Below are positions 1-64,000 of a stretch of DNA of 64,000 nt, piece after piece. Below the pieces are notes generated by a model. The model searched no databases, was not told where the DNA came from, and saw nothing but the letters and a program-made list of their open reading frames with translations. The first letter of the stretch is position 1; each line of letters starts with the position of its first letter. The position numbers and the translations under genes are program-made. Source of the DNA: Candidatus Obscuribacterales bacterium (GTDB lineage: Bacteria > Cyanobacteriota > Vampirovibrionia > Obscuribacterales > Obscuribacteraceae); contig JAKFUT010000317.1 of assembly GCA_021732565.1 (NCBI GenBank), positions 1-64,000 of the forward strand, given 5' to 3'.

Positions 1-1
1 A

Positions 2-2317
2 GTGAAGCTGGAAGGAGTTCCGGGATTTCTTGAGGGCGATTTACCGAAACTTGAAAAACGCATTGAGCTTGAGCTCGATGAAAGTACCGCTCCATTTCCA
101 AAAGCTATCACTGAACCCCCGAAAGCGGCCATTCGCCTGGCTGAGAAACAAAGCACCCGCAATCCTTCCCCTGCCGCAGCCAAGGCCCCGCCTGTGCCTG
201 AACTGGAAGTGATCTTAGGATTCAAATACGGCGATCTCGTACTGCCCTCACGCGATGAAACAAGCGCTGTTGAATCTGAAAAATTCACGCGCACCATTGC
301 TGATACCGGTCAGAGTGTTTGGGTAAAAAGAGTTTGGGATCAAGAAGGACAACTGCGACACTTCTTGCAGAATCTGCTGCCGACCAGAACCCTGGCCGAT
401 CGTTTTTTCTTTACTGAAGAGCCGGCTCTAGACGTATTGTTCTATACCTGCTCCGGCGATTCGTCCGATTGGGAAATTACCGGAAGAGAACAGCTCAAGT
501 ACTACCTTGTAGATGAAAAACCTGTAGTTTTGAAGGCCCATCTCTCTCTCAAGAAAGAATCTTACAATTTTGAATTTGATCTTCAAGCAGTCACCGCCAA
601 TGGTGTGCCGCTTCCTTTCCATCAGGTAATCGAAATCGTATTTCGCAACCGCAATTATTTGAAGCTGGAAGATGGAACTTTTGTGCGCCTGCCCGTGGCC
701 ACGTTACTGGCGGTGCTCAAAGGGGTCGGAGCAGGCAAAGAACCGGTACGTCCTCTGTTCCAAGCATTACCAATTGCTCATTTACTGGAGACGCAAGGGA
801 TCGAAATCGAGGCTGATGAGGGCTTTAAAGGCTTCATACACAAGCTGCGAAATTTCAAAGAACTCGAGCCGATGGATGTCCCTTCTTCCTTCACTGGAAC
901 GTTGCGTGAGTACCAGAGAGAAGGTTATCACTGGATGTCTTTCCTTCGTGAGTACGGGCTAGCCGGAATTTTAGCCGATGATATGGGTTTGGGAAAAACA
1001 ATTCAGGCACTGGTGCTTCTGCTTTCGCACCACAAAAGCAATGGAAAGAAGCGACCACCATCGATTGTGGTGGCACCAACTTCGGTAGTGTTCAACTGGC
1101 TCTCGGAAGCTGATAAGTTTGTGCCGGAGCTGTCGACCGGATTGTTCCTCGGACGCGAGCGCGGTGAATTACTGGAGCGACTGAAGAAGAACGCTCCTAA
1201 CTCACCCGATGTAATCTTCACTACATACGGTATCATTCGTCGCGATTATGAGCAGCTCAAAGAGATTCAATTTGAATATCTGATTCTCGATGAAGCACAG
1301 AATATAAAGAACCCGGAATCAGTAGGAGCGATAGCGTCAAAGAGCATCAAGGCCCTTCACCGCGTATGCCTTTCCGGTACGCCGGTCGAGAACCGATTGA
1401 AGGAACTGTGGTCTTTGTTCGATTTTCTAATGCCGGAGTTTCTGGGCAATTACCGGGAATTCAACGAAACTTTCGAGCGTCCGATAGAATCGGGAATCGG
1501 AGAGGCAGGACAAAAGCTTCGAAAGATTGTTCACCCGTTTATCTTGCGTCGTCTAAAAAGTCAGGTGGAGAAAGAACTGCCTCCGCGAACAGACATCATT
1601 TCGCAGTGCGAGATGGACGACGAGCAACGCGCTCTCTACCTTGATGTACTCGATGAGTGCAGGCAGAAAGTTTTCGGTGAGATTGCATCGCGCGGGCTCG
1701 GTCGTTCCCAGATTTCAGTGCTTGCTGCTTTGCTCAGACTGCGACAGGTCTGTTGCGATCCGCGCTTGCTCAAGGATCGCCCCGAGGGACCGGCTCCTGC
1801 ATCGGCAAAGCTGGCGGCTTTGATCGAAATGATTGGCGAGATTACCGAAGCAGGACACAAGATCCTGTTGTTCAGCCAGTTCGTGGAAATGCTCACCTTG
1901 ATTCGCACGGAACTGGAAAAGCAGAAATACACTTATGCTTACATCGACGGGCAGACTCCCGCAAAAGAGCGACTTGATCGCGTCAACCACTTCAACGAAG
2001 ATCCAACTGTACCGATTTTCCTTATCAGCCTGAAAGCTGGCGGAACTGGTCTCAACTTAACGGGGGCTGATTACGTCATTCACTACGACCCCTGGTGGAA
2101 CCCCGCGGTAGAAAATCAGGCCACCGACCGGGCCCACCGAATCGGGCAAAAGCGACACGTATTTAACTACAAGTTGATCACTCGCGGTACTGTCGAGGAA
2201 AAGATTCTGGCTCTGCAGAAGAAGAAAAAGGAACTGGCCGACATGATAATTGGCGGCGACGAAAGTATTGCAAAGGAATTGACGAAAGAAGATCTCGAAT
2301 TCCTGTTCTCCTTCTGA
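2..2317 (+). CDS. SNF2/SWI2-family DNA-dependent ATPase (helicase), probably 5'-truncated
   Basis: This is an ATP-driven DNA translocase of superfamily 2, SNF2 branch, expected to act in the cytoplasm on DNA or DNA-protein complexes. Visible motifs are the Q-motif region LREYQREGYHW near residue 300, Walker A DDMGLGKT (326-333, K332), the Walker B DEAQ box (430-433), SGTPVENRLKELWSLFDFL (motif III region), and the C-terminal helicase lobe with LLFSQF, GGTGLNLTGADYVIHYDPWW and the motif VI sequence DRAHRIGQ. The C-terminus is the usual tail ending in EDLEFLFSF. The readable frame starts with GTG at position 2, but the first residues look like the middle of a protein. Many bacterial relatives carry another 200-400 residues, often with a SWIM zinc finger, so the true start is probably outside the window. 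It is not obviously linked to the polysaccharide genes that follow on the opposite strand. Confidence 0.93.
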   Translation: MKLEGVPGFLEGDLPKLEKRIELELDESTAPFPKAITEPPKAAIRLAEKQSTRNPSPAAAKAPPVPELEVILGFKYGDLVLPSRDETSAVESEKFTRTIADTGQSVWVKRVWDQEGQLRHFLQNLLPTRTLADRFFFTEEPALDVLFYTCSGDSSDWEITGREQLKYYLVDEKPVVLKAHLSLKKESYNFEFDLQAVTANGVPLPFHQVIEIVFRNRNYLKLEDGTFVRLPVATLLAVLKGVGAGKEPVRPLFQALPIAHLLETQGIEIEADEGFKGFIHKLRNFKELEPMDVPSSFTGTLREYQREGYHWMSFLREYGLAGILADDMGLGKTIQALVLLLSHHKSNGKKRPPSIVVAPTSVVFNWLSEADKFVPELSTGLFLGRERGELLERLKKNAPNSPDVIFTTYGIIRRDYEQLKEIQFEYLILDEAQNIKNPESVGAIASKSIKALHRVCLSGTPVENRLKELWSLFDFLMPEFLGNYREFNETFERPIESGIGEAGQKLRKIVHPFILRRLKSQVEKELPPRTDIISQCEMDDEQRALYLDVLDECRQKVFGEIASRGLGRSQISVLAALLRLRQVCCDPRLLKDRPEGPAPASAKLAALIEMIGEITEAGHKILLFSQFVEMLTLIRTELEKQKYTYAYIDGQTPAKERLDRVNHFNEDPTVPIFLISLKAGGTGLNLTGADYVIHYDPWWNPAVENQATDRAHRIGQKRHVFNYKLITRGTVEEKILALQKKKKELADMIIGGDESIAKELTKEDLEFLFSF

Positions 2318-2495
2318 CCCGCATCCATGATCTCAGACCTGCCATCTATGAACACTTACGTCCTGCATGGACGGCCCGAGTAACCACACCGGTTCTTTCC
2401 TCCTCAAGATTTCATAGACTGTTGACTGTTAGGCCAGCACTGCGTCAGTATAGTTGCCGACAACACGTTGTTTGTCCCCAAGGTTCTGATAAATC

Positions 2496-3443
2496 TCAAG
2501 GCGGACGATCTTCAAAGACATGGTGCGACTGCCGCAGGGCACTTAGGAGGCCTCTTAGAGACGCTGTCAGGTAACCAAACGACTGCCATTTCTGTTGAGG
2601 CAGGAATCGCAAAGCTTGCGCCAGACCGTAGGCGTTCCTGGCACCGACGGTTACTCGGTAAACAAGGAATAAGACTTTCTTCCGGGCAGGCAGAAATGGA
2701 AATACCGCGATACACGAATTATGTGCCTCCTGAACGTGCTGTTCAGGATCAGAGGTCTTCTCCGTGACACGTTGGCTATCGGTTGGTCGATCCTCTCCAA
2801 AGTGATCTACAAGAATGGCCGGGTCATAGATAATCCGTTTGCCAAGTCGCTCGACATACAGCCCGATAAATACTTCCCAATTAGATTGTGCCCCACTGCC
2901 AAGCAAGGGAAGCTCAAAGCCGATCCGTCGCAACACGTCCGTTCGATAGGCACTGTTTACGCCCTTCAAATAGCTGACTTCACGCGCCGGTCCCAAACCG
3001 CAATGATGATTGCCGATGGCGCCGCCCCACCAATTCAAGCGGCCGACAACACAATTGCGGGGTCCATGATTCGGCCAGAACAAGACATCACGTCCGCCCA
3101 CCGCTGCGATTTCAGCGTCAGCATTGAACGTATCCACTATTTTCCGCACCCAGTCTTCATGGGGAGCCGCATCGTCATCTGTAATTGCCAGCAAGTCGGT
3201 AGTACAAGCGTTCAGCCCCTGCTGCATGGCGTGCAATACCCCGGGCTGATCCACTACAATCATCCGGATATTCAACGTCGAATGCCGGTTCAAGAGCAGA
3301 GCTAATGCTTCGTCATCGGTGTTTCGTAGGGTAACAATTACCTCTTCCGGCATGAGTTGCTGTTTTTCCAGCGCCTGCAGGCACCGCTCAAGCGACTTCG
3401 CTCTCTTAAAGGTCGGCACCATAACAGTGATACCACTCGTCAT
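2496..3443 (-). CDS. Glycosyltransferase family 2
   Basis: A 315-residue GT-A-fold transferase, predicted to move a sugar from a nucleotide donor to a lipid-linked glycan at the inner face of the membrane. The N-terminus has the GT2 hallmark VMVPTFKRAKSLERCL, and the metal/nucleotide-binding acidic cluster ITDDDAAP has D89, D90 and D91. There are no membrane segments. It is the last gene of a five-gene minus-strand operon. Its ATG overlaps the TGA of the upstream GT4 gene by four bases (3440-3443), which suggests translational coupling. Donor and acceptor cannot be read from the sequence. Confidence 0.9.
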   Translation of the reverse strand: MTSGITVMVPTFKRAKSLERCLQALEKQQLMPEEVIVTLRNTDDEALALLLNRHSTLNIRMIVVDQPGVLHAMQQGLNACTTDLLAITDDDAAPHEDWVRKIVDTFNADAEIAAVGGRDVLFWPNHGPRNCVVGRLNWWGGAIGNHHCGLGPAREVSYLKGVNSAYRTDVLRRIGFELPLLGSGAQSNWEVFIGLYVERLGKRIIYDPAILVDHFGEDRPTDSQRVTEKTSDPEQHVQEAHNSCIAVFPFLPARKKVLFLVYRVTVGARNAYGLAQALRFLPQQKWQSFGYLTASLRGLLSALRQSHHVFEDRPP

Positions 3444-4534
3444 GATGTTCCCTTCTTATGGTTGCTCAAGATATTGAACATCCTTCTTGCCGTGTCAGCC
3501 CAGTCAATCGTAACGTTGTACCATTGCACGATGTTGACGGATTTATCGCTGAGCGCTTCGATCGAAACAACACCAACCTGATCCGGATGTACCAGGTAAC
3601 TATACGGGGCCATTTCACCGCCGACTTTGGAGACAATGACACAACCGTGGCTGGCAAAGGCCATGAAAGAGCCGGATTTAAATAGATTGTCTCGTGTTTG
3701 ACAAGACAGGGCGAACCCGCACCGAAACAAGAGGTCCGATATCTGAGCGGGCTCTAGTGCTCCGTGCAAAATTAGTGCACTCTCTGGCAGGACCTTTCGC
3801 AGTATGCGCTCTTCCTCAATCGACCATTTATCATCGCGCGGTCCGACTACGTGCAATCGCTGCAGAACTCCATTCTGATGCCATCGTGCCAGATAATCGC
3901 CAAACATCTCGGCTGTCAGGAAGCGCTGGAAACCCATTCCAAAGACAACCAGATCGCCTCTGTCGCGAGCCGACCACGGACCAGGTGCGTGCGGAGGGAC
4001 AATATTACTACCGACCGGAGCGATGGCGATTGAAGCGGAGGGCACTCGCGTCTTTAGTACATCGGCATGTCCCGGAGTCGGAACGAAGATGCCATGAGCT
4101 AACTTCACCACCCGTTCAATGGTCATCCGCCCAATTGTCTCCGGCAGAAAGTACTTGCTGAAAACGGGAAGCGGAAGCCACATCTCATGGATAACCGCGA
4201 TTAACTTTACGTCCGGCCGGCGGCGAAGATGATTCTCCAGAACGACAGGCATCCACAAAGGACAACCAAACCTGCTGTAGCCCCGGGCGGCATATTGCAA
4301 TATGATATCTGCATCTTGAAATTGCCGAAGCAACCGGGCAAAGGAGAGGGCGTTCGAAAATTGATAAATGTCATCACGACCTGAATAGGCTTTCGCTTCT
4401 TCGGCTCCAAACCTCACCAGGTTAACAACACTCACATTCGCTTCGGGCCAGTACTTCATGAGCGTATCTGCATAGTGACTTACGCCGCAGGGACGCGGTG
4501 CAAATGTGGGCGTGATTACTAGTATCCTTTTCAT
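3440..4534 (-). CDS. Glycosyltransferase, GT4-like (GT-B fold)
   Basis: 364 residues. The N-terminus (ILVITPTFAPRPCGVSHYA) has the GT4 style of a beta strand followed by a glycine-rich turn that contacts the nucleotide sugar. The middle segment with LHVVGPRDD and the later GALEPAQISDLLFRCGFAL fits the C-terminal GT-B lobe. The usual EX7E motif is weak: the segment SFMAFASHGCVIVSKVGGE takes its place. This is therefore a divergent GT4-type enzyme and donor specificity is unknown. It lies 13 bases after the SDR gene and overlaps the next gene by ATGA, inside the operon 7942-2496. Confidence 0.8.
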   Translation of the reverse strand: MKRILVITPTFAPRPCGVSHYADTLMKYWPEANVSVVNLVRFGAEEAKAYSGRDDIYQFSNALSFARLLRQFQDADIILQYAARGYSRFGCPLWMPVVLENHLRRRPDVKLIAVIHEMWLPLPVFSKYFLPETIGRMTIERVVKLAHGIFVPTPGHADVLKTRVPSASIAIAPVGSNIVPPHAPGPWSARDRGDLVVFGMGFQRFLTAEMFGDYLARWHQNGVLQRLHVVGPRDDKWSIEEERILRKVLPESALILHGALEPAQISDLLFRCGFALSCQTRDNLFKSGSFMAFASHGCVIVSKVGGEMAPYSYLVHPDQVGVVSIEALSDKSVNIVQWYNVTIDWADTARRMFNILSNHKKGTS

Positions 4535-4547
4535 TTCAGTCAGGACT

Positions 4548-5504
4548 TCATTTCCTCAAATTCACCGATTCAACAAAGTCCGTATACCAACGAGCATAAT
4601 CAAGCAAGCCTTGCTCAAAGGAAACTGACGAACTGTATTGGAGCACCTTGAGTTTCTCTATCGATGCCTGCCAGTTGCGTGGTTCTCCGGGGCGGACTTC
4701 ACCGGAAAACTTCACCTCTACGGAAAGACCTGCCTGCCTCAGGAGTTTATCCACAGCTTGCGAAACTTTCACCTCATCACCGTTGGCTACGTTGAATACT
4801 TCGTACAGCGAACTGGTCGATCTTCGCGAGATAAGAAGGGCCGCCTCGCTCACATCTTGAGCGTGAATGAAATCTCTAGTCTCATCGCCAGTGCCCGCCA
4901 TAGTAATTTCTGTACCTCCGGCTTGCAGCACCGCCCGACTTTTCTGAAGCACATCCCAAAAGAGCTGACGCCGCAGCCCTCTGCCAAAAGCGGAGAAGAT
5001 ACGAAGGCTGGATGTCTTCAGATTGTAAAGACGCGAAGAGTGTTCAAGAAGTTGTTCGGCAAGCAACTTGTGCACACCATATGGAGAAAGGGGGGTCGTC
5101 GCACTCCCCTCGTTCACCGGGAAGCTGGCTGGATTTCCGTAGACCGCAGCACTTGAAAATAGCAACAGGTGGCACTCGGGGTGATTATGGCTCAAAAACT
5201 GAACCAACCGACTCAGTCCAGGCAGCAAGAGGCAAAGATCCTTGGACGGATCGCTAACCGACATCGCCACGGAAGATCCGCCCGCAAGGAAGAAGCAAGC
5301 CGTCACGGTGGAACCCTCGGTCAAATCTCTATAGTCGGTCTGACTATCAGCCGTCGCGGGGAGGAATCGATACCAGAGCGAGGGCTCAAGTGGTGGCTGA
5401 GTGGAAATTCCAAGTAACTGAAACCCTAGTTCATGGTACTTTCGAGCCATCCATGCACCGAGAAAGCCTGAGCCACCCACAATCAAGAGTGCCTCCCTCC
5501 TCAT
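4548..5504 (-). CDS. NAD(P)-dependent sugar epimerase/dehydratase (extended SDR)
   Basis: An extended short-chain dehydrogenase/reductase of about 318 residues, predicted to epimerise, dehydrate or reduce a nucleotide sugar for the glycan made by this operon. With the start at 5504 the Rossmann motif GGSGFLG lies at residues 10-16, the serine pair of FSSAAVYG near 117-118, and the catalytic YxxxK as Y142-K146 (YGVHK). HAQDVSEAALLI matches the region after the substrate pocket. The frame could start 13 codons earlier (5543). The ATG at 5504-5502 is preferred because it overlaps the TGA of the upstream glycosyltransferase as ATGA, the arrangement used repeatedly in this locus, and places the Rossmann strand at the N-terminus. 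Confidence 0.88.
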   Translation of the reverse strand: MRREALLIVGGSGFLGAWMARKYHELGFQLLGISTQPPLEPSLWYRFLPATADSQTDYRDLTEGSTVTACFFLAGGSSVAMSVSDPSKDLCLLLPGLSRLVQFLSHNHPECHLLLFSSAAVYGNPASFPVNEGSATTPLSPYGVHKLLAEQLLEHSSRLYNLKTSSLRIFSAFGRGLRRQLFWDVLQKSRAVLQAGGTEITMAGTGDETRDFIHAQDVSEAALLISRRSTSSLYEVFNVANGDEVKVSQAVDKLLRQAGLSVEVKFSGEVRPGEPRNWQASIEKLKVLQYSSSVSFEQGLLDYARWYTDFVESVNLRK

Positions 5505-6592
5505 TGAAAGAAGCCTCGAGGATCTTTCAACATTACACGCCATTGTTCCTCTATAACCCCCACACCAAAATTAGCCTCGTAATACTTCAACTGCCTGGAA
5601 GGATCAAAGCGACGCTCGTGAAGGAAACTTGTGAAGGTGATGAGACCTTGAGCAAGAGATGCAGCATCGCACTCGACAATTATCGCATCGCTATTATTAT
5701 GCGCAGCATCGGGTATGCCACCAATTCCGGTGGCAAGAAAAGGCAAACCGCAGCTCATTGCTTCAAGGAGGATCAAGGGAAGTCCTTCCGATCCAGTGCT
5801 GGGCAGTACCAGCCCGTGGCAAGAAGTCAGCAGTCGGCGGAACGCCTCCCCGTCCGGATATTCACCCCACAGCTTGACATGACTGGACAGCTGAAGCGCC
5901 TCAATCTGTCGTTCCAGTACGGCTTTTTCGGGTCCCTGTCCGTAAATGTCCAGTGTCGCCAGAAGCTTTTCACCCACAGTGCTCCATGCAGACAACAGAA
6001 CAGATAGCCCCTTATTGGCTGCCAAGCGACCGAAATAACCCAATTTGAGCAATTCATTCTCACACGGCACTTTTGCCAGCGTATCCCCCGCCGGAGGCCG
6101 GGCAAAACAAGGGAGGACTTCCAGTGGCTTGGCGCCCGAGATCTGTTGTTGATAGCTGGATTTTACTGCTTGCGACTGAGCCGCGACGGCATGAAAAGCT
6201 GATTTCATCTTCAATCTGAGCGGATCTTGAAAAGTCAAGTCGGCACAAATCTCATGGTAGAAACTGAAGGCGGTGGAGGAAATAGACCGGGACACAGTAC
6301 AGTAACCTCCTCCGATTGCCGCGGCGATAAATAATGTCGGATTAAACTGTCTGGTTCTTACAATGGACAGGGCAATCTTAGAGGCCTTTTTCAACCCCCA
6401 TTCGATTCCGCTAGATGAGTGAGGAATTGTGGTCACAAACGCCAGGTTGTCGGCGAGTTCTTCGACAAGCTCATCGCAAACGACTATTGCACCGACTGCA
6501 CACCCCTCCCTTGCGAGAAAGCGCAGCAGCATTCGGAAATGAGTTTGCAGCCCTCCCAACCCTTCACCGCTACCCATAACGACAACTTTCAA
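5501..6592 (-). CDS. Glycosyltransferase family 4
   Basis: 363 residues with a classic GT-B layout. The N-terminal glycine-rich GSGEGLGGLQTHFRML is followed by LGYFGRLAANKGLSVLLSAW, which opens the donor-binding lobe, then LDIYGQGPE and the donor-site motif SEGLPLILLEAMSCGLP containing EX7E. These are standard features of retaining GT4 hexosyltransferases working on polyprenyl-linked glycans. The frame opens with TTG at 6592, abutting the TGA of the polymerase-like gene. An internal ATG five codons later is an alternative start. The sugar transferred cannot be told. Confidence 0.9.
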   Translation of the reverse strand: MKVVVMGSGEGLGGLQTHFRMLLRFLAREGCAVGAIVVCDELVEELADNLAFVTTIPHSSSGIEWGLKKASKIALSIVRTRQFNPTLFIAAAIGGGYCTVSRSISSTAFSFYHEICADLTFQDPLRLKMKSAFHAVAAQSQAVKSSYQQQISGAKPLEVLPCFARPPAGDTLAKVPCENELLKLGYFGRLAANKGLSVLLSAWSTVGEKLLATLDIYGQGPEKAVLERQIEALQLSSHVKLWGEYPDGEAFRRLLTSCHGLVLPSTGSEGLPLILLEAMSCGLPFLATGIGGIPDAAHNNSDAIIVECDAASLAQGLITFTSFLHERRFDPSRQLKYYEANFGVGVIEEQWRVMLKDPRGFFQ

Positions 6593-7942
6593 TCAAGAGT
6601 TCCCCTTTTCTTTAATACCCACTTTGGACGCAGCTAGTGTAAGGCCCAGAAGAACCCAGCCGAAATACTGTGCTGCGCCATTGAACGAGATTTGACCGTG
6701 CAGAACCAGTTGAGCAGGAAAGGGCACTAGTAAAAGAGCAAGAGGCAGCCCTCCGGCGCGGCTACACGAAATGCTCGCTTTCACTACATTGAGTGCTAAG
6801 AATATTCGCACCAGAATCCACGCGACGCCCAGATAGCCAGATTCAAGTATGATCCTGGGTAATTCGCTCTCAGCTTCAATCGGCACGGTTAGCCGCCCCG
6901 GAAATCGTTGAGCGGCGGGAATACCATTGCCCAATCCCTGTCCCAGGGGGGAACTTAGTCTTGATACAGGTGCGAGCAAGTCGAAGTCGCCCAGCATGCG
7001 GAGGATGGGCAGACCTCCCTCCGCCTCACCAGCTCGTTCAAACCTCAACACCATGTTGTCATAGGCAGAGGAGAAACAGGTTATGTAAATAGCGACACCA
7101 AACGCTAAGAACATTTCAGGTCTGAAGCTTTGCCATCGGAATGTCTTATCCGGCGACACCAATTTATGCAGTGTGCTTGCAAGAAACAAATAGACCAGAT
7201 AGGAAAACATACTCCTGTTTCCATCTAACATCACATTGATAAGCGCCATTAGTGAAGCGAAAATAAAGTACCAGCCTGCTAACGGGCGACGTTGCGGGGG
7301 CAGTAGCCAACTGGCCAGGACCATTGAAATCAATACAGAAGAAAAATACAGATGCCCGGCAGTAAATGAGAAGGTGCCACTCGCTCTTGGCAGGTCGCCA
7401 TAGACGAAAACGTTTTCGGTTTCCAGTAGTTTGTTAATTGGCGACCCGAGCGGAGATCGGTACTGAATGAAAACAAGAATCGCCATTCCAATTCCGATTA
7501 TCAGAGTATGCTTGCATATTCGAAACAAATCGGGTCCGCGAAATGTTTCACCGATAATTAAGGCAAGCGGTGCCACGAGAAAATACATTCGAAGCCCGTA
7601 GACTGCGGCAGGCAGGCTTTCAATGCCAATGACAGTCTGCACGAGCGAAAGCGGTATAAATAGCAATATTACCCCAACCACAACCTTGAAAGTCCTGGTT
7701 GAAGGCAATAAACCTGTGCGCGCCGCATGCCAGTAACAATAGAGAACGAGAGGATCTTTGATGAAAAACAACGGTTGGGCAAGCATGGGTAAAAACCATT
7801 TGCGCAAAGCCCCTTCAAAGATTATCAACCAGTATATGAGAACGACCACGCGAACCAAATGCCGGCGAGCGATTTCCTGGTGAGGCGAAAGACTGTCTTT
7901 TACCACCCTGGTCTCCTGCACCCTCGCACTGTTGCGAATCAT
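6593..7942 (-). CDS. O-antigen polymerase/ligase-like membrane protein (Wzy-like)
   Basis: 449 residues, very hydrophobic, with about ten predicted membrane segments. The first is VVLIYWLIIFEGALRKWFLP and the last is near LALLLVPFPAQLVLHG. A long central extracytoplasmic loop around residues 290-340 contains the SSPLGQGLGNGIP segment. Size, topology and position at the head of a glycosyltransferase operon fit a Wzy polymerase or O-antigen-ligase-fold protein. The EGALRKW signature is, from memory, seen in bacterial EPS polymerase-like proteins. These proteins diverge so fast that the polymerase/ligase choice cannot be made by eye. The gene is followed without a gap by the GT4 gene and is divergent from the acyltransferase at 8068. 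Confidence 0.78.
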   Translation of the reverse strand: MIRNSARVQETRVVKDSLSPHQEIARRHLVRVVVLIYWLIIFEGALRKWFLPMLAQPLFFIKDPLVLYCYWHAARTGLLPSTRTFKVVVGVILLFIPLSLVQTVIGIESLPAAVYGLRMYFLVAPLALIIGETFRGPDLFRICKHTLIIGIGMAILVFIQYRSPLGSPINKLLETENVFVYGDLPRASGTFSFTAGHLYFSSVLISMVLASWLLPPQRRPLAGWYFIFASLMALINVMLDGNRSMFSYLVYLFLASTLHKLVSPDKTFRWQSFRPEMFLAFGVAIYITCFSSAYDNMVLRFERAGEAEGGLPILRMLGDFDLLAPVSRLSSPLGQGLGNGIPAAQRFPGRLTVPIEAESELPRIILESGYLGVAWILVRIFLALNVVKASISCSRAGGLPLALLLVPFPAQLVLHGQISFNGAAQYFGWVLLGLTLAASKVGIKEKGNS

Positions 7943-8067
7943 TTGTTAACAGCAATGGCCACCAGCAACTTAACCCACATACATTGTTACACGATTCTTC
8001 CGTCAACCGGGAAAAGTAGAAATTGCAGTACTCTATTGACGACAGCTCGTTCGGGTAGAGACTTCCA

Positions 8068-9198
8068 GTGAGCGAAAAGATTGTCGAACCAAAGCCATCT
8101 ACGACAGTTCTCTGGATAGATTTCTTACGTGGCATCGCTGCACTGGGTGTGGTCTTCCATCATTTATTGTCAACGACCTGGTCCGGATTTTTCTTAGCAA
8201 CCAGGTCGAGCAACGTAATTGATCAACTCTGTGCATACTTGTCGTTGCCGAGTTACTACGGGGGCAGTACAGTAATTCTCTTCTTTATAATCAGTGGTTT
8301 TTGTATTCATTATCCCTACGCCGGGAAACAACACCTGAAGAAATGGGATCTCCGGACATATTCTCTGCGCCGGTTCCTTCGCATATATCCACCATACTTT
8401 GCCTGCACGATAGCGGCTCTTTCGATCGTCGCACTGACAGGATCAAGCAACTGTCGGTTTGATCCAGCACAATTGGCAGAAACCATTTTCATGGTGCAAA
8501 ACTATCATCTAGGCAACATAGAGGCAGATCCCGTTCTCTGGTCGCTGCCGGTAGAAGCAGAATTTTACATCATGTATCCGCTCTTACTTACCTGCTGGTC
8601 AAATTACGGCAGCAAGAAAACAACTCTTGCCGTCGCTGTAATCTCCCTGGCTGCAACCATTTCAGGTATTGCAGGCTGGGCGTACGCTTCCTTAAACTTT
8701 GCCCAATACTGGCTGATATGGTTTTCCGGGGCCCTACTGGCTGAGCGCATACGCAACAAGTCGGATTTGGCTTTGCGTAACATTCATGTCGTCTTGATGG
8801 TGGCCGCAGGACTAACCGCAGCTTTGCTCCATCTACGTTTTGCCGCGGGCGAAATCTGGTCTTGCGGACTGTTCTATTTCCTGGTAGTGTGCCTCGGGAT
8901 AAAATCGCCCAAAATAACCAAGTGGCTACAGTCTGGTTCTGCCAGGCCCTTTCTCAGTCTTGGCAAGATTTCTTTCTCACTTTACCTCATTCATTATCCC
9001 GTTTTGTTCGCTTGTGGAACCGGATTTTGCTTTTTATCGGGAGCAAAGCCTACCAACTATCTACTGTGCTGCCTTTTCTCCATCCCCGTCTGCATAGGGG
9101 CGGCAGCGCTATTCTACAGCCTGGTGGAGAAGCCCGCACACAGCCTGGCGCGCAAGATTGCTGGTACGAAATTTGATCCATCGACCCCAATTACTTGA
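8068..9198 (+). CDS. Membrane acyltransferase, acyltransferase-3 family (OafA-like)
   Basis: 376 residues with about ten membrane segments. The N-terminal signature IDFLRGIAALGVVFHHLL carries the family's conserved Arg and His residues. LFFIISGFCIHYPY and RRFLRIYPPYFA are the next conserved blocks, and LWSLPVEAEFYIMYPLLL carries the WSLxVExxFY motif. Members move acyl groups, often acetyl, onto sugars of surface glycans at the membrane. The start is GTG at 8068, with a GTAGAG sequence about eight bases upstream. The gene is convergent with the next acyltransferase and the two overlap by eight bases (9191-9198). Confidence 0.92.
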   Translation: MSEKIVEPKPSTTVLWIDFLRGIAALGVVFHHLLSTTWSGFFLATRSSNVIDQLCAYLSLPSYYGGSTVILFFIISGFCIHYPYAGKQHLKKWDLRTYSLRRFLRIYPPYFACTIAALSIVALTGSSNCRFDPAQLAETIFMVQNYHLGNIEADPVLWSLPVEAEFYIMYPLLLTCWSNYGSKKTTLAVAVISLAATISGIAGWAYASLNFAQYWLIWFSGALLAERIRNKSDLALRNIHVVLMVAAGLTAALLHLRFAAGEIWSCGLFYFLVVCLGIKSPKITKWLQSGSARPFLSLGKISFSLYLIHYPVLFACGTGFCFLSGAKPTNYLLCCLFSIPVCIGAAALFYSLVEKPAHSLARKIAGTKFDPSTPIT

Positions 9199-10327
9199 TC
9201 AGCCCCCCCCATCCTCGCAGATACTTATTGAGAGGGCTTTCAAACCAATGATAAGAAACGAAACCAATGACCAGGGTGGTCACCAGAAAGTACGTGAAAC
9301 CCAGCCATGCAGGTAGCTTTTCAAGTTGCTCCCACAGAAGGTACAAAACCAGGGGGTGCAAGAGATAACAGCCGTAGCTTAGTTCGCCGGGCAATAGCAG
9401 GATGGCGGGAATTCGGTTAAGCGGTGCCATGTGAATGCCCCCCAGAACAAACAAAAATGCGCCAATTCCCAGCCAAGCCGGTCCATAGACGAGAGAGAGA
9501 GGAAGCTGGTCCAACGCCACAATCATAAGTACTGCACCCAAACCACAAATCGCGGTGTAAAGGTACCGTCGAGATTCGAGAAATGGAGTTGTTCGCTCAA
9601 CCAGGAGGAAGAGAAGTACTCCGAGCGCTATCAAGTCGAAGCTTGACAATGAGTTGTGCCATGCCGGCCACGGCGAGTCTGGAAAGCGAGTTCTTAGATA
9701 CCACCTTATGGGTGTGCCACAAAAAAATATCACCAGCAACGGAAAGATAAGTGCACTTCTAGTTTTCAACCTGCGCATTACAAGCGGAAACAAGACATAG
9801 AATTGCTCTTCTATGGACAAGGACCAGCAAATGTCCCACTGCAAACCAAAAACACAGTGCCTTAGCACATGCAGCCAATTGAATGAAAATGTGATCAGTG
9901 AAACCCAGAACATAAGATCCCTCTCTCCACCGGGATCTGCGAAACAGACTTGAAATCTCACACTACCATCATCGCACCAGTGAAAGACGTTGCCGGAAAT
10001 CGCCAACATCAAGAAAAACAAAGGTAAAATGCGAGCTGCTCGACGCAAGTAAAAAGCACTTGTGCTAACTTTCGCCGGTTCCTTTTCTCTCAATAAAGTA
10101 GACCGGGTTATCACAAAACCCGACACTAGAAAGAACAAGGAGACTCCAAGAGCCCCATTATGTAGATGTTGCCAAATATAGTTGTCCGGAGAGGCATTAA
10201 ACCCCACCGGTGCATGGAAATTATTGGACACGAACTGATAGTGTGAGCCCATCACCAGCAGAATACTTATTGTTCGCAGCAAGTCAACAACGGCAATTCG
10301 TCGTTCATTCTCTCGCGCCATTTCCAT
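9191..10327 (-). CDS. Membrane acyltransferase, acyltransferase-3 family
   Basis: 378 residues, multi-pass. VVDLLRTISILLVMGSHY is the first conserved block and LFFLVSGFVITRS the second. RRAARILPLFFLM and WDICWSLSIEEQFYVLFPL (WSLxxExxFY) follow. It is expected to O-acylate a glycan or lipid at the membrane. It is only distantly similar to its convergent neighbour at 8068, so the two probably modify different positions or substrates. The ATG at 10327 is used here; an ATG two codons later is equally possible. It is divergent from the export operon at 10474. Confidence 0.92.
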   Translation of the reverse strand: MEMARENERRIAVVDLLRTISILLVMGSHYQFVSNNFHAPVGFNASPDNYIWQHLHNGALGVSLFFLVSGFVITRSTLLREKEPAKVSTSAFYLRRAARILPLFFLMLAISGNVFHWCDDGSVRFQVCFADPGGERDLMFWVSLITFSFNWLHVLRHCVFGLQWDICWSLSIEEQFYVLFPLVMRRLKTRSALIFPLLVIFFCGTPIRWYLRTRFPDSPWPAWHNSLSSFDLIALGVLLFLLVERTTPFLESRRYLYTAICGLGAVLMIVALDQLPLSLVYGPAWLGIGAFLFVLGGIHMAPLNRIPAILLLPGELSYGCYLLHPLVLYLLWEQLEKLPAWLGFTYFLVTTLVIGFVSYHWFESPLNKYLRGWGGLIK

Positions 10328-10473
10328 GGAAACTCATTGTTGATACAAGAAAGAGTATAGCCGTATCAATCTCTCTCCGTGACAATCACGCCCTCCCTTT
10401 GGAACCGCGTGTCTTCAATTCCTGTGGGAAACCACGGCAATCACATTCAGCGGGCGAAAAGTATATTTGACAG

Positions 10474-11844
10474 ATGATACCGTTACCGCGAATAATTGGT
10501 CCGCTACAGCTAACAGGAACATGTAATTTGAGTTACTGCGGAGAGGCTGACAAGCGCTTTTTGCATTCCTCGTCGCGTCAGCTACTGGCTCTGGCGTGTT
10601 CAGTCATGTTGTCTAGTATTGGGTGCTTCGCTCAAGCTCCATTAGAAGAACCGGAGCAGAAGCTTCTACCTCCAATGGAAGATTCCGCAGGAATGGTTTC
10701 AGCAGGAGTGGAAGCAGACTACCTTCTCCAGGCCGGGGACGAACTTACTATTATCGATCCTTCCTTGGGCGGGGAAAGTGGTCCTTACACAACGACAGCA
10801 CCAGTTCTTCCTGATGGAACAGTGTCTATCTATCCAGTGGGCGTGCTTGTGGCCAAAGGGAAGACCATCGAGCAGCTTACCTTGGAGGTCCGCACCAGAG
10901 CAGCTGCGCTCATTGTCAACCCGGCCATAGTTATCTCTCTTTTAAGGATGAGGGGGATTGACGTTTATGTGCTAGGTAATGTCATCAATCCCGGGCTTTA
11001 TTCGGTGGAGGTCGACAGGTCGGGCAAAGAACGAGCACAAATCATTTCGCAACTGGCACCGTCAATTCCGCTTCCAGGAAGGTTTACCGGCGGGCAGTTA
11101 ACAGGCCTCGGTGCCGAGAATTCTGCTGTGCGAGCATTTCCGCCGTCATCACTAACGGTACTAACTGCAATACAGATGGCCGGAGGCGTGCGCGAGAGTG
11201 CTGACATCAGGCATATATTGATCAAACGCGAAGGTGCAAAGAACCGGCTTTTCGACTTGTGGGCAATGATCGCCGAAGGAGACAGTCACCAGGATTTTCC
11301 ATTACGGGCCGGCGATGTGATTGTCGTTCCCCGAGGCGGACCTGATTTTGACGCCGACATGCTGGGCGCAGCGGCCAACAGGAAGAGAGCCGTGCGCGTT
11401 TTCGGTGCTGTGCGCGCACCGGGAATTTATGAACTGACGCCCAGAGATGACCTGCTCTCAATCATTTCCAGAGCCGGCGGATTTAGCGAAGTAGCAGTTA
11501 CCAGTTATGCCACTCTAAGCCGCCAGGACCGCAATGGCCAGGTTCAGACGTTTAAGCTGTCAATCAAACGTTCGGTCCACGATGGAAAATATCCCGGACG
11601 TTATCCTGTGATGCCCGGAGATGTTGTAGAGATTAAGACATCCATAGTCAAGCAAACCGCCCCCAAACTCCTCACCATCGCCGGTGCCTTCGCTTCTGCG
11701 TTCTTCATTCTCTATTTCAGTCGCATTATTGTGGACCAGAGTCAGCCCCAGCAAACATCTTCTGGCGGTGCAACATCGTCTTCCACATCAAGTTCCACAT
11801 CAACAAACACGACGGCTTCCAACACCTCGACCACGACGCAATGA
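10474..11844 (+). CDS. Polysaccharide export protein, Wza-like (first of a tandem pair)
   Basis: 456 residues. An N-terminal hydrophobic stretch (LLALACSVMLSSIGCFAQA, about residues 37-55) should be the export signal; C51 follows a lipobox-like SIGC, so this may be a lipoprotein. The Poly_export domain begins at DYLLQAGDELTIIDP, and two SLBB-type repeats follow (VYVLGNVINPGLYSVE and VRVFGAVRAPGIYELTP). Near the C-terminus is a membrane segment (LLTIAGAFASAFFILYF), then a Ser/Thr-rich tail. Wza-type proteins form the periplasm-to-surface conduit for capsule or EPS. No strong ribosome-binding site precedes the ATG; a TTG at 10528 with AGGAAC upstream is an alternative start. The last four bases overlap the start of the paralogue as ATGA. 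Confidence 0.9.
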   Translation: MIPLPRIIGPLQLTGTCNLSYCGEADKRFLHSSSRQLLALACSVMLSSIGCFAQAPLEEPEQKLLPPMEDSAGMVSAGVEADYLLQAGDELTIIDPSLGGESGPYTTTAPVLPDGTVSIYPVGVLVAKGKTIEQLTLEVRTRAAALIVNPAIVISLLRMRGIDVYVLGNVINPGLYSVEVDRSGKERAQIISQLAPSIPLPGRFTGGQLTGLGAENSAVRAFPPSSLTVLTAIQMAGGVRESADIRHILIKREGAKNRLFDLWAMIAEGDSHQDFPLRAGDVIVVPRGGPDFDADMLGAAANRKRAVRVFGAVRAPGIYELTPRDDLLSIISRAGGFSEVAVTSYATLSRQDRNGQVQTFKLSIKRSVHDGKYPGRYPVMPGDVVEIKTSIVKQTAPKLLTIAGAFASAFFILYFSRIIVDQSQPQQTSSGGATSSSTSSSTSTNTTASNTSTTTQ

Positions 11845-13190
11845 GGCGGAGCATGCGTTATCGAGACGGAACGCGGTTAATGGTATCTATGCTGCTCGCG
11901 TCAAATCTGCTGAGCGTTGACTCATCATTGGCACAGACGCAATTGCCTCCTGTTGAGTTGCGCCCCGCACTCTTGGACGCAGAGAATGAAGCGGAGGAGT
12001 ATCGGCTTGGTCCGGGCGATATTCTCAGCATTACAGACATGACTCCTTCAACTGACGGACATCCTGTAACCTCAACCGCGCAAGTGCTTCCGGACGGCAC
12101 TGCCAGTATCTTCCCCATCGGTCTGATGCGAGTAGCGGGGAAAACATTACGTGCACTTACAGAAGACGCTCGACAAAGATATCTGGCCATCGCCAAATCG
12201 CCAGACTTCGTAATTGGTCTTGCACAAACCCGTCCTGTAGAAGTCTATATATTAGGCGAAGTCGTCAATCCAGGCCGGTATCGGGGAGACGGAGACAGGG
12301 GCGACAGTCCACTGACCCTTAGCGCTGTCCCATTTTCGGGGGCGGGAGACACCAATCAAACAGCCACACCGCACAAAAGTAAAGTGCTGGACTACCTGCT
12401 TCCATTCTCTCCAGCGGCTGCTGTCATCGGCGCTGCGACATCGTCGGCCTCTGCTCCCGTACCAGTGGCCCAGGGCAAGCGATATGGTGGTAACACCGCG
12501 CGCATTTTGACTCCCACTACGTTGACAGCCATAACCGCACTTCAACTGGCAGGCGGGGTGAAGGAAACGGCAGATATAAGGCACATCGTCGTGAGGCGGC
12601 GTGGTCAGTCAGCTCTTTCGGTTGATCTGTGGGCTGTGCTGGTAGACGGCGACGCATCGCGCGATATCGTCCTCAAGCCTGATGATGTGGTGGTGGTGCC
12701 TAAGGGCAATACACCGTTCCAAGCCGAAGCACTTGGGCTAACAGCCAGCCAGAGCAGGGTAGTTCGTGTCTTCGGTGGCATCAGGCAGCCCGGTATCTAT
12801 GAACTGTCGCCACAAGACGACGTCCTTTCAATAATTTCCAGAGCGGGCGGCTTCACCCCTGCGGCAGTGCAGGGTAAGGTCTGGCTCAGTCGCAAACTGG
12901 CAAATGGTCAGGTTCGTACTCAAAAGGTATCTATCCCCAGATCCATGAAACACTACGATTATGTCGGGCGCAGTCCGCTTGCTTCAGGAGATATTGTTGA
13001 AGTTAAAGAAAGTATTGTGAAGAAAGTCGCGCCAACGGGACTTACTATTGGTGCTACCTTCCTCTCGGCCTTCATGATTTTGTATTTTAGTAGAAGGATA
13101 GTTGATAAGAGCCAACCGAACCAGCAGCAAAGCAGTGGCACTCTTACTCAAACAAACGGAGGTCCTCTCGGTCTTCCATCAGTTTTTTAA
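11841..13190 (+). CDS. Polysaccharide export protein, Wza-like (second of a tandem pair)
   Basis: 449 residues, clearly paralogous to the preceding gene: the same order of Poly_export domain (EYRLGPGDILSITDM), SLBB repeats (VYILGEVVNPGRY, VRVFGGIRQPGIYELSP) and a C-terminal membrane segment (LTIGATFLSAFMILYFSRRIVD) with a Gln/Ser/Thr-rich tail. The N-terminal signal (MVSMLLASNLLSVDSSLAQ) has no cysteine, so signal peptidase I cleavage near SLA-Q is expected instead of lipidation. An insert of about 60 residues between the SLBB repeats is absent from the sister. It starts inside the TGA of the upstream gene and precedes the Wzc-like gene. Confidence 0.9.
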   Translation: MRRSMRYRDGTRLMVSMLLASNLLSVDSSLAQTQLPPVELRPALLDAENEAEEYRLGPGDILSITDMTPSTDGHPVTSTAQVLPDGTASIFPIGLMRVAGKTLRALTEDARQRYLAIAKSPDFVIGLAQTRPVEVYILGEVVNPGRYRGDGDRGDSPLTLSAVPFSGAGDTNQTATPHKSKVLDYLLPFSPAAAVIGAATSSASAPVPVAQGKRYGGNTARILTPTTLTAITALQLAGGVKETADIRHIVVRRRGQSALSVDLWAVLVDGDASRDIVLKPDDVVVVPKGNTPFQAEALGLTASQSRVVRVFGGIRQPGIYELSPQDDVLSIISRAGGFTPAAVQGKVWLSRKLANGQVRTQKVSIPRSMKHYDYVGRSPLASGDIVEVKESIVKKVAPTGLTIGATFLSAFMILYFSRRIVDKSQPNQQQSSGTLTQTNGGPLGLPSVF

Positions 13191-13203
13191 TACGGTGCAA
13201 GAA

Positions 13204-15264
13204 ATGCGTGTATCAGCTTTCGATATCCTCCAGTGGACACTATCGCCCCTTGCCATGGTGGCGGTTCTCGTCGTAGGCGTCCCTTATGTAAAGTCTACGC
13301 CGGCATCTTACCAATCCTCTGCCAAAATCTGGATTCAAGCACAATATCCCATGCCTGGAGGCAGCGATGACAACCAATCGGGTGGTAGCGGCGGGCTCTA
13401 TTTACCGCTGATCTCCTTCTTCAATAGTCCGATCAAGACAGCTGCTGAGTTGATTCGCTCAGAGACGGTCTTGACTGAAGCGAGAAATCTGTTGCTCAAA
13501 TCAATTCCTGAAGCGGAGTGTCCCACTGTCGACAGAATGCGAGGCGGTCTTAAGATTGAAGACATTAAAGACACTGATGTGTTGGCGGTGAAATACACCG
13601 ATCGCGATCCGCACATTGCTTGCATGGTGCTCCAAGGGGTGATCGATGGATTTCTCAAGTTGAACAGCGTACAAGCCTCAGCCAATGCACTTCGCTCCCG
13701 CGAATTCCTGGAAGTTCAAGTGGCAAAATCACTCAAGTCTTTGCGCGATTTTAGAACACTTCTAAAGGCCTTTCAGTCCAAATACGGAAAGATGGATTTA
13801 CCAGCTGAAACCACCGAGTTTATGGAGAGAGTGGCGAGAAAAGAGCAAGATGTTGAGAGTACGAAAATCGACCTGGCCAGAACCACTGAACGAGCACGCT
13901 TCCTTGGCAACGCACGATCCGCCATTGAAAACCTGTCCGTGAAAGACCCGCTCGTCACATCCCTGCAAGATCGCCTGGCCGTTCTTGACATGCAAGTGGT
14001 GCAGAACTCGTCGAAATTGAAAGATTCACACCCGACAATGATAGCGTTACACGCCTCAGCTGATAATACACGACGAGCTTTGGAAACCCGCTTGGCGTTT
14101 TACCGTCAAGGACAAGTACCACCAGATATGGTGGCGACAACATTGCCGCACGAGAAAACCGAGAAATTCGACAAACTAACCGACGCACGAGCAGATTCAG
14201 CAGGCCTGGCAATGAAGCTGGAGAAAGAGGTGGAAGATCTAGCTCGTCTACGGGCTAAGGTGATGGAATTACCCGAACTACAAGTTCGTTTTGCCGAATA
14301 CAAGCACGACGAAGCGCAGGCACTACAATCGGTGACCGATTATGAACGCAGGCTGCAAAATGCTCGCCTCATTGAAACGGTGGCGGCGGGAGTTACCAAC
14401 ATCCAAATCATCGACCGCCCCAATGTCCCCGACATTGCGCAAGGTCCTTCGGGAACACTTCTCACCGGTGCCACAGGAATACTTGGACTATTCTTGGGAA
14501 CAGCTGTATGGTTTGTCTTTGCATTTCTAGATCCATCCATCGGCAATTTTTCAAATATAGGTTCGCTGATCAAGTTTCCACTAATAGCCACCCTCGGTCG
14601 GTTATCTGCCAGCACTGACAAGAATAAGTCTCGCTTTGAGCGGCTGCGCCTTGCTTTGATGCCGAAACTCGCGCAATGTCACAATCGGCTAGCTGTTATT
14701 AGTCCCGTAGAGGGCGATGGCAAGACCTCGTGCTGCCTCGGGCTAGCCAGAGCCGTGTCCGATAGCGGGCACTCAGTACTCCTTATCGAAGATGTTACCA
14801 GTGGATCGTTCATCCACGAGAAACTAGGATTGACACCACCTGCGGTTACACAATTTCAATTGGAATCCTGTCAGGACGCGATCACGCCCATCAACTCGAA
14901 TCTTGGCATTTTCGCCATTGGTCGAATGGTTTCCGAACGCTGGTCTTGGGACTCAGACGACGGACGCAAGCTCCTGGAGAAACTCAGCTCACTGGCGGAG
15001 ATACTGATTTTTGATACCGAGCCTATGTCCAAGTCGGCGAGAGCTCTTTCTCTTTTCAGCAGCCACATGCTACCCCTAGTGGTTGTTCGCTGGAGACGAA
15101 CCCCAAAAGACAACCTTAGCGTGCTTGCTTCTCAGCTGGAACTTCAACGGGTGGAGAACGGTTACCTGACGGCATGGGACACGGAAGCTGCCAAGATACA
15201 AACGGCACAGCCAACCGCAGTGCGCGCCAGACCCGAAGTTCTAGAAGAGGAAGCCTGGGCATAG
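13204..15264 (+). CDS. Wzc/GumC-like polysaccharide co-polymerase with degenerate BY-kinase domain
   Basis: About 686 residues from the ATG at 13204. The frame is open back to 13102, but that would overlap the export gene by 89 bases; GTG 13195 is another option. An N-terminal membrane segment (LSPLAMVAVLVVGVPYV) is followed by a Wzz-type periplasmic region with coiled-coil stretches, a second membrane segment (about residues 420-444) and a cytoplasmic P-loop domain. The P-loop reads SPVEGDGKTSCC (K507), the Walker A' strand LLIEDVTSG and the Walker B strand ILIFDTEPM (D604). No tyrosine cluster is present at the C-terminus. Such proteins set chain length and gate export. The altered Walker A' and missing tyrosines suggest weak or absent tyrosine-kinase activity. 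Confidence 0.88.
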   Translation: MRVSAFDILQWTLSPLAMVAVLVVGVPYVKSTPASYQSSAKIWIQAQYPMPGGSDDNQSGGSGGLYLPLISFFNSPIKTAAELIRSETVLTEARNLLLKSIPEAECPTVDRMRGGLKIEDIKDTDVLAVKYTDRDPHIACMVLQGVIDGFLKLNSVQASANALRSREFLEVQVAKSLKSLRDFRTLLKAFQSKYGKMDLPAETTEFMERVARKEQDVESTKIDLARTTERARFLGNARSAIENLSVKDPLVTSLQDRLAVLDMQVVQNSSKLKDSHPTMIALHASADNTRRALETRLAFYRQGQVPPDMVATTLPHEKTEKFDKLTDARADSAGLAMKLEKEVEDLARLRAKVMELPELQVRFAEYKHDEAQALQSVTDYERRLQNARLIETVAAGVTNIQIIDRPNVPDIAQGPSGTLLTGATGILGLFLGTAVWFVFAFLDPSIGNFSNIGSLIKFPLIATLGRLSASTDKNKSRFERLRLALMPKLAQCHNRLAVISPVEGDGKTSCCLGLARAVSDSGHSVLLIEDVTSGSFIHEKLGLTPPAVTQFQLESCQDAITPINSNLGIFAIGRMVSERWSWDSDDGRKLLEKLSSLAEILIFDTEPMSKSARALSLFSSHMLPLVVVRWRRTPKDNLSVLASQLELQRVENGYLTAWDTEAAKIQTAQPTAVRARPEVLEEEAWA

Positions 15265-15303
15265 GATTTACCCACAGATGACAGGAACACTTTTTGCTAT
15301 ACA

Positions 15304-16659
15304 ATGGGCTTGAGCTATTTCCCTGGAAAGATCAGCTTGGGAAGACAAATTTGTTTGATAATTGGAATTGCGCTCAGTGTCCTATGGTCACAGGCTGGTT
15401 TCGCGCAGACATCAACGCCTTCTCCTACTACTGAAGCGGGCAGTCGTCCGATAAGCACACCGACAGTTCCATCAGTTCCGTCGCTCACACCAACCATACT
15501 GCCAACAGACTCGCTACCGTCTACCGTCGAGCTGCGCCCTCGAACCGTATTTGAACAGCTGCAGACTAAGGCGTTGCAAAAGCTGCCAGCGAAGTTTTAT
15601 ATGACGAGCAGTGTAGAAACGACATTTCGCTATGAAACAAATCCTTTTCAGTTTCCAACCAAGCGAAAGTTACTTCGAAGATTCCCGCCCCCCCCTATTT
15701 TTCGTCAACTTGATACCATTCAACAGTCACGATTCAACGACGTAATCGGACTGGTCAACAATGACGACTCCATATTCCGGGTATTGCCCAACGTAACGGC
15801 GGGATGGGCACTCACCCCCAGTATCAGATTCGGGGGCAATTACTTCTTAATCAGAGACCAGCTATCACATAATGTACGGCTGAACACCGTTGTGCAGTCA
15901 CTGGGCGGCTTTGTACAAAAGGACTTTAAAATAGCCCAGAAGGCCAACCTGCTGCTTGACATGCAGGCTCGAGAACTACTGACCCTCCATCAGCTACCTC
16001 AATTTGATTTTCTTCCCACAATGTCACTGAGTTACACCATAACGCCAAACTGGGTGGGTTATGCCAGCGGCATCCTCCAGTTGCGCGGCCGAAAACCCTT
16101 TCGCGCACCCACTCGTGAAATAGATCCGTTTTATACCGTGGGGTCCGTGTATCAACGCCACAACTGGATCTTTGTGACGTCGGGAACCTTCTTTCAGTCA
16201 TTTCGCGAGCCGTTTCGAGGAAATGCTGTGATCAAGCAAGATAGCTACAGTTTTATTTTAGACTTTGAAATATCAAGGAGGATTTTGCGGGCACTGCCAG
16301 GATTGCAGGCATTTGTAAGAGCAGAGCCCATTTACAACTTACATTCCGACGGCACCCCCGGATTGTCCGGCATGGATTTTCGTATATTCTACGGATTGCG
16401 CATGTCGGCCATTAAGCGACCAATTGCATCCGTCATAACTCAAATTCGGGAGGACCTGGAAGAAGCGGAGAAAGAAGAGCGGGAAAAGAAGAGGCCAGTG
16501 CCAAAACCCGCAGCTTTCCTCCGCCCGGAAGAAGTTACAGCTTCTTCAGCCCAACCGATTCACCTCTTTCTCGATGATTCTGCCAAATATGATGATGCCA
16601 ACGTTTCAGTTGAACCAGAGATGAAACCACAGTTGTGTAAAAAGATCGCCTTGCCGTAA
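15304..16659 (+). CDS. Exported protein, putative outer-membrane beta-barrel
   Basis: 451 residues. A signal peptide (CLIIGIALSVLWSQAGFA, cleavage near A34-Q35) is followed by a Pro/Thr/Ser-rich linker to about residue 75. Next come roughly 270 residues of alternating polar and aromatic segments, such as VLPNVTAGWALTPSIRFGGNY and MSLSYTITPNWVGYASG, that look like barrel strands. A charged, proline-containing C-terminal tail (EDLEEAEKEEREKKRPVPKP) ends the protein. I do not recognise the family. Its place 39 bases after the Wzc-like gene, on the same strand as the Wza pair, suggests an outer-membrane partner of the export machine. It converges with the FHA-like gene, leaving ten bases between them. 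Confidence 0.7.
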   Translation: MGLSYFPGKISLGRQICLIIGIALSVLWSQAGFAQTSTPSPTTEAGSRPISTPTVPSVPSLTPTILPTDSLPSTVELRPRTVFEQLQTKALQKLPAKFYMTSSVETTFRYETNPFQFPTKRKLLRRFPPPPIFRQLDTIQQSRFNDVIGLVNNDDSIFRVLPNVTAGWALTPSIRFGGNYFLIRDQLSHNVRLNTVVQSLGGFVQKDFKIAQKANLLLDMQARELLTLHQLPQFDFLPTMSLSYTITPNWVGYASGILQLRGRKPFRAPTREIDPFYTVGSVYQRHNWIFVTSGTFFQSFREPFRGNAVIKQDSYSFILDFEISRRILRALPGLQAFVRAEPIYNLHSDGTPGLSGMDFRIFYGLRMSAIKRPIASVITQIREDLEEAEKEEREKKRPVPKPAAFLRPEEVTASSAQPIHLFLDDSAKYDDANVSVEPEMKPQLCKKIALP

Positions 16660-16669
16660 ATTCCAGCTA

Positions 16670-19600
16670 TTATTTGAGGCCTGAGAACTGATAACCACCA
16701 TGCCCGGCAGTAGCAACAGTCAGAACCGCAGCCATTTTTACAACTCTATCGCGAATCTTTTTGCATTCCTCGTCTGGCGTTATCGCCACCGAACGCAACA
16801 GGTTGCACTGGTACAAAGCAGTTTGCAGCGAAACATCGGCGCTGATCAAATTTCGGCCACCATCAAAGGCATTGATTTTAACCTCACGGCGAGCGAATCC
16901 CTGGGTCTTCAATATATCCATCGGTTTCTCGCCCTTCTCCGAGACAATAACCTGATGGCCCGTAGTGAGGTGTACTTGTGATCCGGCTATGGTGACATGA
17001 ACGTCTTTTATTCCTTCTTCCCACAGATTGACGACAGACATGAAGCCCTTGGTGGCAGACACCAGTATCATCGCCCCCCGGGCGACATCAACCTTCATGT
17101 CATTTATTTTGAGAGTAGTTTTCTTGTCTGCACAGTAAAGAAACTCTCCGGAAGTTATTTTGATAACCCCGGAATCATCCACCGTCACATGACTATCCGG
17201 GCTTGTTTTGACAGAACCGCTTGGCAAATCGAGGCTTTCAAACCGCCGCGCACTGGTCAATATTGTTTTGCCAGGCTGAATTAAATGAGCTGGTTTTGGC
17301 GGATTGGCGGGCACGGTGTATGCCACCGGTGCCAGAGGCGACGGCCGGTTCGGGCTGGGTTGGCGACTAGCAGGGAGTTCCGCCTGAATCTCCTTCATCT
17401 TCCTTTGAATTCTTTGGACATCACGATCCCGCGAATCGGTTACAAAGCAATCTCCCGTTCCCCGGTAAAGGAATTTCTTCCGGTCGGTGATCGTGCGAGT
17501 TTGCGCGACCAGCGGACTGCCTTCGTTGATTTCCAGACGGAGAGAGGCGCCAACGGCGCACTCACAGCCCCCTTCAATGGGTATCAGCAACTCGTCATCG
17601 GATGCCATCACCAGATTGGTATTCGGATTGATTGCAATCACTTTTTTGCTGCTTTCAGAGCCACTCTCGTCAAACAACGCTACACTGGTTCCCGGGCCTT
17701 CCAGTGAGGCGACTGCAATCGCGCCGTTGGACCTTCTTTCAATAACTACTGAGGAGTTCTTAGGAACGTCTATGGCTTGGACCGGTCGGCCTGGACACTG
17801 CACCACCACACTGCAAGACGCCGCACTGGTGACGATCATGATCCGCCCCGTTTCCAGTCGTACCGACAGTCGTTGAGCCTTTTCATCCACTGCTGTCGGT
17901 GGCAAGAGAGACATCTGTGTTTCATCAAAAGTCACCAGCATGGGTGGTTCTTTAATGTGTTTGAAGTTAATGTTGTCGGGCGGCTGCATTTCTACAATCG
18001 CACAGGGATTGAGAATTACCTGTTCCGCTCTATTGAATGTTGAAGGAGTTAATTGCAATGGTTGAGAGTCTCGTGTGGCCTGAACCGTACTAGCGGCTGG
18101 CAGTGCGGCTTGAGAGGTAGTGGTATCTGTTTGCAGCACAGTAGCGGTGGCAGCGGGCCCGCCACCGCCACCGCCAGCAGGTGTAACGTCGACAATGGGG
18201 AGCACATCGACGGGCGGATCCGCGATCACAGCCACAACCGGTGCGACCGGAGGTGTCGGTGGTGTCGGGTTGGTGGCAACCGTCGCAGTAACCGGCGCGT
18301 CTACAGTAACCTCACCAACAATGGATGCACCGCCGGCATAAATAATACCCCCGAAGGCATTCAATTGCCCGTTTCCGGAAACCAGACCGGGGGTGAGTCC
18401 GGCATTTTCATCGATGATCACAGCACCATTTCCGGTGGCAGTAATAGTACCACCGCCGGCGAAACCACCCGTGGCCATATTGGGGGTAGTCACAGGTGCA
18501 AATGGTGTGTTCTCTATTGTTCCATTGACCGTCGCCACGTATAGAGTGGGCCGGTATGTTGCCATCTGTCCTGCCAGCCCGCCGACGGGCTGAGTGTTGA
18601 CGCTCAGTTCAACACCACCTCCGCCGACCAGGCCGTTAAGGTTATTGAGAAACGAACCGGTGGAGTTAATGGGTCCGTTAACAAGTATTGAAGGCAACGT
18701 CGGGTTGGCAGGAACGAGGGTGTTGGTATTTGAAACATTGAGCACGATATAGCCCGTGCTGTTGATTTGTGCATTCGAAACAATACCCGTGACGGTATTG
18801 GGAGCATTGGCTGGCCCTGACAATCCGCTGTACACGGAAATTCCACCAGTGTCTAGGTAGTTATTGGTGTTACTGAAAAATCCTTGAAGCGTGATTCTTC
18901 CATTTGATACTAAGCCTAACAATCCCCCCTGATTTGATACGTTGTTGAAGACAGTGGGATTCTGGCTACGGGCGGTTATCTCACTGACGAAGAAATTATA
19001 GTTGGGAATGTTAAAGAAGGCCGAGCCGCCTCCCATATTTATGGTGTCGGCTTGAACATCCACATCACCGTCGCTGTTCACCAATAGAGCAGTGCTGCCG
19101 AAATTTGTAAACCCGGTGCCAACAGCACGATTATCGCTGAGCTCCCCGCCAGCTCCCCGGAATGTTAACTGCAAGGCTCCGCCAGGCAAAATTATCCCGC
19201 CATTGCCACTGCGTAAAGCAGTGCTGGTAAGGAAACCGGTGCCGACAGAACCCATCGAACTAAAGGTCAAATTGGTGGCACTGCTGAGATCTATGGTATT
19301 TGCACTGAAAACCACCGGGGAGGCTGAATTGACCACGGTACCATTGGAAAAGCTTATCGTTCCTGCCAGGGCATTAACTGTGAGTGCCCCGGCTCCAAGG
19401 CTGGTAAGTGAATTTGCGCCAACAGCAAAGCCATTGGCGGTAGCGCTAACCGTCTTTGCGCCCGGACTGTTGAGGCTGAGCGGCGTAGTAAGTAAATTGC
19501 CTCCGGTGGGATACGTAACATCGATGGTACCACCCGCAGTGATAAGGGCAGTCAGACCAGGAGAATTTATTGCTCCGGTGCTGACGTTGTTGCCTGCGCT

Positions 19601-20926
19601 GACAGTCACCAAGCCAGATTGTCCTACAGCAGAGCCGGTTAAGATATCGCCCGTGGTAATGTTTCCGGTGGCATTTAGGGTGACGGAACCCACGTTGCTA
19701 CCAACGCCCGCATTCGTAGTATCAATCGCGCCGGCAATGATATCGCCGGCGGTAGCGGTAATCTTAAGGTAGCCGCCGAACGTTTGGAGCAGTGCCAGGT
19801 TGTTGTAAGAAGGAGCATTGATGTCCATATTCGGGTCGCCAGTGACATTGAGATGGACTAGATTGAACGGACTGGTTCCCGAGGCCACCTTGAGCCCGAG
19901 AGTTCCCGCATTAATGCTCACATCTCCGCCCATATCTTGTACATTGATGTCCAGATGGCCGTTTGCGGCATTGAATGTCTTCAAGTTTCCGGACCGCAGA
20001 ATCCCCCCGGTAATCGAAAGGTCGGGCTTGAGCGCATCTCCTGCAATCTCCGCAATTAAGTCGTGCCCGGCTGAGATAAGCCCGCCCTGATTGGAGATGC
20101 TCAAGCTGTTTCCGAACAGCTCCGTAAGGTGAATATCACCGATCACGGACTGCAGAGTGCCTACATTGGCAATACTATTGGCAATCATACTAAGATTACC
20201 CGCTTGAGCAAGCATCGCCCCCTGATTGACAATCGATAACGCCTGCAAATTCATTGCAGTAGCAGACTGCATCAGCCCGCTGTTGGTAATGTTGGCCGCA
20301 GTGGCAGAGAAGGAACCGGCGCTCGAAATAGTGCCGGAATTAATTAAGGCATTGGTGGCACTAAGGTTGAGACCGAGATTGGCGACTAAGTTGGAAAAAC
20401 CAGAGAGGCCCGTCGACGGCAGAACGGTGGTCAGCAAAGCCCCGGCATTATTGGAGATATTAGCTGCAAGTATGTTTGCTACTGTGACTGCCTGATTGGA
20501 TGAAACTGCGTAAAAGTTGCCGGAATTGGTAAAGTTGCCTGAAATGTTGAGGGAGGCCGCCTGACCGAAGTCTTGAATGGCGGTGAGCCCGTGAGGGATA
20601 TTCAGCCCCGTGATCGAGCCGCTGGCTACCTGACTCAGAACCACTGAGCCTCCCGTAGCAGCACCGCCCGATCCCAGTAGAATCGTCTGTCCTCCAGACA
20701 AGTACTGAGCAACTGCAGCAGCTTCTCCATAAGTAACCTTCTGACCGGCACTCACGTGCATAGTTTGGTCACCCACTTTAATTTGGGCGTCGCCGACGGC
20801 CGTGGCACTCTTGTCTGTGGAGGTGAAGTCTATGGTTTCAGCATGTACAAGAATTGGATACTGAGCCAGACTGACAGAAAGTGCCAGCATTCCCGGCACC
20901 ACTGACTTGAGTTTTAATCGCCGCAT
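16670..20926 (-). CDS. Large secreted surface protein: FHA-like beta-helix repeats plus FecR-like C-terminal domains
   Basis: 1418 residues. A signal peptide (MLALSVSLAQYPILVHA) is followed by roughly 850 residues of short Asn/Gly/Ser-rich repeats (NISGNFTNSGNFYAVSSN, NITNSGLMQSATAMNLQA and similar) typical of a right-handed beta-helix as in filamentous haemagglutinins. A Pro/Gly linker with GGGGGG lies near residues 890-960. Two FecR-like regions follow, around 990-1110 (SVRLETGRIMIVTSA) and 1217-1330 (VDDSGVIKITSGEFLYC). No clear two-partner-secretion domain or C-terminal anchor was found. A cell-surface adhesin or matrix scaffold is the likely role. It lies 72 bases after the ATP-grasp gene on the same strand, with a ribosome-binding GGGGA about seven bases before its ATG. 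Confidence 0.82.
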   Translation of the reverse strand: MRRLKLKSVVPGMLALSVSLAQYPILVHAETIDFTSTDKSATAVGDAQIKVGDQTMHVSAGQKVTYGEAAAVAQYLSGGQTILLGSGGAATGGSVVLSQVASGSITGLNIPHGLTAIQDFGQAASLNISGNFTNSGNFYAVSSNQAVTVANILAANISNNAGALLTTVLPSTGLSGFSNLVANLGLNLSATNALINSGTISSAGSFSATAANITNSGLMQSATAMNLQALSIVNQGAMLAQAGNLSMIANSIANVGTLQSVIGDIHLTELFGNSLSISNQGGLISAGHDLIAEIAGDALKPDLSITGGILRSGNLKTFNAANGHLDINVQDMGGDVSINAGTLGLKVASGTSPFNLVHLNVTGDPNMDINAPSYNNLALLQTFGGYLKITATAGDIIAGAIDTTNAGVGSNVGSVTLNATGNITTGDILTGSAVGQSGLVTVSAGNNVSTGAINSPGLTALITAGGTIDVTYPTGGNLLTTPLSLNSPGAKTVSATANGFAVGANSLTSLGAGALTVNALAGTISFSNGTVVNSASPVVFSANTIDLSSATNLTFSSMGSVGTGFLTSTALRSGNGGIILPGGALQLTFRGAGGELSDNRAVGTGFTNFGSTALLVNSDGDVDVQADTINMGGGSAFFNIPNYNFFVSEITARSQNPTVFNNVSNQGGLLGLVSNGRITLQGFFSNTNNYLDTGGISVYSGLSGPANAPNTVTGIVSNAQINSTGYIVLNVSNTNTLVPANPTLPSILVNGPINSTGSFLNNLNGLVGGGGVELSVNTQPVGGLAGQMATYRPTLYVATVNGTIENTPFAPVTTPNMATGGFAGGGTITATGNGAVIIDENAGLTPGLVSGNGQLNAFGGIIYAGGASIVGEVTVDAPVTATVATNPTPPTPPVAPVVAVIADPPVDVLPIVDVTPAGGGGGGPAATATVLQTDTTTSQAALPAASTVQATRDSQPLQLTPSTFNRAEQVILNPCAIVEMQPPDNINFKHIKEPPMLVTFDETQMSLLPPTAVDEKAQRLSVRLETGRIMIVTSAASCSVVVQCPGRPVQAIDVPKNSSVVIERRSNGAIAVASLEGPGTSVALFDESGSESSKKVIAINPNTNLVMASDDELLIPIEGGCECAVGASLRLEINEGSPLVAQTRTITDRKKFLYRGTGDCFVTDSRDRDVQRIQRKMKEIQAELPASRQPSPNRPSPLAPVAYTVPANPPKPAHLIQPGKTILTSARRFESLDLPSGSVKTSPDSHVTVDDSGVIKITSGEFLYCADKKTTLKINDMKVDVARGAMILVSATKGFMSVVNLWEEGIKDVHVTIAGSQVHLTTGHQVIVSEKGEKPMDILKTQGFARREVKINAFDGGRNLISADVSLQTALYQCNLLRSVAITPDEECKKIRDRVVKMAAVLTVATAGHGGYQFSGLK

Positions 20927-20949
20927 GAATTTTCCCCGCTGGATCTTCC

Positions 20950-20955
20950 ATTATA
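20950..20955 (-). promoter_or_regulatory. Possible -10 box of the FHA-like gene
   Basis: A perfect TATAAT on the minus strand lies 24 bases before the ATG of the surface-protein gene, which would give a short 5' leader containing the GGGGA ribosome-binding site. No good -35 hexamer stands at the usual distance. The gene may therefore have its own promoter in addition to read-through from the ATP-grasp gene. Confidence 0.33.
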
Positions 20956-20998
20956 TTGTTCCCATAGGCAGGAAGACAGAAACGTGACTTGCGTCATT

Positions 20999-21955
20999 TC
21001 ATGCCGTTTTAAGAAGCAAAGCGAGTTGATTGGAGAGCGGAAAGCCGACTGCATCTTCGATCCAGAGGAATTGCCCCTGTGGATTTATCTCAAAGAAAAA
21101 TGGACAATCGCTACTGTCAACACACAGATCGATGCACCCGAAGACCAAGCCCATTCTCTCCATCAGGGCCAGAGTACACTCTCTCAACTTGCCGCTAACG
21201 TCAAATCTTTCCGTTGGTACGCTGTAGTCCAGTCTGAAGTCTACATGTCCCCGTCCGCTTTGAGACATGATTCTGGCACCGAAGATTTCTTCTCCGATCA
21301 CGGTAAGACGCACATCGAATTTCTTGGGTATTCTTCTTTGAAACAGGTGCAGAGCTAACTCAACCGAATCAAACTCGTTTATATCCTCTTCTGTAAGCAA
21401 CGTAGTAAAAATTCCAGCAGGATTGTGGTGATTCGGCAAAACAGCGTTAGTAGCTTCATCTATCAGCTTATAGATAACTTCGCGATTATTCAATTCGAAG
21501 AATTCACGAATTGCGGCGGGAGAATTGGTTACTAGAGACTGCGGTACACGAAACCCGCACTCCTGTGCCAGCTGTAGCTGCTGCAACTTTAGCAGAGCCT
21601 CTTCCTGGGCGCGTGGATCGTTTACCTTGAAGCACGGCAGTGCTCTTATCATCGCCTGCAACGCTCGGGTTGACTCCTTCTGACAGAACGACTCAATCCA
21701 CCTCTCTGGAGCAGGCAGCGCTCTAACTGTGCCGACACGACGAAACCACACAGAATCAAAAGAACAAAAATCGAGTTCATTTTCGCTGGATTTCACGGTC
21801 AGCGAGCCAATGTCAGGACGAAAGACAAGCGACTGCTCATATAATAGATATTGAGATTGCCAGATTTCGACCCCACAGCCGAGCTCCAATAAACACCGCT
21901 GAACAGCACGGACATGGACGTCAGCGGGATCGCCCATGATAAGAACTTTAGCCAT
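20999..21955 (-). CDS. ATP-grasp ligase, graspetide (microviridin-type) maturase-like
   Basis: 318 residues from the ATG at 21955 (the frame is open back to 22051). ATP-grasp enzymes of this type join side-chain carboxylates of a precursor peptide to Ser/Thr/Lys side chains, giving macrolactones or macrolactams. Features that fit are an N-terminal pre-ATP-grasp domain ending in SVWFRRVGTVRAL (W70-R73, the WxRR-like motif of this family), IYKLIDE with K163 for ATP binding, KKFDVRLTVIGEEIF (211-225), and the metal-binding end of the fold with D276 and FEINPQGQFLWIE (E289, N291). All catalytic positions I can judge are present. It starts seven bases after the stop of a 63-codon ORF on the same strand. 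A glutathione-synthase-like or amino-acid ligase role is the alternative. Confidence 0.82.
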   Translation of the reverse strand: MAKVLIMGDPADVHVRAVQRCLLELGCGVEIWQSQYLLYEQSLVFRPDIGSLTVKSSENELDFCSFDSVWFRRVGTVRALPAPERWIESFCQKESTRALQAMIRALPCFKVNDPRAQEEALLKLQQLQLAQECGFRVPQSLVTNSPAAIREFFELNNREVIYKLIDEATNAVLPNHHNPAGIFTTLLTEEDINEFDSVELALHLFQRRIPKKFDVRLTVIGEEIFGARIMSQSGRGHVDFRLDYSVPTERFDVSGKLRECTLALMERMGLVFGCIDLCVDSSDCPFFFEINPQGQFLWIEDAVGFPLSNQLALLLKTA

Positions 21956-21962
21956 GGCGGAG

Positions 21963-22154
21963 TTACTCGCTCTGTTCGATGTCACTAACATCACACCGAG
22001 GATCCGAGTGCATACGCCAGTTTCCAGACATAAGCCTGAAGACCGGAGCATCGCTCTTTTCTGCTCGCCACCACTGCTTCACAATGAAGGGCAAAGCCTT
22101 ATACACTCTTGAGCTATAATTCGTTTCATCCGAAATGTCTCTTTCGTCTGCCAT
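21963..22154 (-). CDS. Small ORF, candidate precursor peptide of the adjacent ATP-grasp ligase
   Basis: 63 codons, ATG at 22154 preceded six bases upstream by AGGAAG (22166-22161 on this strand), stop seven bases before the ATP-grasp start. The first half is helical-looking and contains YKALPFIVKQWWRAEK (residues 18-33). The LPF followed by a hydrophobic/aromatic helix recalls, loosely, the PFFARFL recognition helix of microviridin leaders. The last 15 residues (49-63) are rich in Ser, Asp and Glu with one Cys (C54): S50, D51, D55, S57, D58, E60, S62, E63. That is the residue mix expected of a core cross-linked by an ATP-grasp enzyme. No homologue is recognised. The main doubt is that only 14 bases separate its ATG from the start of the divergent PqqD gene. 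Confidence 0.5.
   Translation of the reverse strand: MADERDISDETNYSSRVYKALPFIVKQWWRAEKSDAPVFRLMSGNWRMHSDPRCDVSDIEQSE
22115..22120 (+). promoter_or_regulatory. Possible -10 box of the PqqD-like gene
   Basis: A perfect TATAAT stands about 49 bases before the chosen GTG start of the PqqD-like gene. No convincing -35 hexamer is visible upstream. It falls inside the small ORF read on the other strand, so the two transcription units would overlap at their 5' ends if both are real. Confidence 0.33.
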
Positions 22155-22168
22155 TGGAGTCTTCCTGC

Positions 22169-22456
22169 GTGTTGATTGGGTTTCCGGTTCGCAACCCCGA
22201 GTTAAAAACCAAACTGCTGCCAGACGGGCACGTGGTTGTGTTTAACGATAGGACTTTATGGGCACATATCCTAAGTCCGTGCGGAGCAGCCATTTGGGAA
22301 TTTTGTGATGGAAGGCACAATCTTGACTCAATTCTGGACGAGTTGGAGTCACTAACAGGAAGTCGACCACCGGCTCAAGAAACAGAAAAATTCCTGGCTG
22401 ATCTTGTAACAAGTGGATTAGTGGTCAACAATGGCAAATCCTATGGACTGGAATAA
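22169..22456 (+). CDS. PqqD-family RiPP recognition protein
   Basis: About 95 residues starting at GTG 22169, with GGAG nine bases upstream; a TTG at 22109 is a longer, less likely start. The fold signature is clear: KLLPDGHVVVFNDRT (strands of the winged helix), then ILSPCGAAIWEFCDGRHNLD (residues 34-53, the LSPxGAxIWxxxDG hallmark), helix ILDELESLTG and C-terminal KFLADLVTSGLV. PqqD-like proteins bind leader peptides and present them to modifying enzymes. In polysaccharide loci they occur with HPr-kinase-like proteins, as here (27424). It heads a plus-strand run with a 64-residue peptide next in line. Confidence 0.87.
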   Translation: MLIGFPVRNPELKTKLLPDGHVVVFNDRTLWAHILSPCGAAIWEFCDGRHNLDSILDELESLTGSRPPAQETEKFLADLVTSGLVVNNGKSYGLE

Positions 22457-22502
22457 CAATATCATCTAACATTTATATTAAACAGGTGGGAGTTCACGGA
22501 GT

Positions 22503-22697
22503 ATGGAAGAAGATCAGACTAAGAAAAGTCAAGAAGAACGTATATCTTCCGACCCTCGGTTGACACGTACACAATTTTTGAAACAAGTGCTTCTCGCTGG
22601 CGGATTGGCCGCTTCACCGGTGATTCTCGACAAGTTTCTGGTACAGCCGGCCCCTGCATCTTCTATACTGACATCCCCGGGCCAAGTCGGCAGGTAG
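22503..22697 (+). CDS. Short Tat-like peptide, candidate substrate of the PqqD-like protein
   Basis: 64 residues. A polar, charged N-terminus is followed by TRTQFLKQVLLAGGLAASP (residues 21-39), which copies a twin-arginine signal (S/T-R-R-x-F-L-K plus a weakly hydrophobic stretch) except that the second arginine is threonine. After ILDKF comes a proline- and serine-containing tail, VQPAPASSILTSPGQVGR (47-64), with an AxA-like PAPA that could be a cleavage site. AGGTGGGAG lies about ten bases before the ATG. The gene is 46 bases after the PqqD gene and three bases before the phosphodiesterase-like gene. It could be a leader-plus-core precursor or a minimal exported peptide. No family is recognised. 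Confidence 0.6.
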   Translation: MEEDQTKKSQEERISSDPRLTRTQFLKQVLLAGGLAASPVILDKFLVQPAPASSILTSPGQVGR

Positions 22698-22699
22698 AG

Positions 22700-23947
22700 T
22701 TGAATAAGTTTGCCATTATTGCTCTTGACGGTCTGGGACTGCAAGAGCTTGATCGGTTGGCGGAGTTTTCCACATTCCTGGCGGGAATCAGGCGAAATTA
22801 TGTGTTTGCCCAAACAGAATCGAACATTTTGTCCAATACTGCCACAGGATGGGCAACTCTTCTAACCGCACTTGACTGGCCAGATCACACTTGTAGCGGA
22901 TTTGCCAAACCGGTTAGGAGTTTGCTTAACCTCCAAGTAGTTGATGAAAGGCAGCTTCCTCAGAAAAGTTTACGACTGTTGGGACAGACCGCTTCCAGGG
23001 AAACAATGCTGATCAATATTCCCCTCGTCTTGCCCGGCGACCGAATTTGGTTATCCGACGGAACGGTTCCGGTGCAAACACGCTTCAGTCCAGAGCTCCT
23101 ATCAAAGAAACATCCAGAAATCAACAGCTATCAACCATGTGGATGGCTGAACTGCAACAAGCCTCCTGTAGAGCTGCTTCGGGAAGCGATTTCAACGGAA
23201 ATCTTACGACTGCAACTGGCTGCTGACCTAACCCAGTCGCAACGACCCGCTCTCTCGGTGGTCAGAGCGGCTATATTCGACGTGGCCGGTCACCTTATTG
23301 GACCACAATTTTACTCGCGGAAATTTCAGGTGGAATTGAGTTCGATCGGCCACGCATTGGATGCACTGGCTCATGCATTGAAGTGTGCAGATATGATTGT
23401 CCTTATGATTTCCAGTTACAGTTTCGAAAATTGCCTGCAAGTTGTAAACCTCAACCACCTTCTTGCAGGTGGCGGGTTTTGCCGAATGAGCCCTCACTCA
23501 AGAACAGCCCGCATGATCGCGCTGGAGGGACTTGGCAACAGACACGCAAGATGGACGATCGTACCATCGAAATCCTCTGCATATTCTCCCACCCATGGAA
23601 CGGTGTATCTCAACAGGAAATCCCGTTATGACGATGGAACAGTGTGCGAGAGCCAGAGCAGTTCACTGGCAGAAACCATCTTGAACTACCTTACCACTGT
23701 CTGCGAACAGCGATACGGGCTGGACTTTTCGGGTAAGACATATCCTCAAAGCGATCTGCCCGATGTCGCATTCCGACTTAGGGGCGCCGATTACACTTGT
23801 AGCGACAATGCAGATCCTTTCGACCGGCCGGCGGGGGTGCACTGCCCACGTGGCTTTCTGGCATTTCCGCCGGGGCTGCGGAATCTAGACAAAGAGATGG
23901 GGCTGTGTACTGCTGGTCAAAAATTGTGCCAGGCAGTAGAGGGTTGA
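22700..23947 (+). CDS. Alkaline-phosphatase-superfamily (type I phosphodiesterase-like) protein, probably inactive
   Basis: 415 residues, TTG start three bases after the peptide gene. Fold markers of the nucleotide-pyrophosphatase/phosphodiesterase branch are FAIIALDGLG (D10, first metal ligand), NTATGWATLLTALDWPDHTCSGF (nucleophile region, T47), FDVAGHLIGP (D194, H198), VVNLNHLLAGGGF, AYSPTHGTVYLNRKSRYDDG (294-313) and a C-terminal GVHCPRG with the last histidine. Where the family has S-D-H-G-F, this protein reads S-S-Y-S-F (238-242), so an Asp and a His metal ligand are both missing. It should fold normally but probably cannot catalyse with two metals. A role as a glycan- or nucleotide-binding partner of the peptide module is possible. 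Confidence 0.75.
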   Translation: MNKFAIIALDGLGLQELDRLAEFSTFLAGIRRNYVFAQTESNILSNTATGWATLLTALDWPDHTCSGFAKPVRSLLNLQVVDERQLPQKSLRLLGQTASRETMLINIPLVLPGDRIWLSDGTVPVQTRFSPELLSKKHPEINSYQPCGWLNCNKPPVELLREAISTEILRLQLAADLTQSQRPALSVVRAAIFDVAGHLIGPQFYSRKFQVELSSIGHALDALAHALKCADMIVLMISSYSFENCLQVVNLNHLLAGGGFCRMSPHSRTARMIALEGLGNRHARWTIVPSKSSAYSPTHGTVYLNRKSRYDDGTVCESQSSSLAETILNYLTTVCEQRYGLDFSGKTYPQSDLPDVAFRLRGADYTCSDNADPFDRPAGVHCPRGFLAFPPGLRNLDKEMGLCTAGQKLCQAVEG

Positions 23948-23949
23948 TT

Positions 23950-25122
23950 GTGCGAATTTTACACTGTATTCGCTCACTTGATCCCGCCGGCGGAGGTCCG
24001 GCCGACTTTGTACGGATGGTGGCCGAATTTCAATCGTCATTCGGGATTGAGATAGAAGTTGTTACGCAAGACGAGCCAAACTGCCGATGGATAGAATCGT
24101 TTCCGGCAACGGTGCATGCCTTGGGTCCTGTAAAGGATACATTTGGCTACAGTAAACGGCTCGACCGCTGGTTGCGTGAGAATCTTAGTCGATTTGATGT
24201 AACCGTAATAAACGGTGTGTGGTGCTACATGTCCTATGCCGCTTCGCAGGTGTGCCTCAAGGCCCGGCACCCCTATGTATTGTTTACTCATGGCATGCTG
24301 GATCCGTGGTTCTCACAAAAATATCCGTTTAAACATCTCAAGAAGTGCGCTTACTGGGGGCTATTTGAACACAAAGTTCTGTCCCATGCACAGGCTGTAT
24401 TTTTCACCTGCGAACAGGAACGGGTGAGGTCTGCACAAGCGTTTCGTCCGTATCTAGCGCGCGAAGTAGTTATTGGCTATGGCACTGTAGATCCGCAAGA
24501 TCGCCTGGTCACTGCCACCCGACAATGGGCACAAAACAATCCAGAGCTTTTCGAAAGTCGTTATCTACTCTACCTTGGACGCATGCATGAGAAGAAGGGG
24601 ATTGACCTTCTCATCAATGCATTTGAGCGAACCTGTGCAACAATCGACATCAACCTTGTGTTAGCAGGTCCCCCGGCTCCCGGCTACAAACATGTTCTTC
24701 ATGACGTCCTCGACAAGTTACACCCGTCAATTCGTAGTCGAGTTCAACAATTCGAGATGGTGTCCGGCGAAACTAAGTGGGGTTTGTTAGCAAACGCGCA
24801 AGGGCTCGTGCTTCCCTCTCACCAGGAAAACTTCGCAAGAGTGGTATCAGAAGCACTCTCTTGTGGAACACCCGTGTTGGTCTCCAACAAAGTTAATATT
24901 CATCCAGTGATCGAGCAATGGAATGCAGGTCTGGTGGACCAGGACGACGAGAGCGGAGTTGTGCGTTTGCTTACGCGCTGGTTGAGGTTAACTGAGACTG
25001 AAGTGAAGCAAATGCGGACACAAGCCAGATTGTGTTACGAGTCGTCTTTCGATGCTCGTAAGAATTTTGTGGAGTACATTGGCAAACTTCAGGATGTGGC
25101 AGGCCAGACGAAACCCGTCTAA
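23950..25122 (+). CDS. Glycosyltransferase family 4
   Basis: About 390 residues from the GTG at 23950, two bases after the previous stop; the frame is open further upstream (23905) inside the neighbour. The N-terminus RILHCIRSLDPAGGGPADFV is the standard GT4 glycine-rich loop. LLYLGRMHEKKGIDLLINAF opens the donor lobe, and LVLPSHQENFARVVSEALSCGTPVL carries the EX7E donor motif. It likely adds a hexose to the growing glycan on the cytoplasmic side. It is close-packed with the phosphodiesterase-like gene upstream and the DUF218 gene downstream. Confidence 0.9.
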   Translation: MRILHCIRSLDPAGGGPADFVRMVAEFQSSFGIEIEVVTQDEPNCRWIESFPATVHALGPVKDTFGYSKRLDRWLRENLSRFDVTVINGVWCYMSYAASQVCLKARHPYVLFTHGMLDPWFSQKYPFKHLKKCAYWGLFEHKVLSHAQAVFFTCEQERVRSAQAFRPYLAREVVIGYGTVDPQDRLVTATRQWAQNNPELFESRYLLYLGRMHEKKGIDLLINAFERTCATIDINLVLAGPPAPGYKHVLHDVLDKLHPSIRSRVQQFEMVSGETKWGLLANAQGLVLPSHQENFARVVSEALSCGTPVLVSNKVNIHPVIEQWNAGLVDQDDESGVVRLLTRWLRLTETEVKQMRTQARLCYESSFDARKNFVEYIGKLQDVAGQTKPV

Positions 25123-25134
25123 TAGTAGAGGACA

Positions 25135-25839
25135 ATGCAGAAGTTTATAAAGGAACAACCATGGACCGCGGCTCTCTGTGCGGCTTTGTCGGTAATAGTA
25201 CTATGGCTGCTCGTCGCGACGACGGGGGTCTGTTTCAACCAGTCTCGTCCACTTGACGCATTGCTCGTTCTGGGTGGGTCTCCTTTGCGCGAGGCATTTG
25301 CTGCCGCCTTGGCCAAGAAAACGCCCACCCTGCTCATTGTCGTTTCCGGTGGTTCCCCACCTGTTTGCATTCGAAAAACATTTCTTGAGTGTGGTGCTCC
25401 TTTCGACAAAGTACTTGTGGAATGCAATGCCGATAGTACTTTCGGCAACTTTTACTACAGCATTCCCCTTCTCGTGGCAGCTCAGGTGCATAAAGTAGGG
25501 GTTGTCACATCAGAAGGAAACGAGGAACGAGGTTTAACCATGGCACGATTGGCCTTATGGTCACATGGTATCAGCGTGCAAAACGAGGTACTCCCATTCG
25601 AAATAGGAAGCGAGGGTCACCTTGAATCTCCCGAAAAAACCGGACTTGACATTCTCCGCAGCCTTCTCTGGGCGCCATGCAGCCTGGTGTACTATCCTCG
25701 GACAAAGGCGGTTTCTCTAAGCACGCTACAGGATAACCACCCTGCAGGGCCCTGTAAGTTTGATGTCCCCGCGCAAATCGAAAGGGAGTACGAAAACTAC
25801 TTGAATGGAAAGGCCGATCTAAAGCGGATTAACCAGTAA
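25135..25839 (+). CDS. DUF218 (YdcF/SanA-like) membrane-anchored protein
   Basis: 234 residues. One N-terminal membrane segment (AALCAALSVIVLWLLVATTGV) is followed by the DUF218 core: PLDALLVLGGSPLREAFAAAL, LLIVVSGGSPP and VECNADSTFGNFYYS, the Asn/Thr motif region of the family. Members such as SanA, ElyC and YdcF are inner-membrane proteins linked to envelope polysaccharide or peptidoglycan metabolism, of uncertain biochemistry. Position among glycan genes fits. The last 21 bases overlap the 3' end of the convergent sugar transferase gene. Confidence 0.85.
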   Translation: MQKFIKEQPWTAALCAALSVIVLWLLVATTGVCFNQSRPLDALLVLGGSPLREAFAAALAKKTPTLLIVVSGGSPPVCIRKTFLECGAPFDKVLVECNADSTFGNFYYSIPLLVAAQVHKVGVVTSEGNEERGLTMARLALWSHGISVQNEVLPFEIGSEGHLESPEKTGLDILRSLLWAPCSLVYYPRTKAVSLSTLQDNHPAGPCKFDVPAQIEREYENYLNGKADLKRINQ

Positions 25840-26529
25840 CCATTCGACAATTGCCGACATCGCAGCTATTGAACAAACGAATCGGCATTGCACTAGCGAA
25901 ACCACAAAGATGTACAAGTCAAGGCCAGCATTAACTTGCTCGGAGTATATGCGATTGAGCTCAAACCGCTCAGTATAACTAAGGTGGCGTTGTCTCTTGA
26001 TTTGTTCAAGGCCAATCAAACCCGGGCGAACGTGGTGCATGAACCCGTCCTCGTTACAAGGGTATCCCAGCCCCTCAATCTGCAAACTCTCTTGCTCCGA
26101 GAGTGGTCTGGGACCGATGACGCTCATGTCGCCAACGATAATGTTAAACAGCTGCGGCAATTCGTCGATCTTGCTGTCACGAAGGAATTTGCCTACTTTA
26201 GTTATACGCAAGTCAGTATTTTTGGTGACAGCGGCTTCTTCATGACGGCCCTGGTGCATCGTTCGGAATTTCCAAATGAGAAACCGCCTTCCATGCAACC
26301 CTCTACGCTGCTGACGAAAGAAGACCGGCCCGGAGGTATCGGCCTTGACGAGGACTGCGACCAATAAGAACAAGGGTCCACATAACATTAGAGCAACAGC
26401 CGCACTCATACCATCAAACAGCGGCTTGGCAATGTCGTTGTAGAAGCTGCTTTTAGTCTGTCGGGCAGGCAAAGCCGGCACGAACTCGTCCGCCATATCG
26501 GCAGCTACAGATGGATAATATTCTCGCAA
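25819..26529 (-). CDS. Phosphoglycosyl transferase (bacterial sugar transferase, monotopic type)
   Basis: 236 residues. It should transfer a sugar 1-phosphate from a UDP-sugar to undecaprenyl phosphate, the first step of lipid-linked glycan assembly. It has the family layout: KPLFDGMSAAVALMLCGPLFLLVAVLV (re-entrant membrane helix), GPVFFRQQRRGLHGRRFLIWKFRTM, then SKIDELPQLFNIIVGDMSVIGPRPL, where the Asp-Glu of IDELPQL is the catalytic dyad. There is no N-terminal multi-helix domain, so it is a short PglC-like form. The TTG at 26529 is preferred because GGGGA stands six bases before it; the ATG 11 codons later lacks a site. It is the only initiating transferase recognised in the window and is encoded against its neighbours. 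Confidence 0.92.
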   Translation of the reverse strand: MREYYPSVAADMADEFVPALPARQTKSSFYNDIAKPLFDGMSAAVALMLCGPLFLLVAVLVKADTSGPVFFRQQRRGLHGRRFLIWKFRTMHQGRHEEAAVTKNTDLRITKVGKFLRDSKIDELPQLFNIIVGDMSVIGPRPLSEQESLQIEGLGYPCNEDGFMHHVRPGLIGLEQIKRQRHLSYTERFELNRIYSEQVNAGLDLYIFVVSLVQCRFVCSIAAMSAIVEWLLVNPL

Positions 26530-26667
26530 CTGTCTTCCCCGGCGTGTAGTCCCCTACTTATCTATTCCCGGTACGGATGACATTAATCAAAAAAGAGCGA
26601 AGAATATTTCTCCTTTAATGGGAGACAAACATGGCAAAGATTGGAAGCTGATGGAACAATATTGGCT

Positions 26668-27417
26668 ATGGAGAACAGCAGAGCAATTATTCTGGCGGGA
26701 GGACAAGGGCAAAGGTTGCGCCCTCTAACCAGTGATCGGCCAAAATGCATGGTCGAGATCCTGGGAACACCAATCATAGCTTTTCAGCTCCACTGGCTCA
26801 GGTGTTACGATGTACGGCATGTTGTGATTGCGGCAGGATATCTGCATGAGTCGATCGTCAACTTCCTTGGTGACGGCTCAAAGTGGCAGATGCGAATAAC
26901 ATATTCCATCGAAGAAGAGCCCCTGGGCCGAGGCGGAGCCTTCAAGAAAGCATTGGGGTCCATTTCCTCCCTTCGAGAAACTGACGTAGTGTATGCATTC
27001 AACGGAGACATTATTTGTAATCTCTCCCTGAAAGCTCTGGCTGACTTTCACGTTTCGGCTCGCGCCATGGCCTCAATCGTCACAGTGCCGCTCAGTAGTC
27101 CATACGGAATCGTCGACGTAGGTGATGACAATATTGTCACTGGTTTTCGAGAAAAGCCACAATTGCCTTTTCATGTCAATGCGGGAATATACGCTTTCTC
27201 TCCAGCCATAATCGATTTGTTACCAGACAAAGGCGATCACGAAGATACAACTTTTCCTTTGCTGGCGAAACAAGGTACGCTAAAAGCATTCAAGACCACA
27301 AATATACTTTGGAAGTCCATTGACACGATGAAAGACGTTAGCGAGATTCGGAGTGAAATGGAGCGGGTTTTACTATCGGCGTTTCTACAGCCCGATCAAA
27401 TCGAGCTAATCCAGTGA
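26668..27417 (+). CDS. NDP-sugar pyrophosphorylase (sugar-1-phosphate nucleotidyltransferase)
   Basis: About 249 residues from the ATG at 26668 (a TTG at 26641 would add nine). It makes an activated sugar from a sugar 1-phosphate and NTP. The signature GGQGQRLRPLTSDRPKCMVE (11-30) carries the nucleotide-binding loop and catalytic Lys region. FNGDIICN gives the metal-binding Asp, and GFREKPQLPFHVNAGIYAF contains the sugar-binding EKP and NAG motifs. It lacks a C-terminal hexapeptide domain, so it is a short form like RmlA or HddC. It is followed seven bases later by the HPr-kinase-like gene. Confidence 0.9.
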   Translation: MENSRAIILAGGQGQRLRPLTSDRPKCMVEILGTPIIAFQLHWLRCYDVRHVVIAAGYLHESIVNFLGDGSKWQMRITYSIEEEPLGRGGAFKKALGSISSLRETDVVYAFNGDIICNLSLKALADFHVSARAMASIVTVPLSSPYGIVDVGDDNIVTGFREKPQLPFHVNAGIYAFSPAIIDLLPDKGDHEDTTFPLLAKQGTLKAFKTTNILWKSIDTMKDVSEIRSEMERVLLSAFLQPDQIELIQ

Positions 27418-27423
27418 AAACCA

Positions 27424-28167
27424 ATGCCTGAAGCTGTTCTACTGGGCGAGGCCACGGCTCGACTGCAAACAACCGTTCAAATCGATCTGCTACGTGAATG
27501 CTTCCAATTTCGAGAAACGGAAGCTAGTCCGGTCTTTGAAATAGCCTCTGATGACATCTATTGCTTAATCGATACCCTGATCGACCAGGCCTACGGGAGA
27601 CACCAGGACTTGATATATGTGGATGCTGCTACGCTGGTTTCCCTTGACGGACGTTCCATCATGATTGCTGGCGCTTCCGGTCGAGGTAAAACAACTACGG
27701 CGCTGGCACTGTGCCTTCTTGGCGGATTGCGTTTTGTTTGTGAAGATATCTCCATGGTCGATTTTCCTCGCCAGGTCATTCTCAACTTCACGGCGCCCCT
27801 GTCCATCCGCCAGAACACACGCAGCTTACTGGTTGAGTGCGGGCTACCTGCTCCAGAATTGATTGGTGATCGCTGGTATCCTTGTCGCAATCTTTTTTTG
27901 GACACAAATCTAGATCTGGGAGCCAACCTTGATTTTGTCTTCTTTCTGGACTCCCCCGGTTGCGAATCAGAACCGCTGAGGTACCACCGTATATCGGCAG
28001 CACAATCGCTTCGCCACTTGCTTCCAATATCTAATCTGCTCCTTCACTCTAACGCCTGCGATCAGATGCATGATAGTTTGCGGCACTCGGACATATTTGT
28101 TTTGAGCGCAGGAAGTCTGAGGGAACGAGTGGACTTTATACTCGAGCGTTTGGCCGATTCTGTATGA
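27424..28167 (+). CDS. HPr kinase/phosphorylase-like P-loop protein
   Basis: 247 residues. A P-loop GASGRGKTT (83-91, K89) follows two beta strands (YVDAATLVSLDGRSIMIAG). GGLRFVCEDISMVDF gives the acidic residue (D108) that replaces the DD motif of true HPr kinases. The HPr-binding N-terminal domain and C-terminal helix of HprK are missing, so this is one of the HprK-related kinases seen beside PqqD-like proteins in exopolysaccharide and lasso-peptide loci. In the latter, relatives phosphorylate a precursor-peptide serine. Its substrate here is unknown; the short peptide at 22503 is a candidate. The stop overlaps the next ATG as ATGA (28164-28167). Confidence 0.82.
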   Translation: MPEAVLLGEATARLQTTVQIDLLRECFQFRETEASPVFEIASDDIYCLIDTLIDQAYGRHQDLIYVDAATLVSLDGRSIMIAGASGRGKTTTALALCLLGGLRFVCEDISMVDFPRQVILNFTAPLSIRQNTRSLLVECGLPAPELIGDRWYPCRNLFLDTNLDLGANLDFVFFLDSPGCESEPLRYHRISAAQSLRHLLPISNLLLHSNACDQMHDSLRHSDIFVLSAGSLRERVDFILERLADSV

Positions 28168-29405
28168 CAGGGTTAGAAATTTTCGTCTCGAGCCCAGCGT
28201 TGAACTCAAACTCGAGAGCAGCCCTAACCGCCTTCGCTTCTGCCGGGCTTAAAGTAAATTTATTCAGCTCCATTGCTATCGCTGAAGAAAATCGGCTCAT
28301 TGAGCGATTGCCAGCCTTCCTGAAAAAGGAATTACTACGACGGCGCTGTCCAGCTTCAATCATTATACGAATGTCGCCAGTGCGGGAGATCTTCCGATTG
28401 TTGTCGGCAAGGACAGGACTGGACGGATTAATATCGCCTGATGGTATCTTTTCAATGGACAACGTTTGCAAAGATGTTGACAGAGCATTGGCAGACCACC
28501 TCCACACACACACCGATGGTTCTGGTTTGGTTTACGCGTACGAAGACGCAGCGCTGGAAACGTTAACTCAAGCACAATCCATGGGACTTCGTTCCGGATA
28601 CGATTTACCGATTGCCTACTGGTCATTCGCTCAATGTACGTTGGCAGAAGAGCAAGAGCGATATCCGCAGTGGTTGCCTACATTTGCCGACAGTTTCTTT
28701 TCTGAAGCGAAAACCACAAGAAAGTCTCGCGAAGCCGAACTGGCAGATCGTATTTTCGTCCCCAGTCAATTCGTGCTCAATTCGCTACCCTCACAGCTGA
28801 GGCACAAGGCTACCATTGCTACCTTTGGAAGCCCGTTGGTACCGTTGGCACCATTGGAAGAGCGGCCAAGTGAACCTCGAACCACGTTGAAGTTGCTTTT
28901 TGTCGGAAGCCTTACCCAACGGAAGGGGTTGGCCGACCTGTTTACAGCGCTGAAACTATTGAACAGGTCGGACATAAGGCTATCTGTAATAGGTGCTCCT
29001 CGCCTGCCGATGAGCTTCTACTTTAATCAATATTCGCACTTCGAATATCACAGTCCACGATCACAAGGTGAGGTTTACGCCAGCATGGCCAATGCCGATT
29101 TGCTCGTGTTGCCTTCACTCATCGAGGGGTGCGCACTGGTCCAGCAAGAAGCCTTGATGCAGGGAGTGCCCCTTTTGGTCACCCCGAACACGGGCGGCGA
29201 CCACCTCGTCCTGGACGGTATCACCGGCTTCACTGTGCCAGTGCGGTCTCCGGAAAAATTGGCCGAGCGAATCAGCTGGTGTGCCGACCATAGAAATGAG
29301 CTGTCTCACATGCGTCTACCTTGCAGACAACACGCCGAGAAGTTCACATGGCAGGAATACGGCGAAAAATTACTGAGCACGATGGGAATTAATCGTAGCT
29401 GCTAG
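28164..29405 (+). CDS. Glycosyltransferase family 4
   Basis: 413 residues. The N-terminal half (LEIFVSSPALNSNSRAALTAF) is divergent. The C-terminal lobe is typical: LLFVGSLTQRKGLADLFTAL, LSVIGAPRLPMSF, and LLVLPSLIEGCALVQQEALMQGVPLLVT holding EX7E, then HLVLDGITGFTVPVRSPEKL. The N-terminus recalls transferases that lack the classic glycine loop. The acceptor is unknown. It is translationally coupled to the HPr-kinase-like gene. Its last four bases overlap the end of the opposed hexapeptide acyltransferase. Confidence 0.88.
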   Translation: MTGLEIFVSSPALNSNSRAALTAFASAGLKVNLFSSIAIAEENRLIERLPAFLKKELLRRRCPASIIIRMSPVREIFRLLSARTGLDGLISPDGIFSMDNVCKDVDRALADHLHTHTDGSGLVYAYEDAALETLTQAQSMGLRSGYDLPIAYWSFAQCTLAEEQERYPQWLPTFADSFFSEAKTTRKSREAELADRIFVPSQFVLNSLPSQLRHKATIATFGSPLVPLAPLEERPSEPRTTLKLLFVGSLTQRKGLADLFTALKLLNRSDIRLSVIGAPRLPMSFYFNQYSHFEYHSPRSQGEVYASMANADLLVLPSLIEGCALVQQEALMQGVPLLVTPNTGGDHLVLDGITGFTVPVRSPEKLAERISWCADHRNELSHMRLPCRQHAEKFTWQEYGEKLLSTMGINRSC

Positions 29406-30064
29406 TCCACGAAGCCCAGCTTTCGGGAGAAATACTTGTCTTCGGCAGAAATGCCCTTGAGCAGTTTCGCCGGCACTCCGCCGTATAAATGCCATTCTTC
29501 CTCAAAGCATTGGTTTAACAAAGATTTCGCCGCCAGGACGCTATGATTCGGCAAACTCGCTCCTCTGAGGATAACCGAGGAAGTTCCGACAAACGTGTAT
29601 CGACCAATAGTAATCGGACTGCATGATTGACGATTCTCCAGGAAGTCGATGCTGTGCGTGAGAAACTGCGTATAATAACCGCCCACGGTGGCATAATCGC
29701 CCAGTTCAATCTTGTCGGTGCAGTCAATTATGTGGCGGTGTGTAATTGCGCAGTGATCTCCCATCAGGAGGATGGGCTGACGATTTTGCACCTGCGTGAA
29801 ATGACTGATTCCGCTCGAAGGATAACCGGTTATCCAATTGAACCGTCCTATAGAGGAATGCTCGCCCATCCTCAACAGGTCCAACCCCTTACAAAGCGAC
29901 AGATGTCCAATCTGCGCGTGGCTTTTCAGGACAAGCCTTGCCGGAAAGATATAAGAGAGACCAATGAAGCACCCGTCGGCTATGTCGTATCTATAAAACA
30001 GCTTGAGAATCCACTTCTTCAAGAACCAGGGCATCAGCATCACAAGACAGTTTATTATCATCAT
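29402..30064 (-). CDS. Left-handed beta-helix (hexapeptide) acyltransferase
   Basis: 220 residues. Repeated hexapeptide-like turns (IGHLSLCKGLDLLRMGEHSSIGRF, LGDYATVGGYYTQFL, IGRYTFVGTSSVILRGASLP) build a left-handed beta-helix. The end GGVPAKLLKGI is the conserved close of the CysE/LacA/NodL family. An N-terminal hydrophobic stretch (MIINCLVMLMPWFLKKWIL) may bind the membrane. It probably acetylates a sugar of the glycan exported by the ABC system encoded just upstream. Its ATG overlaps the TGA of the wzt gene (30061-30064). Confidence 0.87.
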   Translation of the reverse strand: MMIINCLVMLMPWFLKKWILKLFYRYDIADGCFIGLSYIFPARLVLKSHAQIGHLSLCKGLDLLRMGEHSSIGRFNWITGYPSSGISHFTQVQNRQPILLMGDHCAITHRHIIDCTDKIELGDYATVGGYYTQFLTHSIDFLENRQSCSPITIGRYTFVGTSSVILRGASLPNHSVLAAKSLLNQCFEEEWHLYGGVPAKLLKGISAEDKYFSRKLGFVD

Positions 30065-31335
30065 GCTATGGTCTCCGCATCCATGATAGAAATTTCTGTA
30101 AGGCTGGTCTTCTCAAAAACGCACGGTCCCATCTTCGCGCTCCACGCCCTTGGTGCTTCCGGGCTGTCTACAACTTCGAATGCCGGCACGAACTGAATCT
30201 CATCCACACATGATAAAGACGAAACATTTGTTCCCACGCCCTGGCTGAGAACAAAGTAGACTGAATACGTTCCGACCGTCAAATTCAAATTGTTGATGAC
30301 GATTCGGAAGCGCCTCAGTTCGCCCGGTGTGAATGTAAGGGTTTCTTTCAAGAAGGTACTTCCTGCGACTTTGCCAAGGCCGTCAACAAAGGTGAGGCGC
30401 AATCCGAGTTCCTCCGAATCTATCCGCGATGAGATTTCAACTTCATAACACAAGGGATCACCATATGCGATGCTCATGCCCTCAGCGCTGCATAGTTTGA
30501 CTTCTTCAAACCGTACCAAGGAGCCACGCCGGCCTTCATGTCTATCAGTCATATCTCGCATCCGCTGGAGATTGACATTGCTTTGAATGCTTGAATCTTG
30601 CAAGTATTGTGCAACCACTTCATCGGTTTTGCCGAATGACTGCAACTGACCATCTTTTAGATAAAGCGCAGTCTGGCACAGATTAATTACCGATCCGGCA
30701 TTGTGGCTGACGAACAACACGGTTCGCCCCTCGTGCCGCAACTCCGTCAATTTCTCGAGGCAACGACTCTGAAAGGGGGCATCTCCAACAGCTAGTACTT
30801 CATCAACAATAAGAATATCTTGATCGAGGTTTGCCGCAACTGCAAACCCCAGGCGTACAAACATCCCGCTGGAGTAGCGCTTCACAGGCACGTCAATAAA
30901 TTTCTCAAGCCCGGCAAAAGTCACGATTTCGTCAAATCTCTTTTTTATCGATTCTTGCTTCATGCCCAGAATCGCACCGGAGAGAAAAACATTTTCTCGA
31001 CCGCTCAGCTCTGGATGAAAACCAACACCCACCTCTAGCAGAGATCCCACTTTGCCCCTTACCAGCGCCCTTCCACTGGTGGGATCTGTCACTCTCGAGA
31101 GAATCTTCAACAGCGTGCTTTTCCCGGCTCCATTTCGACCGATCAATGCCAGCGTCTCTCCCTGTTTCACCTCAAAACAAAGATCGCTTAATGCCCAGAG
31201 GAAATTGGAAGTCTGTTTTGATTTGAGTCCTTCCAGTAACTTTGGCGCGAACTCTCGCAACGAACCCATCAAGGCTGTGCCCTTCAGGTCGTAGGCCTTG
31301 CTCAAATGCTCGACACGGAGGGAAAAGTCGCTCAT
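30061..31335 (-). CDS. wzt: ABC transporter ATP-binding protein, Wzt-type with C-terminal glycan-binding domain
   Basis: 424 residues from the ATG at 31335 (18 codons inside the open frame). Motifs: Walker A GRNGAGKST (66-74), signature YSSGM (154-158), Walker B ILIVDE (D178, E179), H-loop SHN (H211). The N-terminal two-thirds energises export of an undecaprenyl-linked glycan with the Wzm permease encoded five bases upstream. From about residue 265 to the end lies a beta-rich extension (RFEEVKLCSAEG, LRRFRIVINNLNLTVGTYSVYF) like the Wzt C-terminal domain that recognises the end cap of the O-chain. The downstream acyltransferase is translationally coupled. Confidence 0.93.
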   Translation of the reverse strand: MSDFSLRVEHLSKAYDLKGTALMGSLREFAPKLLEGLKSKQTSNFLWALSDLCFEVKQGETLALIGRNGAGKSTLLKILSRVTDPTSGRALVRGKVGSLLEVGVGFHPELSGRENVFLSGAILGMKQESIKKRFDEIVTFAGLEKFIDVPVKRYSSGMFVRLGFAVAANLDQDILIVDEVLAVGDAPFQSRCLEKLTELRHEGRTVLFVSHNAGSVINLCQTALYLKDGQLQSFGKTDEVVAQYLQDSSIQSNVNLQRMRDMTDRHEGRRGSLVRFEEVKLCSAEGMSIAYGDPLCYEVEISSRIDSEELGLRLTFVDGLGKVAGSTFLKETLTFTPGELRRFRIVINNLNLTVGTYSVYFVLSQGVGTNVSSLSCVDEIQFVPAFEVVDSPEAPRAWSAKMGPCVFEKTSLTEISIMDAETIA

Positions 31336-31339
31336 AACG

Positions 31340-32293
31340 TTAAATAAGATCGGCAATAATTTTGGAGAGGCGTTTGAAAAATAGAGCACCGGTAATCAAA
31401 AGAACTACCGCCGAAACTGTAGAGGCACAGACATGTTCGAAAACCGGAGGAGGGGCTCCCAATAAGCAATAACGAAGACCTTCCAGTATGCCGCTCATGG
31501 GGTTCAAACTGTAAATCAAACGCCATTCCTGTGGCACTAGAGACATCGGATAGAAAATTGGCGAAGAAAACATCCAGAGTTGCATCAACAAAGGAAACAC
31601 ATGTCGCATATCGTGAAAGGCGATGGCCAGTCCTGAGAACCAGCATGATACCGACAGCGCCGTAATTATCAATAAGACGATGTAGTAGGGTAGCCATATC
31701 GTCCCGAGGGTGAAACTCACGTGAAAGAAAGGCAAACTAACTAGAAGCAGACTCAACGAAACGCCTAAATCAACCAGAGGTGGAATGACTATTGAAATCG
31801 GCAACACGAGCCGCGGAAAGAAGACTTTAGTAATAAGCTGAGAGGACGAGCTGATAGTTGCAGTGGAGGCGCCGGCCACAGTGGCGACATATTGCCAGCA
31901 AAGCACGGCGCTGAATGCAAACAACGGGTATGGTATGCCATCCGATGGCACCTTGACCATCCGCCCCAGAACCACGCTTAGCACAATCACCGAGCCCAGC
32001 GGCTGTAGGATTGCCCAGAATATCCCAAGAACTGTTTGTTTGTACCTTGATGATATGTCTCGCCACGCTAGCAACCAGATCAGTTCGCGATAGTCCCACA
32101 ACTGTGCCAGCTCCAAACCGGACCAGCCCTTATGGCTTTGGATTTCCGTAACGTTCACTTGCCAGTCAATTCCATCCCAATCTGGCAAAATGATAGCACT
32201 TCGCAATAAGTGCCGTCTTTTGCAGCAAGATACCAAAATACCGCCAAGGGTCCTCAAGACTTGAGGCTCAACCCATGCCGCCGCGCGATACAT
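31340..32293 (-). CDS. wzm: ABC transporter permease, Wzm-type polysaccharide exporter
   Basis: Up to 317 residues. The family N-terminus WDYRELIWLLAWRDISSRYKQTVLGIFWAILQPL is clear. Six membrane segments follow, with FFPRLVLPISIVIPPLVDL and LWMFSSPIFYPMSLVPQEWRLIYSLNPMSGILEGLR as conserved blocks. The first 45 residues before VNVTEIQSHKGW look non-homologous and no ribosome-binding site marks the ATG at 32293, so the true start may be a GTG or TTG further in. Partner of the Wzt gene just downstream. Divergent from the GT4 gene, whose open frame begins within the same bases. Confidence 0.9.
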   Translation of the reverse strand: MYRAAAWVEPQVLRTLGGILVSCCKRRHLLRSAIILPDWDGIDWQVNVTEIQSHKGWSGLELAQLWDYRELIWLLAWRDISSRYKQTVLGIFWAILQPLGSVIVLSVVLGRMVKVPSDGIPYPLFAFSAVLCWQYVATVAGASTATISSSSQLITKVFFPRLVLPISIVIPPLVDLGVSLSLLLVSLPFFHVSFTLGTIWLPYYIVLLIITALSVSCWFSGLAIAFHDMRHVFPLLMQLWMFSSPIFYPMSLVPQEWRLIYSLNPMSGILEGLRYCLLGAPPPVFEHVCASTVSAVVLLITGALFFKRLSKIIADLI

Positions 32294-32348
32294 GCAACAA
32301 GCATGGTATAACCGGACATACTACAGGGGACCAGTCAACTTGCAAGTA

Positions 32349-33482
32349 ATGTTGTTACCCAGCGTGCCGTCATTTGGGAGCTACAGCTCCAATCGGTATC
32401 ACCGAGAACTGCTCGCAGCACTGCAACTGTATGCGCCGCAAGATGTAACAATAGACGACTTCAAGTTTGACCCGAGACTCTTCCCCGGTCGCGCATCAGC
32501 GTGGTCCTTGCGTTTTCAACGTTGGTGTCTCTACCCGATGCTAGCAAGGTTCCAGCCAAGCGACATCGTTCACGTTGTCGACCAGAGTCACGCCAATTTG
32601 ATTCCATTTTGCCGTGCGCGAAGAAAGATAGTGACCTGCCAAGATGTCATTCCTCTTCATGTTTTTAGGGGCGATTTTCCTCACTTAACTGGAGGTCTAA
32701 GTGAACGATCGTTTTCAGTCCTATTGCAGCAAATGAAAAGGAGTGATCATATTGTCGCTGCTTCAAACAGCACCAAGCGAGATCTAATAGAACTCGCGGG
32801 CTTCGCACCTGAACAGGTATCAGTTGTCTATCATGGATTGAATGAGGCCTTCTCGCCAGTTTCGGCTGTGCGCAGACGAGAGCTGCAAGAGAAGCTGCGA
32901 GCACAGTTCCAACTTTCGAGCGAGTGCGCTCTTGTGATGCACGTGGGTACAGGCGGCACCTACAAGAACACACCGACTATACTGCGTTCGATGGCAGAGT
33001 TGATCAAGGGCAAACACCAGCGAGCAAGTTTAATACGAGCCGGCGCGTCACTGAACAAAGAAGAGTCAGCTTTAGCAACGGAATTGGGCATCGCGAACAG
33101 TATAGTTTACGCGGGTCAACCGCAATCAGATGAGTTACTAGCTGACTTGTACCGCGCCTGCGACATTTTCATCTTCCCTTCTTTCTGGGAAGGCTTTGGC
33201 TGGCCTCCGCTGGAGGCCATGGCCTGCGGACTGCCCGTAATAGCATCTACAGGCGGCTCACTGCCCGAAGTCGTCGGAACCGGCGGCAGCCTTTTTGAGC
33301 CGTCGGATTTTCAGAGCATGTCGAAGGATATGTTTGATTTGCTGCAAAATGAATCGCTGCGTCAAGAGAGGGTGATGTCGGCTCTGAAACAAGCATCGCT
33401 ATTTACATGGAAGCGAGCAGCCGAATCCCTGCTGGAGATTTACACCAACGTCTGTTTCGGGGAGCCCGCCACAAGGCAATGA
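32349..33482 (+). CDS. Glycosyltransferase family 4
   Basis: About 377 residues from the ATG at 32349; the frame is open from 32292, where it would overlap the divergent permease start. MLLPSVPSFGSYSSNRYHREL gives the N-terminal glycine/serine loop. VMHVGTGGTYKNTPTILRSM starts the donor lobe. IFIFPSFWEGFGWPPLEAMACGLPVIAS carries the EX7E motif in the form typical of mannosyltransferase-like GT4 enzymes. It is followed six bases later by the nucleotidyltransferase-fold gene. Confidence 0.9.
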   Translation: MLLPSVPSFGSYSSNRYHRELLAALQLYAPQDVTIDDFKFDPRLFPGRASAWSLRFQRWCLYPMLARFQPSDIVHVVDQSHANLIPFCRARRKIVTCQDVIPLHVFRGDFPHLTGGLSERSFSVLLQQMKRSDHIVAASNSTKRDLIELAGFAPEQVSVVYHGLNEAFSPVSAVRRRELQEKLRAQFQLSSECALVMHVGTGGTYKNTPTILRSMAELIKGKHQRASLIRAGASLNKEESALATELGIANSIVYAGQPQSDELLADLYRACDIFIFPSFWEGFGWPPLEAMACGLPVIASTGGSLPEVVGTGGSLFEPSDFQSMSKDMFDLLQNESLRQERVMSALKQASLFTWKRAAESLLEIYTNVCFGEPATRQ

Positions 33483-33488
33483 AAGCCA

Positions 33489-34826
33489 ATGCAAGTAAAA
33501 ATCGCCAATATGCAAATCTTTCAACCACTACATTCTAGTTTACCAGCCTCGTCACGAGTGATACTCAGCCTTCTTTGCCGAAATCGCTCCGCTGCGCAAA
33601 GCGCGCTTTCAAAGCTCGTCACACCAGCCCTGGTGGCAACCCTGAAAGACGAAATTGACAAGAGCGGTTTCTCACTTTTCATTCTCGACCTCATTCATGA
33701 ACTCAACCTGGAGCCTGAGCTAGCAGCGCTACCCGGAGAAGCGGGAACAATAATGTGGCTGCGAAGGCTCGCCGCTGCTGATTCTCTCGCACAGCACATC
33801 AAAGCCGAAACGGCTGTGAGTGTGGCCGCTGTACTGAATGGTCTTCCCTGCGTATTTGTGAAGGGAATTGTGATGGGACGGACACTATATGAAAAGCCGA
33901 GCCATCGCCTTTCATACGATATCGACTTGGTTGTGAAAGCGACCGCGTTACCGGAGATCATGAAACGGCTGGAAAACCTGGGATACCATGCAAACTGGAC
34001 GGGGGACTGCCATCAGACCGACATTGGCCCCTGTGATTCTCTTGAAGACGTGTCTCTTGTTCCGCAAGAAGAGCTAGACTATTTCTTCAGCTTTTCCATG
34101 AGTTGCCAGGGGAAGCCCTCCGTGGAATTCAAGTCGAACCCGCTCGACACGGGGTTGAAGATGCGCGAGTTGGATCGTTTCTTTCTTACCGCTGAGCTAC
34201 TTGATGATGGCATAACAAGCCCTGATTCCATCGATCACCTCATGCTGCAGCTCATGCATTTTCATAAGGACGGCCTGGGCGGTTGGCGTTCATTGTACGA
34301 CCTCAACCTGCTTTGCAATGAAGTTACCGCAAGAAAAGGGTGGCCGGAGTTTTTCAGACGCTCAAGCGTGGAGGGAATTGAAACAAGTTGCTGGCTCGGA
34401 CTTTCGGTAGTTAGCGGGCTCTTCACGACCGCTGTACCTCACGACGTCATGAAAGAAGCGGCACGCACGGTTAAATTTCCGCGACTTCGCCCGATCGCGG
34501 CAGCATGTTCGCCTGAATTCGTCTGGCACAAGCGCAACATTTTGGGGCTTCTCCTGAACAGCGTTCTGCTTGGCGACACCAGGCGCAAACTGCGAATCAT
34601 GGCTGGTTGTCTCTTTCCGTCCAGACACTTCCTGTCAAGCTACTATGCCAAAGGCCTCCCTCTTACTGCACTAACCGTTGTATTGTTACTATTCTGGCAC
34701 TGGCTTGTGTTCCTTTTACCAGGCGGTGTTTTACGGCGAACAGTTGGTCCGAGTATCTGGGGCAAAAACAGCAAGCCAACGACGGAAACTCTGGTAAAAC
34801 CTGAGACCATGGACAATCAAACTTGA
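33489..34826 (+). CDS. NTP_transf_5 nucleotidyltransferase-fold protein (first copy)
   Basis: 445 residues. The catalytic region of the uncharacterised nucleotidyltransferase family (PF14907 type) is visible: LPCVFVKGIVMGRTLYEKP (K125, G126), then SYDIDLVV with the paired metal ligands D144 and D146. A helical domain follows, with the family HxxKDG-like segment MHFHKDGLGGWRSLYDLNLL. The C-terminus has one long hydrophobic stretch (LTALTVVLLLFWHWLVFLLPG) that could anchor it to the membrane. Family members occur with HPr-kinase-like and PqqD-like proteins in glycan and lasso-peptide loci. In some lasso pathways a relative acts after the kinase. The substrate here is unknown. Confidence 0.82.
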   Translation: MQVKIANMQIFQPLHSSLPASSRVILSLLCRNRSAAQSALSKLVTPALVATLKDEIDKSGFSLFILDLIHELNLEPELAALPGEAGTIMWLRRLAAADSLAQHIKAETAVSVAAVLNGLPCVFVKGIVMGRTLYEKPSHRLSYDIDLVVKATALPEIMKRLENLGYHANWTGDCHQTDIGPCDSLEDVSLVPQEELDYFFSFSMSCQGKPSVEFKSNPLDTGLKMRELDRFFLTAELLDDGITSPDSIDHLMLQLMHFHKDGLGGWRSLYDLNLLCNEVTARKGWPEFFRRSSVEGIETSCWLGLSVVSGLFTTAVPHDVMKEAARTVKFPRLRPIAAACSPEFVWHKRNILGLLLNSVLLGDTRRKLRIMAGCLFPSRHFLSSYYAKGLPLTALTVVLLLFWHWLVFLLPGGVLRRTVGPSIWGKNSKPTTETLVKPETMDNQT

Positions 34827-34836
34827 ATGATGCAAG

Positions 34837-35439
34837 ATGGAGAGCAGCACTTACCAGCATGGTCGATTAGCGATGAGTTCTAAGGAGTATTTCACCTACA
34901 ACCAGCTCGATCGCAACAAGTCGCCGCGACCAAAGAAACAACTGTTGCTACTGTTGTTATGGGAGTATACCTGGTCTCTGTTTTGCGCTTGGACCCCCAG
35001 ACCTTTGAACGGCTGGCGAATATGGTGGCTCAGACTTTTTGGCTGCAAAATCCTGGGTGATGTTTATGTTCATCCTCGGGCACGAATTGCAGTACCCTGG
35101 AATCTTACAATGCATAACGGAAGCAGCCTTGGTGACGGAGCCTGCGCCTATAGCCTTGGACCGATTGAACTGATGGAGCGATCAACAGTAGCTCAGGAGT
35201 GTTACCTCTGCACTGGTACACATAAATTCCAGGATCCCCGTTTACCGCTGCAAACAGCCAAAATCACAGTTGAAGCGGAAGCCTTTCTGGGAGCCCGCGC
35301 CTTCATACTGCCGGGGATAACCATCGGGGAAGGAGCCATTGTCGGTGCTTGCGCAGTAGTCACGGCCGACGTTCCAGCCTGGACTATAGTTGGTGGCAAT
35401 CCTGCTATTCATCTGAAGGATCGACCAAGATTTGAATGA
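34837..35439 (+). CDS. WcaF-like hexapeptide acetyltransferase
   Basis: 200 residues. The WcaF/LpxA-like pattern is distinct: an N-terminal segment RPLNGWRIWWLRLFGCKILGDVYVHPRARI leads into beta-helix turns (LTMHNGSSLGDGACAYSLGPIELME, GARAFILPGITIGEGAIVGACAVVT) and the ending TIVGGNPAIHLKDR. This fits O-acetylation of a sugar in colanic-acid-type glycans. The ATG at 34837 is used; another lies 12 codons further on. Same strand and 10 bases from the nucleotidyltransferase gene; convergent with the acyltransferase-3 gene that follows. Confidence 0.88.
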   Translation: MESSTYQHGRLAMSSKEYFTYNQLDRNKSPRPKKQLLLLLLWEYTWSLFCAWTPRPLNGWRIWWLRLFGCKILGDVYVHPRARIAVPWNLTMHNGSSLGDGACAYSLGPIELMERSTVAQECYLCTGTHKFQDPRLPLQTAKITVEAEAFLGARAFILPGITIGEGAIVGACAVVTADVPAWTIVGGNPAIHLKDRPRFE

Positions 35440-35450
35440 GGGCGGGTCGT

Positions 35451-36530
35451 TCAGAAACGGGTCAGGAAATAGTAGGCGATGCCTACAGGAATTGGGATGA
35501 CCTGCATAATCGCAATTAGATTTGCAAGTTTAGGGTTGTTACTAATTTGTCTTCGAAGTTGCAAGCCTGGTAGCGACACCAATCTGTACAATAGCAATCC
35601 TGCAGGAATAGTCATTATTGCTGCAATGACTGGTGCAATTAGCGGACAATGAATTGCAACGCGAGAGGCGATGGCAGTGAACGGAATGTGAATCAGGTAT
35701 AGTTCATAACTGAATCGTCCCAACCTTGAGATCAACCGCGACAGAAGGAACTCTCGTTTCCACACTGAGCAAATGAATACCAAAAGTCCAAGCAAGAATC
35801 CTGCCATCGGAGAGTCTGCAGCAAAGCGATGAGTGAGGAATGTACCAAGCAGACAGACACTAAGCAACATCAGACTTTTAAGGTATAGACTAAATTTTCC
35901 CTCTTGACACAACAGCCCGAAGAAACAGCCGCAGATGAGCGCGGAGGGCAAGAAATGGGACACCGATCCAAAGAACGCTCCGCTAGCGAACCGGGGCAGA
36001 AAAATAGAGCTAAAACTCAACAGGCCGACCAATAGAAATTGAAGCCCCAATGGAGATTTGATTTGCCGATAGAGCAAAGGAGCCACAAGATAGAAACATT
36101 CCTCCACTGCGATGGTCCAGGCGATCCCGAAGGGACCGGCTACTGGCTTGAAGAAGCCGATCGTAAATGTGAGGTATTCAGGTAAAAGTCCCAATGTATT
36201 GGCCAGATTATCTTCTTTCTGAGGAATAGGTAAGCAGAACATCAGCAGATAGATGGACAAAACAATGTAGTAAGGTGGCGCAATTCTCGTCCACCGTCGC
36301 GAATAAAAATCAACAAGAAACCGACTTTCGGTCCTTGTGGACAGCATAATCCGGGTAATGAGGAAGCCGCTGATAGCGAAAAACAACGCCACTCCCCACG
36401 CTCCTGTTGGCAAAGAGGTTAAACCACAATGACAAACCACCACGAGGAACCAGGAAATACACCGAAGGACGTCAATCCAGGGGAAGTAATGTTTGTCACG
36501 AGATTCAAGAGGTTGGACTGATTTGTCCAT
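35451..36530 (-). CDS. Membrane acyltransferase, acyltransferase-3 family
   Basis: 359 residues, about ten membrane segments. The blocks are PWIDVLRCISWFLVVVCHCGL, ALFFAISGFLITRIML, RRWTRIAPPYYIVL and GIAWTIAVEECFYLVAPLL, the last a variant of WSLxxExxFY with Thr and Val. This is the third OafA-like enzyme of the window. Probably acylates a surface sugar. It is downstream of, and on the same strand as, the TylF-type methyltransferase with 108 bases between them. Confidence 0.91.
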   Translation of the reverse strand: MDKSVQPLESRDKHYFPWIDVLRCISWFLVVVCHCGLTSLPTGAWGVALFFAISGFLITRIMLSTRTESRFLVDFYSRRWTRIAPPYYIVLSIYLLMFCLPIPQKEDNLANTLGLLPEYLTFTIGFFKPVAGPFGIAWTIAVEECFYLVAPLLYRQIKSPLGLQFLLVGLLSFSSIFLPRFASGAFFGSVSHFLPSALICGCFFGLLCQEGKFSLYLKSLMLLSVCLLGTFLTHRFAADSPMAGFLLGLLVFICSVWKREFLLSRLISRLGRFSYELYLIHIPFTAIASRVAIHCPLIAPVIAAIMTIPAGLLLYRLVSLPGLQLRRQISNNPKLANLIAIMQVIPIPVGIAYYFLTRF

Positions 36531-36638
36531 AGGGCAATCGTATCACTCTGTCTGTCGAGCACAAAACTGCGGCGGTCTTCCATTATAGTGATTGCCTCAG
36601 GCATATATCCAGCAATTGCGGCGTACTACAGACCAACT

Positions 36639-37448
36639 CTATAGTTTCGATAGAATTCGGAAATGTCCAGAAAAAGATGGTGGAGAGTTAACTTCATATT
36701 CGCTGGCATGTGCACTGGCAAATTCATCCACGGCCAGCTTGGCACCAGCAGAGAAAAATCCGTAATCGTCAATGATTATGCTGCCACCGGAAGATAGTGA
36801 CTTATGGAGCAAATTCAAAGCGCAGGCGATCGGTTCATACAAGTCGAAGTCTACATAGGCAAAACAAACCTGATTAGGTAATTCTACTTCAGGCGACAAT
36901 TGCTCTATGAATCCTTCCACCACATGGACGCGCTCTGGCGGAATTTGTACTTTCGACAGTTGCTCAATCAAAAACTGCTTCCCGTAAGACATTGTACGCT
37001 CATACTTTGCAATGGAGCCCAGCTCAAAAATATCGTCGATTAACTCATCTTTGTCCGATGGTTTCGAAAGCCCCTCAAAGCTGTCAAACAGCCATAAATG
37101 TCTGTCATAACGGAGCAATTCGTTCGCTAGTAAAGCAGATGTAAATCCTTGTGCAACGCCGAATTCACAAACATCTCCAGCGGCATTGTTAATTGAGGAA
37201 TGTAAGTAATGGAGGATGAAAAATGCTTCTGAAATTCCGGTTCCTTCGAGTGCTGTCAGAAGGGTAAGTCTGTTATCTGCTGCGGGGAGGTCGGGGAAGA
37301 TTTGCGTTTCATATATTCCTGCTATCTCCCTTACCACTGCTTGATACCGGCTCCCGTGTCGTTGGATCTGGTACCTTGAAATCAATTGGTATCCGAGGCA
37401 CCCGAGCAAGCGGTTCGCGGTTTTTTTGATGAACGTCTTAATTCTCAC
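36639..37448 (-). CDS. TylF/MycF-family sugar O-methyltransferase
   Basis: 269 residues. The SAM-binding motif is DVCEFGVAQGFTSALLA. LWLFDSFEGLSKPS is the family hallmark after strand 2, with VHVVEGFIEQLSP and VCFAYVDFDLYEPIACALNLL next and IIIDDYGFFSAGAKLAVDEF carrying the paired aspartates that bind Mg2+. TylF-type enzymes methylate sugar hydroxyls. In a polysaccharide locus methylation may cap or decorate the chain. Divergent from the GT9 gene, 148 bases away. Confidence 0.88.
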   Translation of the reverse strand: MRIKTFIKKTANRLLGCLGYQLISRYQIQRHGSRYQAVVREIAGIYETQIFPDLPAADNRLTLLTALEGTGISEAFFILHYLHSSINNAAGDVCEFGVAQGFTSALLANELLRYDRHLWLFDSFEGLSKPSDKDELIDDIFELGSIAKYERTMSYGKQFLIEQLSKVQIPPERVHVVEGFIEQLSPEVELPNQVCFAYVDFDLYEPIACALNLLHKSLSSGGSIIIDDYGFFSAGAKLAVDEFASAHASEYEVNSPPSFSGHFRILSKL

Positions 37449-37581
37449 GCTTGAGCCCTTTAATCAATTGTATTAATCATCCAACAATCAGTACCAAGTT
37501 AAATCGCTTAGAATTGGAGGAAAATGCGATACGTGTTCAAGATCCTGATCCTTGGGGAGGGGAAAGGACATTAACCCGGTC

Positions 37582-37587
37582 GGAGGT
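37582..37587 (+). promoter_or_regulatory. Ribosome-binding site that fixes the GT9 start
   Basis: GGAGGT stands nine bases before the ATG at 37597. The open frame extends upstream to a TTG at 37552, but only the downstream ATG is served by this strong site, so the shorter protein is annotated. Confidence 0.75.
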
Positions 37588-37596
37588 CCTAACAAA

Positions 37597-38838
37597 ATGT
37601 CGCCGGAGAAGGATTTCGCAAGGACTCTTAGACGCGGCCTTGCACGTCCGTTTCTATCGGCCAGCGTGAACCTAATGACTAAATGCGGCGGAGAAGCATT
37701 TTTCAGGTTAGTTGGCATGCGAAAGGACACGGACAATTATTCTCTCAAATTATGCAGACGGATCATCGTTATCGCTCTGGAAAGAATTGGAGATACCGTA
37801 CTACTATCGCCATTTCTCAAGAATCTCCGAGATGGCGCTCCTCATGCAAGAATCAGTATCGTGGTAACCTCTGAAATATTCAACCTTATTGAACGCTGTC
37901 CATATGTTGATGAGGTTCTAATTGCGGGGCCAACTCCCAAAACAGCAAGAATGTCGTTGCCGAAGATTTGGGCAATGAAGCCGGATCTCGTTGTGGTGCC
38001 ACGGTGGGACATTGATTACCACTACAGTACTAGATTGGCTTACCTGACTGGAGCAAGGTGGCGAGCTACTTATTCCGAAAACGTATCGCCCGAAAAACAA
38101 CGCATCAATCGTGGCATGGATTCGCTATTTAACCTGACATTGCACGAGCGCGAACCTGTCTATCATGAGATCGAGCGCAATTTGAGACTGGGGAGATTTA
38201 TCGGTCTCACGGGTGCACCCGGGCCCCTGCAAATCTGGTTAGACGAAACAGATCATCGCAACGCGCAAGCATATCTCATGGGTGAGCTCAAAGAGGTACA
38301 ACCGCGCCTTCTTGTCGGGTTGGGAATCGGTGCCTCGGCAAATAAAAGAAAATGGCCGGTTGATCGCTTCACTGAATTGGTGAAATGGATGATAACGAAC
38401 TTCCACGCTCATGTTGTCATCTTCGGCTCTGATGCAGACCACGCCGCCGCTGCTATGTTGGCTCACACCAGCAACGCAATTATAAATGCCTGCGGAAGGC
38501 TAACCATTAGAGAAAGCGCGGCGCTGATGCAACGCTGCGGGATATTCATTGGAAACGACAGTGGTCCCAAGCATCTGGCCTCCATCTCTTTACCTGTTGT
38601 CGAAATATCTTGCCACCCGCTCGGCGGAGATCCCTTCGACGCTTGCGCCCCCGAACGATTCAGGGCTAGAGGAACGAAACCGTCCATAGTAATTCAACCG
38701 ACAGAACCGCTTTTCCCCTGCTCCGATAAGTGTCTCTCTAATGACGCTCACTGCATATTACAAATCGATGTGGCTACAGTTCGCCGGGAAGTCGCCAATT
38801 TTCTAGACAACCTACAGCCCGACAGGTTTCACCCATAA
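37597..38838 (+). CDS. Glycosyltransferase family 9 (heptosyltransferase-like)
   Basis: About 413 residues. IIVIALERIGDTVLLSPFLKNL is the GT9 N-terminal motif (GDxxxxxPxL). GLGIGASANKRKWPVDRFTELV and FIGNDSGPKHLASISLPVVEI are the two ADP-heptose-binding blocks of the C-terminal lobe. Classic members add heptose to the LPS core; those inside EPS loci may use other ADP- or NDP-sugars. A cysteine-containing C-terminal segment (PCSDKCLSNDAHCILQ) resembles the end of other GT9 proteins. Confidence 0.9.
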   Translation: MSPEKDFARTLRRGLARPFLSASVNLMTKCGGEAFFRLVGMRKDTDNYSLKLCRRIIVIALERIGDTVLLSPFLKNLRDGAPHARISIVVTSEIFNLIERCPYVDEVLIAGPTPKTARMSLPKIWAMKPDLVVVPRWDIDYHYSTRLAYLTGARWRATYSENVSPEKQRINRGMDSLFNLTLHEREPVYHEIERNLRLGRFIGLTGAPGPLQIWLDETDHRNAQAYLMGELKEVQPRLLVGLGIGASANKRKWPVDRFTELVKWMITNFHAHVVIFGSDADHAAAAMLAHTSNAIINACGRLTIRESAALMQRCGIFIGNDSGPKHLASISLPVVEISCHPLGGDPFDACAPERFRARGTKPSIVIQPTEPLFPCSDKCLSNDAHCILQIDVATVRREVANFLDNLQPDRFHP

Positions 38839-38979
38839 CTGAGGAAGGCACCAAACAGATCAGGTCCACAGCGCCCGGCCGCCAGTCTGTACCCCATCGT
38901 TCAAGGGAATTGTTATAATTCCGCAGTTGGCTCATTACTGAAACTAAGCTAGTAGTCATTGAATGGAAGTGCCAGTCAG

Positions 38980-39909
38980 ATGGAATTCGACGTGCCGGTC
39001 GTTCTGTTCGTGTACAATCGCCCGGCAAAATTCCGTAGACTCTGGTCGAGGATAGCCACCCTGTGTCCTCGAATATTATATGTCATCTCAGACGGTCCCC
39101 GAAATCCTGCTGATGGACCATTGATAGAGGAGTGCCGACAGCTTGTCAACCCCGATTGGCCCTGTTCATTAACAAAAATATTTGCATCCAGCAATCTTGG
39201 ATGTGAAGAAAGTTTGATACGAGGGATTTCTCAGGTCTTCGCAAACGAAGAGACTGGAATTTTTCTTGAGGACGATTGTATTCCGGCAGATAGTTTCTTT
39301 CCATACTGCAGAGAGCTTCTAAACCGATTTGAGGACGACCCGCAAATTTTTTCAATCGCGGGCAGTAATCAGTTTGAGCACCATAAATCTCAAATTCAGC
39401 ACAGGGATTCAATTAGCTTCTCCAGATATTTTTCGTCATGGGGCTGGGCCGGTTGGCGCCGTACCTGGCAAATCTGCAACTGGAATGTGCCATTGCGGCC
39501 CGCGCAGGTCACTGATGTTTTGACGCAGAATAGTATGCATCGTTGGACTGGTCGATTTTGGAAAGACCTTCTTAGCGAACAAAACCAGGTGCCGTGGGAT
39601 TACCACTGCGCATTTACGGCTCTTCGCTACGGTCTCTACACTGTAATTCCGGTCAGGAATCTTATACATAATATAGGACACGATAACGAAGCCACTCACA
39701 CAACTCAAGTCCGCGTAATGCCTGAGGCTCACGATGTGGAGTTTCCACTTCGCCTTCCTGCGCGCACCACCACCAACGACGATTACGACCGGCTAATCGA
39801 GTTACACCACACTGATGGTCGGATATTGACTCTACTGCGAAATAGGCTTGCACTCAGAACAAGATTGAAACTGATTCGAGAATTATTATTCGGGCAGCAG
39901 CCGCGTTAG
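38980..39909 (+). CDS. GT-A glycosyltransferase, HlpA-like (plus-strand paralogue)
   Basis: 309 residues from the ATG at 38980; the frame is open seven codons further back at a TTG. VPVVLFVYNRPAKFRRLW and YVISDGP open the GT-A domain, and IFLEDDCIPADSFFPY carries the DxD-type acidic pair (D98, D99). SFSRYFSSWGWAGWRRTW is the acceptor-side block of the family. The paralogue at 48241-49164 aligns from the first residue without a gap over at least 107 residues, which supports this start. The sugar transferred is unknown. Confidence 0.85.
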   Translation: MEFDVPVVLFVYNRPAKFRRLWSRIATLCPRILYVISDGPRNPADGPLIEECRQLVNPDWPCSLTKIFASSNLGCEESLIRGISQVFANEETGIFLEDDCIPADSFFPYCRELLNRFEDDPQIFSIAGSNQFEHHKSQIQHRDSISFSRYFSSWGWAGWRRTWQICNWNVPLRPAQVTDVLTQNSMHRWTGRFWKDLLSEQNQVPWDYHCAFTALRYGLYTVIPVRNLIHNIGHDNEATHTTQVRVMPEAHDVEFPLRLPARTTTNDDYDRLIELHHTDGRILTLLRNRLALRTRLKLIRELLFGQQPR

Positions 39910-39916
39910 AAACATG

Positions 39917-41047
39917 TTACTGTCTCTTTTCTCGTTGTTCGTAAAGAGACTGAAGAAATGCGCTGACCTCTTTGCCTACTTCTGAATGAGGCTTGGGTAG
40001 CCCCTTCACGGTAAGAGGCACACACTCATATTGCCCAAGACTGAACGCTCGAAGCCGTTCGGCCAAATCCGACGGTCTAAGAGGGTCGAACCACCACTGC
40101 GAGGGCAACAAACGATGAGCACCAGCATAATGAGAACAGAAACAGGGGGTTCCACACATAACAGCTTCATTCACCACCACTCCCCACTGATCATCTAAGC
40201 TCGGGAAAACAAACACATTGGCATTTCTGTATTCCGAGATCAACTGCTCTCGACTCAGAGCACCAAGCAAAACGATATAGGGACGGGTTGCAGCAAACTC
40301 GGCAATCGAGTTTTCGAGTTGCCCGCTACCTGCAATCCGTAGCTCCAACCGAGAGAAAAGTTCCTCATCGATTTGTGCAACATGCTCCAATGATGCAAAT
40401 AGTTGAGCTATACCCTTGCGCTTATGAAGTTGCGAAGCAACCAGCAATGTAAAGTTATCGTCCAATTTTTCAATTCGGGTGCCGGGGGAAAATGGCTCAC
40501 CGTTAATGGTAAAGGGGGTCTCAAAGATTCGCTCTCGGGCAACACCCAGAGATTGAACATAAGTGCTATCGAACTCAGAGCCATGGGTGATCCAGTGATC
40601 CACTCGTGTCGCGAGAAATTTCCGAATCATTCTACGCAACCAATTCACCCGCCGATGTTGAAATGGAGTTCCCTCCCACCAAATTGTGAAAGGAATCTTT
40701 TTCCTTTGCGAGTACCAATAAGCAAGAAGCGACCGCATTCCCGTCTCCGTGCTGACAACGAGGTCGGGGTCTTCGTTGTTCAGGAGTCTTAGTGTATCGA
40801 ATCTCAGTTGTACTCCGTCAACACCTCGTTCCCTACCGCTTTGAACAAACAGATTTGGCCCGCGAGAAATTACTATGCGGTAAGGAACACTCTCGAACTC
40901 GCTGTCCCTTTGAAGATCCCACGGACGGACGCCCTTGGATGCACCGGCTATAACAGTGAGATCGAAGTCCTCACTCAGAGCCTTCCATAGCCACTGTTTG
41001 TGAATGTCGAGCGAGTGGTGCAAGAACACTAATCGGGGTTTAACCAT
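39917..41047 (-). CDS. Glycosyltransferase family 4
   Basis: 376 residues from the ATG at 41047, eight bases after the FkbM gene stop; the open frame reaches 41083 inside that gene. RLVFLHHSLDIHKQWLWKAL lacks the classic glycine loop. TLLVASQLHKRKGIAQLFASL, LRIAGSGQLENSI and VFVFPSLDDQWGVVVNEAVMCGTPCFCS, with its EX7E-like VNEAVMCG, are GT4 donor-lobe features. Probably forms a two-gene operon with the methyltransferase upstream. Confidence 0.87.
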   Translation of the reverse strand: MVKPRLVFLHHSLDIHKQWLWKALSEDFDLTVIAGASKGVRPWDLQRDSEFESVPYRIVISRGPNLFVQSGRERGVDGVQLRFDTLRLLNNEDPDLVVSTETGMRSLLAYWYSQRKKIPFTIWWEGTPFQHRRVNWLRRMIRKFLATRVDHWITHGSEFDSTYVQSLGVARERIFETPFTINGEPFSPGTRIEKLDDNFTLLVASQLHKRKGIAQLFASLEHVAQIDEELFSRLELRIAGSGQLENSIAEFAATRPYIVLLGALSREQLISEYRNANVFVFPSLDDQWGVVVNEAVMCGTPCFCSHYAGAHRLLPSQWWFDPLRPSDLAERLRAFSLGQYECVPLTVKGLPKPHSEVGKEVSAFLQSLYEQREKRQ

Positions 41048-41054
41048 AGTCGAT

Positions 41055-41762
41055 CTAATGATGAATTTCTCCATCCAGAACAAAGGTCAAATTGAATTTG
41101 TCGATGAAAACCAAGCGATAACCATAATTCAGTAGCCCCAAAATTGAACAAAGCATTTGAAGCGGGCTAACTGGCTGGTCGTACTCCACGCAAATCACTC
41201 CAGGGCGCAATCGTTCTCTCATCATGTCTTTTAAGACTTCCATTTCGGCACCTTCTATGTCTAGTTTCAACAAATCGATCCTTTCATGATTCAGTTGACG
41301 CATGAGTGAGGTTAATCTCTTGCACGATGCCTCAAAGTAATGATCTGTCTTTTGCAGATTTACGACTGAGTGCGACACAAAAGCAGGATTTTGCGGCCCG
41401 TAGAATTTCAACTCTTGGTCCGATGACCATAGCCCTACACTCAAGAAGTTGAACGACTGGGGGAATTTATTTTCCTCCACGTAACAAACAGCCCGGGGAG
41501 TGGGGTCAAAGGCGTGAACAACCATACCGAATCGACTGATGAGAGCGAGATCAAATGTTGTGTCCTCGCCCACTCCAGCGCAATAGCAGATCCAATCGCT
41601 CTTGATCATATTTACCGGAACAACCCAGCCGCCGTAATCGCTTCCGAGTTTTTCGAGTTGCAGCCCCCGGGATTTTACAAGGAAGGTCCCGATCAGCCGA
41701 AGGACTGCCCTATTGAGCCGAAAGCACAACCCAAAGTGAATGTCATACAGAGTACGTTCCAT
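41055..41762 (-). CDS. FkbM-family methyltransferase
   Basis: 235 residues. The SAM-binding strand region WICYCAGVGEDTTFDLAL, the acidic HAFDPTPRAVCYVEE after strand 2, IDLLKLDIEGAEMEVLKDM (the FkbM hallmark) and VICVEYDQP are all present. FkbM enzymes in glycan loci are thought to O-methylate sugars. It is only distantly similar to the second FkbM gene at 53137. A 7-bp hairpin (41791-41797 with 41808-41814, AGAAACC/GGTTTCT) lies about 30 bases upstream of its ATG. Confidence 0.87.
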   Translation of the reverse strand: MERTLYDIHFGLCFRLNRAVLRLIGTFLVKSRGLQLEKLGSDYGGWVVPVNMIKSDWICYCAGVGEDTTFDLALISRFGMVVHAFDPTPRAVCYVEENKFPQSFNFLSVGLWSSDQELKFYGPQNPAFVSHSVVNLQKTDHYFEASCKRLTSLMRQLNHERIDLLKLDIEGAEMEVLKDMMRERLRPGVICVEYDQPVSPLQMLCSILGLLNYGYRLVFIDKFNLTFVLDGEIHH

Positions 41763-41940
41763 TGCCTGACCGCAGAACCACAGAGGAACCAGAAACCTTC
41801 ACAAAGCGGTTTCTAGTAATTAAAGCATACGGTAAGGAAGAGTCCTAAATGGTTTAACGGATAATGGATGCGTGGAACTTCGAAGATCATCGGCACTATT
41901 TCCTTGGTAAGATTCCTCGTTGATACCAACAGGAGATACT

Positions 41941-43182
41941 TTGAGAATCGTTCATTTGACTCAGTCATTCTCAGGTGGCGCTGGCAAAGCAGCCGGCCTC
42001 CTTCACAACGAATTGAGAAAGATGGGGATAGACTCGCTTGGCTACGTAGGGGAACACGACCAGGTTGAGAAGGGAGTAGTATCGATGAGTCAGGCTATGT
42101 CGCGTTACCAACAACTTCTCTGGCGCCTCAAGCGAATCCCCTGGCGAATAAACCTGAAGAAAGACACATGGCACCAGCGAGTTGAGTGTGAGTTTTTCAG
42201 TGTTCCACGTAGACCGGGCGGTGAGGTGTTGCCCTTGCTGCTTCCGGAAAGTGATATCTATCACCTCCACTGGCTGTCGGAATTCGCTGATTACCCCTCG
42301 CTCTTTTCATTTTTGCGGTCAAGGAAGGCAGTCTGGACTCTTCATGACATGAATCCATTCACAGGAGGCTGTCACTTTACCCATGGTTGCAACCGATTTG
42401 CAGACGCCTGCGGGTCCTGCCCGTTGCTCTCGTCAACAAATGAGAACGATATTTCGAGAAAATCGTTTCTGCTAAAGAAAAGCATATTTGAAGATGTGGC
42501 CCCCCGTGGTCTCTATCTGGTATCGCCATCAAATTGGCTTGCAGCAAAGGTCAGGCAGAGTTCATTGCTTAAGGACTTCCCTCTGTCTGTAATTCCTCTT
42601 GGCATAAACACGGCTCAGTTCATTAAGCATGACAAATTGGAGTGCAGGGGCCGATTCAATATTCCCCCGGAAATAAAGGTGGTCGTGTTCGTAGCGGCTG
42701 ATCTGAGCTCATCTAGAAAAGGTTTGTCACTGCTAATGCAGGCGCTTGAGGCGATTCCCGATATCATCTTACTTACAGCAGGCAGGAATGCGCCACAAGA
42801 TAGAATCGGCAGAGTGCACCACTGCGGATACATTGAATCGGCAGATGAACTGGCTCGATTATACGCAGCCGCCGACCTGGCCATAATACCGAGCCTGGAA
42901 GATAACATGCCACAAACCCTGCTTGAATCTATGTCTTGCGGAACCCCGGTCATAGCATCGGACAATTGCGGCGCCAGTGACGTTATTATTTCGGGAGTAC
43001 ATGGTTCTCTCTTCTCGGCCAATAACCCCGCTTCTTTAAGGGAAAAGATACTGGAACTGACTAGTATGGCCACACTCGAGCAAATGTCTCGGGCCTGTCG
43101 CGACCTGGTAAAAATGAGCTTCTCTCTCAAAGTGGAGGCGGCCGCTTACCTATCGCTCTATGAGCAGATCTTATCGGCATGA
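41941..43182 (+). CDS. Glycosyltransferase family 4 (WcaC-like)
   Basis: About 413 residues from a TTG at 41941; AGGAGA lies four to five bases upstream, which decides against the TTG at 41920. RIVHLTQSFSGGAGKAAGLLHNEL is the N-terminal loop. TLHDMNPFTGGCHFTHGCNRF with DACGSCP, a Cys/His-rich segment typical of colanic-acid WcaC-type transferases, lies near residues 130-160. FVAADLSSSRKGLSLLMQAL and LAIIPSLEDNMPQTLLESMSCGTPVIAS (EX7E region) complete the GT-B domain. Confidence 0.89.
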   Translation: MRIVHLTQSFSGGAGKAAGLLHNELRKMGIDSLGYVGEHDQVEKGVVSMSQAMSRYQQLLWRLKRIPWRINLKKDTWHQRVECEFFSVPRRPGGEVLPLLLPESDIYHLHWLSEFADYPSLFSFLRSRKAVWTLHDMNPFTGGCHFTHGCNRFADACGSCPLLSSTNENDISRKSFLLKKSIFEDVAPRGLYLVSPSNWLAAKVRQSSLLKDFPLSVIPLGINTAQFIKHDKLECRGRFNIPPEIKVVVFVAADLSSSRKGLSLLMQALEAIPDIILLTAGRNAPQDRIGRVHHCGYIESADELARLYAAADLAIIPSLEDNMPQTLLESMSCGTPVIASDNCGASDVIISGVHGSLFSANNPASLREKILELTSMATLEQMSRACRDLVKMSFSLKVEAAAYLSLYEQILSA

Positions 43183-43224
43183 GGATTCACTGAGACGGAA
43201 TGCCACGCTTCACCCGTTGAAGAA

Positions 43225-44454
43225 TCAGGTTTCTTTCTTTTGCAATTTTTCCAGAGCCCCCTTCTTAATTCCTGCCTGCAAAAAAACAGTCATACCGACA
43301 GCAGCAAAGAAGGAAGAACCCATGGTACTCCCGAAATTGTAGAGATCCTGAAAATCCCGAAGAAATCGCTCAATGAACACCCCGAGCAGAGCCATACTTA
43401 TTGCGCTCAACAGGGGGAACTTCTTTAACGTTTGGCAGTTCGAAAAGAGAGACCATGTCAGCAGAATATAGAATGGCACAGCGCACAATACGCCCTGGGG
43501 CCCGGTCTCAATCCAGATCTGCAAGAAAAAATTGCAAGGATTATCAATCCTATAGCCAGTGGATGTAACGGCCTCATTGCCCCATCCCACTCCTCGAAAG
43601 GGATTCTGCTCAATGTAATTGGTGGACAATTGCCAGTAATAGGGACGAGCAGCTGCTGACGTTCCGGCTTCCGTATTCGCTAATCGCTCGCGGACTTCTG
43701 CAGGAAGAATGCCGTAACTCAGGACTATTACACAAAGGGCTCCCACAACCAGCAGACTCTTTGAAATCCAGGAACGGGTACCGTGTAATCCGGCCATGAA
43801 AACTATTGCCAGAGGAACCGAAAGGGTTGCAGCGCGAGCATTAGTTACCACAGCGGACCCGAGGCATACCACGGAGCCCAGGATAAACATGTATCGCAAT
43901 CGGGGAAAAGTGTTGGCTATGGTAAACGCAAGGCAGATGATCGCACTAATGGCTGACACGTCGCCAGCGAAATTCTTGTGTCCGAAGCTTGAGCTCATGT
44001 CGTACTGCAGGCCCGACACAGCTGTCTGCAAAAGACATAGAGCAGCAAATAGAACGCCGGCGCCCGCATATGAAAGCAGTGCAACTCGCAGTTGGGCGGG
44101 TTTTTTCGGCAAATGGGCAAAAACGTACACTGGTAACAGAACATATGTGACGACCGTGGCTGTCCTGAAGCCAAAGATTTTTAGTTTCAAGATATTCCCG
44201 GGCTCAACGTACGCTATGCTAGCCACCCCCGCGATAAAGAATGCAAGTAACGCGATGACCACCGGAGAGGTGATGAATTCCTTGTCTATTGGTGGCAGTC
44301 TGGAGCTAAGACGCAGCCCCACCGCCAGGATCGCTCCCATGAACAAGAATATACCCGGCACGTAAAACTGGTGAATACCTAAATCATAGCCGGGGTTAAT
44401 TACCGACCCTGCAAGGCAGCAACATAGAAGAATGGTAGCAAACAATTCCGCCAT
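43225..44454 (-). CDS. O-antigen ligase/polymerase-family membrane protein
   Basis: 409 residues with about ten to twelve membrane segments. The long periplasmic loop contains ARPYYWQLSTNYIEQNPFRGVGWGNEAV, the RGxGxGN-type signature of the Wzy_C/O-antigen-ligase family. A conserved Arg/His environment (SSSFGHKNFAGD) stands before the central helices. It either polymerises repeat units or ligates finished glycan. It is the last gene of a minus-strand run that begins at 50418. It is unrelated at the sequence level to the polymerase-like protein at 6593. Confidence 0.85.
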   Translation of the reverse strand: MAELFATILLCCCLAGSVINPGYDLGIHQFYVPGIFLFMGAILAVGLRLSSRLPPIDKEFITSPVVIALLAFFIAGVASIAYVEPGNILKLKIFGFRTATVVTYVLLPVYVFAHLPKKPAQLRVALLSYAGAGVLFAALCLLQTAVSGLQYDMSSSFGHKNFAGDVSAISAIICLAFTIANTFPRLRYMFILGSVVCLGSAVVTNARAATLSVPLAIVFMAGLHGTRSWISKSLLVVGALCVIVLSYGILPAEVRERLANTEAGTSAAARPYYWQLSTNYIEQNPFRGVGWGNEAVTSTGYRIDNPCNFFLQIWIETGPQGVLCAVPFYILLTWSLFSNCQTLKKFPLLSAISMALLGVFIERFLRDFQDLYNFGSTMGSSFFAAVGMTVFLQAGIKKGALEKLQKKET

Positions 44455-44468
44455 CCAAATGCTCCTAT

Positions 44469-47400
44469 TTACCAGTGATAATATCGATAGGGATCGTCGG
44501 CTAGTGCAAAGTTCGCTTCTTCGTCGTTTACGTAGTCAACCGAGTAGAAGCCTGGATTCCCGAGATCTTTAGCGGTTCTAAACAAAGTAACACCGGGTTG
44601 GAAATCCGCGCCAAGATTGAACAGCACTTGTGAAAGACAACGTGTTTGCCGCCACCTGGTGAATCGCAAACACGGCACAGCTTCGCAAGGTACAGATCGA
44701 GGATCCAGTTCAAATACTATAAGTGTGCCCGGCCCCGCCTTAGTTTTACCGATTAGTCCTCCGGCCGCCACCTCGGCTCCTCCACTGATTATTTGGCGAT
44801 CGTAGTCGATTCGAGCATGAAGATCCGATGCGCTTATTCCCCGACAAAAATTCCATTCAGGCGGAGCAATGTAGGGCAGAAGCCCCGACTTTCTGCAAAA
44901 GGAAACACCGCCTACAGAGTTTGAGGGGTTTAGAAAAAGAACGGTCCGCCCGCTAGCCAGTAGCTTATTGGCATTGGTAAGTTGACTGGAATCCGCCTGC
45001 GAGGTTACCAAAACCAACCCGCCAGGATCCTTATCTCTGGAGAACTTAACGCCCAGGGACGAAAAGAACTGCATGTCAGCAGCACTTCCCAAAAGCAGTA
45101 TTGGTTTGCCCTGCTCGGGTTTCAATCCAGATGCATACCCCAAGACTTTCGTTGCAGCTAGTTGCACGACGGGCTCAGGCGATTGTCGATTTTCCAGATC
45201 AAGACAGCAAACCACCACATGTCCTTTGCCATAGGCGGTCTCCATAAGAGGTGCATAGCAAAGGTCGAACTCCGCTTCTAACAGGGGGCGCCATGGCCCG
45301 TGATGTGGCTTCTCGATACAAACGGAACTGACGCTTCCCCGGTTGCTGCGATGCCACCCGTACTTGGGACTTCCATACCTCCCACCCGCTTTATGGAGCG
45401 AGTCATCTTGGGTATTTTCGGGAATCTCGGTACCGGTTCCATTCCAGTCGGTCATATCCAGTCCGTCAAGACCGAAGTCATTCACAGGAAAAACGCGGCG
45501 GGTCACATGTCTTGCAACTCGCATTCCTAAACTACGAAACCACGAGGGATCTTGTTCAAAAATAACGAGGGTGCCACCATTCTCAACAAACGACTTATAA
45601 ACGTTAAGATCCAATTTTTTGGAAGACAAACAATTACGCCCGACGGCGATTAACTTATTCTTTGCGGGCAGAGGCGCACTGCATTTCCAACCAAGAGCCG
45701 TAAGCATCTGCCTGGTATCGCCAATGGGGTCATCGAGAGCAACTGAATGTATTGGTTGTGCTAACGGTTTAGAACGATAGACTTGAAACGGAAATTGGTC
45801 AAAATGCTTGTCTTTGCCTATTCTACATTCAAGCTTGATGCATCCTTCGCCGCGATCTGTTTCAATGGCTGGTAAGTTGAAAGAAATAGGAATTTTCACC
45901 GTTCCGGCCGGCTCCACGGGTCCTTGTACACTCCCGGAACTTACCGTTTTGCCGGCAAGAATACTGGTCCATAAAAGCGAATAGGATAGCCGCTCTCGTG
46001 TGTCATTGAGCACGATTGCCTGCTTCTTGACCGTAGCCCCCGAGACGAAATGATGGTCTTTGGCAATGAATTGATTACCTTCTCCCGATGCGGCAATCCA
46101 CGCCAAAGTTTCCCCATTGTTGTTACAAAGCGCCAGACCGGCAGGCTGCATGATCCACCCGCCGGCGGGGTCCAGGAAATGAACAAAGCGGCTGTCTGCC
46201 AGGCTGGAAAACGGTCCCCGGCGACCTTCTCCACTTCCGGCAACCACAGTTTTTGCCTGTTTTGCCCCTGGAGACAGACTCCACCCGTACCCCTGGTCCC
46301 ATGGGATCATCCCGCCATTGACGCCAACGGCGCGCCAGCTTCTATAGGTGTTGGTGCAAAACAAGGACAGTAATTTCTGAAAGCCCGGGGCAAAGAGCAA
46401 CGCGGGCTCCTCCAGCCATGAACGATAGCTTCCGTCAGGCTTAAGATGGTTGCGTATTGCTTGTCTGTATTCCTGAGTTTCAAGCTCGTACGCATTATTT
46501 CCAAGATAGATGGCGCAGAATTCCGTCATTAGAGGCTCAGTGACAGCAGCGTCCATTCCGTTTCGACCGCGCAGCATGGTGCAAAAGAACGGAACACCGT
46601 GCTCAACTGCCATGTAGGGAAGTGACGATGATTCGGCCCATTTGTTCAGCCATTCTTCACGCTCTTGCAGCGGAGTCAAACAGAGATAATTGTTTTCGGT
46701 GTACACATCTCCGTTCATTCCTCCATTGTGTGCAAATACAGGCGCACCACCAACGGTATCTTTTACTAGACCTGAAAGCTCAAGATACTTGGGCTCAATT
46801 CTGTTCTCCGGTCCGGCGACACCTAGCCAGGCGGGGCTGTGAAGATCGTATGAGGGAAAAGCATTTGGGGTAGTCGTCCACATAACCACCGATGGGTGGT
46901 TGCGCGATTTTCTCAGCGAAACATCAAGTAATTTTCGGTATTGTTCTTTCTGTTGGGGCCACCTCTGCAAGAAGGGCGTGGCATCCGGCGCTCCTCCAAT
47001 GACCAGCAGGCCTTGTCGGTCAGCTCGATCGTACCACCAATCCCAGAGCGATGGCGTTCCTCTCGTATCACAATTTGTAGGCCAGATCTCCATACAATTA
47101 AATCCGGATTTCTTAAAACCACCAATGATTCCATCGACTGTAGACTGCATTCCTGATGCCGAACTCCAATACATCTCCGTGGCGCTGCTAGCAGGACGCA
47201 AACGTATGGGTATTCCATTCAGGACAAACTGCTTTCCTGCTATCCAGAATTCCCTGAATCCGAACCTCACGGAATATTCATCTCCCCATTCGCTCCCGGC
47301 GAGCCGCAACTTGAGCGTATACAACTTTGCATTGTCCAAGTCCCAAAGTTTTGCATTCTTCCATGGCCAGCAAAGAGTGAGTCCATCGTTACTTGATGAT

Positions 47401-48224
47401 TGGAGAGTTGCGCTGAATTGTTTGACGGTGTTGCCTTGATCATCCTGAACAATTGCTATGGCATCAACCGGGGAATCCTTCAGAGGAGAGCTGAGCGTAA
47501 CTTCACTTACCAGTAGTCCCTGGCGAACAGAAGTTCGAACAAAGACATCGCTAATGTGAGTTCCAGTCGGTTTGGCGCAAAGGAATACATCTCCAATCAA
47601 CCCTTTTGCATCTAGTTTGGAGCCGGAGCGGATTTGTTCTCCGTCATTTTTTGCATAAAGCAGCGTTGCGGCCTCGCTCTCATCGAGGGCTGCAGCAACC
47701 TCTACAACGACGACAACGCTACTTTTGCCATCTAAAAATGACGTGATGTCAATCTCGCCCCCGGGCCATGAAACACCTCCGGCCGGGCGAGAATTAATAT
47801 ACACGAGAGCATCAGTTGAAATCCGGTCGAACCTCAGTGCAACCCGGCTCTGAAGCCATTCAACCGGCACACTTATCACTTTCTTGTAGAATGCACGACT
47901 GACGGCTGGCGCTGGCACTGCCGGTCCGGGCAGCTGGGCGAAGGGGGACCACGTCCCTGGTACTGGCATTTTTGTCCAGCTGTTGCGAGAGTCATCGACG
48001 CGATCCCACACCGGCGAGAAATCCCACAGCCCATTCAGAACAATTTCACTATGCACCGGTAGGTGTCTGGACCTGAGAGCACAGACCTTGTCTGCGGAAA
48101 GCGGAGCGCTGGGCGCGGGCCAGGACGGGCAAATCGGTTTTCCGCCGCAGCCAAGGCTAAGACATAGCGACAAGCACATCAAAAGGAAAAGGCAAACAGG
48201 AACGAATTGTCGAGGAATATTCAC
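44469..48224 (-). CDS. Large exported glycoside hydrolase family 2-like protein lacking the usual acid/base Glu
   Basis: 1251 residues. The N-terminus (CLFLLMCLSLCLSLGCGG) looks like an imperfect lipoprotein signal with C26 as the lipidated residue. GH2 architecture follows: a sugar-binding jelly-roll (LNGLWDFSPVWDR, RAFYKKVISVPVEWLQSRVALRFDRIS), an Ig-like domain, and a TIM barrel from about residue 330 (FVLNGIPIRLRPASS). Strand 4 reads NHPSVVMWTTTPNAFP, so the residue after the conserved Asn is A455 where GH2 enzymes have the acid/base Glu. The strand-7 nucleophile VEHG (E541) is kept. The remaining 500 or so residues are beta-rich and unassigned. It may bind glycan, or cleave by another mechanism. 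In an operon with HlpA-like GT and polymerase. Confidence 0.8.
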   Translation of the reverse strand: MNIPRQFVPVCLFLLMCLSLCLSLGCGGKPICPSWPAPSAPLSADKVCALRSRHLPVHSEIVLNGLWDFSPVWDRVDDSRNSWTKMPVPGTWSPFAQLPGPAVPAPAVSRAFYKKVISVPVEWLQSRVALRFDRISTDALVYINSRPAGGVSWPGGEIDITSFLDGKSSVVVVVEVAAALDESEAATLLYAKNDGEQIRSGSKLDAKGLIGDVFLCAKPTGTHISDVFVRTSVRQGLLVSEVTLSSPLKDSPVDAIAIVQDDQGNTVKQFSATLQSSSNDGLTLCWPWKNAKLWDLDNAKLYTLKLRLAGSEWGDEYSVRFGFREFWIAGKQFVLNGIPIRLRPASSATEMYWSSASGMQSTVDGIIGGFKKSGFNCMEIWPTNCDTRGTPSLWDWWYDRADRQGLLVIGGAPDATPFLQRWPQQKEQYRKLLDVSLRKSRNHPSVVMWTTTPNAFPSYDLHSPAWLGVAGPENRIEPKYLELSGLVKDTVGGAPVFAHNGGMNGDVYTENNYLCLTPLQEREEWLNKWAESSSLPYMAVEHGVPFFCTMLRGRNGMDAAVTEPLMTEFCAIYLGNNAYELETQEYRQAIRNHLKPDGSYRSWLEEPALLFAPGFQKLLSLFCTNTYRSWRAVGVNGGMIPWDQGYGWSLSPGAKQAKTVVAGSGEGRRGPFSSLADSRFVHFLDPAGGWIMQPAGLALCNNNGETLAWIAASGEGNQFIAKDHHFVSGATVKKQAIVLNDTRERLSYSLLWTSILAGKTVSSGSVQGPVEPAGTVKIPISFNLPAIETDRGEGCIKLECRIGKDKHFDQFPFQVYRSKPLAQPIHSVALDDPIGDTRQMLTALGWKCSAPLPAKNKLIAVGRNCLSSKKLDLNVYKSFVENGGTLVIFEQDPSWFRSLGMRVARHVTRRVFPVNDFGLDGLDMTDWNGTGTEIPENTQDDSLHKAGGRYGSPKYGWHRSNRGSVSSVCIEKPHHGPWRPLLEAEFDLCYAPLMETAYGKGHVVVCCLDLENRQSPEPVVQLAATKVLGYASGLKPEQGKPILLLGSAADMQFFSSLGVKFSRDKDPGGLVLVTSQADSSQLTNANKLLASGRTVLFLNPSNSVGGVSFCRKSGLLPYIAPPEWNFCRGISASDLHARIDYDRQIISGGAEVAAGGLIGKTKAGPGTLIVFELDPRSVPCEAVPCLRFTRWRQTRCLSQVLFNLGADFQPGVTLFRTAKDLGNPGFYSVDYVNDEEANFALADDPYRYYHW

Positions 48225-48240
48225 GGTTTTCAGTCCCTAC

Positions 48241-49164
48241 CTAGCGCCCACTAGTGTACAGCCCCAACAGCTTTCGTATGCGTCGGCCAAGTGCGAGTTT
48301 CCGTCGCAAAACCCTCATAGGGTTCATGTCGAAGTGACGGCGTTCAAACATCCTGTCGTAATTATCATTTAGTTCCATGATCGACGCGGGGTACAAGGGG
48401 AAATCCAGCTCTTCCACCGGCGGCAGGATCCACTTGCCGTCTTTGAAATGAGTCCCATTCGCCAGTCCAGTGTTGGCAATGAGATTTCTTCGCGGAATCA
48501 CAGTCCAAGATGAACGGCGGAGTCCGGCCAGACAAAATTGGTAAGCCCACGAATCCATTTTAATCAACGCGTCCTCCCGCCTTAACAAATCAATCCACCA
48601 AGAATGGGTTGATTTCAAGACAAAGGAATTCGGAACTTCGTCCAGAACACTGCGGGATACTCTCTCGTCCCAATTGCAAAGTTGCCAGGAGCGACGCCAG
48701 GATGCCCAGCCCCAGGAACAGAAGTACCGAGAGAAAGACCAGGACGAAGGGGCAAGGTGGAGGTCTGTCCATTGGTTCAATCCCGTAATCGAAAATATTT
48801 GCTTATCCTCACTGTAGAAGTCGAGTAGCTCGCTGCAGTAGTCAAAGAACGAGTGATGAGGAATACAGTCGTCTTCAAGAACAATGGCACGCTCCACCTC
48901 GGCAAATACCCTACTCAGCCCGCGGATTTGACTTTCCCGACAACCGAGATTTTGGGCAGCATAGATTCGAACAAGGGTGCATTCCCAATCAGGCGTTGCA
49001 AGTGCTCGACATTGCTCAACCAGCCGGGCGTCGGCTGTAGTTTTGGGACCGTCCGAAATGACAAACAGGTGCGCCGGTTGTATCTGGCGAATACTTTGCC
49101 AGAGCTGTCGGAAATTGTCGGGACGATTATAGATAATTACAACGATTGGTACTTTGAACTGCAT
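48241..49164 (-). CDS. GT-A glycosyltransferase, HlpA-like (minus-strand paralogue)
   Basis: 307 residues. VPIVVIIYNRPDNFRQLW, FVISDGP, IVLEDDCIPHHSFFDY (D98, D99) and SFSRYFCSWGWASWRRSW match the paralogue at 38980 in order and position; about half of the first 107 residues are the same, with no gap. The gene ends 16 bases before the GH2-like start and probably shares a transcript with it. Two such transferases of opposite orientation 9 kb apart suggest duplication followed by inversion, or separate acquisition. Confidence 0.85.
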   Translation of the reverse strand: MQFKVPIVVIIYNRPDNFRQLWQSIRQIQPAHLFVISDGPKTTADARLVEQCRALATPDWECTLVRIYAAQNLGCRESQIRGLSRVFAEVERAIVLEDDCIPHHSFFDYCSELLDFYSEDKQIFSITGLNQWTDLHLAPSSWSFSRYFCSWGWASWRRSWQLCNWDERVSRSVLDEVPNSFVLKSTHSWWIDLLRREDALIKMDSWAYQFCLAGLRRSSWTVIPRRNLIANTGLANGTHFKDGKWILPPVEELDFPLYPASIMELNDNYDRMFERRHFDMNPMRVLRRKLALGRRIRKLLGLYTSGR

Positions 49165-49242
49165 CAGCGCTCTACCATGACAACGTTTCGATTCTTGGTG
49201 CTGACTGTACCTGCCAAAGTGAAAGTGGAAGCGACATGATTA

Positions 49243-50418
49243 TCACAAACTCAGCCATCTTCTGACACAGTCTTGCAAACGGCATGACTGTGCTTTAGGA
49301 AGCGCCCACCGCATGGCATTTTCAGACATTCTCTCTTTCTCATCCGGCGTCATACTATTGGCAACATTTAGACACCGCACTAATTCGGAAGAAGCAATTT
49401 TTTGAGGATCGAGCTTCAAGCACGCACTCGTGTCCAACTCCTCAAAACCGGTGAGCGAAGAGACTATCGGAATGCACCCGGCAGTGGCGCCTCTGGCTAC
49501 AGTGGTGTTCAATCCTTCGCGAGCACTGACACAGAGCACAAACTGGCTACTTGACAGGATTTGCTCAAATTCCTGTTCAGGCAAGTATTCCATGGTTTCT
49601 ACGTTCTTGAACCTGCTCCAGTCGCTGATCACCGGACTGAAGATAATCAATGGAACTGGAGATTCTCCGTTGTTCTGACGAAGAGCTGCAAGCAGTAAAT
49701 CACGCCCCTTTCTTTTTACATCGGGACGATCTACGTATAACACTCGCTTAATCTTATGAGCCACGGGCAACGGCTTGAACCCGTCGTAACAGAGTTCGGA
49801 TCTTGTAGAGGGAAACCCGTTGACTATTACCGAAAGTGTACCAAGGTTAACGCACGCTATGGTATCAACGTTAGACAAGGAACCAAACAATCGGCAAATT
49901 GGCACAGCCAATAGTGTCACTAAACGGTCGAGTGCACCACAATACTCATTCAGTGCAGGCGGTGGTAGCACGGGAAGACTCCCGGACACAACTACTCGCA
50001 CTCCGCTTTTCTTGAGAATACCCAAACGCGACCCGAACAGGAGCGAAGAGAAACTGACGTGCATCGCCAAATCTACTGAAAATGATTTTGCAATCGACTT
50101 TGCACGCCGAGCGGACTCGTGCAGCCAGTGCATATAGAAAAGAGCGTAGAGCAACTTATACCCGAAGGCTACAAGAACTCGTACGTGGAAGACCTTACAC
50201 AATCGGAACAGCCGAACCCATGACTCCCTTGCGGGCGAAAATGAGAAAACAAGTTCTTTGCTATGAATTGATTCTCTAACGCTTGAAGTCAGAACAATAA
50301 CTCGGCTGACTTCGGGCATCATGCAAACCGCTTCAATCCAACTTTCGGCAAGGCCACCTTCACTGCCGTTGCTGGCAGTGAACATCGCTTCAATCAAAAC
50401 GACCTTCCCTGTGCACAT
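49243..50418 (-). CDS. Glycosyltransferase, GT4-like
   Basis: 391 residues. VVLIEAMFTASNGSEGGLAESWIEAV gives the N-terminal loop. The C-terminal lobe has VLYVDRPDVKRKGRDLLLAAL, MEYLPEQEFEQILSSSQFVLCVSAREGLNTTVARGATAGCIPIVS and a terminal helix. The EX7E motif is replaced by EGLNTTVARGA, which keeps only the first Glu, so it is a divergent member. First gene of the minus-strand run to 43225. The region upstream is shared with the divergent second ABC system. Confidence 0.78.
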   Translation of the reverse strand: MCTGKVVLIEAMFTASNGSEGGLAESWIEAVCMMPEVSRVIVLTSSVRESIHSKELVFSFSPARESWVRLFRLCKVFHVRVLVAFGYKLLYALFYMHWLHESARRAKSIAKSFSVDLAMHVSFSSLLFGSRLGILKKSGVRVVVSGSLPVLPPPALNEYCGALDRLVTLLAVPICRLFGSLSNVDTIACVNLGTLSVIVNGFPSTRSELCYDGFKPLPVAHKIKRVLYVDRPDVKRKGRDLLLAALRQNNGESPVPLIIFSPVISDWSRFKNVETMEYLPEQEFEQILSSSQFVLCVSAREGLNTTVARGATAGCIPIVSSLTGFEELDTSACLKLDPQKIASSELVRCLNVANSMTPDEKERMSENAMRWALPKAQSCRLQDCVRRWLSL

Positions 50419-50822
50419 CTATTTCACCACCAACATTGCAGAGGTGGAAGAACTATCCTTTGCCTCAGCGGGCATAGTTCGCCGCGACACTAAGCTTTGC
50501 ATCCATGGAACTCCCCGGGTCAACTAAACCTGAGTCCTTCCGCTTACGCGAGCAACTTTTCCTGACGCTCATCCCCGCTCTCCCAGTGGTGATCGACGGA
50601 TCTAGGAACCCTGCTAAATTTACGCCAGCCGTCCAAGTGATTTATTATAGCCTTTGGAAGTCTCACAGAAGACTCAGAAATTGAGCTATTGTTTGCCTCA
50701 TACAATTGTCCCCGGATTTCTATCAGCAACACAACAACACGCCTCCCGGACTTTCGCAGCGCAACGATAATCAACAACTCCTGTGTGATATTGATAGAAT
50801 GCTCCGACACCCTGGTTCCAAA
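50419..50822. other. 404-base divergent intergenic region
   Basis: This lies between the GT4 gene (minus) and the second wzt gene (plus). An upstream in-frame extension of wzt (TTG 50706) and a GTG-initiated 88-codon minus-strand frame (50544-50810) overlap each other here. Neither has a ribosome-binding site at a good distance or a protein-like motif. It presumably carries the divergent promoters, but no clear -35/-10 pair was found. Confidence 0.4.
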
Positions 50823-52073
50823 ATGAATGACGACCTGGCCATACGCATCTGTGGTTTGAGCAAAGCTTATAACTTGATGAACGACGCTAAAGGCAGGGGG
50901 CTGACTGGCTTGGTTGACTCTTTCAAGGACCCCGCCAGGTTCTGGTCTGTGCTCTTTAACCCAAAGCTTCTGTGTGCGCTTGACAATATTTCGATGGACA
51001 TTCCTCGTGGAAAGGCCATCGCATTAGTTGGACCGAACGGTGCAGGCAAGAGCACCCTTTTGCGCATATTGTCGCGAATCAGCGAGCCCACCTCCGGCTA
51101 CGCCGACGTTTACGGGAGCGTAGGCAGCCTGTTGGACGTGGGAGTCGGATTTCACCCTGAACTCTCAGGCCGAGAGAATATTTTTCTTGGCGGTGTAATT
51201 CTCGGTATGAGTCGGCGCACAGTAGACCAGCGACTCGATCAAATTGTCGCCTTCTCGGGTGTAGAGAATCAGCTTGACACACCGATCAAGTATTATTCCA
51301 GCGGACAGTTCCTACGTCTCGGTTTTGCAGTGGCAGCATTCCTCGACCATGACATCTTGATCCTGGATGAAATCCTTTCTGTGGGCGATATTGAGTTTCA
51401 ACGCAAATGCATGGAAAAGGTGCGCGAACTAGTTCGCAATGGAAGAACGGCTATTGTGGTGAGCCACAACTTCAGCATGACCTCAAAACTCTGTGATTCA
51501 GGCATTTATCTACGCGGCGGACAACTAAGAGCGAGCGGTGACTTCAGGACAGTGCTAGCCTGCTATATCAGCGACTCTCAGGGAACCGACGCTTCTGTAC
51601 CCCTTAGCGAAGAGGAAGTCCCTCTCGGACGGCCCTTCATTGAGGCAGCTCGCATTACAAGCGGTGACGACATGTGCGTGGTATCGGGACACCCGATCTG
51701 CTTTGAGCTGACAGTTAAGGGGGGCGGCAATTCATCGAAAATAATCGCTGGGCTGAGCGTTCTTAACGCAAAAGACCATGCTGTAGTCTCGGCAATATCG
51801 GAGCAGTTCATTACCGTAGAGCCTGACCAGAGGATATCACTAATTTTCACGCTTGATGATTGCACATTGGTGCCCGGAGTCTACGCTACGCGCCTCCTAC
51901 TTCTGAGCCCAGGCCAGAACGGGCACCCTGAGCAGCTGGGCTCGCTCTTACTAAGTCCGGCTTTCCACGTTGTTCCCGACCAGAGCATGCCGCTCTTACC
52001 GTTGACAGGAGAGATTGAAGGTGTGTTCAAGATCTTGCGCCTGGAAAAAGAATGCGGGAGCATTGCACTATGA
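50823..52073 (+). CDS. wzt: ABC transporter ATP-binding protein, Wzt-type (second copy)
   Basis: 417 residues from the ATG at 50823, chosen because homology with the other Wzt begins there (LAIRICGLSKAY). Walker A GPNGAGKST (70-78), signature YSSGQ (159-163), Walker B ILILDE (D182, E183) and H-loop SHN are present. After the ATPase domain, a roughly 150-residue beta-rich C-terminal part (PFIEAARITSGDD, ISLIFTLDDCTLVPGVYATRLLLLSPG) corresponds to a Wzt carbohydrate-binding domain, but its sequence differs strongly from that of the first copy. The two exporters probably recognise different glycan ends. The stop overlaps the next ATG as ATGA. Confidence 0.92.
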   Translation: MNDDLAIRICGLSKAYNLMNDAKGRGLTGLVDSFKDPARFWSVLFNPKLLCALDNISMDIPRGKAIALVGPNGAGKSTLLRILSRISEPTSGYADVYGSVGSLLDVGVGFHPELSGRENIFLGGVILGMSRRTVDQRLDQIVAFSGVENQLDTPIKYYSSGQFLRLGFAVAAFLDHDILILDEILSVGDIEFQRKCMEKVRELVRNGRTAIVVSHNFSMTSKLCDSGIYLRGGQLRASGDFRTVLACYISDSQGTDASVPLSEEEVPLGRPFIEAARITSGDDMCVVSGHPICFELTVKGGGNSSKIIAGLSVLNAKDHAVVSAISEQFITVEPDQRISLIFTLDDCTLVPGVYATRLLLLSPGQNGHPEQLGSLLLSPAFHVVPDQSMPLLPLTGEIEGVFKILRLEKECGSIAL

Positions 52074-52924
52074 CACACTCACCAGAACATGCACGGCAGC
52101 GGATTCGTGTCGAGAAGCGTACTATTATTGCGCTGCCGACGTCAGCGGAGATGACAGAACTTTGGAATTTCCGAGAACTGGTTATCGTCCTTGCCCGACG
52201 AGACATTTCCTCGCGGTACAGACAAGCAATCCTGGGAGGATTGTGGGCGATCCTTCAACCAGTCGTCCACGTAGGACTGCTGAGCTTATTCCTCGGGCGC
52301 TTTGCGCGAGTACCTTCTGAGGGTGTTCCCTATTTTATCTTTGCCCTGAGCGGTATGATCTTGTGGCAGTATCTTTCTGGTGCCATTTCTTCTTCAATGA
52401 TGCATCTTGGCACTACTTCCGTTTTGATCAAGAAGGTTTACTTCCCTCGGCTCGTACTGCCTGCCTCTGCTACGTTGCCTTCGCTTTTGGACCTTTGCGT
52501 GAATCTGGTTCTGACATTGTTAGTGGTTGTATTATGCTATCAACACAACCCCATACCGCAAATCTTTTGGCTACCCCTTTTTATCCTGCTGGCAATTGTC
52601 ACCGCGTTTGGAGCAATCTGCTGGTTTCAATCGCTGACCATTTTGTTCTTTGACATGCACCACATCATTCCCTTTGCGATGCAACTATGGCTTGTGTGCT
52701 CGCCGGTAATGTATCCCGTGAGTATCATTCCCGAATCCTATCGTGTCTACTACTGGCTTAATCCCATGTCCACCGCCATCGCTGGCACACGGTGGTGCCT
52801 GCTAAACGTAGGTGAACAGCCATCCTTTCCACAGCTTCTTTCTGTGCTGACAGCATTCTTTCTATGCTTTACAGGAGCGCTCTTCTATATGCGTGTTTCA
52901 AAATGGTTCGCGGACCTGGTCTGA
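52070..52924 (+). CDS. wzm: ABC transporter permease, Wzm-type (second copy)
   Basis: 284 residues from the ATG at 52070, coupled to wzt. ELWNFRELVIVLARRDISSRYRQAILGGLWAILQPVVHVGLL is the family N-terminus and is close in sequence to that of the first permease. Six membrane segments follow, with YFPRLVLPASATLPSLLDL and LWLVCSPVMYPVSIIPESYRVYYWLNPMS as conserved blocks. With its Wzt it should export a lipid-linked glycan across the inner membrane. Confidence 0.92.
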   Translation: MTHSPEHARQRIRVEKRTIIALPTSAEMTELWNFRELVIVLARRDISSRYRQAILGGLWAILQPVVHVGLLSLFLGRFARVPSEGVPYFIFALSGMILWQYLSGAISSSMMHLGTTSVLIKKVYFPRLVLPASATLPSLLDLCVNLVLTLLVVVLCYQHNPIPQIFWLPLFILLAIVTAFGAICWFQSLTILFFDMHHIIPFAMQLWLVCSPVMYPVSIIPESYRVYYWLNPMSTAIAGTRWCLLNVGEQPSFPQLLSVLTAFFLCFTGALFYMRVSKWFADLV

Positions 52925-53136
52925 CACTCAGGATTAATGACTGTACCTATTGCCGGAGGGGAAATTAATTCTCGATGAGAGATCCTGGTATTGGTGATAC
53001 CGGCGACTCCGGGCTGCATTAGGACATTGGATCGGAACTTTTCGCTTATGGCAAAAACTTCTGTTGGATTTTAAATTAGACGGCCATATCGCAAACTATC
53101 TCTTAACGGACTAACTTTGTTGCGTACTGCTTCAGC

Positions 53137-53970
53137 CTAAACAAGCGAGGCAAGATAGTTGCTCACCCCTCTGTAGTATTCAAGATCTTCATAATACGAT
53201 TGAATCGGTACCAGCCCACCGCCAGGACACAGCCGCCATAAACGGTAGCCGCAACCCGACAATACCTTCCAGAAATCGTAAAAGAAAGTTCGCGAATTGA
53301 TCTGCCCGCTACCGAACTCGAATTGAATGGTCTTAATCTTGCGGGAAGACAATGCACCCATGCCTCCTTTTAGTACTGCAAGTTCATTCCCCTCCGTGTC
53401 GATCTTCATGAAATCGACGACGTCTATTCCCTCCAACTCAAGAAATGCATCAAGAGTGGTGACCAGAACCGGAAACTCTTGATACTTGAGCATGGCAAAC
53501 TCACTGTCATGTCTCATCGTCAACGAGGATGCTGCAGACCGACCTTCAGGAGCATAGAGAACGGCTTCTCCAGGGCGGTCGCCCAATGCAAACGGAATGA
53601 CTTTGAGACCAGGCCGCTGTTGGCCTAACAATGTAACGGCCAGTTGTGGATTGGGCTCGAACTGATAGATCCGGCAATTTCCCTGAAGCCCAATGTAGAG
53701 TGGCACAGACCAGCCTCCACTGTATGCTCCCACATCGAATAGGACCGGATTGCTTGCGTCGATATACTTGCGAGCAACCTTTATCTCCGACTTCATATCC
53801 CAGCCAGTGGCGCTGCCCTGACCAAGCAGAATGTGTCCATAACTGAGCGTCGCTCGAACCAATTCGCCCAGCTTTAGCGCCAGAAGACAACTAGACAGTG
53901 CCGGCGCCAACCTCTTACCAATTTCATTTGCTAACGAGGGCTCACTAATGCGAACCATTTTTTCTTCCAT
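53137..53970 (-). CDS. FkbM-family methyltransferase (second copy)
   Basis: 277 residues. NPVLFDVGAYSGGWSVPLYI is the SAM motif, IYQFEPNPQLAVTLL the post-strand-2 acidic block, VVDFMKIDTEGNELAVLKGG the FkbM hallmark, and IKTIQFEFG the next strand. A roughly 60-residue helical N-terminal extension stands before the domain. Probably methylates a sugar of the nearby ABC-exported glycan. It converges with the second wzm gene; the 212 bases between them show only weak hairpins. Confidence 0.87.
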   Translation of the reverse strand: MEEKMVRISEPSLANEIGKRLAPALSSCLLALKLGELVRATLSYGHILLGQGSATGWDMKSEIKVARKYIDASNPVLFDVGAYSGGWSVPLYIGLQGNCRIYQFEPNPQLAVTLLGQQRPGLKVIPFALGDRPGEAVLYAPEGRSAASSLTMRHDSEFAMLKYQEFPVLVTTLDAFLELEGIDVVDFMKIDTEGNELAVLKGGMGALSSRKIKTIQFEFGSGQINSRTFFYDFWKVLSGCGYRLWRLCPGGGLVPIQSYYEDLEYYRGVSNYLASLV

Positions 53971-54033
53971 GACCAGATTATCTCACCAACCCGCAACATT
54001 ATCCAAAGGTGAATCTTCCATTCTGTAATTCCC

Positions 54034-54534
54034 CTACTTAACTTCTACGTCGAGCAATGCTTTCTCCAATGGTTCCATATCCGGTGGCACAATCTGAGGG
54101 ACTTCCACCTGATCCATTCGCGCAACGGGCGATGGCGTATGCTGCGTCAAGACGGACACTGCTTCGCGGACGGGTCCAGTCTGTCTTGGGGGCGGAAATT
54201 CAACTGTGTGACGAGGTGGGCATTACCCTTGGTTAGCAGTAGATATTGACCGGCTCCCGCTGCAAATCTGAAACAAACCAGCATCTCACCGAACTAGAAG
54301 CTCGCACGCCAGTTACAATTCCGACAAATGGCCGTTGACATGAACCTCTCCAGCACTCGGGTATCTCGGCGTGCCTTTACTTGGCAGAGGGGGGCTTGCT
54401 ATAGTGGAACTCATTGCTGAGAACTCTGTTGGCGGTTTCTTCACCACAACCCTGTGAAATTTCTCCGCACCTTCTAGTTTGACGAGGCCACCGAGAAGCC
54501 GCAGGGAGCGCCTACACTGACGGAAGAATCGCAA
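54034..54534 (-). pseudogene. Probable remnant of a frameshifted gene
   Basis: Three consecutive minus-strand segments in different frames each read like protein and join in order. The first, from 54534, ends with KGTPRYPSAGEVHVNGHLSEL at a stop (54313). The second continues as MLVCFRFAAGAGQYLLLTKG and NAHLVT. The third gives HTVEFPPPRQTGPVREAVSV, later QVEVPQIVPPDMEPLEKALL, and ends at a stop at 54036-54034. No single frame spans the region, no ribosome-binding site or start fits the whole, and no family is recognised. A decayed gene for an exported or surface protein would fit, but chance cannot be excluded. The rest of 53971-54600 shows nothing else except the ribosome-binding site of the next gene. 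Confidence 0.38.
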
Positions 54535-54600
54535 GCCTCAGGGGAAACAGAATGAGGTCAAGGCACGAAGGCTCGGAAAATTCCTAAGAGGAGTAACTTC

Positions 54601-55788
54601 GTGACAGAGGAGAACGCGTGGCTCAGAAGGAGAAGATCCGAAACCAAATTGATTTTCTGGTGCTGCCGACACGCCAACAGAACGCAGCATTCACGCAGCA
54701 TTAGCGAAATCGCCGGGCAGCCCCTCGACTGGGAGGGATTAATAGCCGTAGCGCGCCGACAGGGCATGTTACCATCGCTGAACTGGGTTCTCGGTTCCAA
54801 TATTTCAGCAATTCCCGAACATCTGCGCACAATTGCAATCGCCACCGCTCGCCGCAACCTCCAGCTGATGCAGGAGCTTTGTGCGCTAACGAGCCTGGCC
54901 GAATCGCAGTCAATACCACTGATCCATCTCAAGGGACCATCCCTGGCCTTGAGTGCATATGGAGACGTGGCTCTTCGCCACATAGGCGACCTCGATATTC
55001 TGGTTCGTGAAAAACACGTCAATGACATGCTATCAATTTTGCAATCGCGCAATTATTTGCCGACTTTCATCGAGCATGTTCGCAAAGCCAGCTGGGCAGA
55101 GCTGCGGCGTAAAGAAGTTTTGCGCACCGGTTGCGAAATAACGTTGCAACATCCAGAAACGAAAATCCTGGTAGACCTGCACTGGCGACTAATGAAACCT
55201 TCAAATTTTTCAGTAAAGCCAGAGCGAATCTGGACATCAGACACCACCTGTAACTATCTGAGCCATGAATTACAGGTGCTCGACCCGGCTCTCAACTTTC
55301 TCTACCTGGCGCGGCACGCCGCTAAGCACGGATGGAGCAGTCTGAAATGGATAGCCGACCTGGTAGCAGTGATGGAGTCCCCCGGATTCAACTATGATGC
55401 ATTGCTTGAATTAGCAGCCGCTTCGGGTTATCTGCGATTCGCCCTGTTTGCCTTGTGCCTTGCATCGTATTGTCCGGGCACGAGTTTGCCCGAGCCGATC
55501 TCGCGTAAGATTGCCCAGCACGGGGATTTAGCTAAACAGGTAACCTGGCTACTGGATCTGATGTTTCCGGAAGCATCTCTCGAGGGCCGATTGTTGTCCG
55601 ACATCCAAGCACACTATTTCATGTGCTCACTGGAAGATAGCCCTCTGGCCGGGCTAACTCTGTTCACTCGAGACCTGCTGGAACCAACGCTTAGAGACTG
55701 GGAATACTTGCCTCTGCCAATCCCTCTCTTGCCACTGGTGCGACAACTGCGGCTGGCTAACCGATATATATTCCAGCGAAAATGCTAA
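54601..55788 (+). CDS. NTP_transf_5 nucleotidyltransferase-fold protein (second copy)
   Basis: 395 residues, GTG start with AGAGGAG about seven bases upstream. IPLIHLKGPSLALSAYGD holds K111 and G112. RHIGDLDILV has the metal pair D130 and D132. DLHWRLMKPSNF and LYLARHAAKHGWSSLKWIADLVAVME (the HxxKHxW segment) are further family blocks. It matches the same uncharacterised nucleotidyltransferase family as the protein at 33489 but keeps the more typical HAAKHGW motif and lacks the membrane stretch. Such proteins accompany PqqD-like and HPr-kinase-like proteins, both found at 22-28 kb. Flanked by the probable pseudogene and by the opposed oxidoreductase. Confidence 0.85.
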   Translation: MTEENAWLRRRRSETKLIFWCCRHANRTQHSRSISEIAGQPLDWEGLIAVARRQGMLPSLNWVLGSNISAIPEHLRTIAIATARRNLQLMQELCALTSLAESQSIPLIHLKGPSLALSAYGDVALRHIGDLDILVREKHVNDMLSILQSRNYLPTFIEHVRKASWAELRRKEVLRTGCEITLQHPETKILVDLHWRLMKPSNFSVKPERIWTSDTTCNYLSHELQVLDPALNFLYLARHAAKHGWSSLKWIADLVAVMESPGFNYDALLELAAASGYLRFALFALCLASYCPGTSLPEPISRKIAQHGDLAKQVTWLLDLMFPEASLEGRLLSDIQAHYFMCSLEDSPLAGLTLFTRDLLEPTLRDWEYLPLPIPLLPLVRQLRLANRYIFQRKC

Positions 55789-55829
55789 TACAGGTGAGGC
55801 ATTCTCACGGAGTTTCCTTGTGCCATTCC

Positions 55830-58073
55830 TCAGTGCCGGCCAAAGAACCGCGGGTTCTGAACTATCTTGTAGAGCCAGATAGCAAAGTCAGACCGTGTCA
55901 CCTGATCAGATCCTGGTACGGTTGCTTTAGTATTAATGAGCCGGTGCCTGCTTAATGCCACTAAATCTAGTGGCGAGATCGGTGCAGTCGGATGGAATAA
56001 TCCATCCAAGCCGAGGCTAAAAACTCCCTCCCCCAGGCATCGCACAATGGCCTGGCGCGTTTGCATCTCCCCGTCGCTATCGTCAGTGGCTGTTAGCAAG
56101 TCCACTGGCACCACTTCATTGCCCCCGCTGTGAGTCAATCGCAAAAGACGTGCTATTGCATAGGCACATTCACTTCTTGTCAGCGACTGATCCGGGCGAA
56201 AGTTCAAATTCTCATCGCACAACGGCATGAGCCCGGTAAGAGCCAGGTACTGCGCGGCTACAAAGGCCTTATCTTCGACGGGCAAATCGTTGAACCATAC
56301 CACTGGCGCCCCGTTGCAAATCAAATTATTCTGCACGGAACGCAAGAGTCTCCTATTCAAAAGCACTCTCCAGGGAGCGCGATTCCGACGCAGACACTCG
56401 GCAGCAAGCGTTCCTGCAGCCTCGCCGATAGCCCATTCTATCGGATGCAACCGATAGGCACCATTGGTGATGTGAGTAGTACTGATATTTTTTCCAGCCG
56501 GTAGAAAATTTGTAAGCTTGTTCTGGATCAATGCGCTGGCTGGAATTTGGAAAGGCCGAGTCGGTTGTGCGGCACCCGAAACGTCTTGAGCCCCGTGTAT
56601 ATCCACCGGGTAATGGCCGATACCGAGGGAATCTTCGAAGTTTCTTGCTCGAGCCTTAACATTGGATGCACAGACAATGTCATTCTCAACAATAGTGTAT
56701 TTTGCCTGCAGCCGGCGAGACTCTCTAATATAGGGATACTTGGAAAGCCCGTCGCCAGTACCGGCAATGTCGGGTCGCAGCTTAAGCTCCGGATAGCCAA
56801 CCCCTCCGTCATCTCGGGGAGCTTCTGTTTGTAACCAGTAAAGAAAACCCAGACTCAAATACTTTCCCAGAGTAAGTCGATGTGCCACCACCAGCGCACG
56901 CTTATCAATAAGGTTTTCCCCACGCAAATCGTTGCTGTCCCAATTAATCATCGCAATATCATGGGGGAAAATTTGCGCAGAAAAGTTCTCTCTGGCGATC
57001 AGCCGCCGGTATTCCCAGAAGGGCAGGAGTTCAACTTCGCTACCGGTTGAGCGAGTAACACGAGCATTCTCAAACATTTTGTAACCGTTGAAAGAAAATT
57101 TGCCTGCAGCCTTGAACTCATCGTAATGAGCCGGTTTGTCCACCGTGTGATCTTCCCCGGCACAAAATTCCACCACAAACGGATAAGTGAAGTCCTGAAC
57201 ATTTTCGGGATCGGCGGCTACCGGGGCGTGGGGCTCACCGGTCTGCAAACAAGACTCCGCGCCAGTGGAATAGGGTAGCCCGGCCAACGGCAGTAGATCA
57301 CCCAACTCGGTGGCATCAAGACAAAATTTGCAACGAAATTCCACGAATTTACCGCTGTCCAGATGTACAGCTAGAATGGAACGGACATGATGTCGCTCGC
57401 ATTTGACTGCCACCGCTTTGTAGCGCATGAACAGACGTAGCTTTTCTGTGGAAACACCCGGTGAGAGTAACTCTCCTATTTTGGCCACAGCCACCGACGG
57501 CTCAAAACCGAGGCGACTAACCCAGCAGTTACCGGGATCAAGCCACGGTTCAAACCGTGCACCACCGTCGGTTGCGCCCAGATCACGATAATGCTGCCGA
57601 ATGCACTCACGCAATTCTTTGTACGCTCGAGTCGCTCCGCTACTCTCCACCAGCTGGTTTTCATCGGGTGCGGATACGCCCTGTGTGGTCATCTGCCCAC
57701 CGAGCCACGAAGTTTCTTCAATAACACAAACATTGGAGAGACCGGCCTTCATGGCTGCATTAGCAGCCGCCACACCGCCCATGCCACCACCGACGATTAG
57801 CACTGCACAGTTAATAATCTTCGCTTTTCCGTGCAGTATGAAGGTCTTGCATGCAGACTCGGGTGAACTCAAGTTGAGTCCTTCAACATCCACAACGGAA
57901 AAGGAGACCCCCTGGTGGACAGATTCCTTAACCGAGTCGTCCATGGTGTCATTTATGGGCACCATCTGTTTCATTTCAGGCTCCTCCGCACGGACACAGT
58001 CGCCAACCGAAGTAAGGAGCAAGAATGACGACAGGACAAGACTTCTCTGCACCTGGAAGGCAGGCAAATACAC
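55830..58073 (-). CDS. Exported FAD-dependent oxidoreductase with C-terminal S-layer-homology repeats
   Basis: 747 residues. A signal peptide (SLVLSSFLLLTSVGDCVRA, cleavage near A29) is followed at residue 90 by the FAD-binding strand CAVLIVGGGMGGVAAANAA (GGGMGG at 95-100) and CVIEETSWLGGQMTTQGV, the FAD_oxidored (PF12831-type) hallmark. FCLDATELGDLLPLAG and GAYRLHPIEWAIGEAAGTLA complete the flavoprotein. From about residue 590, NDLPVEDKAFVAAQYLALTG plus LNFRPDQSLTRSECAYAIARLL is an SLH repeat, and two weaker repeats follow to the end. SLH domains tether proteins to the cell wall or secondary polymer. The substrate is unknown; oxidation of a polyol or sugar at the surface is a guess. Confidence 0.85.
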   Translation of the reverse strand: MYLPAFQVQRSLVLSSFLLLTSVGDCVRAEEPEMKQMVPINDTMDDSVKESVHQGVSFSVVDVEGLNLSSPESACKTFILHGKAKIINCAVLIVGGGMGGVAAANAAMKAGLSNVCVIEETSWLGGQMTTQGVSAPDENQLVESSGATRAYKELRECIRQHYRDLGATDGGARFEPWLDPGNCWVSRLGFEPSVAVAKIGELLSPGVSTEKLRLFMRYKAVAVKCERHHVRSILAVHLDSGKFVEFRCKFCLDATELGDLLPLAGLPYSTGAESCLQTGEPHAPVAADPENVQDFTYPFVVEFCAGEDHTVDKPAHYDEFKAAGKFSFNGYKMFENARVTRSTGSEVELLPFWEYRRLIARENFSAQIFPHDIAMINWDSNDLRGENLIDKRALVVAHRLTLGKYLSLGFLYWLQTEAPRDDGGVGYPELKLRPDIAGTGDGLSKYPYIRESRRLQAKYTIVENDIVCASNVKARARNFEDSLGIGHYPVDIHGAQDVSGAAQPTRPFQIPASALIQNKLTNFLPAGKNISTTHITNGAYRLHPIEWAIGEAAGTLAAECLRRNRAPWRVLLNRRLLRSVQNNLICNGAPVVWFNDLPVEDKAFVAAQYLALTGLMPLCDENLNFRPDQSLTRSECAYAIARLLRLTHSGGNEVVPVDLLTATDDSDGEMQTRQAIVRCLGEGVFSLGLDGLFHPTAPISPLDLVALSRHRLINTKATVPGSDQVTRSDFAIWLYKIVQNPRFFGRH

Positions 58074-58173
58074 AAACCCTTGCTCTCAACCACACATACC
58101 TGAGAGGATAACTGAACTTGGCACCGCCTTTCTGCCATGACAACCCTTCTAATGCATCGGGGGCAATATCAAA

Positions 58174-58752
58174 ATGACCGAAACCCAATATTCTTCGGAC
58201 CTTCTCAGCCGCGCTTCGCACATTAAGATGATCCTGATGGATGTTGACGGCGTGCTCACCGACGGAAAACTCTACTACATTCCTGCAAGCCCGTCGGGTG
58301 ATATGGTCGAATTCAAGGGATTTCACTCCCACGACGGTCTGGGATTACACCTTTGCCATTTTGCAGGAATTGTAACCGGGGTGATTAGCGGACGCACATC
58401 CCCGGGAACTACGGAACGGGCCCGAATTTTGAACATGCGTTATGTTTATCAGGGAAAGCTCGACAAAATTGGCTGTTGGCAGGAAGCACTCCAGGACTCA
58501 GGTATCTCGGCCAGTGACACCGCATTCATTGGCGACGACTTTCCCGATGTGCCTTTACTTCGCAGAGCGGGCCTAGCTATAGCCGTCGCCGATGCCAGAC
58601 GGGAAGTGAAGCGAGTGGCGCACTTTATCACACCTTCGGTCGGCGGCCACGGAGCCGTGCGCGACGCGGTGGAACTCATACTGAAAGCTCGGGGACTGTG
58701 GGAAACAGCCACAGACCGCTATGAAGCAAATTTGTCCGCGGCGTCTAGTTAA
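58174..58752 (+). CDS. kdsC: KdsC-like HAD phosphatase (3-deoxy-D-manno-octulosonate 8-phosphate phosphatase)
   Basis: 192 residues. KMILMDVDGVLTDGKLYY carries the HAD nucleophile D23 and acid D25 in the form typical of KdsC. FHSHDGLGLHL, VISGRTSPGTTERA (motif II) and FIGDDFPDVPLLRRAGLAIAV (motif IV) follow, and the size is right for the tetrameric KdsC family. It would release phosphate from Kdo-8-phosphate (or a related ulosonate) for LPS or capsule. Other Kdo genes are not in the window. GGGGG stands about ten bases before the ATG. Divergent from the oxidoreductase gene. Confidence 0.85.
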   Translation: MTETQYSSDLLSRASHIKMILMDVDGVLTDGKLYYIPASPSGDMVEFKGFHSHDGLGLHLCHFAGIVTGVISGRTSPGTTERARILNMRYVYQGKLDKIGCWQEALQDSGISASDTAFIGDDFPDVPLLRRAGLAIAVADARREVKRVAHFITPSVGGHGAVRDAVELILKARGLWETATDRYEANLSAASS

Positions 58753-58763
58753 AATTACTGGAG

Positions 58764-59627
58764 TTAAGTAGCCTCGCTCAGAAATTTGACGAGCACCGCG
58801 TTTACTTCATCGGCAGCCTCGTTTTGCACCCAGTGCCCGGCGTCGGAAATACGATGGATCTTCAAATTGGGAGCATATTTCTCGTTTCCTTCCAGCAGCT
58901 CCAGACCCAGAGCCATGTCCTGTTCACCCCAAATGATAAGCGTTTCGGCATCAGTGTAAGCGGTGCGGGCAATTTGCATTGCACCGCGCCGGCGAACCCC
59001 GCAGCGGTAATAATTCAGCGCTGCGGTCAGAGCGCCGGGTCTAGAAATAGCTTCAACTAAGTAATCTATGTCTTCTTCAGAAAATGCGTCTGGTCGCACG
59101 GGCATCTTCTTGAACATGCGTCTAACTGCAGCATAGTTTTTTCGGCTGAGGCGCCACTCCGGAATCCAGGGAAGCGCAAAGAGAAGGACATACCAGCTCT
59201 TCAGCAATTGCTTGCTTCGCCCGATGATTTCTCGATACACCCCCATATGCGGCGCATTTAGAATCACGAGTTTGTTGACCAGATGAGGGTATCGTGCGGC
59301 AAAACACCAGGCAATAATGCCACCCCAGTCATGACCTACGATATGTGCTCGTTCGCCGCCATGTGCTCGCACAACTTCTGCAACATCATCAATTACATGA
59401 GAAACATGATAGCTGTCAACTCCCCGGGGCTTGTCCGAGAGATTGTATCCCCGCAGGTCTGGCGCAAGCACTTTAAATCCGGCTTCAGCCAGTGCAGGAA
59501 TCTGTCGGTGCCAGGAGTACCAGCACTCGGGAAATCCGTGGAGAAGAACCACCAGCGCACCGGTACCACTGGAAGCAACATGGAGGGTGACCCCGCTCCC
59601 TTGAACCTGGTCGTGTTTGATAATCAA
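58764..59627 (-). CDS. Alpha/beta hydrolase, epoxide-hydrolase-like
   Basis: 287 residues. LLHGFPECWYSWHRQIPALA (HGFP oxyanion motif, H30), IVGHDWGGIIAWCFA with nucleophile D100, the cap region with ALNYYRCG, IIWGEQDMAL (D237) and SDAGHWVQNEA (H265) give a complete Asp-Asp/His catalytic set. An aspartate nucleophile in HDWGG points to epoxide hydrolase or haloalkane dehalogenase and away from esterases. It is cytoplasmic, with no signal. It looks like a housekeeping or detoxification gene unrelated to the glycan locus, and marks its right boundary. Confidence 0.9.
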   Translation of the reverse strand: MIIKHDQVQGSGVTLHVASSGTGALVVLLHGFPECWYSWHRQIPALAEAGFKVLAPDLRGYNLSDKPRGVDSYHVSHVIDDVAEVVRAHGGERAHIVGHDWGGIIAWCFAARYPHLVNKLVILNAPHMGVYREIIGRSKQLLKSWYVLLFALPWIPEWRLSRKNYAAVRRMFKKMPVRPDAFSEEDIDYLVEAISRPGALTAALNYYRCGVRRRGAMQIARTAYTDAETLIIWGEQDMALGLELLEGNEKYAPNLKIHRISDAGHWVQNEAADEVNAVLVKFLSEAT

Positions 59628-59726
59628 TTAGTAGCCCTTACGGTTGGGTCGCAGCATTTGATGCCGGCTCTTAGTGTAGCAATCTCGCTCTGACGGATCG
59701 ACAGTATAGGGAATTCGAAATAGTCG

Positions 59727-59850
59727 ATAACTTTCGCTCGGGTAATGCCCCGAGATGTTCCGGTAGACCCGGTTCTGGCGGACAACAGGCTCTTGCTCCG
59801 GCCCCCCTGCACTGGCAACCTTTGCCAGACTGATCCGGAGCGAAAGTTAT
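59727..59850. other. Structured intergenic element bounded by a 13-bp perfect inverted repeat
   Basis: ATAACTTTCGCTC (59727-59739) is repeated in perfect inverted form at 59838-59850. Inside are a 6-bp hairpin CTCGGG/CCCGAG (59737-59742 with 59749-59754), a 4-bp CCGG/CCGG (59760-59763 with 59769-59772), a 6-bp hairpin CTGGCA/TGCCAG (59812-59817 with 59823-59828) and an enclosing GCTCCGG/CCGGAGC (59795-59801 with 59835-59841). The outer helix shares bases with two of the inner ones, so they are mutually exclusive. It lies in the 420-base divergent gap 59628-60047, which contains no gene. A structured RNA, a regulatory switch or a small palindromic mobile element are all possible. Confidence 0.5.
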
Positions 59851-60047
59851 AGGCAGATTGCGAAATAGCCCTGTTGGCGGTACTAGTTGGTGGCCGCAGA
59901 ACGCTACGTGAATTGAGTTATCCCGGCCACGCTGCCTTTGCCTTTCTCATTTGCCAAGGTCAAACCATCACGGTTGTTAATTATGTTATCAAGCACAGAA
60001 CCGGACCATTATAAGGGAAAATCAGAATCAGCTAATCGGGAGGGTGC

Positions 60048-61046
60048 ATGACAACAGCTCTTATTACAGGAATCACCGGAATGGTTGGTTCACATCTGGC
60101 AGAAATGTTTTTGTCTGAGCATCCCGATATAAACGTTGTTGGTGTCAAACGGTGGCGAAGCAACACGGCTAACATCGACGCGATCAAATCGCAAATCAAA
60201 CTGGTCGATTGCGATCTTATGGATGCCTCCGGATGTTTCAACCTCATTAAATCGACGCGACCAGACTTGATCTTCCACCTTGCGGCTCAAACTTATGTTG
60301 CCGATTCGTGGAAAAACCCGCAGTCGACTTTTTCACAGAACGTTCTGATGCAGCTGAATCTCTTTGAAGCTATTCGATTTTGCCAGATGGATCCGGTGAT
60401 TCAAATTGCTGGTAGCTCTGAGCAGTATGGGAAAGTTGAACCCGACGAGCTACCAATAACTGAAGACAATCAATTCCGCCCCCTCAGCCCTTATGCCGTT
60501 AGCAAAGTAACCCAGGACTTGCTGGCCTACCAGTATTTTCAAAGCTACAAACTACGAGTAATTCGAACACGAGCCTTTAACCATGAGGGCCCGCGCCGGG
60601 GCGAAGTTTTTGTCACCAGTGCATTTGCCAGGCAAATCGCTGAAATAGAGGCAGGTTTGAAAGAACCAGTAATGTATGTAGGCAATCTTGACGCCAGTCG
60701 TGATTGGAGCGATGTTCGCGACGTGGTGAGAGCCTACTGGTTGGCCGTTAATAAATGCACGCCGGGCGAGGCTTACGTTATCTCCAGTGGCTCCTCACGT
60801 ACCGTGCGCAATATGCTTGATACATTGTTGTCGCAAACAAAAGAGAAGATCGAAGTTCGCACGGATCCCGCCCGGTTGCGTCCCAGCGATGTACTGCTGC
60901 TGAAAGGAGACTCTTCGAAATTTCGAGAGTTGACGGGTTGGGCACCGCGAATTGAATTCGAGCAGACGATGTTAGACCTGCTCAACTGGTGGCGTGCCCA
61001 ACTCTCCACACATTCAAACATCAAGCAACCAGCAACCTCTACATAA
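60048..61046 (+). CDS. GDP-6-deoxy-D-mannose reductase / GDP-mannose 4,6-dehydratase-family SDR
   Basis: 332 residues. ITGITGMVGSHLAEMFL holds the NAD(P)-binding GxxGxxG (8-14). AGSSEQYGKVEPDELPITED and PYAVSK (Y149, K153) give the catalytic triad. RAFNHEGPRRGEVFVTSAFARQIAEIEAG, VGNLDASRDWSDVRDVVRAYWLA and DPARLRPSDVLLLKGDSSKF are the GMD/RMD blocks. The RLRPSDV form is closer to Rmd, which reduces the 4-keto intermediate to GDP-rhamnose, than to Gmd. Only one gene of the usual pair is present, so the other must be elsewhere or this one acts alone. GGGAGGG lies three bases before the ATG, and TATAAG (60010-60015) is a possible -10 box. Confidence 0.87.
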   Translation: MTTALITGITGMVGSHLAEMFLSEHPDINVVGVKRWRSNTANIDAIKSQIKLVDCDLMDASGCFNLIKSTRPDLIFHLAAQTYVADSWKNPQSTFSQNVLMQLNLFEAIRFCQMDPVIQIAGSSEQYGKVEPDELPITEDNQFRPLSPYAVSKVTQDLLAYQYFQSYKLRVIRTRAFNHEGPRRGEVFVTSAFARQIAEIEAGLKEPVMYVGNLDASRDWSDVRDVVRAYWLAVNKCTPGEAYVISSGSSRTVRNMLDTLLSQTKEKIEVRTDPARLRPSDVLLLKGDSSKFRELTGWAPRIEFEQTMLDLLNWWRAQLSTHSNIKQPATST

Positions 61047-61143
61047 ATCGGCTCACCAATTTCTTTTCCCACCGTTCGATTCTGTTCCGCACAGGGAATA
61101 TATAAGCTTGCAGAAACGGAAACCAGATGTCCGGAGGCAGCTT

Positions 61144-61800
61144 ATGGGCAGGACGGAACGGCGGCAGAGAACAGCGCTGGATGAAGCCTATCGTTATTAC
61201 AATCGAATGGAAAGCGGTGAAGAACCACTGGACATTTACAAACTCAACAAAGCTGTGCGAACGCTGGCTTTTGCACTGGCATTCTGTGACAGCGGCGAGT
61301 TTAAACTAACCAGACAGCTCTGGAAGAGATTGCACCAAGCATTATTTGACAAATTAATTTCCAACTTTCCGGGAAGAATAGCGCTTCTCGACGAGACGCG
61401 TGCTCCTCTGGAAATTCGATCGCCACTGCCCGACAGCGGGTACATTGAATTTTATCCGGACCGGTGCAGACGCGCAGACGACGTCAACGAGATTGAACTT
61501 GCACGCCTTTACCCCAAAACCCAGGGTGTCTTGAAGAGAATTTGGGAAAACCAGGGAGCCTTTGTTAACCCCATGGATTTTGAAGGCGCCGACTGCGATG
61601 GCGGAGTCTGTTTCATGAAACCGATGGTCACAGGTCATGAAATTCTCGGCGAAGAATCACGCAAGGGCAAAGACGAAGCCTACAGCCGCTGGTGGGAACT
61701 ATACTGGCAAGCATATTGCACACCGAATCGTCGCCAGCAAGAAGTTATTACCCGGCAGATGTCTGAGCTGGAGGCCGTCTGGGGCAACTTGTATTACTGA
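61144..61800 (+). CDS. Hypothetical protein
   Basis: 218 residues from the ATG at 61144, chosen because GGAGG stands six bases upstream; the open frame runs back to 60994 inside the SDR gene. The protein is soluble-looking and helical at the N-terminus (RTALDEAYRYYNRMESGEEP), with FALAFCDSGEFKLTRQLWKRL in the middle. A Cys/Asp-containing segment, FEGADCDGGVCFMKPMVTGHE, lies near residue 150-170, and the C-terminus has paired tryptophans (SRWWELYWQAYC). I do not recognise a family. Same strand and 27 bases before the TPR gene, so possibly co-transcribed. Confidence 0.72.
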   Translation: MGRTERRQRTALDEAYRYYNRMESGEEPLDIYKLNKAVRTLAFALAFCDSGEFKLTRQLWKRLHQALFDKLISNFPGRIALLDETRAPLEIRSPLPDSGYIEFYPDRCRRADDVNEIELARLYPKTQGVLKRIWENQGAFVNPMDFEGADCDGGVCFMKPMVTGHEILGEESRKGKDEAYSRWWELYWQAYCTPNRRQQEVITRQMSELEAVWGNLYY

Positions 61801-61827
61801 TGCATGTAGTTTAGAGCAAAGCTCCCG

Positions 61828-63300
61828 ATGGCGAAGTGGCTCAATAATTTATGGTCCTTCGTCTCAGGAAAAACCTCCTGGGGTGAACACTTTGATGCTG
61901 CATGCAAGAAATTTCAGGACGGTGACCACGTTGGAGCGGAAGAGAGCTTTCGCGTTGCACTGACCCTGGCCCGATCCGGCAAGAGCCATGTTCGCCTGTT
62001 TACGACACTGGTCTGCATGGGCTCCTGCTTGCGTGCCATGGAAAAGTTTGACGACAGCAAGACCATGTTGAGACAAGCCATAGAGCTTAACCCGGTGGAC
62101 TGTCCCACCGATGACCTGGCCTATGCCTACAAGGAACTCGGCGTCTGTTTGTACGAAGCAGGCGATTCCCCTGATGCAGAAGCCCCTTTGCTTAAGGCAA
62201 TGGAAATCTACGCAAGGTTGAATAAGGAGCAAGAGGAAGAAACGGCAGACTGCGCTTTTTTTCTGGCCCGTGCACTGATATTGCAGTGCAAATTCGAAGA
62301 GTCCCTTGCCCCTCTGAAGCAGAGCCTGATTATCTACGAGCGAAATCGTGAAAACCGATTGCCAGAGATTGCCGACACCTTACACTGCCAGGCAGTGGTC
62401 TGGAATAGACTTGAAGAGTTTGAAAAAGCAGAAGCAAATTTAGTACTGGCGGCCCCGCTCCATGAACAACTATTTGGAAAGGAAAGCTTAGAACTTTCCC
62501 GGTGCACGACAGAATGGGCTACATCGGTTCTCTCACAGGGAAAATTGGAGGAGGCCGAAGCGCTGTTGCGCCGCGCAATGACCTCCCTGCAAACCATTAA
62601 CGCCAATAAAACGGTAGACTACGCCGACAGTCTGACCGCAATGGGCACCTGTTGCCGCTTGCAGCGGCGCATGGCGGAAGCGATCGAGCACTACAGAGAA
62701 GCGCTACAGCTTTACGAAGAGAGCGACGCCACCGACCACTGCGATGTGGCTGCAGTGCTGACGCAATTAGCAGTATGTTTTACCGAAAAAGAAGATTGTG
62801 TTCAAGCCGAGATCTACTTCCGTAAAGCGCTGGAAGTTACCGAACGTGTGGAGAAGCCTAATCCCGAGATCTTGTCGGACAATTTGTATAACCTGGCCAA
62901 ATGCTGTGTCTTTCAACAGCGCTACGGAGAGGCTATTCCGCTCTATTATCGTGCGTTGAATCTGGTAGAAGATGCACTGGGCAAAGACCACGCCGCAGTG
63001 GCGCCCGTTCTTACAGAGTTAGCCTATTGCTATCAACTGCAGGAACGAACGGCCGAAGCAAAACCGCTCTATCAAAGAGCTATTGAAATTCATGAAAATG
63101 GGAAACCCGAAGACGACGAGTTAGCAGACAATTTAATTGGCCTTGCAAACTGCTATCTTGAGTCGGGTGAATACTCCAGTGCCCGCCCCCTGTACCAGCG
63201 GGCAATTGAGTATAAACAATTCAAGTTCGATCCCAGAGACCAGGACCTGGTATGTCGGATAGAAGACTTGCTGAAACAGATGGAACACGCTGCTGTTTAG
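61828..63300 (+). CDS. Tetratricopeptide-repeat protein (kinesin-light-chain type)
   Basis: 490 residues made of about ten 40-42-residue TPR units, such as YAYKELGVCLYEAGDSPDAEAPLLKAMEIY, LAVCFTEKEDCVQAEIYFRKALEV and LTELAYCYQLQERTAEAKPLYQRAIEI. The long TPR period and the D-P/V-A-x-x-L-x-x-L-A pattern are those of kinesin-light-chain-like repeats common in cyanobacteria and relatives. No signal peptide or catalytic domain. A protein-protein scaffold is all that can be inferred. Its stop overlaps the end of the opposed gene by four bases. Confidence 0.87.
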   Translation: MAKWLNNLWSFVSGKTSWGEHFDAACKKFQDGDHVGAEESFRVALTLARSGKSHVRLFTTLVCMGSCLRAMEKFDDSKTMLRQAIELNPVDCPTDDLAYAYKELGVCLYEAGDSPDAEAPLLKAMEIYARLNKEQEEETADCAFFLARALILQCKFEESLAPLKQSLIIYERNRENRLPEIADTLHCQAVVWNRLEEFEKAEANLVLAAPLHEQLFGKESLELSRCTTEWATSVLSQGKLEEAEALLRRAMTSLQTINANKTVDYADSLTAMGTCCRLQRRMAEAIEHYREALQLYEESDATDHCDVAAVLTQLAVCFTEKEDCVQAEIYFRKALEVTERVEKPNPEILSDNLYNLAKCCVFQQRYGEAIPLYYRALNLVEDALGKDHAAVAPVLTELAYCYQLQERTAEAKPLYQRAIEIHENGKPEDDELADNLIGLANCYLESGEYSSARPLYQRAIEYKQFKFDPRDQDLVCRIEDLLKQMEHAAV

Positions 63301-64000
63301 CTGGCAGTTTTGACCTCGAGCCAGTAGCCTCGGGGAACAAACTCCACGATGGCTTGATCACCATGGTGGAGAGTTCGCTCTTCCATTTCCGCAGCCTGCT
63401 CGGGACTGGCGGACAGCGTATTGTCTTCGACATGCTTCAGCGAGGTCTCATCGCCAATTCCCTTGGAAATTGCCAGTTCAGCAGCGTGTGCTTTCGGCGT
63501 TGCGAAATTGATCGCACTGCAAATTTGGCTATAACTCACCATCAATCTGGCATAGGCGGTGCTGCCCGGAAGCACTGTACCGATTAGCCCGACAACGTCA
63601 CCGAGAGCACCACTTAGGGCAGCTACATCTGCACTTCGCACAATTCCGCTGAGGGCTTTGCCGTACACGCCGGCGGCCTTAGCAGCACCATCATTAGCGA
63701 CGCTGGAGGCCTTTCCTTCCGCGCCGCAGTCGGAACGCACCGAGCAGTCAGCTCCTATAAAAGTACGGTCGTCGACTTTGACGCTTCCATCAGCAAATAA
63801 TACGGGACCACCGCCAAACTCGATAACACCGCTTGGTCTAATAACAGTACCGGTTGCCTTCACCGTTAGCGATTCGGGGGTATCGGTAAAAAGCTTTGTC
63901 TCGATTGTATGCGTTGTTAAATCGAGGAGCAAATCATGCTCGGGATTTGTCAACGATTTTACTGATACCTTACCGTTCTCACCGCTGTTATCGATAACGG
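63297..64000 (-). CDS. Hypothetical protein, 5'-truncated by the window edge
   Basis: At least 234 residues: the frame stays open to the window end beyond a TTG at 63953 (upstream codons read VIDNSGENGKVSVKS), so the N-terminus is outside. The visible part has a beta-rich start (TGTVIRPSGVIEFGGGPVLFADG). A segment with two cysteines, GADCSVRSDCGAEGKASS, is followed by small-residue-rich helices (VAALSGALGDVVGLIGTVLPGS), an acidic region and a C-terminal strand (QAIVEFVPRGYWLEVKTAS). No family is recognised and no membrane segment is certain. Confidence 0.65.
   Translation of the reverse strand, partial: VIDNSGENGKVSVKSLTNPEHDLLLDLTTHTIETKLFTDTPESLTVKATGTVIRPSGVIEFGGGPVLFADGSVKVDDRTFIGADCSVRSDCGAEGKASSVANDGAAKAAGVYGKALSGIVRSADVAALSGALGDVVGLIGTVLPGSTAYARLMVSYSQICSAINFATPKAHAAELAISKGIGDETSLKHVEDNTLSASPEQAAEMEERTLHHGDQAIVEFVPRGYWLEVKTAS

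Follow-up and report, generated by a model that had tools for sequence, protein, structure and literature searches.

A Candidatus Obscuribacterales (Melainabacteria) MAG encodes a 63-residue protein, here called P, directly before an ATP-grasp ligase of the graspetide-synthetase type, and P is very probably the starting material for an undescribed peptide product. With a probability of roughly 0.7, we read P as a precursor and the ATP-grasp protein as its dedicated crosslinking enzyme, which would dock on P and form side-chain bonds within it, with further tailoring by the products of a surrounding cassette and a role for the product in the cell envelope. On sequence comparison the pair is best read as a new graspetide-type family, an earlier listing under a survey group number being possible. 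An earlier note on this DNA had proposed that the two genes form an undescribed RiPP pathway; linkage, selection and ligase family support that proposal, the crosslinking itself being inferred.

Results

Layout of the locus

The window (the whole 64-kb stretch of DNA analysed) is an exopolysaccharide locus, with genes for a Poly_export/SLBB protein, a sugar transferase, group 1 glycosyltransferases and a Wzt/ABC-2 exporter, which bears out the earlier placing of the pair inside a polysaccharide locus. The small minus-strand ORF, its AGGAAG motif with the spacing described and the ATP-grasp gene were likewise all confirmed on the sequence (Table 1), and just 7 bases (ctccgcc) separate the stop codon of P from the ligase ATG. 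The starts of P and of the PqqD-family gene lie about 15 bp apart on opposite strands (22154-22172), so that their promoters would have to sit within the opposite genes.

Table 1. Features of the P locus, with coordinates in the 64-kb window.
Feature	Coordinates	Strand	Evidence
Large repetitive exported protein, 1418 aa	16670..20926	-	sequence; locus comparison
Graspetide-synthetase-like ATP-grasp ligase, 318 aa (ATG at 21955, stop codon 21001-20999)	20999..21955	-	HMM, PDB matches, fold, tree
Small protein P, candidate precursor peptide, 63 codons (ATG at 22154, TAA at 21965-21963)	21963..22154	-	orthologue alignment, purifying selection, leave-one-out HMM, predicted helix
Ribosome-binding site of P: AGGAAG, 6 bases (actcca), ATG	22155..22166	-	sequence
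PqqD-family (RRE) protein, divergent from P (start GTG 22169 or TTG 22172)	22169..22456	+	PF05402 E=3e-7, above cut-off
Small protein T, 64 aa	22503..22697	+	locus comparison
AP, type I phosphodiesterase / alkaline-phosphatase-superfamily-like protein	22700..23947	+	PF01663 E=2e-8, above cut-off
HprK-like kinase, Walker A GASGRGKT	27424..28167	+	TIGR04352 E=2e-5, below cut-off
PF14907 nucleotidyltransferase	33489..34826	+	PF14907 E=3e-18

P is a conserved coding sequence

Sixteen orthologues of P were identified in the order, in 11 of its 53 genomes, and at each the ligase is present or truncated by a contig end. The earlier note had named a frame broken or absent beside orthologous ligases as grounds against the pair, and had called for a measure of codon-level conservation. 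The frame is open in 15 aligned orthologues and in one more at a contig end, and pairwise dN/dS lies well below 1, at 0.06 (L034/L036), 0.09, 0.11, 0.16 and 0.21 (window/L022), with a maximum of 0.26 among the pairs for which dS could be estimated, many being saturated. Substitutions are concentrated at third codon positions (4508, versus 3615 and 2972), and the alternative frames of the orthologues are interrupted by stops. A leave-one-out HMM, built from the 14 other members without the window copy, matched the P frame at E=1.4e-11, with no other match at E values up to 10 in all six frames of the 64 kb; no model in Pfam or NCBIfam matched any member of the family above noise. While P is short and shows no conservation over its first 20 residues, as might befit a chance frame or a functionless 5' remnant, we reject that reading as having next to no likelihood, given the 16 open orthologues, the low dN/dS, the third-position bias, the stop-broken alternative frames and the leave-one-out match.

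P consists of a leader-like helix and an acidic core

Alignment of 15 orthologues revealed conservation in two blocks, one a leader helix (PFFLRAWWLR), the other a core (WSxxSDPxCD) at the C-terminus. They are preceded by 20 variable N-terminal residues and separated by a linker that varies in length and sequence; the mean majority-residue frequency of the columns is 0.86 in the helix, 0.68 in the core and 0.38 in the linker. Judged by its sequence, P with these two blocks has the make-up of a leader plus core. The leader block reads [LV]PFFLRAWWLR[DN] across the family and LPFIVKQWWR in the window copy (residues 21-30), with P22, F23 and W28 invariant. The LPF of the earlier note (21-23) is thus in place, and the helix that it set at 21-33 is predicted at 23-31 in an AlphaFold model whose overall pLDDT is only 57. 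The leader agrees with the Phhx(1,2)h signature that Makarova 2022 (PMC8939145) drew from known graspetide precursors, its proline-hydrophobic-hydrophobic motif being on a predicted helix; ThfB recognises RPFG, a PF-containing tetrapeptide (PMC13003496).

The core reads WSxxSDPxCDxxxxD in the family and NWRMHSDPRCDVSDIE (residues 45-60) in the window. D51, P52 and C54 are invariant (D51 in 15/15 aligned orthologues), and S50 and D55 are kept in 14 of the 15, both being missing from L035 (ADPLCQ). Conserved acceptor (D51, D55) and donor (S50) residues are therefore at hand, few in number and none in a described motif, together with C54, which is not a usual donor. This invariant Cys of the S-D-P-x-C-D core is a feature that the earlier note had missed, while its description of the last 15 residues as rich in Ser, Asp and Glu matches the 8 counted in HSDPRCDVSDIEQSE. 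Unlike the cores of many RiPPs, that of P hardly varies. A GG-type cleavage site and a C39 peptidase/transporter are common, though not universal, in graspetides; the window copy contains no GG doublet, and no C39 exporter was noticed among the window ORFs examined.

P and the ligase occur together

Close relatives of the ligase (E<1e-60) are found in 10 of the 53 genomes of the order, all ten of which also have P (Fisher p=6e-10 over the 53 genomes, a statistic that ignores kinship among them). In the additional P genome, G050, the contig ends 160 bases away from P and cuts the ligase down to a fragment. A single gene is inserted between P and the ligase at two loci (L029 and L033). One ligase of the same clade (L031, G035:C144) has neither P nor cassette genes in its vicinity; its genome also contains three complete P-ligase pairs. 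Among 386 genomes of the phylum, P had a convincing match only in its own genome, the others being weak and partly stop-broken, and neither P nor cassette genes were found at 70 distant ligase loci outside the order. In a search of 84,980 genomes, the single ligase as query returned no matches and the ligase alignment recovered the order together with distant relatives. Distance-matrix correlation of P with other genes was uninformative, since all genes correlate.

A recurring cassette surrounds the pair

An aspect missing from the earlier note is the setting of the pair in a cassette. Comparison of 15 P loci revealed recurring content, namely AP, T, PqqD, HprK-like kinases and PF14907 nucleotidyltransferases, in varying order and strand. 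AP is found at 16/16 P loci and at none of the loci with T and no P; T accompanies P at 15/16, the exception (L036) ending soon after. At L030 and L032, T, AP and PqqD lie on the other side, and rearrangement with content kept at these loci and at L029 and L033 argues for functional linkage. Four HprK-like genes of one cluster stand within a single cassette at both L030 and L032.

The kinase assignment is weak in the window: the HprK-like kinase matches TIGR04352 at E=2e-5, with a Walker A motif present. PqqD matches TIGR04353 weakly, at E=1e-3, below cut-off. Kinase and nucleotidyltransferase lie 5-11 kb from P, and the 11 kb to the latter makes its membership of the cassette less sure. On the same strand, 72 bp past the ligase gene, lies the gene for the large exported protein, which has relatives following the ligase at L023 and L025 and is a possible operon member; it matched nothing in Pfam or NCBIfam. 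We identified neither a peptidase nor a dedicated exporter at the cassette.

In 5 other genomes (G005, G019, G023, G026, G038), T, PqqD and HprK-like genes are present with no P, ligase or AP, and paralogous sets without P are found in the source genome (L178) and in a sister genome (L180, L181). The set in the source genome (L178:9376-12003, contig C178) comprises PqqD, T, HprK-like and PF14907-like genes, with no P or ligase. P, ligase and AP therefore seem to form a smaller unit attached to a broader module, and the two halves may be separable.

The T sequence has a conserved R-x-x-F motif, a hydrophobic stretch, an ILDKFLVxPAxA segment (AxA-like cleavage site) and a variable Ser/Thr-rich tail, and so looks like a small exported peptide bearing a Tat-like signal peptide. 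Three tandem copies of T stand beside PqqD and an HprK-like kinase, with no ATP-grasp ligase, at L174:9259-10170 and L175:6816-7639; such triplets occur in G005 and G038, and their conserved front and variable Ser/Thr/Pro tail look like a RiPP-type precursor array. T may be a second, exported peptide substrate. This raises the question of whether P might instead be a small partner whose PF helix activates or recruits the ligase, with another protein, such as T or the large exported protein downstream, as the substrate. Conservation of P extends through both blocks and takes in the C-terminus, as expected of a partner; T has a variable tail and occurs in tandem copies, as RiPP precursors typically do; and partner-dependent graspetide synthetases are described (PMC13097080). 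However, T lacks a PFhL motif and is found in at least 5 genomes without the ligase, and P has a leader and then an acidic core in the usual order, directly before the ligase, so that we regard the partner role as unlikely.

The ligase is a graspetide-type maturase

The ligase belongs by HMM, structure and tree to the graspetide-synthetase family with a pre-ATP-grasp domain. Its best NCBIfam matches are TIGR04187 (7e-56, 189.6 bits), MvdD (3e-43, 148 bits) and MvdC (5e-39, 134 bits), followed by grasp-with-spasm (3e-21) and RimK (2e-12, 47 bits). It scores below the curated cut-off of every NCBIfam equivalog, which suggests a new subfamily, and just below that of PF21068. A profile of the 16 ligase orthologues found 6 PDB sequences up to E=1e-6, all of them graspetide-type ligases, with MdnC at the top (4e-66). 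The AlphaFold model (pLDDT 92) has the MdnC-MdnA complex as its best Foldseek match (E=1e-28, TM 0.87; RimK, 1e-16).

The WFRR, ATP-binding Lys and EIN metal site that the earlier note had read in the sequence lie at residues 70-73, at Lys163 (in VIYK) and at 289-291. Across the 16 orthologues and five solved graspetide-type ligases 22 positions are invariant, including W70, R72, K123, R216, D239, R241, E289 and N291, the metal-site Glu and Asn among them. The tree unites the 16 orthologues in a clade of their own (93/100), outside that of MvdC/MvdD/MdnB/MdnC/CdnC (100/100); since the RimK outgroup consists of a single very long branch, neither the rooting nor the exact sister group is secure. 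Clustering with non-peptide ATP-grasp enzymes, named beforehand as grounds against the pair, was thus not seen: by HMM, Foldseek and tree the ligase groups with peptide maturases, and a RimK-type or other non-peptide identity is rejected on HMM scores, the PDB profile search and Foldseek.

These comparisons also bear on whether the ligase adds an amino acid or small molecule to P, by RimK-like tailing or pheganomycin-like ligation, with no ring closure. ATP-grasp enzymes of related folds do so, PGM1 joining a peptide to a non-protein amino acid (PMC8939145), and RimK is the next structural family in Foldseek; yet the macrocyclases MdnC, CdnC, MdnB and PsnB match the ligase far better than RimK in both sequence and fold, which makes simple addition very improbable.

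Comparison with known systems

Microviridins (graspetide group 1; MdnA with MdnC and MdnB, MvdC/MvdD) resemble the P locus in their small precursor adjoining an ATP-grasp ligase, proline-hydrophobic leader helix, ligase fold and active-site residues. They differ in having two ligases, where the P locus has one on a separate branch of the tree, and a TxKxPSDx[DE][DE] core in place of SDPxCD, and they lack its PqqD, HprK-like, nucleotidyltransferase and phosphodiesterase neighbours. Membership of the microviridins is rejected on the core and on the position of the ligase outside the MvdC/MvdD clade. The TIGR04187 (GRASP_SAV_5884 type) maturases, with PruB of Streptomyces coelicolor (PDB 9BOU), are the best NCBIfam match over nearly the full length, but the ligase reaches only about half the curated cut-off of 350 bits and P is unrelated to that precursor by any model.

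Nearest outside the order by similarity search are ligases of Chloroflexota, Planctomycetota, Acidobacteriota and Pseudomonadota (L055-L114; 30-36% identity), which resemble ours in having an upstream protein with a PFhL motif. Unlike P, this partner is a long protein with PF[VI]LSTPHH, and no cassette genes lie nearby. At L055, L056, L057, L061, L065, L066, L068, L071, L075, L080, L082, L086, L090 and L114 it lies directly upstream of the ligase, in stop-to-stop frames of about 200 to 1200 codons with PF[VIA][LM][AS]TPHH in the C-terminal part; several end in a coiled-coil-like tail, and repeated units rich in D/T/K/E come after the motif at L059 and L064. These proteins may be substrates or partners of the adjoining ligase clade.

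A PqqD-like RRE, an HPr-kinase homologue and a nucleotidyltransferase, clustered together, phosphoglycosylate some lasso peptides (PMC8498205). The P locus shares these three genes with the phosphorylated and phosphoglycosylated lasso peptides (paeninodin, pseudomycoidin) and has an ATP-grasp ligase in place of the lasso cyclase; neither a lasso cyclase nor a B2 (transglutaminase-like) protease was found among the window ORFs scanned. The HPr-rel-A system of NCBIfam (TIGR04352 kinase, TIGR04353 PqqD) likewise pairs an HprK-like kinase with PqqD in polysaccharide loci, although matches to it here are all below cut-off and P, ligase and AP are additional.

Makarova 2022 (PMC8939145) gives 18 associated families for graspetides, and Carter 2026 has 43 graspetide groups, with phosphotransferases mentioned in two actinobacterial ones. 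The main texts of both surveys (PMC8939145, PMC13097080) mention no PqqD neighbour, HprK-like kinase or PF14907, and our search of the literature on Obscuribacterales or Melainabacteria RiPPs found no relevant description. Together with the lack of a TxKxPSD motif and of any model for P, the silence of those main texts supports the earlier view that this is not a known class.

Discussion

If P is the precursor, its PF[FIV]L helix would dock on the ligase's middle subdomain, in the way that PFFARFL docks in microviridins. The next step, modelled on MdnC and ThfB, would be phosphorylation of a core Asp by the ligase with ATP, followed by attack of a core nucleophile on the acyl phosphate, forming at least one side-chain bond within WSxxSDPxCDxxxxD at a cost of 18 Da each. 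The preferred pair would be Ser50 to Asp55; the joint loss of both residues in L035 hints at it, as a single and weak case. AP, always found with P, and the PqqD, HprK-like kinase and nucleotidyltransferase set may belong to the same pathway, the latter probably acting on exported T, and possibly on P, in the manner of lasso peptide phosphorylation and glycosylation. The product would probably serve the cell envelope or the exopolysaccharide made by the surrounding genes.

Graspetide synthetases are reported to tolerate changed nucleophiles and to be able to form thioesters with non-native substrates (PMC13097080, PMC12291112), so that the invariant Cys54 stays a candidate donor. In a bolder version, which we think decidedly unlikely, the reactive unit would be the invariant D51-P52-x-C54, giving a native thioester (thiolactone) between Cys54 and Asp, and the PqqD, HprK-like and nucleotidyltransferase proteins would phosphoglycosylate that product or T, joining a ribosomal peptide to exopolysaccharide. 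Such a compound would be the first natural thioester graspetide.

Should the precursor reading hold, it would add a family of graspetide type from the sister lineages of cyanobacteria that do not photosynthesise, one with an invariant core Cys and a gene set so far known for decorating lasso peptides. It provides a testable pair of precursor and ligase, obtained from sequence alone, and a lead on the function of the PqqD, HprK-like and nucleotidyltransferase set that recurs in polysaccharide loci. The near-invariant core of P would then point to a fixed cellular role rather than to a diversifying weapon.
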